From: Acidobacteriota bacterium
Lineage (GTDB): Bacteria > Acidobacteriota > Blastocatellia > Pyrinomonadales > Pyrinomonadaceae
Reading direction: 5' to 3'
Length of the DNA stretch: 35,189 nucleotides
NCBI GenBank assembly: GCA_021323895.1
Contig: JAJPKD010000192.1
Location: 1 to 35,189 of the forward strand
Of the stretch, positions 1 to 35,189 are shown one piece after another. Both the position numbers and the translations under genes were made by a program. Each line of letters starts with the position of its first letter. The first letter of the stretch is position 1. A model generated the notes under the pieces. That model was not told where the DNA came from. It saw only the letters and a program-made list of their open reading frames with translations, and made no database searches.

Positions 1-686
1 GAGACGGGCTGGTAGCCCCAGTAGTTCTTCAGCCCCGCAGGCGCGTCCTGTTCGTCGAATTGAAAGACGGGCATCAACTCGACCGCAGTGACGCCGAGTT
101 TCTGGAGGTACGGAATGTTTTCAATCAAACCGGCGTAGGTGCCACGCCTATCTGGAGCAAGACCGGAACTCGGGTGGCGCGTGAATCCGCCCACGTGCAT
201 TTCATAAATGACGGTCCTTGACCATCGGTGACGGAGCGGCGCATCGCCTTCCCAATCGAATTTGCCGTGGTCAACCACCACGCTTTTCATCGCTGCGGCG
301 GTGTTCTCTCCCGGTGCGCTGGCGGCGCGGCGGCTGTAAGTTGCGGGCACTACAACGCTCTTGCCGTATGGATCGAGAAGAACTTTGCTGGGATCGAAAC
401 GAAAGCCTCTTCCGGGATCGTAGGGGCCGTTGACGCGGTAGCCGTAAATCTGTCCCGCCTGCAGTCCGGGGACAAACACGTGCCAGTAGAAATACGTTCG
501 GTTCTTCGTTGGATCGAGCGAGATCGTGCGCGCCGGGTGTGAATCGTCGGCGCCGTCGAAGAGAAGCAATTCGACCGCCGTAGCGTTTTTGGAATAGACG
601 CTGAAATTCACGCCGTCCGCCTGGCGCGTGGCTCCGAGCGGAAAGCTCTTTCCTTCCACCACACCAACATCCGCCGACTGGCTCAT
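1..686 (-). CDS. glgX: Glycogen debranching enzyme GlgX / isoamylase-type GH13 (partial, N-terminal part)
   Basis: The first 228 codons are present; the 3' end lies beyond the left edge. The product should hydrolyse alpha-1,6 branches left after phosphorylase has shortened glycogen. Translation gives an N-terminal CBM48-like beta-sandwich (about residues 10-110, with GATRQADGVNFSVYSKNA and YGYRVNGPYDPGRGFRFDP). The start of the GH13 barrel follows, with YEMHVGGFT near residue 160, then VTAVELMPV and NYWGYQP, as in GlgX/TreX proteins. The ATG at 684-686 lies 4 nt after the phosphorylase stop, so the two are almost certainly co-transcribed and probably translationally coupled. The catalytic residues are outside the window, so activity cannot be judged. 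A maltooligosyltrehalose-type relative is less likely because the CBM48 and YEMHVGGFT spacing fits GlgX. Confidence 0.88.
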   Translation of the reverse strand, partial: MSQSADVGVVEGKSFPLGATRQADGVNFSVYSKNATAVELLLFDGADDSHPARTISLDPTKNRTYFYWHVFVPGLQAGQIYGYRVNGPYDPGRGFRFDPSKVLLDPYGKSVVVPATYSRRAASAPGENTAAAMKSVVVDHGKFDWEGDAPLRHRWSRTVIYEMHVGGFTRHPSSGLAPDRRGTYAGLIENIPYLQKLGVTAVELMPVFQFDEQDAPAGLKNYWGYQPV

Positions 687-690
687 CGCT

Positions 691-3219
691 TCACCGCTGC
701 CACAGGATCTGCGGCGCTTCGAGCGGAATGATGGCCTCCGGGTTGTCTGCGATTACGCGCGCCGTGTAATCCGAAGCGGAGCGCCTCGCGGGTATGCGCA
801 CGCTGTAGAGACAGGTGCCCCCGCTTGACGCTTCCTTGTTCTCGACATTCATGACGTGGCGCTCAACAGGACCGCCCGGCAACGCATCCGCGTAGACCTC
901 GACCTTTACAGAGTCTGGCGAAAGCTCACCGAGATTTACTTGCAGTTGAAACTGATGCTGTCCATCGTTTGTCTCAACTAGCATCTCGCCGATTCGCAAA
1001 TCGGGCCAACGTTCAGCGAGATCCCTTTGCCAATTGATGATGCGCGCGGAAGGCGCGCCATTCTCATGCGAACGGTCGTGGTACATCGACGCGGCGCGCA
1101 AATAATATTTCTCAGTGTACTCGCGCACTGCGCGGTCGGCTGAGTACTGCGGCGTGAGACGCGCCATGCTCTCACGCACATGCGAAATCCATCCGACCGG
1201 AAGCCCGCGCGAATCGCGGTAGTAGAACAGCGGGATGATCTCGTCTTCCAGTTTGGCGTAGAGCGCTTCCGCTTCGGCAGCATCGGACTGTGTATCATCG
1301 AGCTGCTCTTTGCGAATAGCCCAGCCCACACCAGGCTCAAAGGCCTCGGCCCAGCAGCCATCAAGTTCGGACAAATTTATTCCGCCGTTCACGAGCACCT
1401 TCATGCCACTGGTGCCACACGCCTCCCACGGCCGTCGCGGGTTGTTAATCCAGACATCCACGCCGTGCACCATTTGCTCGGTGAGCAGCATGTCATAGTC
1501 AGGCAAGAAAACTGCATGCGGACGCACCTCAGGCCGGCGACGAATGAAGTCCGTCCATTGACGAATCAAAGCCTGACCGGGCTCATCAGCCGGATGAGCC
1601 TTACCCGCAATCAGAACCTGTACCGGACGATGCGGGTTTGTCAGGAGGCGCACCAACCTCTCTGGATCCTGCAGCAGTAGAGTGGGGCGCTTGTAAGTTG
1701 CGAAGCGGCGCGCAAAGCCGAGCGCCAAAACGTTAGGATCTAAGATGCGCGCGGCCTGGTCCACCTCTGCGGCTGGCGCGCCGGACGACGAAAGCGTCCG
1801 GGCAAGCCGGCGGCGACTGAAGTCGACCAGTTGCGCGCGCGCGTTAGATCTCATTTGCCATAGCTCTTCGTCCGACAAACCCCGCATGTGTTCGGTCGCC
1901 TGGCTCTTCGACAATCCCCTCCAGCGATCCTTGCCGCAGGCTTTCTCCCAGAGCTTGTCGGCCTCCGATGAATCCCACGTTGGCACATGCACGCCGTTCG
2001 TTACGTGGCCGATGGGCACTTCGTCCTGAGGCCAGCGGGGAAAGAACGATTGGAAAAGACCACGACTCACGTCCCCATGCAATCGGCTTACGCCGTTGAC
2101 CGCGCCGCTCCCGCGCAGCGCGAGATAAGCCATATTGAATTGTTCCTGGTTATCGTCGGGATGTTCGCGTCCCAACGCCAGCACGTCGCGAAGGCTGACG
2201 TTGACAGCATCGGCGTAAAGGCCCAGATACTTCGCGACCAAATCCGACGGGAAACGATCAAAGCCGGCCGGCACTGCCGTGTGCGTGGTAAAGACGTTGC
2301 CCGCACGAGTCGCAGCGAGCGCAACTTCGAAGGGTTGCCCAGTCTCCATCATAAAAGTGCGCGCGCGTGCCAGCACCGCAAACGCCGCGTGGCCTTCGTT
2401 AAGATGACAAACTTCAGGGCGATACCCGATCTGGTTCAGCAATCGCCAACCACCGACACCCAGCACGATCTCCTGTAACAGACGCGTCTCCGGGCCGCCC
2501 CCATAAAGTTCGCTCGTGATACCGCGATGGAACGGTGGGTTCGCAGGATCGTTTGTGTCGAGCAGGTACAGCGTCGCACGGCCCACCCGTGCCTGCCAGG
2601 CGCGAACCCACACACTGTATCCCGGCAGCATGAACTTGAGACGCACCCACTCGCCATCCTTGTCCCGCACCGGCATGATTGGCAGCAGCCCCGGATCGTT
2701 GTACGGGTAGAGCGCTCGCTGCGCGCCATCCGCATCCAAAACCTGGCGAAAATATCCTCGTTGATACAACAGTCCTACGCCGACGACGGGCACACCGAGA
2801 TCGCTCGCGGCCTTTAGTTGATCCCCAGCAACATTGCCTAGACCGCCTGAGTAAATCGGCAGCGCCTCGCTCAACATGAACTCCATGCTGAAGTAGGCGA
2901 TGCAACTCAAGCGCGATTGCGCATGCTTCTGCTGAAACCAGGTGTTCGCCTGCATTTGTTCCTGCTTGGCGCGCGCAGCATCATCCACCTTGCGCCGGTA
3001 GTCCGGGTCGGACATCAATGACTTCAGCTTTTAAAGCGAGACAGTCAGCAGGACAACCCAGGGATTGTGGGTCAACTCCCAAAGTTCTGGGTCCAGTGGT
3101 TCCCACAACTCTTCCTCACCATGGCTCCACGACCAGCGCAAATTGAGCGCCAGATCGACCAGTGTGTCGAACCCGTCGACGTCGGACTTGAGCCAAATGG
3201 AGTGTGCTTGGTCGGGCAT
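691..3219 (-). pseudogene. glgP: Alpha-glucan (glycogen) phosphorylase, GT35, interrupted by an in-frame stop
   Basis: This family releases glucose-1-phosphate from glycogen using PLP. The first 62 codons (from ATG 3217-3219, with AGGAG 5 nt upstream) encode LALNLRWSWSHGEEELW and PELWELTHNPWVVLLTVSL, the usual N-terminus of the roughly 850-residue GlgP subfamily. A TAA follows at 3031-3033. The same frame then continues without any shift: KLKSLMSDPDYRRKVDD, YFSMEFMLSEALPIYSGGLG, HLNEGHAAF, and the PLP-lysine region EACGTSGMKVLVNGG (Lys near 606 of the uninterrupted frame), to TGA at 691-693. Relatives have a sense codon, often Glu, where TAA stands (TVSREKL-like). A shorter product could start at TTG 3016-3018 but would lack the N-terminus. 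A point nonsense mutation or a base-call error are both possible. The gene sits between the nucleotidyltransferase and glgX in one operon. Confidence 0.88.
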
Positions 3220-3227
3220 ATTTTCTC

Positions 3228-4223
3228 CTAGTGCACGGTCGCAAGATTTCCAAACGAGGGCATGGTCTGATGCGGCGACGATACCGGCCAGTCGAGTCGC
3301 GACGGTTTAGTACGGCGAATTTCGCGCAGCCAATCTGGTTCGATCTGATGGCGATCCAGCGTTTCAATCACGCGTTGAGGATTCCCTAAATCCGCCCAAC
3401 CTGACGCGCTGTCTTCTACAACAAGAAGATTACTCGCGTCCAGGCTCAAGACGTCCTTCGAAAAATCGATCGTGTCCATCTCATGATAGACCGTCTCCAA
3501 ATCTCCAGCCGCCAACGCATCTGAAATTACTTCCACGGCGCTTACCAGTCTGGTGCTCAACAATTCGAGAAACGCGCCGGCACGACCGAGGGTCACGAAC
3601 GTATTCCACAGCCCACCCTGCCTCATCAATTCGTGAGCTTCATGGAGCGGTGGCTTCTCGCAGAAACGATTCACGCCGAAGACAGGCGTGCCACTTCCGT
3701 TTCCTAATGGGGCACCGGGTTGGATCCACCCGTATTCGACTTCGGGCGATAGCGGTTTTGCTCCTATCAGAACGATCGATTCATTGTGTTTGGCGCTAAC
3801 TTCGATTCCTCTTCGAACTGTCGCCGCAAACGCCTCGTCATCAGTGTAGTAGTGGTCTGATGGAAACAGCCCGACGATAGCATCGCGTTCCTCGTTGCAA
3901 ACCTGTAGCAACGCCGCGATGATCGCCACGCCAGTTCCGCGATTCGCAGGCTGCTCCAGTAAACGTGAACGATCGACGTCGGCCAGTTCTGCTGTGTAGA
4001 AACTGTCGTGGCCCTTCGTAACAACGAACATTATTCGGTCGTCTGAGAATACTGGTCGTAAGCGCTCCCGCGTATGACCCAGCAAAGTTCGGCTGCCGAA
4101 AATCTTGCTGAATTGTTTTGGTCTCGCATCTCCGTCGATCTTGCGTGTCAGGCTTTGAAGCCGGCTTCCTTCCCCGCCGGCCAGCACGATTGCCCACGGC
4201 TGTTCCGCATCTTTTCTAGGCAT
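3228..4223 (-). CDS. Sugar-phosphate nucleotidyltransferase (mannose-1-phosphate guanylyltransferase-like)
   Basis: A 331-residue protein of the NTP-transferase fold that would activate a sugar-1-phosphate with an NTP in the cytoplasm. The signature loop AIVLAGGEGSRLQSLTRK is at residues 11-28, and ARPKQF at 33-38 is typical of GDP-mannose pyrophosphorylases. QPANRGTG and the metal-binding FPSDHYY follow. The C-terminal left-handed beta-helix or isomerase domain of ManC is absent, so the substrate is uncertain. The ATG at 4221-4223 is preferred over an in-frame GTG at 4251-4253: it overlaps the upstream stop as ATGA and has AGAAGG about 10 nt before it. Its TAG is part of the glgP ribosome-binding site (TAGGAG), so translation of the two is linked. 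Placement before glgP and glgX suggests a role in glucan or sugar-nucleotide turnover under the upstream sigma-54 promoter. Confidence 0.85.
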   Translation of the reverse strand: MPRKDAEQPWAIVLAGGEGSRLQSLTRKIDGDARPKQFSKIFGSRTLLGHTRERLRPVFSDDRIMFVVTKGHDSFYTAELADVDRSRLLEQPANRGTGVAIIAALLQVCNEERDAIVGLFPSDHYYTDDEAFAATVRRGIEVSAKHNESIVLIGAKPLSPEVEYGWIQPGAPLGNGSGTPVFGVNRFCEKPPLHEAHELMRQGGLWNTFVTLGRAGAFLELLSTRLVSAVEVISDALAAGDLETVYHEMDTIDFSKDVLSLDASNLLVVEDSASGWADLGNPQRVIETLDRHQIEPDWLREIRRTKPSRLDWPVSSPHQTMPSFGNLATVH

Positions 4224-4438
4224 CAAGCCCACCTTCTTTGTTCCGACAACCACTGTTGCAACAGAGCTTCACGTAGAATGACGCCGGCATCATCTTCAAA
4301 GCGCCTGAGGTGATCAGCAATTAACCACGCGCGGCGGAACCCTTGCGCGCGCAGGATCCGACGATTCCCTTGCGGCTTCCTCGGCACCGCAGGTACGTCG
4401 GCGGTCCCAAACATCTTGGTGTTGGAGTGTGCGCTCAT
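4223..4438 (-). CDS. Small hypothetical protein, 71 aa
   Basis: I do not recognise a family. The frame starts at ATG 4436-4438 with AGGTGA about 8 nt upstream, and ends in a TGA that overlaps the next ATG by the ATGA arrangement (4221-4225). That strongly suggests it is translated and coupled to the nucleotidyltransferase. The first 35 residues are polar and probably unstructured. The second half (FRRAWLIADHLRRFEDD and ILREALLQQWLSEQRRW) reads as two amphipathic helices rich in Arg, Leu and Trp. It has no signal peptide and no cysteines. It is the second gene of the sigma-54-driven operon, 24 nt after the preceding small gene. A regulatory or scaffolding role for the enzymes downstream would be a guess. 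Confidence 0.6.
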   Translation of the reverse strand: MSAHSNTKMFGTADVPAVPRKPQGNRRILRAQGFRRAWLIADHLRRFEDDAGVILREALLQQWLSEQRRWA

Positions 4439-4462
4439 AGTCTTCACCTGCCGGTTACGCTT

Positions 4463-4702
4463 TCAATGCACTCTCGCCAACCGCTGCGTTCTTTCTTCGC
4501 CGCGAATACCAATCGAGCGAATTAACGCGTGAGCCGCCGTTTGCAGTTGGGCCTTTCGCTCATGCCAGTCTGCGACCCACGTCTTTACCGTTTCCACATT
4601 TTCGCGCTCGATTTGACGATCAGTTTTAGTAGTTGGCTTAGCAGAGATGCCGTTCATGACTTTTCCTGTCCCGCGCTTTATGATTCTGATTCGTGCTTGC
4701 AT
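4463..4702 (-). CDS. Small hypothetical protein, 79 aa, first gene of the glucan operon
   Basis: No named family recognised. The start chosen is ATG 4700-4702, with GGAG 8-11 nt upstream (GGAGTGAACGACATG); a longer frame upstream has no ribosome-binding site and would reach into the promoter. The protein begins with a short basic beta-like stretch (MQARIRIIKRGTGKV), followed by a polar linker and a long charged helix (about residues 30-70, ERENVETVKTWVADWHERK and AAHALIRSIG). This looks like a small cytosolic, possibly coiled-coil protein. It is the promoter-proximal gene of the operon leading to the nucleotidyltransferase, glgP and glgX, about 45 nt after the predicted sigma-54 transcription start. 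Base composition resembles the neighbours, so recent transfer is not suggested. Confidence 0.65.
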   Translation of the reverse strand: MQARIRIIKRGTGKVMNGISAKPTTKTDRQIERENVETVKTWVADWHERKAQLQTAAHALIRSIGIRGEERTQRLARVH

Positions 4703-4757
4703 GTCGTTCACTCCATCTTGCTGACTTGGCGTCGAATGCCGGTTCGACCTGAGTAAT

Positions 4758-4774
4758 AGCAACCGCCTTGCCAC
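4758..4774 (-). promoter_or_regulatory. Sigma-54 (-24/-12) promoter of the glucan operon
   Basis: On the minus strand the sequence reads TGGCAA-GGCGG-TTGCT, which matches the TGGCAC-N5-TTGCw consensus with the invariant GG and GC correctly spaced. The predicted transcription start is near 4747, about 45 nt before the ATG at 4702. A tandem operator-like element lies about 100 nt upstream (4869-4902), the usual place for an enhancer-binding protein. Confidence 0.72.
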
Positions 4775-4868
4775 GAAGCGTTAGCCTCGACTCGGTCTTA
4801 CTTCGCATAGATTCTTAACAAAGAACGTGATTTTCGGATTTCGCTGCGATGCAGAAGTAAAGTGGGAG

Positions 4869-4902
4869 TTCGTAATTCTCTGAAGACTTCGTGATATTAC
4901 GA
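4869..4902. promoter_or_regulatory. Operator-like element, copy 1 (putative enhancer-binding-protein site)
   Basis: Two half-elements, CGTAATTCTC and CGTGATATTACG, are about 19-20 nt apart, so they face the same side of the helix. The right one is nearly palindromic (TCGTgATATtACGA). The left half is shared base for base with copy 2 (GTAATTCTCTGA). It lies between the end of the htrA-like gene and the sigma-54 promoter at 4758-4774. Confidence 0.6.
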
Positions 4903-4919
4903 GTCGTAGTTTCGACAAT

Positions 4920-5990
4920 TCACTGTTCAATGGTCGTCGTCAGCCTTATCACCTTGCCTGCGCGCAAGACTTTCAGAACAACCGGGTCTCCCGGCTTGAG
5001 GCTGGAGATGCTATTGAAGATGCGGTCGTAGTTATCACCTCGTGCGAGCGCGACCGATTCAACTGCCGTTGGTGCGCTAACATCAAGATCGTTGACACTT
5101 AGGATTACGTCGCCGCCGAGCAGCACCTCTGTGCCCTGAATTGTTACCTGAAAGGTCCCACCGTTCATCCCAAGGCGCGAGCCGAACGATCCCTCGCCGA
5201 TACGTTGGACCAGAAAGCCGGAGGGCTGAGGCAGGTTCAACGCCTTGGCAAAGTCTCCAGTCACTAAGACCCCATCGATGCCCGACCAAAACGGCTTGCG
5301 GTCCAGCAGGAATCGCTTCGCCGTATTCGAAGCGGTGGCGAATGCTAAACCTTCTGAGCCCCCTGATTGGCTCATGATCGTGGTAACTATTCCCACTACC
5401 TGACCGTTCATATCGAACATGGGACTTCCGGAGTTGCCGCCGTTTACTGCCGCATCGGTTTGGAGAAACTCGATATATGGCTGAGGCTCGCCGTCTTTAT
5501 CAACTTGGCGCCGCCCGCTCACGTGACCTGCGGTTAAGGTTTGGCTGATGCCATAAGGCGCGCCGATTACAAATATCTGATCGCCGACTTCCACCTTGGT
5601 AGAATCGCCCAGAGCCACCGGGCTGATGCCTTTTGGCAGTTCTTGCAGTTGCAGCAAAGCGACATCGGCTCGCACGTCAGACGTAATTACGCGCGCGATG
5701 CTGTTCTGGCCGTCGGGGAATTCCACGAGAGCCGCATCGGCGGTCTGCACCACGTGCGCGGCCGTCAACACTTTGCCGTCGTTTGAAATGAGGACTCCCG
5801 AGCCGAGGCCATCAACGATAGACATCACCTGTCCGGGCTTGGGCGCGAGATCGACCCTTTTGGTCCTGACGGTTACAACCGATTGATTGACTTTGCGAAA
5901 GGCCTCCCGAAGCTGTTGGGCAGGTGCAGCGGTATATATGGCCATCATTAGCAAGCTTGCTAAGAACATTAGTCCAGTTCTAGTTTTCAT
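4920..5990 (-). CDS. HtrA/DegP-like periplasmic serine protease (S1C) with PDZ domain
   Basis: A 356-residue exported protease expected to degrade or refold misfolded envelope proteins. It has an N-terminal signal peptide (residues 1-24, cleavage likely after APA). The trypsin-like domain carries a full triad: His79 in TAAHVV, Asp109 in RADVALLQL and Ser187 in NGGNSGSP. A C-terminal PDZ domain spans about 245-350 (GSFGSRLGMNGG, LLGGDVILSVNDLDV, LKPGDPVVLKVLRAGK). Family members are usually 350-480 residues, so this is a one-PDZ, DegS-like length, but the signal peptide looks cleavable. The start at ATG 5988-5990 has AGGAGG 10 nt upstream. A sigma-54 promoter (6046-6062) and operator copy 2 lie upstream, so it appears to be a single-gene unit controlled like its neighbours, fitting an envelope-stress function. 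Confidence 0.92.
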   Translation of the reverse strand: MKTRTGLMFLASLLMMAIYTAAPAQQLREAFRKVNQSVVTVRTKRVDLAPKPGQVMSIVDGLGSGVLISNDGKVLTAAHVVQTADAALVEFPDGQNSIARVITSDVRADVALLQLQELPKGISPVALGDSTKVEVGDQIFVIGAPYGISQTLTAGHVSGRRQVDKDGEPQPYIEFLQTDAAVNGGNSGSPMFDMNGQVVGIVTTIMSQSGGSEGLAFATASNTAKRFLLDRKPFWSGIDGVLVTGDFAKALNLPQPSGFLVQRIGEGSFGSRLGMNGGTFQVTIQGTEVLLGGDVILSVNDLDVSAPTAVESVALARGDNYDRIFNSISSLKPGDPVVLKVLRAGKVIRLTTTIEQ

Positions 5991-6045
5991 CGTTCATCAG
6001 CCTCCTCACAATTTGCCGTGCGTCGACGGCGCGCAAGGACTGAAG

Positions 6046-6062
6046 CGCAACAAGCGTTCCAA
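6046..6062 (-). promoter_or_regulatory. Sigma-54 promoter of the htrA-like gene
   Basis: The minus strand reads TTGGAAC-GCTTG-TTGCG, with GG and GC at the correct -24/-12 spacing and one deviation in the TGGCAC box. The predicted start near 6035 gives a leader of about 45 nt to the ATG at 5990. Operator copy 2 is about 150-200 nt upstream. Confidence 0.68.
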
Positions 6063-6214
6063 GCTTTAGTCAGCTCACCCACAACGCAATAACGGAAAGA
6101 CCCGAAGTTCCAATCGCCAGCCAAAGCCCAGAAAAACTACGAGTTCTCGTCGTTGCGCGGTCGGGCTAGCGCGGTCAGTCGGTATTCAGTTGTGGTTGCA
6201 CAGGCAGAGAAGGA

Positions 6215-6250
6215 ATTCGTAATTCTCTGATGACCTTCGTGAAATTATGA
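6215..6250. promoter_or_regulatory. Operator-like element, copy 2
   Basis: It starts with TTCGTAATTCTCTGA, identical to copy 1 except that the following bases are TGACC rather than AGAC. It ends with CTTCGTGAAATTATGA, close to copy 3 (CTTCGTGAAATCACGA). It lies between the STAS gene stop (6282) and the sigma-54 promoter of the protease. The length and two-part layout match copies 1 and 3. Confidence 0.6.
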
Positions 6251-6281
6251 TGCTTCCGATGGTTGATTGCGGCTTGGGAGG

Positions 6282-6581
6282 TCACTCTTGGCGGGGCTTG
6301 ATAGAGGTGGCGCCATTGCCGGCTTCCTGTTCAATCCAGCGCTTCACCCAGGAAGGAAGATGGCAGAGCTTGATTTTCCTCGATTGAGCGACGCGGAGAA
6401 ATTCCATCGCCGATCGATCTACGAAGGTAACATTCATCAGGTCGAGTGCGTGTGTCTTCGATCCGTTACCATTCTGGCCCACTGCCTTCTCAACTTCAGG
6501 AACATACTCACTGGTGAAATGGCCGCTAAGGCTTACTCTCACAATCTCGGGATTTTCGTTTTCTTGCGTAATCTTCAACAT
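6282..6581 (-). CDS. STAS-domain protein (anti-sigma-factor-antagonist-like)
   Basis: A 99-residue single-domain protein. The core ALDLMNVTFVDRSAMEFLRVA (residues 45-65) matches the STAS fold of SpoIIAA/RsbV proteins. Ser57 is in the position of the serine phosphorylated by anti-sigma kinases (usual motif VDSSGL; here VDRSAM, so the Gly after Ser is Ala). The tail KLCHLPSWVKRWIEQE is more hydrophobic than in typical antagonists, so a partner other than a sigma-factor kinase is possible. The start at ATG 6579-6581 has GAGGAG 10 nt upstream. A sigma-54 promoter 40-55 nt before the start and the shared regulatory segment place it in the same control network as the protease and the glucan operon. 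No partner kinase or phosphatase is encoded in this window. Confidence 0.8.
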   Translation of the reverse strand: MLKITQENENPEIVRVSLSGHFTSEYVPEVEKAVGQNGNGSKTHALDLMNVTFVDRSAMEFLRVAQSRKIKLCHLPSWVKRWIEQEAGNGATSIKPRQE

Positions 6582-6619
6582 CTTTTTAGCACTCCTCGCA
6601 TGTCATCAAGAGGCTAATG

Positions 6620-6636
6620 GGCACGTCGTGTGCCAT
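6620..6636 (-). promoter_or_regulatory. Sigma-54 promoter of the STAS gene
   Basis: The minus strand reads TGGCAC-ACGAC-GTGCC: a perfect -24 box and a -12 box with one mismatch but the invariant GC retained. The predicted start near 6609 leaves a 28-nt leader that contains the GAGGAG ribosome-binding site. The nearest operator copy (6997-7032) is about 400 nt upstream, farther than for the other promoters. Confidence 0.6.
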
Positions 6637-6639
6637 GGC

Positions 6640-6996
6640 AGTTGCGAATTTCATTTCCGAATCCGCCTTCGTCGTTGTCAAGAATTTACTGATTAATCGC
6701 TTATTGCTCGGCCGGGCAACTGATGCTCCAACTCCTGCTCCAACGTGATAAAGCGATGAAAACTTATCAGGCGGACGCTCAGCAAAAAGAAAATGAATCT
6801 CCGATAAAAAGTTAGTCCCATTGGGTTACCCCCGTTTCTTGTCCCCTCCAAAGCGATTGAGCAATACGCATTCCAGGTTAGGTGATCGAAATCGGCAACA
6901 GGATCGAGAAACACTTCAGTAGGATCAAAAGCGGAATTGAACACGCGGAGAACCGCTCAAAGCCTTAAGGAAACGATTTGACGCAAGGCGTTACCC
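6640..6996. other. Gene-poor spacer between STAS promoter and operator copy 3
   Basis: I see no convincing gene in this stretch. An 83-codon open frame on the minus strand (6693-6944) lacks a ribosome-binding site, has an unusual composition and resembles no family I know. No terminator or riboswitch fold was recognised. It separates two divergent sigma-54 promoters and may simply be a long regulatory spacer. Confidence 0.4.
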
Positions 6997-7032
6997 GGCT
7001 GTGATATCACGGTGAGCTTCGTGAAATCACGA
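6997..7032. promoter_or_regulatory. Operator-like element, copy 3 (two clear palindromes)
   Basis: The clearest copy: GTGATATCAC (7001-7010, a perfect palindrome) and TCGTGAAATCACGA (arms TCGTGA/TCACGA). The repeats are exactly 20 nt apart, two helical turns. It lies about 70-100 nt upstream of the plus-strand sigma-54 promoter at 7100-7116, the classical enhancer distance. Confidence 0.68.
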
Positions 7033-7099
7033 TATGGATCTCCGTCTGGTAAATCACCGTGTTCTGTGTCTGCAAACAGGATCTTCGGCTTGAACTTGG

Positions 7100-7116
7100 A
7101 TGGCATCGGGGTTGCT
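7100..7116 (+). promoter_or_regulatory. Sigma-54 promoter of the zinc-ribbon gene
   Basis: The plus strand reads TGGCAT-CGGGG-TTGCT, with the GG and GC elements in exact register. The predicted start near 7127 precedes the zinc-ribbon frame. With operator copy 3 just upstream, this is the best-formed enhancer-promoter pair in the window. Confidence 0.7.
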
Positions 7117-7193
7117 CGTCACTTCTGCCAGGCGAGTAAGGACGCCCGTTAGTTTGAGAGATTGAAAACTTTAATGACAGTTAATGCAGCGAC

Positions 7194-7432
7194 TTGGAGG
7201 GTCAAATCCACAATCAGAGCGTTGATCGGTCACCCATACCGCTCGCGAGGTTCATGACCCGTATCTGCGGAGGCTGGCACGTCCCCATGGGCTGGCCCAT
7301 TACTGCGGGCGGTCAAACGTATCGCGCGTGTTTGGATTGCCGTGCTCGTCGTCGCTCGACTCGGACACTTGGACCACGGATGGCCCATTCTACTTCCAAC
7401 AGCGACCAAATGGATGTCATCTGATAACGTAA
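7194..7432 (+). pseudogene. Small zinc-ribbon protein gene with a one-base frameshift
   Basis: The frame encodes ICGGWHVPMGWPITAGGQTYRACLDCRARRR. This is a CxxxH...CxxC metal-binding pattern of a kind of short protein I associate with Acidobacteriota, where ARR is followed by FD and an aromatic tail. After codon 7353-7355 (CGC) the frame drifts into low-quality sequence and stops at 7424. In the +1 frame the expected tail appears at once (FDSDTWTTDGPFYFQQ...) and runs to TAA at 7430-7432. One base, most simply a T after 7355, therefore seems to be missing. The start is uncertain: TTG 7194 or ATG 7254 (GAGG 3 nt upstream). It is transcribed from the sigma-54 promoter at 7100-7116. The function of the family is unknown to me; zinc binding is inferred from the Cys/His spacing. 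A sequencing error is a real alternative. Confidence 0.6.
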
Positions 7433-7459
7433 AGATGGGGCCAAGATGGGGCCTTACGT
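7427..7459. repeat. 11-bp tandem repeat inside a short inverted repeat
   Basis: AAGATGGGGCC occurs twice in direct succession (7432-7442, 7443-7453), flanked by ACGTAA and TTACGT. The GGCC segments and flanks can pair, so it could act as a hairpin just after the zinc-ribbon stop. No T-tract follows, so a terminator role is weak. Confidence 0.4.
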
Positions 7460-7493
7460 GTTGATATGTAGCCAGACCAAGCGATACCTTGAC

Positions 7494-7543
7494 GACCGCT
7501 AGGCGCGTAAATACTGGCTCATAGGGTTTCGTCAGACTAGGTG
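7494..7543. repeat. 50-bp direct repeat, copy A
   Basis: It begins GACCGCTAGG and contains CTGGCTCATA and GTTTCGTCAGACT. It matches copy B (7626-7675) at 41 of 50 positions without gaps by my hand alignment. No inverted ends or transposase are nearby. Confidence 0.5.
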
Positions 7544-7625
7544 GTACCCTCTGCAACGTTCTTAAAATCCGTTGCCAATCTCATCTCTTGAGCTGACACT
7601 CACAGAGCGCCACGAATGAAAGCCT

Positions 7626-7675
7626 GACCGCTAGACACGTAAACACTGGCTCAATTCGTTTCGTCAGACTGTGTG
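7626..7675. repeat. 50-bp direct repeat, copy B
   Basis: It begins GACCGCTAGA and contains CTGGCTCAAT and GTTTCGTCAGACT; it is the partner of copy A, 132 bp away. Short inverted flanks (CTCACA before, TGTGAG after) surround this copy. It lies about 260 bp from the tRNA-Leu gene but does not resemble it. Confidence 0.5.
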
Positions 7676-7931
7676 AGCGTGCGCCACTGAATGACAAAAA
7701 CACTAACTGTAAAACTAAAGCCTTTCGCGAAGTCAGAATTTTGTACGTCCGATGTGACTCCACAAAACTACCTGCAAGATAATTCTTGTGTTGCGAGATT
7801 TATTTCTTGAATTAGTGCCGACGGGCGGAATCGACAAAAAAAGCTAAAACACTCGAAATACGGCGTTGACGACTAATACACTTAGTACGCGAAGTGTGCG
7901 ATAAGGCTGTAAGTCCTGCAAATAAAGGATT

Positions 7932-8013
7932 TGCCGAAGGGGGGACTCGAACCCCCACGAGTTACCTCACACGCCCCTCAAACGTGCGCGTCTACCAGTT
8001 CCGCCACTTCGGC
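7932..8013 (-). tRNA. tRNA-Leu (anticodon GAG)
   Basis: The minus strand starts GCCGAAGTGGCGGAACTGG and ends CTTCGGC plus discriminator A. The acceptor stem GCCGAAG/CTTCGGC pairs over all 7 bp. The anticodon arm is CACGT-TTGAGGG-GCGTG, giving anticodon GAG, and a long variable arm typical of class II tRNAs follows. The T arm has GGGTTCGAGTCCC. The 3' CCA is not encoded. It lies 78 nt downstream of secG on the same strand and may share its transcript. Confidence 0.95.
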
Positions 8014-8091
8014 TCGTTCGGGAAGGATTGTCAAAGACGATGCGATCGGGTTACTACCGTTCGCGGGTGAGACAGCGTCAATTCACGATCG

Positions 8092-8475
8092 CTACTTACT
8101 CTTTGAGGGCGCCGGCGAAGGTTTCGTAGATGCCGCCGGTGCTGGAGTAGCTGCTGCTGACTGAGTTGCTTGCGGAGTCGGAGCAGGTGTCGGCGTCGCC
8201 GCCAGAGTCTGCGGCGGCTCGCCCGCTTGCAGGACCGAACTCGTGCCGTTGATGAACGGCAGTGACAAGCAAAGAGCAATCAACATGAACGCGGCCGCTG
8301 CTCCGATCGTGATCTTAGAGAGCAGCGTCTGGGTTCCGCGCGGACCGAACGCCGTACTCGAAACCGAACTTGAAAACAACGCGCCGGCGTCTGCTTTGCC
8401 GGGCTGCAGCAGGACACACAAAATTAAGACAACACAAGAAAGAACGAACAGTCCGTAAAAAATGTAAGCCAACAT
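8092..8475 (-). CDS. secG: Preprotein translocase subunit SecG
   Basis: A 127-residue inner-membrane protein that assists SecYE/SecA-driven export. The core is typical: a first membrane helix (residues 3-23, YIFYGLFVLSCVVLILCVLLQ), the loop GKADAGALFSSSVSSTAFGPRG, and a second helix (about 52-74). The C-terminal 45 residues are an Ala/Pro/Thr/Gln-rich tail ending KSK, an extension seen in SecG of several phyla and probably disordered. ATG 8473-8475 has no Shine-Dalgarno sequence; it directly abuts the tandem-repeat array that fills the gap to tpiA. The order tpiA-secG is common in bacteria and supports the call. It is the last protein gene before tRNA-Leu. Confidence 0.93.
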   Translation of the reverse strand: MLAYIFYGLFVLSCVVLILCVLLQPGKADAGALFSSSVSSTAFGPRGTQTLLSKITIGAAAAFMLIALCLSLPFINGTSSVLQAGEPPQTLAATPTPAPTPQATQSAAATPAPAASTKPSPAPSKSK

Positions 8476-8476
8476 A

Positions 8477-8545
8477 TTCGTGAATAGTGAATCGTCAGTC
8501 GTGAATAGAAGTGGCCGGCTTTCTATTTACGATTTACGATTCACG
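8477..8545. repeat. Inverted heptamer array between tpiA and secG
   Basis: Left half: TCGTGAA TAGTGAA TCGTCAG TCGTGAA TAG. A spacer of about 14 nt follows, then the complement CTA TTTACGA TTTACGA TTCACG. The 7-nt period and inverted pairing allow a long hairpin. The array runs from the tpiA stop codon, which lies inside its CGTGAAT unit, to 2 nt before the secG ATG. Confidence 0.7.
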
Positions 8546-9302
8546 TCCTTTCGTAATTAACGATCTTCGCGAAAATTTCTGCGTTCAGGCTCGCTCCGCC
8601 AACTAATGCTCCATCGATATCCGTTTGCTTCATCAATCCAGCAACATTGTCAGGCTTGACCGAGCCGCCGTAGAGGATTCGCAATGCGTCAGCCGCTGCT
8701 TGAGAATGCCTTTCCGCGAAAACGCGCCGGATAAACGCGTGCATTTCCTGCGCTTGCTCCGGCGTCGCTGTACGTCCCGTACCGATGGCCCAAACAGGCT
8801 CGTAAGCAACGATGATACGGGCCAGATCCAAGGCTGTCAACCCGCTCAAACTGCCGATAATCTGCTCTTTTACCACGTCGAGGGCCTTGCCTGCGTCGCG
8901 TTGATCGAGGGTCTCGCCGACACAAACGATCGCAATCAAACCAGCGGCGAGAGCTGCGTGAGTCTTCTTCGCGACAATCTGATCTGTCTCAAGAAAATAT
9001 TGTCGTCGTTCCGAGTGCCCGACAATCACATGCGAACATCCCGCATCATGAATCATAAAGGCGGCGACCTCGCCGGTGAACGCGCCTTCGCTGCGTTCAG
9101 TCGCACAGTCCTGCGCGGACACTCTGATATTGGATCCTTCGAGCCTATCCGCGACGCTCTTTAGCGCCGTGAACACCGGCGCGATTATTACTTCGCAATG
9201 ATTCGCGTTAGCTACGAGAGGCTTAAGAGCGAGCGCCGTGGCGACTGAGTCGCCGACGGTCTTATACATTTTCCAGTTTCCTGCAATTACGGGTTTACGC
9301 AT
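8541..9302 (-). CDS. tpiA: Triose-phosphate isomerase
   Basis: A 253-residue cytosolic TIM-barrel enzyme interconverting dihydroxyacetone phosphate and glyceraldehyde-3-phosphate. All catalytic parts are present: Lys11 in GNWKMYK, His96 in VIVGHSERR, Glu168 in [12 protein letters not shown] with the mobile loop after it, and the phosphate-binding [12 protein letters not shown]. Length is normal. The start at ATG 9300-9302 has no strong ribosome-binding site. The gene follows gap and pgk in the usual order, but a BrnT-type toxin-antitoxin pair lies between pgk and tpiA. Its TGA falls within the heptamer array preceding secG. Confidence 0.97.
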
Positions 9303-9334
9303 AGATTGTCAGCCCGGGAATGCTACGAGGTTCT

Positions 9335-9544
9335 TCAGGCGCTACGTCGTTTTCTGGTTTGTCGCGGGCGATCACTTGAGGCAGTCAACACACGTGCCCG
9401 TCGTTTCCCAACTTCTGGATTCGTTCCCCAACCGCGACCCCGAGCTACGAGTTCCAGCTGAGCCACGTCAAGATCATCAAGTGGGTCGATCTGATCTAAT
9501 TCAGACCGCTTCTCCACTTTCTTCTTTGTAGAGTTCCGTCTCAT
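9335..9544 (-). CDS. Candidate antitoxin partner of BrnT (atypical), 69 aa
   Basis: The frame overlaps the 3' end of the BrnT gene by 44 nt, the usual toxin-first arrangement in which BrnA follows. The N-terminus MRRNSTKKKVEKRSELDQIDPLDDLDV recalls the basic start and acidic Asp-rich segment of CopG/BrnA-like antitoxins. The expected ribbon-helix-helix sequence is not clear, however. The second half is basic (RGRGWGTNPEVGKRRARVL and RPRQTRKRRSA), which could bind DNA or may be out-of-frame sequence after decay. I checked the other two frames across 9340-9440 and found no better antitoxin ending. ATG 9542-9544 has no visible ribosome-binding site, so coupling to brnT translation is likely if it is expressed. 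Confidence 0.45.
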   Translation of the reverse strand: MRRNSTKKKVEKRSELDQIDPLDDLDVAQLELVARGRGWGTNPEVGKRRARVLTASSDRPRQTRKRRSA

Positions 9545-9806
9545 AACGATTCGATTTCCGGGCGCTGATTATTCGCGTGCGCCTACGCTCAGTGAAGGCG
9601 ACTGTCAGCAGCCGATTTCTATCCGACACCCCAATAATAACATAGCAGTCCTCTCGGGCTGAGTGTTTGAGATCTTTGTAAGCGAAGTAGAATGGATCGT
9701 CGAATACAGTGACGGCTTCGTCGAATGTTATTTTGTGCTTGGCAAGATTCGCCCAAGCTTTCTCTTGATCCCACTCAAACGTGCCATGGGTAACATTGCG
9801 TGCCAT
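9501..9806 (-). CDS. brnT: BrnT-family ribonuclease toxin
   Basis: A 101-residue protein matching the BrnT (RelE-fold) pattern from end to end: FEWDQEKAWANLAKHKITFDEA, VFDDPFYF, a GVSDRNRLLTVAFTERR core and RIISARKSNRYETELYKEE at the end. Members cleave RNA and are neutralised by a BrnA antitoxin encoded downstream, which also represses the pair. The start at ATG 9804-9806 is 13 nt after the pgk stop and lacks a clear ribosome-binding site, so it may be read from the glycolytic transcript. An insertion of a toxin module between pgk and tpiA is unusual; codon use looks like that of the neighbours apart from a slightly more AT-rich 5' end. Confidence 0.85.
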   Translation of the reverse strand: MARNVTHGTFEWDQEKAWANLAKHKITFDEAVTVFDDPFYFAYKDLKHSAREDCYVIIGVSDRNRLLTVAFTERRRTRIISARKSNRYETELYKEESGEAV

Positions 9807-9819
9807 TTATTGTGAGAAA

Positions 9820-11031
9820 TTACTTTTCTGTCAGTGTCGCCACTCCCGGCAATTCGTCTCCGGCCAAAAATTCCAGCGTCGCGCCGCCGCCGGTTGAAAT
9901 GTGAGTGATGCGATCGGCGACGCCTGCCTCGGTGACTGCTGCAACTGAATCTCCACCGCCGACGATCACAGTCGCGCCGCGATCCGCCGCGTCGGCCACG
10001 GCGCGAGCAATCCCAATTGTGCCTTCATTAAATGGCGGTTCTTCGAAGACACCCATCGGGCCATTCCAGATGATTGTCTTTGCGTCGGACAGAGCATTCG
10101 CGAAATGGCTGACCGTCTCGGCGCCAATGTCCATTCCGGCGTGACCGGCGTTGGTGAATTCGACCGGGATGGTTTTCGCCATGACCTTGTCGCCCTTGAT
10201 GGGCTCATAGCTATCGACCACCTGATGATCAGTTGGCAACAACAGTTCGACTCCCGCCTCTTTGCAGCGCGCCTGGACTTGCCGGGCGGTATCGAGCATC
10301 TCGTTTTCGACGAGCGACTTTCCGACTGTGAAGCCTTCCGCTTTCAGAAACGTATAGGCCATCGCGCCGCCAATCAGGAGTTTGTCAACTTTGCGATCGA
10401 TGAGCGCGTTGATTACCGGAATCTTGTCTGAAACTTTTGCGCCGCCAAGAATTGCCGCGAAAGGATGTTCCGGATGGGTGATGACTCGTCCGAGATATTC
10501 AAGCTCTTTTTCCATCAACAACCCTGCGGCTGCCTGCTTCACGAACTTCGTAATCCCCGCAGTCGAGGCATGTGCCCGATGTGCGGCGCCGAAGGCATCG
10601 TTCACATAAAGCCCATCGCACAGTGACGCTAGTTGCTGTGCGAAGGCGTCAACGTTCTTCTCTTCTTCGGGATGGAAGCGCAGGTTCTCGAGCAAGAGAA
10701 CTTCGCCATCTTCCAACAATTCGGTCATGCGCTGAACGTCTTCGCCAACGCAATCATCAGCAAACGCCACCGGTTTGCCGAGCAGGTTAGAGAGGTGTTC
10801 AGCGACCGGCCGCAAACTATACTTATCTACGCGCTGGCCTTTCGGGCGTCCGAGATGCGAGGCGAGAATCACCCGCGCTCCTTGTTCGGCTGCGTAATTG
10901 ATTGTCGGGAGTGCGGCGCGAATGCGCGTGTCATCCGCAACTTTGCCGTCCTTGATGGGAACATTGAAATCGACGCGGATGAAGACGCGTTTGCTGGAAA
11001 GATCGAGATCGCGAATGGATAACTTTTGCAT
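9820..11031 (-). CDS. pgk: Phosphoglycerate kinase
   Basis: A 403-residue monomeric glycolytic enzyme transferring phosphate from 1,3-bisphosphoglycerate to ADP. The N-terminal substrate domain has [19 protein letters not shown] (residues 19-37) and SHLGRPKG. The nucleotide domain has [23 protein letters not shown] and GGGDSVAAV, followed by [13 protein letters not shown]. Length is usual. The ATG at 11029-11031 is itself the last part of the repeat unit ATCGGCAATG, and no Shine-Dalgarno sequence precedes it. Translation may rely on the array or on upstream gap translation. It is second in the gap-pgk-tpiA-secG operon. Confidence 0.97.
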
Positions 11032-11110
11032 TGCCGATCGCCGATTGCCAATTGCCGATTAAGAGGATCACCGCTTCAGATCGGCAATCGCAAATCGACA
11101 TTTGGCAATG
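11029..11110. repeat. Inverted heptamer array between gap and pgk
   Basis: Left: TGCCGAT CGCCGAT TGCCAAT TGCCGAT. A roughly 20-nt spacer follows, then ATCGGCA ATCGCAA ATCGACA TTTGGCA. The halves are reverse complements with 7-nt steps. It fills the gap from 2 nt after the gap TAG to the pgk ATG, which forms part of the last unit. Confidence 0.72.
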
Positions 11111-11112
11111 CT

Positions 11113-12120
11113 CTAGAGTCCTTTTCCCGCGATGAACTTGATCAGGTCGCGCACACGGCACGAGTAACCCCGCTCGTTGTCGTACCAGGAGAGAATCTTG
11201 ATCATGCTGCCGTCGAGCACTTTCGTATATTCGGCGTCAACGATCGAAGAATTCGAATTCTGCTTGAAATCTGAAGATACGAGCGGCTCCTCCGCGAAAC
11301 CGAGAATCCCCTGAAGCTCCTCGTTCGCAGCATCCTTCAAGGCTTTGTTCACTTCTTCAGTCGTGGTCTGTTTCTCGACATCGATGACCACATCGACAAG
11401 CGAAACATTTGGCGTCGGCACACGCACGCTGATGCCGTCGAACTTTCCTTTCAATTCAGGCAGCACCAGCGCAACGGCTTTGGCCGCTCCGGTCGAAGTC
11501 GGAATCATGTTCAAAGCCGCGGCCCGCGCGCGCCGCAAATCCTTGTGCGGCAAGTCGAGCAACTGCTGATCGTTGGTGTACGAGTGAATCGTGGTCATCT
11601 GTGCGCGACGTATGCCGAAATTTTCATGAATCACCTTTGCCACCGGCGCCAGGCAGTTCGTGGTGCAGGACGCATTCGAGATGACGTGGTGCGCTGCTGG
11701 ATCGTATTTCTCTTCATTGACACCCAGCACGATGGTTATGTCTTCGTTCTTGGCCGGCGCCGAGATGATGACTTTCTTGACTCTGCCGCGCAGATGCTTC
11801 TTCGCGTCTTCGGCTTTGGTAAAGCGCCCCGTCGATTCGATGACGATCTCCGCACCCACCGATTCCCAGGGAATCAACGCCGGATCACGCTCCGAAAAAA
11901 CCTGGAACTCTTCGCCTTCGACGGTAATGCCGTTCTCTGAAGCCTTGATGTCATGGTGCAGATTGCCCAGGACCGAATCGTACTTGAGCAGATGCGCCAG
12001 TGTTTTCGTGTCGGTAATATCGTTCACCGCGACGAAATCGATGTCACTGTCGCCGAGCGCCGTACGAAAAATATTCCTGCCGATACGACCGAAGCCGTTG
12101 ATGCCAACTTTCACCGCCAT
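11113..12120 (-). CDS. gap: Glyceraldehyde-3-phosphate dehydrogenase (type I, phosphorylating)
   Basis: A 335-residue NAD-dependent glycolytic enzyme. The Rossmann start VKVGINGFGRIGRNIFR (residues 4-20) and the adenosine-binding VNDITD (32-37) are intact. Catalytic Cys152 lies in SNASCTTNCLAP, and His179 in TTIHSYTNDQ. The phosphate-binding PTSTGAAKAV and the C-terminal SWYDNERGYSCR match the family. The start at ATG 12118-12120 has GGAGG about 10 nt upstream. A good sigma-70-type promoter (12211-12239) lies about 85-120 nt upstream, so gap leads the operon with pgk, the brnT pair, tpiA and secG. Confidence 0.97.
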   Translation of the reverse strand: MAVKVGINGFGRIGRNIFRTALGDSDIDFVAVNDITDTKTLAHLLKYDSVLGNLHHDIKASENGITVEGEEFQVFSERDPALIPWESVGAEIVIESTGRFTKAEDAKKHLRGRVKKVIISAPAKNEDITIVLGVNEEKYDPAAHHVISNASCTTNCLAPVAKVIHENFGIRRAQMTTIHSYTNDQQLLDLPHKDLRRARAAALNMIPTSTGAAKAVALVLPELKGKFDGISVRVPTPNVSLVDVVIDVEKQTTTEEVNKALKDAANEELQGILGFAEEPLVSSDFKQNSNSSIVDAEYTKVLDGSMIKILSWYDNERGYSCRVRDLIKFIAGKGL

Positions 12121-12210
12121 TAATGCTGACCTCCTCTGAGATGATCACACACGTACACCGCGGCAGTCGCTGAAGCTTTGTCTGAAACGGTGTTGCTTTG
12201 AAGAAATTGC

Positions 12211-12239
12211 AAGATAATGCTCACTCACCGCAGTGTCAA
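12211..12239 (-). promoter_or_regulatory. Sigma-70-type promoter of the gap-pgk-tpiA-secG operon
   Basis: The minus strand carries TTGACA (12234-12239), a 17-nt spacer and TATCTT (12211-12216). The predicted start near 12204 gives a leader of about 84 nt with a strong GGAGG before gap. The region is divergent with the plus-strand tolC-like operon. Confidence 0.7.
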
Positions 12240-12248
12240 GCTAGCGAT

Positions 12249-12277
12249 TTGTTAAGCTTTTTGAAACCGCGTAGAGT
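12249..12277 (+). promoter_or_regulatory. Weak candidate promoter of the tolC-like operon
   Basis: The plus strand has TTGTTA and TAGAGT at 17-nt spacing, each matching 4 of 6 consensus positions. It lies about 100 nt before the ATG at 12378. It is the best match I found in the divergent gap, but it is not strong. Confidence 0.3.
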
Positions 12278-12377
12278 TGCGTGACGTAGTACGCTATGAC
12301 CTGGCGCTCTCTGTCTGTTCGCAGCTCGCGGCGCCACCGTCAATTTCCCCGATAGTTTTTTTAGAGGAGCACTCTCG

Positions 12378-14291
12378 ATGTCGAATCAGCTTACTCGTAC
12401 GTTTACGAGATTGTTTGTCGCGATAATTTTTGTGGTCGCGCTTTCCATTGCTGTCGTGGCGCAAACGCCGAACCCGACTCCGGTCAATCCGGCAACTCAG
12501 CCGCCGGGCCAACAGGTTCCGCCGGCAACGGCGCCGCCCGGAGCGCAGGCTTCGCCGACGCCCATTGTCGCGCCAACGCCGATTACCCCGATCATCATTC
12601 AGGAGCCAAACTTTCCCGAGATTAAGCCGCAACCGCTGCCGCCGATGCCGGATCTAACTCGCGTCGGCGTGCTCAGCAGCAACACCACGCCGCTCTCAAT
12701 GAACGATGCGATTCGGCTGGCGCTTCAAAATAATAACGACATCGAAGTTGCACGCGATGATGTGCGAATCAGCGAGCAAACGCTGCGCGCGCTTTACGGT
12801 GTGTACGAGCCGATCTTCAGCGTCACGCCCCAGTACATCCATAACATCACGCCGCAGCAGAGTTCGCTCGGCGGTTCCGGCAGCACCGGCAAAACGACCA
12901 CGACGATCTTCAACTGGAATCCATCCGTAACGAAGTCGTTCGAAAAGGGTGGTGGCACGTACACGGTTACGTTCTCGAACAGCCGGACGAACACGAGCAA
13001 TACGTTCAACCTAATCAATCCTTATTACTCGTCAAACCTGTCGCTGCAAATCAATCAGCCGCTGCTGCGCAACCGATCGATCGATAGCAATCGACACGGA
13101 ATTCGCGTGCAGAAAAAACGGCTCGAGCAAAGCGATTCTGATTTTCGACAGCGAACGATCCAAATCATTTCGCAGGTCCAGGCAGCTTACTGGAATCTTG
13201 TGTTCGCCTTAAAGAACCAGCAGAACCAGCTCGACAGTCTGAATGTCGCGCGGCAGAACATGCGAAACATTGAGATAGAGATCGGAGCCGGCGCTAAAGC
13301 CCCACTCGATCGCGCGCAAGTGCAAACCGACATCGCCTCGCGCGAAGCGAATCTCTACATCGCCACGCAACAGGTTTCGGTGGCCGAGAATACTTTGAAG
13401 CAACTGATGCTGAAGGATCCTTCGTCGCCAGAGTGGTCAGCGCAGTTGACGCCGACCGATCGGCCGTCTTTCGATCTGTCACCGGTAAACCTGACCGCGG
13501 CACTGGACGACGCGCACAAGAACCGACCCGAGCTGCGCCGGCTGAACCTGCAACGGGACATTAACTCGGTCGATCTTCAATTCTATAAGAATCAGACATT
13601 GCCCCAGGTTGATATTCAATCGACCGTCGCGACCACGGGCTTGGCCGGAACACAACTCGGCACGCCCGCGGGCACACTCGTGCCACTGATTTCGGGAAAC
13701 CCGGCGACAAGCTCGAGCGCGTTTCTGCTATCTCAAATTCAGGCTCTCAGAACCGCCGCAGGCCTGCCCCTGGCCACGGTTCCGAACGTTGCGACCAGCG
13801 GCGTCGCGCCTTATTTGATCGGCGGTTACGGGAAAGACCTGACGAACCTTTTCGGCTTTGGCACGCGCAATATGACGGTCGGTGTCGCAATTTCCTTCCC
13901 GTTTCACAACAAGACTGCAGAAGCGAATCTGGCGAGCGCGCGCATTCAACGCGAACAGCTCGACGCGTCCTTTCGATCGCAGGATCAAGCAATCGAATCG
14001 GACGTGCGTAATGCAGCACAGTCGGTGGACACAGCCCAGAAGCGCGTGGTCGCGTCACGTGCCGCCCGTGAAAGCGCTGAAGCGCAGTTGGCTGGCGAGC
14101 AGAAGCTTTACGAAGTTGGCCGCTCAACGACGTTCTTGCTGCTGCAACGCCAGCAGGAACTGACGGCCGCGCGCACGAACGAGTTGCAGGCGCAGACGGA
14201 TTACAACAAAGCGCTCGCCGATCTCCAGCGCGCCACCGGCTCGACGCTGCGCGCAAACAACGTCGAGGTCAACAATCCGACGAAGCCTTAG
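12378..14291 (+). CDS. TolC-family outer-membrane efflux protein
   Basis: A 637-residue outer-membrane channel component, probably of a multidrug or type I secretion system. It has a signal peptide (residues 1-29, ending SIAVVAQ). A Pro/Thr/Gln-rich linker (30-90) ends in PDLTRVGV, which is long for the family. Two OEP repeats follow. The first has LSMNDAIRLALQNNNDIEVARDDVRISEQTL and a beta segment YTVTFSNSRTNTSN...LQINQPLLRNRSI. The second has SQVQAAYWNLVFA, RDINSVDLQFYKNQTLPQVDIQS and VGVAISFPFHNKTAEANLASARIQREQ. The coiled-coil hairpin ends EVGRSTTFLLLQRQQELTAARTNELQAQTDYNKALADLQRATG. The start has AGAGGAG 9 nt upstream. No pump or adaptor gene is adjacent; the next gene is a glycosyltransferase across a repeat array. 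Confidence 0.92.
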   Translation: MSNQLTRTFTRLFVAIIFVVALSIAVVAQTPNPTPVNPATQPPGQQVPPATAPPGAQASPTPIVAPTPITPIIIQEPNFPEIKPQPLPPMPDLTRVGVLSSNTTPLSMNDAIRLALQNNNDIEVARDDVRISEQTLRALYGVYEPIFSVTPQYIHNITPQQSSLGGSGSTGKTTTTIFNWNPSVTKSFEKGGGTYTVTFSNSRTNTSNTFNLINPYYSSNLSLQINQPLLRNRSIDSNRHGIRVQKKRLEQSDSDFRQRTIQIISQVQAAYWNLVFALKNQQNQLDSLNVARQNMRNIEIEIGAGAKAPLDRAQVQTDIASREANLYIATQQVSVAENTLKQLMLKDPSSPEWSAQLTPTDRPSFDLSPVNLTAALDDAHKNRPELRRLNLQRDINSVDLQFYKNQTLPQVDIQSTVATTGLAGTQLGTPAGTLVPLISGNPATSSSAFLLSQIQALRTAAGLPLATVPNVATSGVAPYLIGGYGKDLTNLFGFGTRNMTVGVAISFPFHNKTAEANLASARIQREQLDASFRSQDQAIESDVRNAAQSVDTAQKRVVASRAARESAEAQLAGEQKLYEVGRSTTFLLLQRQQELTAARTNELQAQTDYNKALADLQRATGSTLRANNVEVNNPTKP

Positions 14292-14393
14292 AACATTGTC
14301 GATTGACGATTGCCGATTGCCGATTCAGTCCGTATATACTCAGCTTTGCGAACTACGAACTAATTGGCAATTGGCAATCGGCATTTGGCAATG
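14292..14393. repeat. Inverted heptamer array between tolC-like gene and glycosyltransferase
   Basis: Left: GATTGAC GATTGCC GATTGCC GATT. Right: TTGGCAA TTGGCAA TCGGCAT TTGGCAA TG, the inverted counterpart. The central 35 nt include GAACTAC GAACTAA, another pair of 7-nt units. The array spans from the base after the tolC stop to the next ATG (14391-14393), which is part of its final unit. Confidence 0.72.
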
Positions 14394-15152
14394 AAGCTTA
14401 CCGCTACCATCATCGCCTTCAACGAAGCCGAAAACATTCGCGCCGCCTGCGAGTCGGTCACCTGGGCAGATGAAATCCTAGTCGTTGATTCCGAATCAAC
14501 CGACAAAACCCGCGAAATCGCAGAGGATTGCGGTGTGCGTGTGATCGTCAATCCCTGGCCCGGCTTCTCTAAACAAAAACAGTTCGCGGTTGATGCTGCC
14601 TCGCATGACTGGATTTTCAGTTTGGATGCCGATGAACGCGTTTCCCCTGAATTGAGATCGTCAATTGACAAGTTGCGTGAGTCTGATGAATCGCAACTCG
14701 CTGACGGATATCGCATCGCCCGCCGCGCTTTTTATATGGGTCGCTGGATCAAAGGTGGCGGCTGGTATCCGGACTATCAACTGCGTATGTTCAATCGCCA
14801 ACGCGGGCGTTGGGGCGACCGCGTGATTCATGAATCAGTCGTCATGGACGGAGGCGCGCGAGTCGAGATACTGCCGGGCGATCTGCTTCATTATTCGATG
14901 CGCGACCCCGATCATCATCGCCGGATGATCGATGAGCGCTATGCGCCGCTGGGGGCGCAGCAGATGCTCAAGGACGGCAAGCGTACGTCTTCCCTGCAAA
15001 TGGCGACAGCCGGTCCGCTCGCTTTCATCCGCAGCTTCATTCTGAAGGGCGGCTTTCGCGACGCAAGCGCAGGCTTGACAATCGCGAAGCTCGCCGCGCG
15101 TCACGCTTCGCTGAAGCACAAGTTGCTGCGGGAACTTCAAAACGAGCGATGA
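14391..15152 (+). CDS. Family 2 glycosyltransferase (lipopolysaccharide-core / WaaE-KdtX type)
   Basis: A 253-residue cytosolic or membrane-associated glycosyltransferase with a GT-A fold: KLTATIIAFNEAENI at the N-terminus, ADEILVVDSESTDKT (26-40), and the metal-binding DxD in SLDADERV (Asp79, Asp81). The C-terminal pattern MGRWIKGGGWYPDYQLRMFNR and RVIHESVV is typical of the WaaE/KdtX group that adds a sugar to the inner LPS core or a related acceptor. The start at ATG 14391 is chosen because the family begins MKLTATI; a frame open upstream runs into repeat sequence. No Shine-Dalgarno sequence is present and the ATG lies within the repeat. Sixteen nt separate it from the prepilin peptidase gene. 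Confidence 0.88.
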   Translation: MKLTATIIAFNEAENIRAACESVTWADEILVVDSESTDKTREIAEDCGVRVIVNPWPGFSKQKQFAVDAASHDWIFSLDADERVSPELRSSIDKLRESDESQLADGYRIARRAFYMGRWIKGGGWYPDYQLRMFNRQRGRWGDRVIHESVVMDGGARVEILPGDLLHYSMRDPDHHRRMIDERYAPLGAQQMLKDGKRTSSLQMATAGPLAFIRSFILKGGFRDASAGLTIAKLAARHASLKHKLLRELQNER

Positions 15153-15168
15153 CCACCGCCGTGTTACA

Positions 15169-16059
15169 ATGTTCTCCCGAATGCTGCCGCCGATTGACAA
15201 CGTCATCAACGTGCCACTGCCAATCGTTTGTGCGTTCATGGCCGTGCTGGGCGCGATCATCGGCAGCTTCCTCACCGTAGTCATTCATCGTATTCCGCTT
15301 GAACAATCAATCGTTTTTCCGGCATCGACGTGTCCCAGGTGTCACGTGGCGATCAAGTTCTACGACAACATTCCGATTGTTAGTTATTTGCTTCTGCGCG
15401 GCCGCTGTCGAGCTTGCGGTGCCGGCATCTCGGCCCGCTATCCGGCGGTTGAAGCGCTGACCGCGATTCTCTTTGCCGCGGTCACGTGGCACGACGGACT
15501 GTCCTTTGCACTCGCCTTCGATCTGGCGTTTGCCGCTTCGATGCTGGCTCTGATCTTCATCGATGCAGAGCACATGATCTTGCCGAATGCCATTACTTAT
15601 CCCGGTGTCATTTTCGCGCTGATCACTCGCGTAGCAGTTCCCTACCTCGCCGGACCCGCGCACTTCGACGATCTGCCACAACTCATGTCCGCGTTTCCGT
15701 CGCTGCCGGTTTGGCTCGTCTCGCTCATCGGCGCGGCGATTGGCGCGCTCGCCGGTGGCGGCTCGCTATGGCTGATGGGCTTCATGTGGGAGAAGCTCCG
15801 TGGCGTCGAAGCGATGGGCTTCGGCGACGTGAAGATGATGTTGATGGTCGGCGCGTTCCTGGGATGGCGCCTAACGATCCTGACGATCCTGCTCGGAGCA
15901 CTTTCGGGATCGATCGCCGGCATCATCGTCATGTACCGCCGCGGCGGACGCAATCTGCAAATGATGTTGCCGTTTGGAATTTTTCTCGGCATTGGCTCGA
16001 TCGTCTCGCTGCTCTTCGGCTCACGCATAATCATCTGGTACGCGTCGCAATTTCGTTAG
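15169..16059 (+). CDS. Prepilin peptidase (type IV leader peptidase, A24)
   Basis: A 296-residue polytopic inner-membrane aspartic protease that trims and methylates type IV prepilins and pseudopilins. The N-terminal methyltransferase domain has GAIIGSFLTVVIHRIP and two zinc-binding pairs, Cys55/Cys58 (CPRC) and Cys80/Cys83 (CRAC). The two catalytic aspartates are Asp132 in FIDAEHMILPN and Asp220 in GFGDVKMM. About eight membrane helices are visible. The start at ATG 15169 has no clear ribosome-binding site, and ATG 15181 is an alternative. The stop at 16059 is 5 nt before the histidine-kinase ATG, so they are probably coupled. No pilin or secretion gene is in the window; the targets lie elsewhere. 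Confidence 0.93.
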   Translation: MFSRMLPPIDNVINVPLPIVCAFMAVLGAIIGSFLTVVIHRIPLEQSIVFPASTCPRCHVAIKFYDNIPIVSYLLLRGRCRACGAGISARYPAVEALTAILFAAVTWHDGLSFALAFDLAFAASMLALIFIDAEHMILPNAITYPGVIFALITRVAVPYLAGPAHFDDLPQLMSAFPSLPVWLVSLIGAAIGALAGGGSLWLMGFMWEKLRGVEAMGFGDVKMMLMVGAFLGWRLTILTILLGALSGSIAGIIVMYRRGGRNLQMMLPFGIFLGIGSIVSLLFGSRIIIWYASQFR

Positions 16060-16064
16060 TCGCT

Positions 16065-17510
16065 ATGCACGCCAGCCGCCTTCAATATCTGCTCGTCTTT
16101 CTTGCGGGAATCTTTCTGCTCGGCACCGTGTTGATCGTCGCGATTCTTGCGGTTGCTCCGGAAACTGCACTCGTTTACCGGCCGTTTCTCTTGACTGCAT
16201 TCGTGGTCACGCTGTTTGTGAGCATGGTCTGCATCGCCTGGCTGCTGCGCGGACTGCTGCGTCCGTATAGCCAGCTTGTGGGTGAAGCTAAGCGCGCACC
16301 TGTAGCGCACTCGGGCAAATCCCAGAACGAAGCTGCGTTCGTCCTCGAAACTTTTCAATCTGTCATCGCGCGGCTTCAGGAGCAACAGAAGGAGCTTCAA
16401 AGACTCTCGGATCAAGCGAGCCAACGCGCCGATTCGGCTGAAGCCTTCAGCGATCGGATCGTGGCGAGCATGCCCACCGGTTTGATCGCCTTCGATGCGA
16501 ATGGAAGAGTGACGGTAATCAATGGCCCGGCGCAAAACTTGTTCAAAATGTCCTACGCCGAAGGCGAGCACTTCTCTACGATCTTCGCCAACGCACCCGC
16601 GCTCGCCGAACTGGTTAACGCCTGCCTTTCCACAAGTCGTGTGTTTCGTCGCGAAGAAATCGAAACCACAAACGGCATCAATCAAGGCATGAGATTAGGA
16701 GCAACCGTCGCGCCGATTGACCCTGATTCAGCCAGTCGATCGCGCGGCGCGCTCTGCCTCATCACGGATATCACCGAAGTGACGCGACTACGCGAGCAGG
16801 TTGCATTGAAGCGAAACTTGGAGAGCCTGGGCGAAATGTCCGCGGGCCTCGCCCATGAGTTTAAGAATGCGATGGCCGCGCTGCACGGCTATGCGCAATT
16901 CCTCCAATCGATTGACACGGACGAGCAAGGCAAGGCGGCTACGGACGCTTTGGTTCAGGAAGTGCGAAACCTCTCTGAAATGACCACGGCGTTTCTGAAT
17001 TTCGCGCGGCCTCAGGCGCTGCAGCTTGAAGAGGTCTCGTTGAATGAGCTGATTCAGGAATGCGCGCGCGAGTTGTCGCCGCTCTTCAGCGATCACCGCG
17101 TAGATTTTTTCTTCAGCGTGGGCGAGCCGGCTAGCGGCAAGACGGACGGCGACGAGTTCGTCGAGATTCGCGCGGACGTTCGCATGCTTCGGCAGGCTCT
17201 TCTGAATCTGATTCGGAACGCGATTGAGGCGATTCCGGATGACACCATGAATCGGCGGGTCACGATTACTCTCAACCCTGAACGCGATGGCGACAAAGCT
17301 CGGGCTGTAATTTCAATTCAAGATACGGGTCGCGGCGTTGCGCCCGACGATCTGCAAAAGATATTCATTCCCTTCTTCACGACTAAGTCGCAAGGGCACG
17401 GCGTCGGCTTGGCGCTCGCGCACCGAGTGATCACGCAACACGGCGGAACCCTGACTGCAGCAAATCAATCCGAGGGTGGGGCAGTGTTTACGGCGCGGCT
17501 GCCGGCTTAG
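16065..17510 (+). CDS. Membrane sensor histidine kinase with PAS domain (NtrB/PilS-like)
   Basis: A 481-residue kinase. There are two membrane helices (about 8-30 and 40-62) with almost no periplasmic loop, and a coiled-coil linker (about 95-130). A PAS domain follows (about 131-240, ASMPTGLIAFDANGRVTVINGPAQNLF). The DHp domain has His264 in GEMSAGLAHEFKNAMAALHGY. The HATPase has NLIRNAIEAIP, DTGRGVAPDDL, FFTTKSQGHGVGLALAHRVI and GGAVFTARLP. The H-box and PAS arrangement are those of NtrB/PilS/AtoS kinases, which usually phosphorylate sigma-54 activators. ATG 16065 lies 5 nt after the prepilin peptidase stop; the frame is open farther upstream only in the shadow of that gene. No response regulator follows: the next gene is convergent. 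Confidence 0.9.
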   Translation: MHASRLQYLLVFLAGIFLLGTVLIVAILAVAPETALVYRPFLLTAFVVTLFVSMVCIAWLLRGLLRPYSQLVGEAKRAPVAHSGKSQNEAAFVLETFQSVIARLQEQQKELQRLSDQASQRADSAEAFSDRIVASMPTGLIAFDANGRVTVINGPAQNLFKMSYAEGEHFSTIFANAPALAELVNACLSTSRVFRREEIETTNGINQGMRLGATVAPIDPDSASRSRGALCLITDITEVTRLREQVALKRNLESLGEMSAGLAHEFKNAMAALHGYAQFLQSIDTDEQGKAATDALVQEVRNLSEMTTAFLNFARPQALQLEEVSLNELIQECARELSPLFSDHRVDFFFSVGEPASGKTDGDEFVEIRADVRMLRQALLNLIRNAIEAIPDDTMNRRVTITLNPERDGDKARAVISIQDTGRGVAPDDLQKIFIPFFTTKSQGHGVGLALAHRVITQHGGTLTAANQSEGGAVFTARLPA

Positions 17511-17552
17511 CTCCGTCTGCTGCCCATGTCCGCGACGATGAAGCAGCCGGCC

Positions 17553-19313
17553 TTATAGCACGTTAGGAAAATACTCGCGCCACCGACTGTCAACCAGCTT
17601 CGCGATATCATCCCGCACTATCAATTCATCGGGCAGGCTCGGTTTCTTGCGGGCGTCGATCGCGATTGGGCCGCGGTACGCGAGATGATGGCGGACTACG
17701 TTTGTTTCGGCGGCGTAGATATCGCCCGCCGGTTCGAAGCGCGTCCAGGTTGACCAGAGAAAATCCGAAGTTGAACGGGCCACGTTCGCATCGTCGTGGA
17801 GAATAACCAGAGGCCAATCGGCAAGCGCCGGATCACGCGCGAGCCGCGCTGCTTGATCAGGTTCCTCAGTGAACCGCGCGCCCTGCACCACCAAACAACC
17901 GGCGCAAAACACTTCGGCGCGCGACACTCCGTTCGGCAATTCACCGCGAAATTCGTGAGGTAGGTCGCGGACCGGATCACCCAAGCCCATCAAAATCGCT
18001 TTACTGCCCTGATTGATTTTGCCGCTCGTGTAATCGAGCGTGTCCATCGACGTGTTCGAGAAGATGAAGAAGTCCGTTTCCCAACGCACCCGCGCCAGCA
18101 CGTGTTCCAGCACCTTTCGAAAATCTTTTAGATCGATCGCGGCGTCAGTCAAAATCAGGAACTTCGTCAACGCCAACTGCCCTTCGCCAAGAATCCTGAA
18201 ACCTGCTACCAACGCTTCGCGCGTGTAGCGCTCGCGCACTACCGCCGCCGCCAACGAGTGGAAACCGGTCTCGCCATAGCTCCAAAGGTCGCGCACGCTC
18301 GGCATTACAAGCGGGAAGATCGGCGAGAGTAGCGACTGTAAGTAATCGCCGATGAAAAAATCTTCCTGCTTCGGTTTGCCGACAACCGTTGCGGGATAAA
18401 TGGCGTCGCGCCGGTGCGCGATCGCGTCGCAATGAAAGACTGGGTAGTCGTGCTGAAGCGAATAGTAGCCATAGTGATCGCCGAACGGCCCTTCCGGTCG
18501 CCGTTCATGCGGCGGCGCGTGGCCAATCAAGGCAATCTCAGCTTCCGAAACCAGGCGATGTGCAGCGCCTGTCAGGTTCTTCGTCATTTGCAGCTTCTCG
18601 CCAGAGAGTAACGACGCGAGGATCAATTCCGGAACATCTTCCGGCAAGGGCGCGATCGCCGAAATGATCAGCGCCGGCGGTCCACCGAGAAAAACCGTCA
18701 CCGGCAATGACTGACTCATCAACTCCGCCGCGTGATAATGAAAGCCGCCGCCTTTTTGAATTTGCCAGTGCAGACCCGCCCGAGTCGCGTCGTAAACCTG
18801 CATGCGATAGATACCGAGGTTGTGCTTCTTCGTTTCCGGATGCTCAGTGTAAACCAGCGGCAGCGTGATGAAAGGGCCGCCATCCTCCTGCCACGTCGTC
18901 AGCACCGGCAGGTTTTCGAGATGCGGTTCGAGATTGATCACCTCCGTCACTGGCCCGCGCGACACTGTGCGTGTGCCGAGTTTCAGGAAGTCGCGCACCA
19001 GCGATCGATTTTTCCAAAGCTCTTTGCGGTTAGGAGGCAGCAACGACTCTGCCACGCTCACCAACTGCTTGATGAAGTTCTCTGGCTTATGACCAAAGGC
19101 AAGTTCGATTCGCTTCGCAGTTCCGAAAAGATTGGTGACGATTGGGAATCGACTTCCCTTCACTCGATTGAACAGCAGCGCCGGCCCGCCACGTTCAATC
19201 ACCCGACGATGAATCTCGGCGACTTCGGGATATGGATCGACTTCAACATCGATCGAAACCAGATCATTTTCGCCGCGCAGGAGGTCGAGGAAGGAACGAA
19301 GATTTCGGTGCAT
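17553..19313 (-). CDS. UbiD-family decarboxylase
   Basis: A 586-residue protein of the prenylated-FMN-dependent decarboxylase family, acting on aromatic or alpha,beta-unsaturated acids, for example in quinone biosynthesis. It begins LRSFLDLLRGENDLVSIDVEVDP, with FNRVKGSRFPIVTNLFGT. The central core has HNLGIYRMQVYDATRAGLHWQIQKGGGFHYH, the RPEGPFGDHYGYYS region and, near the end, DDANVARSTSDFLWSTWTRF. These match the longer UbiD relatives common outside proteobacteria; the substrate is not predictable. The start at ATG 19311-19313 is chosen because AGAGG lies 8 nt upstream; a longer frame upstream only translates the repeat hairpin. It follows the two M16 peptidase genes. UbiX, which makes the cofactor, is not in the window. 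Confidence 0.9.
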   Translation of the reverse strand: MHRNLRSFLDLLRGENDLVSIDVEVDPYPEVAEIHRRVIERGGPALLFNRVKGSRFPIVTNLFGTAKRIELAFGHKPENFIKQLVSVAESLLPPNRKELWKNRSLVRDFLKLGTRTVSRGPVTEVINLEPHLENLPVLTTWQEDGGPFITLPLVYTEHPETKKHNLGIYRMQVYDATRAGLHWQIQKGGGFHYHAAELMSQSLPVTVFLGGPPALIISAIAPLPEDVPELILASLLSGEKLQMTKNLTGAAHRLVSEAEIALIGHAPPHERRPEGPFGDHYGYYSLQHDYPVFHCDAIAHRRDAIYPATVVGKPKQEDFFIGDYLQSLLSPIFPLVMPSVRDLWSYGETGFHSLAAAVVRERYTREALVAGFRILGEGQLALTKFLILTDAAIDLKDFRKVLEHVLARVRWETDFFIFSNTSMDTLDYTSGKINQGSKAILMGLGDPVRDLPHEFRGELPNGVSRAEVFCAGCLVVQGARFTEEPDQAARLARDPALADWPLVILHDDANVARSTSDFLWSTWTRFEPAGDIYAAETNVVRHHLAYRGPIAIDARKKPSLPDELIVRDDIAKLVDSRWREYFPNVL

Positions 19314-19319
19314 CAGGTT

Positions 19320-19371
19320 TTCCTCTGTGTCCTCTGTGGTTAGAAATTTCACCACAGAGGACCACAGAGAA
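19320..19371. repeat. Inverted 9-10-nt repeat hairpin before the UbiD-family gene
   Basis: The plus strand has TCCTCTGTGTCCTCTGTGGTT, an AGAAATTTC loop, and ACCACAGAGGACCACAGAG. Each arm has two copies of a CACAGAGGA-like unit and the arms are nearly perfect complements. It begins 7 nt after the M16 stop. On the minus strand its end supplies the AGAGG ribosome-binding site of the UbiD-family gene. Confidence 0.7.
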
Positions 19372-19377
19372 TGCAAG

Positions 19378-20841
19378 TCACTTCTTGCGCAAACTCGCGC
19401 TGTTCAAATCCAATTCCCCAACCGGAATAACCTCCACATCAGGAAATTGCTTCTTCAAATCCGGCAGAAAGTCTTTCGCATTTCCGACGATTACGACGCT
19501 GGTGCTCGCCGTGTTCAGACGCGACGCCGCGAACGCCTTGACGTCCGCAGCTTTGACCGCCTGAACGTTTGCGGTGTAACGATTGATCTCGTCCAGCGGC
19601 ACACCGTACATCGCGAGCGACGCGAATTGGTTGACAATGCCGTTCGTAGTCTCCATCCCGCGCGCAAAGCCGCCCAGCAGGCTCGCCTTGCGGGTCGAGA
19701 GCTCTGAATCAGGCAAATCACCAGTAGCGAGCTTGCCAATCTCAGCCAAGGCTAACGAAGCGACTTCAGCGCCTGATTGATTCTTCGTCTGCGCCGAAGC
19801 CATGAATGATCCAGTTGAGCGTCGCATGTCGAGCGAGCTGCTGGCGCCATAACTGAGACCTCGCTTCACGCGAATCTCCCAGTTAAGCCGGCCCGAGTAA
19901 CCGCTTAACACGGCGTTCGCGACAATGCCACGAAAATAATCCGGATTGTCGCGACTGATTGCGGTACGAACAGCTAGCACGGCCGCCTGCCCTGCGGCCG
20001 GTTGATCGATCACCACGACGCGACGACCGTTGGTCGTGCTTTCGGGCGTGGTAATTTGTAACTTCGGCAGGGCACTCTGTGGATTCTTCCAGTTGCCAAA
20101 ATATTTCTCAGCCAACGCGAAACCGTCAGCCGGCTTAATGTCTCCCCCAATCACGAGGATGGCGTTGTCAGGACGGTAATACGTCGAATGAATGTTGACG
20201 AGGTCGTCGCGCTTGATGCGCGGCAGCGATTCAGGTGTGCCCGCCACGGAATGTCCATAAGGAGAATCGCCAAACACGACGCGCGCCGCGGCCAAACGCG
20301 CCACGGTGCCCGGTGTGGCAAACAAGTTTCGAAACCCACTCATGGCTTGCCGACGAGCTAGATCAATCTCTTCATCCTTGAAACTAGGATTGCGGACCAC
20401 GTCCGCCATTACTTCCATGGCCGGTCTAATCTGCGTTGACATTACGTTGGTGGTAACGGTTGCCGCGTCCCATCCGGCAACACCGTTGAGCGTGCCCCCA
20501 AGTGCTTCGATAGCCTCGGCAATTTGTGTCGCGCTCTTCGTCGTGGTGCCACGTGTCAACAACTCTGCGGCCATTTCTGTGACCCCTGCAAGGTTCGCTG
20601 GATCGACCTCTGCGCCGCTTCTAATCAATAACTGCGCTGTGACCAGAGGCATTTCGGTGCGCGGAATTACAATTACGCGCAAGCCATTCGGCAGATTCTT
20701 TTCGACCGGTTTTGGAAATATGGTTGAGTGCGGCGCGGTTGGCGGGGGCGGCGTCGCTTGAGCAGTTTGCGCCGCAGTACTAATCGCGCATAGCACGAGG
20801 ATCCCTGTCGCCAGGATTAGGACTAGAGCCGAGTTTCTCAT
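19378..20841 (-). CDS. M16-family peptidase-like protein, non-catalytic partner
   Basis: A 487-residue exported protein (signal peptide about 1-24, ending STAAQ) with two M16 half-domains: FPKPVEKNLPNGLRVIVIPRTEMPLV and DIKPADGFALAEKYFGNWKNP. Where active members have HxxEH, this sequence reads AGVTEMAAELL, so the zinc ligands are missing. The second half has the R/Y pair region RVKRGLSYGASSS. Such subunits normally pair with an active M16 protein, here the gene immediately upstream. The start at ATG 20839-20841 has GGGAGGAG 7 nt upstream and overlaps the upstream stop as ATGA, so the two should be made in equal amounts. The complex would act on peptides in the periplasm. Confidence 0.92.
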   Translation of the reverse strand: MRNSALVLILATGILVLCAISTAAQTAQATPPPPTAPHSTIFPKPVEKNLPNGLRVIVIPRTEMPLVTAQLLIRSGAEVDPANLAGVTEMAAELLTRGTTTKSATQIAEAIEALGGTLNGVAGWDAATVTTNVMSTQIRPAMEVMADVVRNPSFKDEEIDLARRQAMSGFRNLFATPGTVARLAAARVVFGDSPYGHSVAGTPESLPRIKRDDLVNIHSTYYRPDNAILVIGGDIKPADGFALAEKYFGNWKNPQSALPKLQITTPESTTNGRRVVVIDQPAAGQAAVLAVRTAISRDNPDYFRGIVANAVLSGYSGRLNWEIRVKRGLSYGASSSLDMRRSTGSFMASAQTKNQSGAEVASLALAEIGKLATGDLPDSELSTRKASLLGGFARGMETTNGIVNQFASLAMYGVPLDEINRYTANVQAVKAADVKAFAASRLNTASTSVVIVGNAKDFLPDLKKQFPDVEVIPVGELDLNSASLRKK

Positions 20842-22235
20842 CTCGATGCTCCTCCCTTCGTGGAGTTAATCGACGGATTGATGCTAGTACTCTTCGGGCG
20901 CTCTGATTCCGGGAGGTAATAAATAACGTAGCGATTATTGGCCGTCAGATATTTCCGGGCGACGCGTTGAATGTCGGCGGCGGTCACGGCCTGCAACCGA
21001 TCCAAATCTTTGTTTACGAGGTTTGGGTCGCCCAGTATTACCGCCGCGCGTCCCAACGCGTTACTCTTGCCCAGGCTCGTCTCTCGCTGGCGCAATTGCC
21101 CCGTCAGAATTTGGTTCTTGGCCTTTTCCAGCTCTGCGGCCGAGACCGGCGCATCCTGCAGTTTTTTGATCTCAGCGTTCAGTGCGGCCTCGACGTCTTC
21201 AGGCTTTTTGCCGTTCGCGACAAACGACGTGAAATTAAACATGCCCGCGTCCTCGCGCAGATCGGCTTGAGCGTTAGCGCTGGTCGCGAGTTGTTGCTGA
21301 TAAACCAGAGACTGATAGAGGCGGGACGAACGGCCCTGCGAAAGGATCGTCGCCATCATTCTCAGTGCCGGTGCATCATCACTCTTGGTTGAAGGAACGA
21401 GGAAAGTAAACGCCACACCTTTCAAAGGAACGTTTGGCGCATATTCCATGAATCGTTTCTCGCCGGTGCGTGCGGGTTCCACGACGTTGACGCGCGGCAG
21501 ACCTATATTCGGCTTCGGAATCGGCGCGAAATATTTATCGACCCAGGTATCCAATTGCTTCTGATCGAAGTCGCCGACGACGACAACCGTCGCGTTGTCC
21601 GGGCGATAATAGGTGTTATGAAACTTGATGACGTCATCGATGGTCGCCGCCTCAAGATCTTCGATGCTCCCGATGCCTTCCCGCTTATATGGATGAAGGT
21701 TCCAGGAATCTCTTGCAATCGCTACGAAGAGTCGCCCATTCGGTGGCGCGAGCACGCTCTGGCGATACTCCTCCTCGACCACCGCGCGCTCTGATTTGAA
21801 ATTCTCATCATCGACCGTAAGCGACGCCAAACGTTCAGCCTCCGCCCACAGCAATGTCTCAAGATAATTCGCCGGAATGGTCTCGTAATAGATGGTGGCG
21901 TCGTCCTGCGTCGTCGCGTTGTTGTTGCCTCCAACGTCTTCGGTAAGACGATCCATCATCTCGGCCTTCATGTTCTTGGTTGACTTAAACATGATGTGCT
22001 CGAAAAGATGCGCGAAGCCGCTGCGATGATCAGGATCGTCCTTAGAGCCGACGTGATACCAGACATTAATCGTCACCGTAGGACTCGACTTATCGACGAC
22101 GCTTAGCACTCGAAGTCCGTTCTTCAGAGTACGATCGCGAAAAGCCATCTGCGGCATTTTTGTTTGCGCACAGGCAATGCTCGCTCCCGCCGCGATTACA
22201 GCACCGCCCATCAAAGTAAATAGACAACGACGCAT
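20838..22235 (-). CDS. M16-family zinc metallopeptidase, catalytic subunit
   Basis: A 465-residue secreted or periplasmic peptidase of the pitrilysin / processing-peptidase family. The zinc site is intact: His76, Glu79 and His80 in GFAHLFEHIMFK, with the third ligand in the acidic helix FKSERAVVEEEYRQ near residue 150. The inactive C-terminal half carries the RSSRLYQSLVYQQQLATS region. A signal peptide spans about 1-23 (ending IACAQ). ATG 22233-22235 is preferred because GGAG lies 9 nt before it; an ATG 9 nt upstream touches the ribosome-binding site. It is coupled by a 4-nt overlap to the non-catalytic partner. Confidence 0.93.
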   Translation of the reverse strand: MRRCLFTLMGGAVIAAGASIACAQTKMPQMAFRDRTLKNGLRVLSVVDKSSPTVTINVWYHVGSKDDPDHRSGFAHLFEHIMFKSTKNMKAEMMDRLTEDVGGNNNATTQDDATIYYETIPANYLETLLWAEAERLASLTVDDENFKSERAVVEEEYRQSVLAPPNGRLFVAIARDSWNLHPYKREGIGSIEDLEAATIDDVIKFHNTYYRPDNATVVVVGDFDQKQLDTWVDKYFAPIPKPNIGLPRVNVVEPARTGEKRFMEYAPNVPLKGVAFTFLVPSTKSDDAPALRMMATILSQGRSSRLYQSLVYQQQLATSANAQADLREDAGMFNFTSFVANGKKPEDVEAALNAEIKKLQDAPVSAAELEKAKNQILTGQLRQRETSLGKSNALGRAAVILGDPNLVNKDLDRLQAVTAADIQRVARKYLTANNRYVIYYLPESERPKSTSINPSINSTKGGASR

Positions 22236-22256
22236 GTGATTCATCTCCGGTTTTTC

Positions 22257-22283
22257 TACTGCCTACTGCTTGCTGCCTACTGC
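22257..22283. repeat. Heptamer tandem array before the M16 genes (no inverted half)
   Basis: On the plus strand CTACTGC CTACTGC TTGCTGC CTACTGC: four 7-nt units without the complementary partner array seen in the other gaps. It lies between the stop of the 97-residue zinc-ribbon gene (22287) and the ribosome-binding site of the M16 gene. Confidence 0.65.
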
Positions 22284-22286
22284 TGG

Positions 22287-22580
22287 TTAGTCCATATCCA
22301 ACGGATTGCGGTAAATCTTCGTGTCTTTTGCCGCCTTCTTTTTGGCCTCTTCGAATTTCTCTTCCAGCAGACGCTCGCGGTCTTTATGGGAGCTCATCTG
22401 TTGCGCGAAAATCTGTTCGCGCATTTCTTTCTGCTTGTCCAAACCCTTGACCATGTCCTCGAACGACCCGAGTTGCTTCTGCTTCTCTTCATGAGAAAGC
22501 AGCGCGCCGGTGTTTGCGTCGATGGTCAGAGTTGCTTCGCAGCAAGGGCAGATGATGGTGAAACGACTGGTCTCGCTCAT
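22287..22580 (-). CDS. Small zinc-ribbon / coiled-coil protein, 97 aa
   Basis: I do not know a named family. The N-terminus RFTIICPCCEATLTIDANTGALL has CPCC in a short beta hairpin, which suggests half of a zinc ribbon, so a dimer may be needed to complete the site. The rest is a highly charged helix (residues 30-87, rich in Glu, Lys and Gln) consistent with a coiled coil. The end KIYRNPLDMD looks like a conserved terminal motif. Start ATG 22578-22580 lacks a strong ribosome-binding site; a possible -10 box (TATGAT, 22624-22629, minus strand) lies about 45 nt upstream. It is probably the first gene of the operon with both M16 genes and the UbiD-family gene. Confidence 0.7.
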   Translation of the reverse strand: MSETSRFTIICPCCEATLTIDANTGALLSHEEKQKQLGSFEDMVKGLDKQKEMREQIFAQQMSSHKDRERLLEEKFEEAKKKAAKDTKIYRNPLDMD

Positions 22581-22677
22581 AGTTTAGGAAATGGGAAGCG
22601 CGGCCTCAACGTTTGAAGTCGCAATCATAACAGCGTGAGGCGCACGGATGGAAGTCGATTGCGGGAACAGGGTATTT

Positions 22678-22713
22678 GCAAAAAAAAAAAAGAGCGGCCA
22701 TTACGCCGCTCTT
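22678..22713 (-). terminator. Rho-independent terminator of the LEA-like lipoprotein gene
   Basis: A 9-bp perfect stem AAGAGCGGC (22690-22698) / GCCGCTCTT (22705-22713) with a 6-nt loop. On the minus strand it is followed by a run of about 13 T residues. It lies 23 nt after the stop at 22737. Confidence 0.92.
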
Positions 22714-22736
22714 ATCGAAAGCTCTGGTTCCAGTCA

Positions 22737-23315
22737 TTAATGGGGAATGACTTTCTTGATTGTCTTCCCAGTTTTCTCGGCCCCTTCCTTCGTCTTGTCC
22801 ACAACCGTCTTGGCACCTGATTTGGTTTTCTCACCGACCTCCTTGGCCGCGTCGGTAGTTTTGTCCTTCACGGTCTCAGCGCCTTCCTTCGTCTTATCGA
22901 CCACAGTCTTAGTAGTGTCTTTCGTCTTGTCGGCGACGTCGACCGATTTGTCTTTCACAAAGCCCACTGAATCGGCAATCGCGTCGCCGGTCGCGTCGAG
23001 CGCTCTTTCGGGACCGCTTTTCATTTCACGCTCTTCACCGGTGCGCGAATAGACTTTCACGGTCCGATTTCCGTCACGCGTCGTCACCACGACTTTTGAA
23101 ACACGCGGGTTGTCGCGAAAAGTGCGCGTCTCTGTTCGCACACCATTTTCATTCGTTGTCGTGATTTCGGAATTGTCCGGAGCCGTCGTCGTCGAAGTTG
23201 TTGTCGGCGCCACATTCGAGTTCGCGTTGGCGTTCGACGTATTGTCGCTGGTGCAACTCGAAGTCATCAGCGCCAAAGCGCCCGCCACGATTGCAATCAA
23301 AAGTTTCCTGTTCAC
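22737..23315 (-). CDS. Probable lipoprotein with LEA-like lysine/aspartate/threonine repeats
   Basis: A 192-residue exported protein. GTG 23313-23315 has GGAGGAG 7 nt upstream and gives MNRKLLIAIVAGALALMTSSC, a signal peptide with an imperfect lipobox (SSC), followed by an Asn/Thr/Ser-rich spacer. A compact segment (about 50-100, RTETRTFRDNPRVSKVVVTTRDGNRTVKVYSRTGEE) comes next. From about residue 105 on there are degenerate 11-residue repeats such as VVDKTKEGAETVKDKTTDAAKEV. These resemble group 3 LEA proteins and related stress proteins, which are disordered until dried or bound to membrane. A role in envelope desiccation or osmotic protection is inferred. It has its own sigma-54 promoter (23354-23370) and a strong terminator, so it is a single-gene unit. 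Confidence 0.8.
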   Translation of the reverse strand: MNRKLLIAIVAGALALMTSSCTSDNTSNANANSNVAPTTTSTTTAPDNSEITTTNENGVRTETRTFRDNPRVSKVVVTTRDGNRTVKVYSRTGEEREMKSGPERALDATGDAIADSVGFVKDKSVDVADKTKDTTKTVVDKTKEGAETVKDKTTDAAKEVGEKTKSGAKTVVDKTKEGAEKTGKTIKKVIPH

Positions 23316-23353
23316 TGCATCTCCTCCTTCCACACTGAAACACCGTTGCGATT

Positions 23354-23370
23354 CGCAATGAATATGCCAT
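23354..23370 (-). promoter_or_regulatory. Sigma-54 promoter of the LEA-like lipoprotein gene
   Basis: The minus strand reads ATGGCAT-ATTCA-TTGCG: GG and GC in register, with one mismatch in the -24 box. The predicted start near 23343 is about 28 nt before the GTG start, with the GGAGGAG site in between. Confidence 0.65.
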
Positions 23371-23384
23371 TGCGCATCGCGCGT

Positions 23385-23406
23385 GATTTCTCAGCGCTGA
23401 GAAATC
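23385..23406. promoter_or_regulatory. 22-bp perfect palindrome upstream of the sigma-54 promoter
   Basis: GATTTCTCAGC followed by its exact complement GCTGAGAAATC. It sits 15 nt upstream of the -24 box. The adjoining CGTGATTTC resembles one arm of the operator copies at 4.9, 6.2 and 7.0 kb. A regulator site is likely; a transcript hairpin is possible if transcription starts farther upstream. Confidence 0.5.
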
Positions 23407-23479
23407 CGCTGCGTCACATTGGAACACCATGAAGCTTGGTTAGAGTATGGAAACAAAACGATTCGAGAGCAAGCCAGGG

Positions 23480-24766
23480 TTAGTGAGCGACAAGATATAT
23501 GGGCGAGCTATCGAGGTCGATGAAAAGAGATTCCTCTTTTGCTGAAACGATGCCGCCTGGCTGGCCTGTCACTTTGAAGATTGAAAAGCTGCCGGTCACT
23601 CTTGCAAGTATCACCCGGCGCGAATTGGCTGAAGCGGTCCATGCGACGATGCGGCGATCATTTCCATTGCCAAACACCAGGACGTAATCGTCGTCGCTGC
23701 CAACATTCAAACGCTCGACGAACCGATAGCCTCTAAGCTGAGTGGTCAACGTCTTTGCAGCGAGATAGGCGGGTTTTGGTTCGTACACCAGGCTGCGACC
23801 GAATTGATACTGATTACGCACCAAGCCAAAGTGATGCTCAGCTTCGGTTGGATCATTTCCGTCGTCACGCCAGTCGTACCAGATCGAAATCGGAATTCCG
23901 TTCGCGATGTTCGTCAGAAATTGGCGAGCAAGCATCGCCGCTTGTCTCTCTCCTGACATGCCGCGCCAAACTGACGAGTAACCCCACTCGCCGGAAATAA
24001 TCGGCAAAGGCCGATCCTTATTTGGCGAGTGGTAGCGACTGATCAACTCACGCAAGCGCGCATATTCAAGGGCGGCTGATTCCGGATTCGTCTGTCGATA
24101 CGGATGGACAGAAACTCTGAACCAATTGCCTCCAGCGCTAGCCTTAAGAAATGAGCCGATAAACGGGAAATCAATTTTCGAGGTCGCCGGCCCAATCAAT
24201 TTTTCGTTCGGCAGGTCGCGGCGAAACGCGCGACTAACTTCCGTCGCCAGCGCAATGTATTCATCGATGTTAGGTTTGGGCGGCCAGAACAGCGGCACGT
24301 TTGGTTCGTTGAAGATCTCCCAGACTATTCCGCGGCCGGCAAAATGTTTCGCTGCGGCCACAGCCCAACGTGCGAACGCAGCTTGAGCTTCTGCGGTGCG
24401 GACCGACTTGCCGTCGGTGTAAAGCGGATTGCCGTAGTCCAGAATGAACAGGGCGCGGAGGTTGTTCGCATCGAGTTCCTTCAGCAAACGATCGTACGCC
24501 GAAAAATCATATTGGCCGCGTTCGCGCTCGGTAATCTCCCAAATGAAATCCATCCGGATCCAACGAAAGCCCGCCTCGGCAATCATCTTCACTTCACCCG
24601 GTCTTGCCTCCGTGAAATGAATGTTGACGCCGAGACTTTCGGTCGCGACCGGTTGCGCGGGCGCCGGCACCCAGCAACCATCGCACCGACTTGATTTGTA
24701 ATCAGCGGAAGTCGCCAGGGAGAGGAAAAGCGTAATGAATACCAGAGCAACGCGCACAATCTTCAT
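23480..24766 (-). CDS. Secreted glycoside hydrolase, clan GH-A (GH5/GH39-like)
   Basis: A 428-residue TIM-barrel hydrolase. A signal peptide covers about residues 1-21 and a Cys-containing segment follows. The barrel starts at SLGVNIHFTEARPGEVKMIAEAGFRWIRMDFIWE. The acid/base Glu154 lies in WEIFNEPNVPLFWPP, and the probable nucleophile Glu260 in PIISGEWGYSS. The C-terminal 90 residues form a beta-domain. The pattern fits clan GH-A enzymes often found with polysaccharide loci. The substrate cannot be read from sequence; it may trim or degrade the exopolysaccharide made by the genes upstream. ATG 24764-24766 is preferred to TTG 24779-24781 because it puts the basic residues next to the hydrophobic core; neither has a good ribosome-binding site. 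It is the last gene of the locus, 61 nt after the phosphopantetheinyl transferase gene. Confidence 0.85.
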   Translation of the reverse strand: MKIVRVALVFITLFLSLATSADYKSSRCDGCWVPAPAQPVATESLGVNIHFTEARPGEVKMIAEAGFRWIRMDFIWEITERERGQYDFSAYDRLLKELDANNLRALFILDYGNPLYTDGKSVRTAEAQAAFARWAVAAAKHFAGRGIVWEIFNEPNVPLFWPPKPNIDEYIALATEVSRAFRRDLPNEKLIGPATSKIDFPFIGSFLKASAGGNWFRVSVHPYRQTNPESAALEYARLRELISRYHSPNKDRPLPIISGEWGYSSVWRGMSGERQAAMLARQFLTNIANGIPISIWYDWRDDGNDPTEAEHHFGLVRNQYQFGRSLVYEPKPAYLAAKTLTTQLRGYRFVERLNVGSDDDYVLVFGNGNDRRIVAWTASANSRRVILARVTGSFSIFKVTGQPGGIVSAKEESLFIDLDSSPIYLVAH

Positions 24767-24827
24767 CGGCTTGTACAGCAAATTGGTAATTTGCGAAGAT
24801 CGCCACGCAATTTAACAAACGCGGAAC

Positions 24828-25616
24828 TTAGAATTCCCACAGGACCATCTTCGAAGGATTTCCTTCGACCGCCAGCGTGGCCGCGTATCCCGGTTCGGTG
24901 TGAAGTTCCTTAAACACCCAACGCGAGACTTCGCCGGAATCGACGCGGCTATTCAGCAGCCGCGGCGGCTCGCCCGGCGCAACCGTCACATCGAATTGAT
25001 CAAGCGGGCAATACAAACCCTCGCCGCGCGCTTTGATGTAAGCCTCTTTGCGGGTCCACGTATTGAAGAACGATTGCGTCTTCTGTTCCGCCGGGACCGC
25101 GCAAAATTCTTCGACTTCGGATCGCGAAAAGAAATGTGTCGCAACTTCGTCCGTCACAAAATCTGAGCGCATGTATTCGATATCGACGCCGACTTCACGA
25201 TCGCGGGTAATCGCGATCAAGGCGAGTTGATGCGAGTGCGACAAATTGAAACGTAAGCCCTGCGACATCTTCGCATCGGCAAAATATGGCTTGCCGTATT
25301 CGGTCGTGTCGAGCTGCAGGCGGCCGGGTTTGGTTTTCAAGTAACGGCCGAGAATCAGGCGCAACGATGCGCGCGCTACGCAGAAACGGCGGCGATCGGA
25401 TTCGAAGCGAAAGCGATCCGCTCGCGCACGGTCCTCAAGCGATAGCGCTTCGTCGAAGCTCCATGACCAGGGCGCATCGAGGCGTGCGCGCCACATGTGG
25501 ACTTCGTTTTGCCATATAACGGGCTCGGCGGGGCCGCGCTTCCAGGTCTGTTCCGGGGCCAAAGCAGCGCCGGCGGCGCTACGATTCGACGAATAAAACA
25601 GTGAAGTTGTTTGCAT
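24828..25616 (-). CDS. 4'-phosphopantetheinyl transferase (Sfp type)
   Basis: A 262-residue enzyme that loads the phosphopantetheine arm of CoA onto carrier proteins of fatty-acid, polyketide or peptide synthases. Two pseudo-dimeric halves are visible. Key motifs: YGKPYF (107-112), RFNLSHS (122-128), the Mg site Asp145 and Glu147 in VGVDIEYMR, and WTRKEAYIKARGEGL (187-201) with catalytic Glu191 and Lys195. Length is at the upper end of the Sfp group. ATG 25614-25616 lies only 5 nt after the stop of the upstream GT4 gene, so it is firmly in the exopolysaccharide operon, although no carrier-protein or synthase gene is in the window. It could modify a carrier protein encoded elsewhere. Confidence 0.93.
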   Translation of the reverse strand: MQTTSLFYSSNRSAAGAALAPEQTWKRGPAEPVIWQNEVHMWRARLDAPWSWSFDEALSLEDRARADRFRFESDRRRFCVARASLRLILGRYLKTKPGRLQLDTTEYGKPYFADAKMSQGLRFNLSHSHQLALIAITRDREVGVDIEYMRSDFVTDEVATHFFSRSEVEEFCAVPAEQKTQSFFNTWTRKEAYIKARGEGLYCPLDQFDVTVAPGEPPRLLNSRVDSGEVSRWVFKELHTEPGYAATLAVEGNPSKMVLWEF

Positions 25617-25621
25617 GCCTT

Positions 25622-26797
25622 TTACCCAACCACGGCGAGCCTGGGCCAGACTCGCGCGGAAATATTATCCGAGAGCAGCCGCGCGCCCGAAAGCAATTCT
25701 TCCGAGACAGAAGCCGGAGCCACCGATCCGAGAAACTGCAACACGCGAAACGCGAAGACGTTTTGGTCAAATTTTTCCGCGTGACGCCGGAGCAGAATTT
25801 GACTCCAAACCATGCTCTCAAATCTTTCGATTGCAGTGCTAAGTGAGCGGCTGTCAGGCTGATCAAAGAAGACGCCGGTCTTCCCTTCCACGACTGTTTC
25901 CACCGCGCCGCCGGCCCGATACGCGATAACCGGACGTCCGGCTGCGTTCGCTTCCAACGGCGCCATGCCGAAATCTTCTGCGCCGGGAAACAATAGCGCG
26001 CGACAACGCGCCGCGTAGTAATTCACAATCTGATCGGGTTGACGGCCAAGGAATTCGATTCGATCGTCACCCAACTTTTCCAAACGCGCGCGGTCCGGAC
26101 CATCGCCAATGATTACCAAGCGACGATTCATCCGCTTGCAAGCTTCTATGGCCAGGTCGATTCGCTTGTAAGGCATCAAACGCGATAACACGAGATAGTA
26201 ATCTTCAATCTCATTCGACATGTGAAAGCGATTGACATCGATCGGCGGAGGAATCACGTGCGCCTCGCGACCGTAAATTTGTTTGATGCGGCTGGCGACT
26301 AGTTTTGAGTTGGCGATGTAATAGTTCGGCTGCTGCGACGCGCGCAGGTCCCACTTGCGCAACCCCCAAAGCGCCAGTGGCAGCAGCGCGCGAATCCCTT
26401 TCCCGAAACGCTCGCGCGCGACGTAATCCTCGTATCGCCAAACCCAACGCATCGGCGTGTGGCAGTAGCAAACGTGAATTGCGTTGCGACGGCGGCGCAC
26501 GCCTTTGGCATAGCCTGAGCTGCTGCTGAAAATTAGATCGTAATTCGAGAGGTCAAAGTGCTCGACTGCCCACGGGTACAGCATGAAGTAATGACGGAAC
26601 TTGCGATCCATCGCGGGCAAATGCTGCAGCGGCGAAGTACGAATGTCCGCCGCTTTCAGACGCTTCGACAGACTCTGCGGCAGGGCGACGGTCGTATAGA
26701 TCGGAGCGGAGGGAAACGAATCGTGCATGGCTTCAGCCACGCGCTCGGCCCCTCCCATTTGAATGAAGTAATCGTGTACTAGTGCGATTCTGGACAA
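25622..26797 (-). CDS. Family 4 glycosyltransferase
   Basis: A 391-residue GT-B enzyme adding a sugar to the growing lipid-linked repeat unit at the inner membrane. The N-terminal domain has VHDYFIQMGGAERVAEAM and YCHTPMRWVWRYEDYV, a pattern seen in WbaZ/mannosyltransferase-like members. The C-terminal domain has YYLVLSRLMPYKRIDLAIEACKRM, LVIIGDGPDRARLEKLG and the donor-binding FPGAEDFGMAPLEANAAGRPVIAYRAGGAVETVVEGKTG (E-x7-E region). ATG 26795-26797 is preceded by 53 nt after the upstream GT4 gene. The C-terminal 50 residues (SVAPASVSEELLSG...) are not part of the fold and may be a local extension. Confidence 0.92.
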   Translation of the reverse strand: MSRIALVHDYFIQMGGAERVAEAMHDSFPSAPIYTTVALPQSLSKRLKAADIRTSPLQHLPAMDRKFRHYFMLYPWAVEHFDLSNYDLIFSSSSGYAKGVRRRRNAIHVCYCHTPMRWVWRYEDYVARERFGKGIRALLPLALWGLRKWDLRASQQPNYYIANSKLVASRIKQIYGREAHVIPPPIDVNRFHMSNEIEDYYLVLSRLMPYKRIDLAIEACKRMNRRLVIIGDGPDRARLEKLGDDRIEFLGRQPDQIVNYYAARCRALLFPGAEDFGMAPLEANAAGRPVIAYRAGGAVETVVEGKTGVFFDQPDSRSLSTAIERFESMVWSQILLRRHAEKFDQNVFAFRVLQFLGSVAPASVSEELLSGARLLSDNISARVWPRLAVVG

Positions 26798-26850
26798 GTC
26801 GGCTACCTCGGCGTCTCTCTTCTTAAGAAAGTCCGAAAAGGCCCGTATTT

Positions 26851-28077
26851 TCAGTCCGCACTTAACTTAACTTCGAGGGAATTGAGCGAATTTGGGCGGG
26901 GCATTGCGCCACGTTGAAGCGCGTGTTCGTAGAGGGTGTTGACTTCACTCAGGAATCTGTCAATTGAGAAGCGAGCAACAGCTACGCGTCGCGCCTCGCA
27001 ACCCAGCTCAGCGCGTAAGTTTGCGTCGCGCAGCAGCGTGAGAATTCCCGAAGCGAGTTCGCTATTTGCTTTAGCTTTGACCAGCCAGCCGTTCAAACCG
27101 TGTTGGATCATTTCGGGCGTGCCACCAACCGCCGTCGCGATGACGGCGCGGCCGCTCGCCAATCCTTCTAATACAGTCAGCGCGAATGGTTCTTCGTGAG
27201 AGTTGACGACAAGCACATCCAGCGCCTGAATGATGCGAGGCACGTCATCCCGCGAACCGAGAAAATGAATACGATCGGCGATGCCAAGTGCTTCAGCCGC
27301 GCGCATGAGTTCAGCCGCGTATTCTTCGTCACGATTGAAGAGGGCGCGTCCAACGATTAGCAAAGTCGCATCTGGGATTTCGCTGACAACTCGGGCAAAC
27401 GACTGGACCAACTCGAGCTGTCCCTTACGCGGCGTGAGCTGGCCAATGATGCCGACGACGGGTTGCTGTGCATAAATGTTTAGCTCAGCACGGACCTCCG
27501 CGCCATTGGCTGCATTCGGCTGAAAGCGATCGAGATCGACCGCGTTCCGAATCACGTCAATCGGTACTCGACGCGTGAAAGGCCTTAGGACGATTCCCCG
27601 AAAGCGGCGAGCGACGGCTTCCGAAACAGCCAGGATGCGATTTGTCGAAGTCAGCGCAGCAAACAGTCGCACGGCCGTGCTCAACGGATGATGCGGCAAA
27701 ATGTCGTGTGCGTGCCAAATCACGGGAACGTCCAAACCGATCGTCGCGGCGGACATCACGAGACCGGCGCGAATGCTGTTCGCATGAATCAGCGCCGGCG
27801 ACTCCTCAATCACAATTCTTCGGGCGTCCCGGATGACTCCGCTGAATGAAGAAAGATATTTCGCGATTCGATCCAATCGCCACGTGAAACGCGCTTCGAG
27901 TTGATTGAGCGTGCGCGTTCTGGCCCGGCTGTCCTGGGCTAACGCCAACATCGGACTTTCGGGCGGACAGACAACCACTGGCTCAAACTGACGTCGGTCC
28001 AATCCGATCAGAATCATCTGCATGACGCGCTCAGCGCCGCTGACCATGCCGGTGTGGTTGTAAAAGAGAACCTTCAC
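26851..28077 (-). CDS. Family 4 glycosyltransferase
   Basis: A 408-residue GT-B glycosyltransferase. It starts VKVLFYNHTGMVSGAERVMQMI, with the glycine-rich acceptor loop. Its C-terminal half has PVVGIIGQLTPRKGQLELVQSFARV, IHFLGSRDDVPRIIQALDVLV and the donor motif EEPFALTVLEGLASGRAVIATAVGGTPEMIQHG. GTG 28075-28077 is chosen because it begins the conserved fold and lies 10 nt after the ligase stop; the open frame extends into the ligase gene but without homology. No strong ribosome-binding site is visible, so coupling is likely. The sugar specificity is unknown; it is different enough from the neighbouring GT4 to add another residue of the repeat unit. Confidence 0.91.
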   Translation of the reverse strand: MKVLFYNHTGMVSGAERVMQMILIGLDRRQFEPVVVCPPESPMLALAQDSRARTRTLNQLEARFTWRLDRIAKYLSSFSGVIRDARRIVIEESPALIHANSIRAGLVMSAATIGLDVPVIWHAHDILPHHPLSTAVRLFAALTSTNRILAVSEAVARRFRGIVLRPFTRRVPIDVIRNAVDLDRFQPNAANGAEVRAELNIYAQQPVVGIIGQLTPRKGQLELVQSFARVVSEIPDATLLIVGRALFNRDEEYAAELMRAAEALGIADRIHFLGSRDDVPRIIQALDVLVVNSHEEPFALTVLEGLASGRAVIATAVGGTPEMIQHGLNGWLVKAKANSELASGILTLLRDANLRAELGCEARRVAVARFSIDRFLSEVNTLYEHALQRGAMPRPNSLNSLEVKLSAD

Positions 28078-28087
28078 TGTCCGTTTC

Positions 28088-29602
28088 TCAAATCGTGATG
28101 ATTTCGCGTTCGCCTGATTCAATCCTGGCTTCGCGCAATCGAAGCGTTTCGCGCGAAATCCAGCCGATGAACAACCAGGCAAGCGGCGCGACCGAATAAA
28201 TCGTAAACGTCAATCCAAAGATGCTGTTCAGCACCAACGCCGGCATCATCGCCGCGATAATTCGCCGTGTCGACATGGCGTCGTCGCCAGGTGCGCGCGC
28301 ATTCTGCAGCGACAGCCACGTGGCCCGGCCCAGGACCCAAATGAACAGAAGCGCGCCTGGAATGCCGCAGGCGATCGCCACCACGAGGATGAAACTATCA
28401 ATCGGAGGAAGATCGGACTCGGAAGCGTAGCGGGCTTCACACAAAGATCCCGCACCCAGACCCGATCCCAGCGGGCGATAAGGAATCACGCTGGTAAGCA
28501 AGTAAGTCCAGTTCTCCATGCGCACTTGAAAACTATTTTCTTCCGCAGGCTTGAGCGTGCCGCGCTGCGCGTGCGAAACCAGGGTGCTGACGGTTTCGTT
28601 CTCGGTCTTGCTCCACATGTCTTCTTCCGAAGGCGGCGCCACAAATATGATGACCAGAACAATCGGCAAGATGATGATACCGATGCGCACGATGGCTTGC
28701 GGGAAACTCCGCGCGCCGATCATGATCAACGCAGCGACGCCCGCAAACAATCCAAAGATTGCCGTGCGCTGGCCGGTTAGAATCACCGCCCCAATCAGAA
28801 ACAGAGCCGACAACAGCCAACCAGCTTTATGAATCAATCGCCGCGACGCCGCCATAAAGCCAAACGCCGCGATAGCTCCCAACTCTGCATAGCGTCCCCA
28901 CTCTTCGGCGCTGCTGAAAGTCGCCAGCGCGCGGCGAATATGGCCCACATTGATCGAGACATAATAGTCCGTGTTATCGATCCAATACTGCTCGAACGCC
29001 GGGTAACCCCAAAGCAATTGATAGATTCCATACAGCGACGTCAATACCGCTAGGACGACAACTATGCTCAAGACTCTTTTGATGAAACGCTCATCGACCG
29101 CTTGTCCAAAGTAAAACCAGACAAGCGGCACCAGCATGAACAGCGCTCCGGCCAATCCCACCATCAACCCGCCTTGTAGCGGGTTGAAGATTTCGAGCGT
29201 GTAAATTGCGCCCAGCACCGAAACCGCGCCGGCCAGCGGCGTCGCGAAGAACATCTCGAGTCGGCGAGAACGCATCAGCGAAGCTAAAGCGAATAGCGTC
29301 ACGATTGGCGTCAGCAAGTGAATCGGATCTTCGCTGCCGTATTCCACAAAGAGGTACTGCGCGCGCCGCAACACACCACGAAATGGTTCGAAGAGCGCCA
29401 TCGCTACCAAGCCGGCTTCGAGGCTGACCAGCAGCGGCATCGCCATTAACCAGACCACCGCCGTCAGCAGCCACGTGCGCAGAATCTGTCCGCCGGCGGC
29501 GATCGCAACTACCGTAAACGCGACCGCGGCCTGGACCGGCGCAAACCAGATCCAGACTGATCTGCGAAGCGGCTTCGGTGATGGGTGAACAACGCTGCTC
29601 AT
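28088..29602 (-). CDS. O-antigen ligase / polymerase-like membrane protein
   Basis: A 504-residue polytopic inner-membrane protein with about 10-12 helices. Between about 250 and 420 there is a large periplasmic loop region of the Wzy_C/WaaL type (AEEWGRYAELGAIAAFGFMA, LIGAVILTGQRTAIFGLFAG, RMENWTYLLTSVIPYRPLGSGLGAGS). It should polymerise or ligate the flipped repeat units. ATG 29600-29602 is chosen because the upstream flippase gene ends at 29623; a longer open frame overlaps it and has no membrane or family features. Gene order (flippase, ligase, glycosyltransferases) supports the role. Wzy and WaaL cannot be separated by sequence alone. Confidence 0.85.
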   Translation of the reverse strand: MSSVVHPSPKPLRRSVWIWFAPVQAAVAFTVVAIAAGGQILRTWLLTAVVWLMAMPLLVSLEAGLVAMALFEPFRGVLRRAQYLFVEYGSEDPIHLLTPIVTLFALASLMRSRRLEMFFATPLAGAVSVLGAIYTLEIFNPLQGGLMVGLAGALFMLVPLVWFYFGQAVDERFIKRVLSIVVVLAVLTSLYGIYQLLWGYPAFEQYWIDNTDYYVSINVGHIRRALATFSSAEEWGRYAELGAIAAFGFMAASRRLIHKAGWLLSALFLIGAVILTGQRTAIFGLFAGVAALIMIGARSFPQAIVRIGIIILPIVLVIIFVAPPSEEDMWSKTENETVSTLVSHAQRGTLKPAEENSFQVRMENWTYLLTSVIPYRPLGSGLGAGSLCEARYASESDLPPIDSFILVVAIACGIPGALLFIWVLGRATWLSLQNARAPGDDAMSTRRIIAAMMPALVLNSIFGLTFTIYSVAPLAWLFIGWISRETLRLREARIESGEREIITI

Positions 29603-29622
29603 ACTCTTCGCTTGACGCGCAT

Positions 29623-30930
29623 TTACTGCGCGGCTGAACTTAACCCCAACAACGATCTCCAATTGGGAATGAATAGATCGCGACGGTGCGGACGCAGGCA
29701 ATTCCTCCACAGACTGAGCCGGCGCTTCTTCGCGAATCCGAACAATGCAATCAGAAGCATCACCGTGTAGCCGATCAATGAAGCGATCGCCGCCCCGGTA
29801 ATGCCCATGCGCGGCAATAAGATTAGTAGGCCGATTCCGGTGACGACCGCCGCGGAAAATCTTGCCAATGTACTCAGGCCCGGGTGGCCGAATCCGCGCA
29901 ATCCGCTAATCACGATCGAGCCGCAACTCCACACGCCCGCGGCGACCAATAGCCAACGAAACGCGCTAGTTGCCGGAACAAAACTTTGGCCGAACAGAAC
30001 TCTCAGAATCAGCGGCGCCGCAAACCACAACGGCGGCAACAGCAACAAGTGCATGTAGATTGCCAGGCGCAGGCTGCGTGCCCACAACAATTCCGCTTTA
30101 TCAGTCGCTTTCGACGCGGCAACTTCGGGCATCAGTGCGTCGGCGATCGCGTCAGCGGCAAGCGTCGTCATCTCGGACAAGCGCACCGCGATGACGTACA
30201 AACCAATCGCCACATTCGAAGCCATCGCACCCAGCATCAACTGATCGAGTCGCAGAGTCGTGTAATCAGCGACATTGCCGGGATAGTCGCGCAGCGCATA
30301 GCCCATCGACTTTTTGAACTCACGCCAACTAGGTTCCCAACGCGGATGCAACTGATGCCACACGGCAAACAGCGCGAGCAGCATCGATGAAGTCTGTGAA
30401 ACAATCATCGTTAGTACCGCCATCGTTACGGTCAGGTGTCCGGCGAACCAAAGCGCTGCGAAACCAAAGCCCTGAATGCCAAAAAAGATCAGCCGGGCGA
30501 TTCCTGCCCAGCCGAAACGGCGCGTGCCTTCCAGAAGTCCACGCATAAGATCCAGAAACAAGGCCGCGGGAATATTGATTTGATAGATGCGCACCAGCGT
30601 CATCACCTGCGTGCTCCGATTGCCAACCAGGTGTGGAACGATCAGATCGGCGAGAGCGACGCTGATCACGCCGACGACCAGCGTGTAAATCACCGCGTTC
30701 GAAAACAGCGGCGAAACACGCTCGGGCTCCTTCGCCATCCAGTATCGATATGCGTTCGGCAGACCGAGTCCGGCCAGCATCGCTATGACCGGCGGCCACA
30801 GCACGACGACGAGAAGATCGCCACGTCCCGCCGGGCCCAGCGCGCGTGCGCCAACCAGGCTGGAGATCATCGTCGATAGCAGTATCGTCGAGTCGGTAAT
30901 GAAGATGAGTTTTGCGCTGCGGGCAATCAC
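29623..30930 (-). CDS. Oligosaccharide flippase (Wzx / polysaccharide biosynthesis protein)
   Basis: A 435-residue membrane protein with 12 or so helices of the MOP superfamily. It moves undecaprenyl-linked repeat units across the inner membrane. The N-terminus SAKLIFITDSTILLSTMISSLVGARALGPAGRGDLLVVV is characteristic, with the conserved LGPAGRG. Later segments YPGNVADYTTLRLDQLMLGAM and FGQSFVPATSAFRWLLVAAG also fit. The start is GTG 30928-30930; no strong ribosome-binding site is visible, and 40 nt separate it from the glycosylphosphotransferase stop. Its place between the priming transferase and the ligase is typical for a Wzx/Wzy-dependent locus. Confidence 0.9.
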   Translation of the reverse strand: MIARSAKLIFITDSTILLSTMISSLVGARALGPAGRGDLLVVVLWPPVIAMLAGLGLPNAYRYWMAKEPERVSPLFSNAVIYTLVVGVISVALADLIVPHLVGNRSTQVMTLVRIYQINIPAALFLDLMRGLLEGTRRFGWAGIARLIFFGIQGFGFAALWFAGHLTVTMAVLTMIVSQTSSMLLALFAVWHQLHPRWEPSWREFKKSMGYALRDYPGNVADYTTLRLDQLMLGAMASNVAIGLYVIAVRLSEMTTLAADAIADALMPEVAASKATDKAELLWARSLRLAIYMHLLLLPPLWFAAPLILRVLFGQSFVPATSAFRWLLVAAGVWSCGSIVISGLRGFGHPGLSTLARFSAAVVTGIGLLILLPRMGITGAAIASLIGYTVMLLIALFGFAKKRRLSLWRNCLRPHRRDLFIPNWRSLLGLSSAAQ

Positions 30931-30970
30931 AGGTGCACTCGTTTCTAAATTGAGAAGCTGGCGCGAGAGA

Positions 30971-32410
30971 TCAACTCGCTCCGCGAGCCAGAACTATTGC
31001 GGGGATCGTGCGAAGCAGAATCGACGCATCGAGCTTCAACGACCAATGGTCGATGTAGTCGAGGTCGAGCTGCATCCATTGTTCGAATGACAAGTTACTC
31101 CGGCCAGAGACCTGCCACAGACAAGTTAGTCCTGGCTTCACGCTAAAACGGCGCTTCTGCCAGGCTTCTTCCATGCGCACCGCGTCGCGAACAGAAAGCG
31201 GGCGTGGGCCAACCACGCTCATGTCGCCAACCAGCACGTTAATCAGTTGCGGCAGCTCGTCGATGCTCGTCTTGCGCAGCCACTTGCCGACGCGCGTGAT
31301 GCGCGGATCGTTCTTAATCTTGAAGATTGGCCCGTTTTTTTCGTTGAGGTGCTCGATGTCCTTCATCCGTTCTTCGGCGTCGATGCTCATCGTGCGGAAC
31401 TTGATCATGCGAAAGCGCCGCTTGCTGAATCCAACGCGTTCCTGAACGAAAAAGACCGGTCCGTGCGAGTCCAGCTTGATTGCCAACGCGACGATCGCAA
31501 ACAGGGGCGCACAGACAAGCAGCGCCGTGGTCGAGACGGTCAGGTCGATGATGCGCTTCGCCTCAGTGCGCCAGCTAAACGGCGGCGCGCTGCCCAGCGT
31601 TACGATCGGCGCGCCATCAAAATCGACGGCTTGAGACTTGGCGAGCTTCTGCGGAAACAGATCAGAGAGCACGTGCGTCGTGATTCCCTGCTCTTCCAGC
31701 AACGACACTGCTGTTTCAATTTGCGTGTAATGTGATTTGATCGGCAGCGCGACCGTCACTTCGTCAATCACTTCGGTAGCCATCAGCCGCGGCAAGTCTT
31801 CGATCGTTCCCAGGTAGGGAGCGCCTTGCAACGTCGCATAGGCATACGCCGGATCGCTGTCAACGAAGCCAATGACTTTGTAACCCAAATCCTGGCGACG
31901 ATTCAGATGCGCTGCAAAGCGCTGGCCACGTTGGCCGCCGCCAACAATCACGAGGTTCTTCAAGTTGTGACCGCTCGCGCGCAACCGCCGCAGGTTGTAA
32001 CGGAGAGCCATGCGCACGCCCGCGACCAAAACGAGACTCATCAATGCAAAGCTGCCGACGGTTCGGAGATTGATCGTGGGCCAATGGCCAACTTGGGCTG
32101 CGACAATCAAAGCGATGCCGCAAATTGCAACCGCGCGAACAATCTCGCGCAACTCGCGCCAGCCCGAACTCAGCCGATGCGAAACGTACAATCCTTGCGC
32201 TGCGAAGGCGCCGTACCAGCACACCAGCAACATCATGCCGAGAATCGCGTTGCCGACTTTTACTCTTTGCGAAAGATAGTCAACTACGAAGGTCGGATTT
32301 TGTGCGGGCGAATAACGGAACACGATCACCAGGCCAAGCGCGATCAGCACCAGCGAAAGATCGCTCAGCTTGAGGCAGAAATCGGAAATTGTTCCGCGGC
32401 GAGTAATCAT
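30971..32410 (-). CDS. Polyprenyl glycosylphosphotransferase (exopolysaccharide priming enzyme)
   Basis: A 479-residue inner-membrane enzyme of the WbaP/WcaJ group. It starts repeat-unit synthesis by transferring a sugar-1-phosphate to undecaprenyl phosphate. The N-terminal four-helix membrane domain is followed by a CoA-binding-like domain (about 145-270, NLVIVGGGQRGQRFAAHLN, GYKVIGFVDSDPA). After a further membrane helix the catalytic bacterial sugar transferase domain begins (about 283 on): KRIIDLTVSTTALL, GPVFFVQERVGFSKRRFRMIKFRTM, KTSIDELPQLINVLVGDMSVVGPRPL and KPGLTCLWQVSGRSNLSFEQWMQLDLDYI. The start ATG at 32408-32410 is 3 nt from the Wza-like stop, which indicates tight coupling. Confidence 0.95.
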   Translation of the reverse strand: MITRRGTISDFCLKLSDLSLVLIALGLVIVFRYSPAQNPTFVVDYLSQRVKVGNAILGMMLLVCWYGAFAAQGLYVSHRLSSGWRELREIVRAVAICGIALIVAAQVGHWPTINLRTVGSFALMSLVLVAGVRMALRYNLRRLRASGHNLKNLVIVGGGQRGQRFAAHLNRRQDLGYKVIGFVDSDPAYAYATLQGAPYLGTIEDLPRLMATEVIDEVTVALPIKSHYTQIETAVSLLEEQGITTHVLSDLFPQKLAKSQAVDFDGAPIVTLGSAPPFSWRTEAKRIIDLTVSTTALLVCAPLFAIVALAIKLDSHGPVFFVQERVGFSKRRFRMIKFRTMSIDAEERMKDIEHLNEKNGPIFKIKNDPRITRVGKWLRKTSIDELPQLINVLVGDMSVVGPRPLSVRDAVRMEEAWQKRRFSVKPGLTCLWQVSGRSNLSFEQWMQLDLDYIDHWSLKLDASILLRTIPAIVLARGAS

Positions 32411-32413
32411 CTT

Positions 32414-33076
32414 TTATAGACGAGGCGCCATGAATGCAGCGACGCTCGCCAGTTTCATGAATCGTTCGATCTTCGAAATCTTATCGCGTGGCACGAACAC
32501 CATATCTCCGGCCCGCAACGTCAAATCGTTTTCCAGGTCGCTTGTGCGGCGAATGTTCTTCAGATTGAGCAGCTTTACTTCTGCGGTGTCCGAGTTGATC
32601 GCGCGAAAAACGACGACCTGCGACGACTTCGCGGTCTCTTTCATGCCACCCGCCAGCATGATGGCCTGAATTGCGGTGACGCGTTCGCGCATTTCGATTT
32701 TGCCTGGCTGCGCGACTTCCCCGGCCACGACAAAGTAGGGCCGCTGAAATTCTTTGAGCAGTACAGCAGCTACCGGATCCTGCAACCGCTCACCGGCCTT
32801 CCTCAAAACCGCAGCGCGCGTCTCTTCGACGGTGAATCCCGCGACTTTCAGATCGCCGGTGATTTCCAGCGAGATATAGCCGTCCGGTTGCACCGTCACT
32901 GTCTGATTGAATTCAGGTGAATAACGAAACTGCACTTCAAGCACATCGCCCGGCTGCAGCCGATAGCGGTCTTCGCTAACCGTGGTTAATCGAGGGGGAC
33001 GCTGATCCTGCGCACGCGCAGCAATCGGCAAAATCAGAAGTGAAATTGCGAGGGCTAAAAACAGTCGGTGTTTCAT
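32414..33076 (-). CDS. Polysaccharide export protein (Wza-like, SLBB domain)
   Basis: A 220-residue periplasmic or outer-membrane export component. It has a cleavable signal peptide (1-22, ending AARA). The PES domain has YRLQPGDVLEVQFRYSPEFNQTVTVQPDGYISLEITGDLKVAGFTVEE. An SLBB domain follows (PYFVVAGEVAQPGKIEMRERVTAIQAIMLAGG), and LTLRAGDMVFVPRDKI then leads to a C-terminal helix. It is shorter than Wza (about 380 residues), with only one SLBB, so the outer-membrane pore may be built differently. ATG 33074-33076 is chosen for its GGAG 7 nt upstream; ATGs upstream in the same frame lack one. It follows the CpsD-like gene by 70 nt. Confidence 0.92.
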   Translation of the reverse strand: MKHRLFLALAISLLILPIAARAQDQRPPRLTTVSEDRYRLQPGDVLEVQFRYSPEFNQTVTVQPDGYISLEITGDLKVAGFTVEETRAAVLRKAGERLQDPVAAVLLKEFQRPYFVVAGEVAQPGKIEMRERVTAIQAIMLAGGMKETAKSSQVVVFRAINSDTAEVKLLNLKNIRRTSDLENDLTLRAGDMVFVPRDKISKIERFMKLASVAAFMAPRL

Positions 33077-33146
33077 CGGCACTCCTTCAAGTAGCATGGA
33101 CTTCATTCTGCGGGGGCATTCGCAGACTGAAATCAATGCCACCGCA

Positions 33147-33836
33147 TCAAAGTCGCTTGTACAACCAGTTCGGCACCGGATAGCGGCGCTTGTTCATGAC
33201 AAATCCTAAAAAGTTTCCGCCGGTGGTTTCGATCGTTCGTTGCGCATTTAGTATCTCGTCGCGCCGAGATTCGCCGGCATCGACGACCACGACGACGCCA
33301 TCAACGCTCGTCGCTAGCATCGCTGCATCAGATCTTTCTTTCAGCGAGCGGCAATCGATCAGGATGTTGTCAAAGCTCACGCGTAAGGCATCGACCGAAT
33401 CCAATCCCGTATCGATCTCTTCGCCTTGCTTTCCGACTCGCATCAAATACGAGCGCCTCGGCTCAGCCTCGTGATGACCATTGCCGTTCCTCGATGTCTT
33501 CGCCGGCAACATCCACAGGTTATCGATATTTGTCGGGTGGCAGTTCCACGGCATCTGCAAATAGTCTTCAACGCCGAGCGATTGCAGGCGCTCAGAATCA
33601 ATTAACAGAGTTCGCCGACCCGTGTGACGCGCGATCTCAACCGCGAACAACTTCGCCACGTGGCCCGCGCCGCCGCCTTCCGAAGCAGACGTGAACGCGA
33701 TGGCCGATCCTTCGCGCAATTTTTGCGAACCGTTCTGCAGGCTCGCCAGCAACAACTGAAGATTGTGGCGCTGCCCGGTCGTGCTGACCGGCGGGGTTCG
33801 TACTGAAGGTTCTTGAATTCGTTCTTCGACTAGCAC
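33147..33836 (-). CDS. CpsD/BY-kinase-like ATPase with a degenerate P-loop
   Basis: A 229-residue cytosolic partner of the Wzz-like protein. In active relatives it is an ATPase or tyrosine kinase. The fold is recognisable: AIAFTSASEGGGAGHVAKLFAVEIA where VTSxxPGEGKST would be expected, then the second Walker motif RRTLLIDSE, the Walker B-like NILIDCRSL, VDGVVVVVDAGESRRDEI and GNFLGFVMNKRRYPVPNWLYKRL. The P-loop lysine and Ser/Thr are replaced (SEGGGAGH), and no C-terminal tyrosine cluster is present. ATP binding is therefore doubtful; it may be a structural pseudo-kinase, while the true enzyme could be encoded elsewhere. ATG 33834-33836 lies 12 nt after the Wzz-like stop. Confidence 0.82.
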   Translation of the reverse strand: MLVEERIQEPSVRTPPVSTTGQRHNLQLLLASLQNGSQKLREGSAIAFTSASEGGGAGHVAKLFAVEIARHTGRRTLLIDSERLQSLGVEDYLQMPWNCHPTNIDNLWMLPAKTSRNGNGHHEAEPRRSYLMRVGKQGEEIDTGLDSVDALRVSFDNILIDCRSLKERSDAAMLATSVDGVVVVVDAGESRRDEILNAQRTIETTGGNFLGFVMNKRRYPVPNWLYKRL

Positions 33837-33848
33837 TCTTTTTTGTCC

Positions 33849-35189
33849 TCAGCTTTGAAGTTCGGCAACCGCCTGTTTCTCGATTATGGGGGTCTCGCGC
33901 GGCTGACGCAGCAACATGCGCCGGCTGTTCGCGGGCACTGTCGCCAGCACCTTCGCCCCGGTAAGTACCTCGAGCTGTCGCGGCGTGTGCACCGCGTCGC
34001 TCAACATTTCCGCTGAGAAGACGCTGCTCAGGCTCAGGAACGCTGCCAGGAAAACTCCCAGCACCAGGTTCAAAGGCCGGTTCGGCGACGAAGGAATTTG
34101 TGGCACCGTGGCGGCCTCGGCAATCGAGACGTTGGTGATTTTCTGTCGATCGAGTTCGTCGGCGATGCGCGCCTCTTCGCGCTTCTTCGCGTAGAGCTGA
34201 TAGTTGTCTTCGGCTTCTTTCTTCTCGCGTTGCAGATCGTCGTGCTTGGCCGTGTCGCCTTCGAGTTTCTTCAGCGCGCCTTCGTACTGCGCAAGCTGCG
34301 CGGTGAGCGTATCGCGCCGCGCTTTGGCGCCCGCCTGATCCAGACGCGCGCGCGACAACTCAGTCTCGAGCGTCTGCCGCAGCGGATTCAGATCGGTGGC
34401 TTCCTCAACTGAAGTTTTTTGTTCGGCGCGATCCAGCGCGAGTTGCGTTGTGCGCATCTGCTCGTCAACTTCCTTCACGAGTCGATCCTCGGGACGGAAC
34501 TTGTTGAGCAACTGGGTGCGTCGATTCTGCAATTCGACCATCATCGTGTTCAGCCGCTCGGCCGAATACTGATTGGGAAGCTGTTTGCTCTGCGTCACGA
34601 TCCGTTTCGGAATCGCCGCCAGCTGTTGTTCAACTCGCGCGATGCGATTCGTCGCTTCGTTCAGCGCGGCGTCCGCATCCAGCATCTTCGCTTTCGCTTC
34701 CGCGGTTTTTTGCAGCGTCAACTCTTTCTGCTGGCTGAGCACCACCAGATTGTTGCTCTGCTGAAAGTTAGTGAGCTGCTGTTCAGATTCCTTCAGTTGC
34801 GTCTCGTACTCGTCAGCCTTCTCTTTGAAGAAGTCGGCCGCGCCGATCGGGTGGTTCAGCTTGAGATGCTTTTCCAAATATAGGTCGCCGAGTTTCTTCA
34901 GCACTGCGGCCGCGCGTTGAGGTGAGTCAGACGCATAACTAATCGTGATCACGTTGGCTTTGCGAACCGGATTGATCGAAAGGTCTTTCGTCAGCCGATT
35001 CACGGCTCGTTCCACGCGCACCGCATCGGTCATCGAGCGGTTAAGCAAACTGTTCTCTTGCTTGTCCAGAACCGTGGCAGTGACAACTTGTGTCAGCAGG
35101 TCCTTGCTGGTCAGCAGTTCGATTTCCGAATTGATTTGATTCTCGCTGACTTCGTTTTCAACGGTCGGCGTGTTGGTACCGGTGGTGGC
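33849..35189 (-). CDS. Wzz-like polysaccharide co-polymerase / chain-length determinant (partial, 5' end missing)
   Basis: The open frame continues through the right edge, so the N-terminus is missing; 446 codons plus stop are present. The product sits in the inner membrane with a large coiled-coil periplasmic part and sets chain length. Visible: VENEVSENQINSEIELLTSKDLL (Wzz domain), VITISYASDSPQRAAAVLKKLGDLYLEKHL, then a long coiled coil (about 110-340 of the visible part, ADEYETQLKESEQQLTNFQQ...). The segment VSIAEAATVPQIPSSPNRPLNLVLGVFLAAFLSLSSVFSAEML is the conserved Pro-rich stretch and second membrane helix. The tail ends with LTGAKVLATVPANSRR. No ATPase domain is fused; it is encoded next door. 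An internal TTG near 35048 is not the true start because the homology continues upstream. Confidence 0.93.
   Translation of the reverse strand, partial: ATTGTNTPTVENEVSENQINSEIELLTSKDLLTQVVTATVLDKQENSLLNRSMTDAVRVERAVNRLTKDLSINPVRKANVITISYASDSPQRAAAVLKKLGDLYLEKHLKLNHPIGAADFFKEKADEYETQLKESEQQLTNFQQSNNLVVLSQQKELTLQKTAEAKAKMLDADAALNEATNRIARVEQQLAAIPKRIVTQSKQLPNQYSAERLNTMMVELQNRRTQLLNKFRPEDRLVKEVDEQMRTTQLALDRAEQKTSVEEATDLNPLRQTLETELSRARLDQAGAKARRDTLTAQLAQYEGALKKLEGDTAKHDDLQREKKEAEDNYQLYAKKREEARIADELDRQKITNVSIAEAATVPQIPSSPNRPLNLVLGVFLAAFLSLSSVFSAEMLSDAVHTPRQLEVLTGAKVLATVPANSRRMLLRQPRETPIIEKQAVAELQS

Follow-up and report, generated by a model that had tools for sequence, protein, structure and literature searches.

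The gene cluster described here probably consists of sigma-54-dependent promoters controlled by one sigma-54 activator (EBP) through paired palindromes, in the service of envelope stress and a fast ATP supply. The window is a complete contig of 35,189 bases (C196) from a 4.4-Mb draft genome, which encodes about 24 such EBPs. Named database records with the zinc-ribbon family, one sharing its protein with a genome of the window's family, assign the window to Pyrinomonadaceae (Blastocatellia, Acidobacteriota). Putative promoters, dyads, conserved synteny, and linkage to an EBP gene are all read from the sequence; the genes of the window are probably switched on together by a regulator encoded beside the recurring enhancer.

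Predicted sigma-54 promoters and genes of the window

Promoters were scored at the 12 specified positions of TGGCACGN4TTGCW, with the GG/GC core required and shuffled sequences as background. The initial annotation had placed four sigma-54 promoters at 4758, 6046, and 6620 on the minus strand and at 7100-7116 on the plus strand, and GG-N10-GC elements occupy all four places, with scores of 11, 10, 9, and 10 of 12, respectively. Three of them reach at least 10/12; the site at 6620 scores only 9/12 by itself and was rescued by comparison with the relative G054, and an additional site at 6860 had been overlooked. The predicted promoters are as follows.

4758..4773, minus strand: sigma-54 promoter A, TGGCAAGGCGGTTGCT, 11/12, upstream of a glycogen-type operon
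6046..6061, minus strand: sigma-54 promoter B, TGGAACGCTTGTTGCG, 10/12, for HtrA; equivalent site in G054
6620..6635, minus strand: sigma-54 promoter C, TGGCACACGACGTGCC, 9/12, 39 bp before the STAS ATG; position conserved in G054
6860..6875, minus strand: sigma-54-like promoter D, TGGAATGCGTATTGCT, 10/12, absent from the initial annotation; shares the enhancer at 7019
7101..7116, plus strand: sigma-54 promoter E, TGGCATCGGGGTTGCT, 10/12, for the zinc-ribbon gene

Four sites of at least 10/12 with the GG/GC core were found in 2.6 kb, compared with 0.19 expected from shuffles, and the whole 35-kb window held eight (one of them 11/12) against about 2.7 expected. GG/GC cores alone are frequent (369 in the window), and the site at 6620, taken alone, is at chance level, as about 1.1 sites of at least 9/12 are expected per 2.6 kb.

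The genes concerned are listed below.

1..685, minus strand: N-terminal part of a glycogen debranching (GlgX-like) protein, named by inspecting the translation; the contig end cuts the gene
691..3221, minus strand: alpha-glucan phosphorylase (TIGR02094), frame interrupted by an in-frame TAA at 3031-3033
3228..4253, minus strand: mannose-1-phosphate guanylyltransferase-like nucleotidyltransferase
4223..4447, minus strand: 74-amino-acid ORF, no family
4463..4702, minus strand: 79-amino-acid protein, first ORF after promoter A, no trusted family
4920..5990, minus strand: HtrA/DegP-type serine protease with PDZ
6282..6581, minus strand: STAS-domain protein (STAS_2, below the Pfam cut-off); G054 orthologue 48% identical
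7194..7424, plus strand: zinc-ribbon-family ORF, family match at 7206-7358, apparent frameshift after CLDCRARR

The element lies 56 nt before the start codon for both promoter A (ATG at 4702) and promoter B (HtrA ATG at 5990), and 39 nt for promoter C (STAS ATG at 6581), and the three minus-strand units carry Shine-Dalgarno-like sequences and start codons 39 to 56 nt past their promoter elements. For promoter E the distance is at least 58 nt, the start of the zinc-ribbon gene being uncertain.

Two of the reading frames are irregular. The TAA of the alpha-glucan phosphorylase lies near the N-terminus, with the frame otherwise unbroken on either side. In the zinc-ribbon ORF, the first Cys is out of position, and beyond CLDCRARR the C-terminal family motif (DTWTTDGPFYF) resumes in a different frame. 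Because of this stop codon and the apparent frameshift, parts of the predicted regulon may be damaged in the strain or in the assembly.

Paired enhancer-like dyads and their recurrence in relatives

An enhancer-like palindrome, TCGTRAWWTYACGA, occurs in tandem, about 20 bp apart, 68 to 175 bp upstream of four of the window promoters.

4869..4902, no strand: tandem dyads A, strong TCGTGATATTACGA at 4889-4902 and a weaker one at 4869-4883; offset 19 bp
6216..6250, no strand: tandem dyads B, TCGTGAAATTATGA at 6237-6250 and a weaker one at 6216-6230; offset 20 bp
6999..7032, no strand: tandem dyads D/E, perfect TCGTGAAATCACGA at 7019-7032 and a weaker one at 6999-7012; between the divergent promoters at 6860 (minus) and 7101 (plus)

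Read toward the promoter, dyads A run TCGTAATATCACGA-AGTCT-TCAGAGAATTACGA, dyads B run TCATAATTTCACGA-AGGTCA-TCAGAGAATTACGA, and dyads D/E run TCGTGATTTCACGA-AGCTCA-CCGTGATATCACAG. Dyad pairs spaced 19 to 20 bp apart (about two helical turns) upstream of a -24/-12 element have the layout of an EBP enhancer. Promoter C has no dyad within 200 bp; the site at 6860 has one.

The window holds four dyad-promoter modules, compared with 0.033 per 35 kb for shuffled sequence; since the dyad consensus was partly derived from the window sites, this count is not fully independent. None was found in 105 kb of other loci of the same genome. That derivation weighs less on the counts from the EBP loci and from G054, G093, and G096. 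In its relaxed form, the dyad has six occurrences in the window's own genome, three of them within the window; a further one is flanked by an EBP gene and a TonB/Oar-type gene that has its own sigma-54 site. Other one-mismatch matches in this genome were set aside; lacking a suitable sigma-54 site within 200 bp, they look fortuitous. Most of the 99 family genomes showed no enrichment of the exact TCGTGANNTCACGA, and the regulon would thus be patchy across the family.

In G054, which belongs to another genus, the STAS-HtrA gene pair is kept, each gene with a sigma-54 site and dyads. The site at 6620 had first been dropped as noise and was reinstated because the orthologous STAS gene is preceded, at the matching position, by an 11/12 site (TGGCACGCGGCATGCT), 40 bp from its start versus 39 bp in the window; TCGTAAATTCACGA follows 91 bp further upstream. 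The HtrA gene of G054 is preceded by the sigma-54 site CGGAACGTCGGTTGCA together with TCATGATTTCACGA and TCGTTATATGACGA as tandem dyads. G096 has two divergent sigma-54 sites with a perfect dyad in between. One site faces an ECF sigma gene; the other (11/12) faces a zinc-ribbon gene, after which transaldolase, phosphoketolase, phosphoglucose isomerase, and esterase genes continue on the same strand. The order in G093 is EBP gene, dyads, VWA gene, tandem dyads, sigma-54 site, and ECF sigma gene.

More distant STAS homologues also have a site of at least 10/12 just upstream, in each of four genomes. Among STAS homologues, three loci from three genomes (L150, L151, and L152) have nearly identical upstream sigma-54 sites, TGGCACTCAGCGTGCA or, in L150, TGGCACTTGGCGTGCA. 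At zinc-ribbon loci of public genomes, the coding strand carried an upstream sigma-54 site of at least 10/12 in 7 of 32 cases, against 0.19 expected; four of these sites are perfect (12/12). None of the 32 had such a site on the reverse strand. Perfect 12/12 promoters precede zinc-ribbon paralogues at the Pyrinomonadaceae loci L101, L102, L103, and L109, which are without the TCGTGANNTCACGA dyad. A common enhancer was sought upstream of the 12/12 zinc-ribbon promoters of other Pyrinomonadaceae and was not found, so these promoters may answer to other EBPs.

The glycogen unit behind promoter A behaved differently from the others: no sigma-54/dyad module was found with its homologues in relatives. 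A DNA-level search for the whole cluster in relatives returned HtrA fragments only. Of two HtrA copies in G001, one has sigma-54 sites without the consensus dyad and the other has neither.

Taken against the initial annotation, sigma-54 control is supported by the excess of 10/12 sites, the conserved sites in relatives, and rpoN, which is present in the genome with the gene split across two contig ends (C169/C129). A shared site for the upstream activator that it called for is likewise supported by the paired dyads preceding A, B, and D/E and by the module counts against shuffles. It had named a lack of GG/GC conservation as a refutation, and the elements are conserved in the orthologous intergenic regions of the STAS, HtrA, and zinc-ribbon genes. 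Its proposal of one regulon is supported for these three genes; the glycogen unit, without a module in relatives, does not share that support.

The candidate activator

In G093, an EBP with GAF, AAA+, and HTH parts has a STAS/TolC pair on one side and two targets marked by dyads (VWA and ECF sigma) on the other. Its full-length orthologue (66%) in the window's own genome, G000:C223:7761-9350, is flanked by two dyad plus sigma-54 modules and a divergent TolC-MFP-RND operon. A sensor-less relative with nearly the same HTH is encoded at C113:17213-18322. The 117 kb around orthologues and relatives of the C223 EBP in four genomes contain 13 modules, where shuffles gave 0.43 (at most 2), and around other EBPs of the window's genome there were none in 68 kb. 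An AAA+ activator with GAFTGA and an HTH, as a sigma-54 EBP regulon requires, is present. The most likely activator is the GAF-AAA+-HTH protein C223:7761-9350 or its relative C113:17213-18322; the activator need not be unique, as two EBPs with similar HTHs could act at the same sites.

A different assignment has to be weighed, namely that the sigma-54 promoters are real but answer to another EBP, for example the C113 pair L076/L077, with the C223 protein being a paralogue that has its own local targets. A perfect dyad and a sigma-54 site do lie beside the two EBPs at the C113 locus, and the HTH of L076 is almost the same as that of the C223 protein. However, the C223 protein is the full-length orthologue of the G093 EBP, which itself stands in a module-rich locus with TolC and STAS, and L077, whose GAFTGA motif reads GAFTVA, may be impaired, so we regard this assignment as possible but rather unlikely. 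Separately, L077 (G000:C113:16229-16729, minus strand) carries this GAFTVA in its sigma-54 contact loop and adjoins the perfect dyad.

Considerably less probable is a reading in which an unrelated regulator, either a repressor or a two-component one, occupies the dyads and the sigma-54 sites work on their own. Operators are often palindromes with a 2-bp spacer, but these dyads co-occur with sigma-54 sites at activator-type distances in several genomes and cluster at EBP genes. That four short GG-N10-GC sites fell into 2.4 kb by coincidence is hardly credible: the 6620 site alone is at chance level and GG/GC cores are abundant, but coincidence is contradicted by the excess of 10/12 sites, the shared dyads, the positions in G054, and the module statistics.

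The proposed regulon and known sigma-54 systems

For control by one EBP through the paired palindromes, the following mechanism is proposed. The EBP would recognize the consensus TTCGTRA-WW-TYACGAA, in two dyads about 20 bp apart, either 40 to 175 bp upstream of a promoter or common to divergent promoters. Bound there as a hexamer, it would loop to sigma-54 RNA polymerase at the -24/-12 element and remodel it with ATP, leading to promoter opening; hexamer binding, looping, and ATP-driven opening are carried over from established EBP biology. The GAF domain may sense the signal. The binding, activation, signal, and physiological role given here are what we infer for this regulon.

The proposed members are the HtrA protease, the STAS protein, the zinc ribbon, TolC/MFP/RND efflux, ECF sigma, and VWA/TonB outer-membrane genes, together with a sugar-breakdown arm of glucan phosphorylase in the window and transaldolase, phosphoketolase, and PGI in a relative. 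Envelope repair and efflux (HtrA, TolC/RND, and ECF sigma) would thereby be coupled to fast sugar breakdown. The theme of energy release and envelope protection had been a guess of the initial annotation, and it is plausible: the module and sugar genes of G096 and the HtrA and RND-efflux neighbors support it independently. Its weak points are the glycogen unit, found with no sigma-54 module in relatives, and the zinc-ribbon and glucan phosphorylase ORFs, which look damaged. On balance, we favor an undescribed Pyrinomonadaceae EBP regulon, in which a GAF-type activator and the TTCGTRAWWTYACGAA enhancer would couple an RND efflux/HtrA/ECF-sigma defense to a glucan phosphorolysis/phosphoketolase switch, with STAS and zinc-ribbon proteins in addition.

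Its predicted architecture is of the usual sigma-54 kind; the enhancer is newly predicted, and the activator is a candidate. The regulon resembles those of the NtrC/PspF/NorR/FhlA type in its -24/-12 elements and paired upstream dyads, in its AAA+ activators with a Fis-type HTH, and in having targets near the activator gene. In the literature searched on EBP regulons, nothing matched its enhancer consensus and targets (HtrA, STAS, zinc ribbon, RND efflux, ECF sigma, and phosphoketolase/glucan breakdown). Our searches also returned no sigma-54 regulon described for Acidobacteriota and nothing matching for sigma-54 with phosphoketolase or HtrA.

The best NCBIfam match of the C223-type EBP is FhlA, aligned through the HTH, at 559.4 bits against a cut-off of 830. 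The upstream activating sequence of FhlA in the formate hydrogenlyase regulon is CATTTCGTACGAAATG (PMC4987338). The half-site TTCGT is common to that sequence and the window dyad, but the FhlA half-sites abut, whereas those of the window dyad are split by GANNTC. FhlA itself was rejected as the identity of the candidate, since the score is below the equivalog cut-off, the UAS spacing differs, and formate and hydrogenase targets are lacking; no formate hydrogenlyase or hydrogenase genes were found at the loci examined. The enterobacterial envelope-stress systems PspF and ZraR also tie a sigma-54 activator to envelope stress (PMC4987338 and general knowledge), as is proposed here. Unlike them, the window regulon would add sugar catabolism, and no psp or zra genes were noticed in the neighborhoods read.

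For Acidobacteriota, there is now a specific predicted enhancer sequence with a candidate activator and a delimited set of genes; through them, a STAS family and a small uncharacterized zinc-ribbon family would be connected with envelope stress and carbon metabolism. In addition, a conserved pair of small secreted-looking proteins, one with DUF4410, was noticed at L036:1678-2744 and L224:3647-4701, with the same enhancer/promoter module and near EBP genes in two genera.
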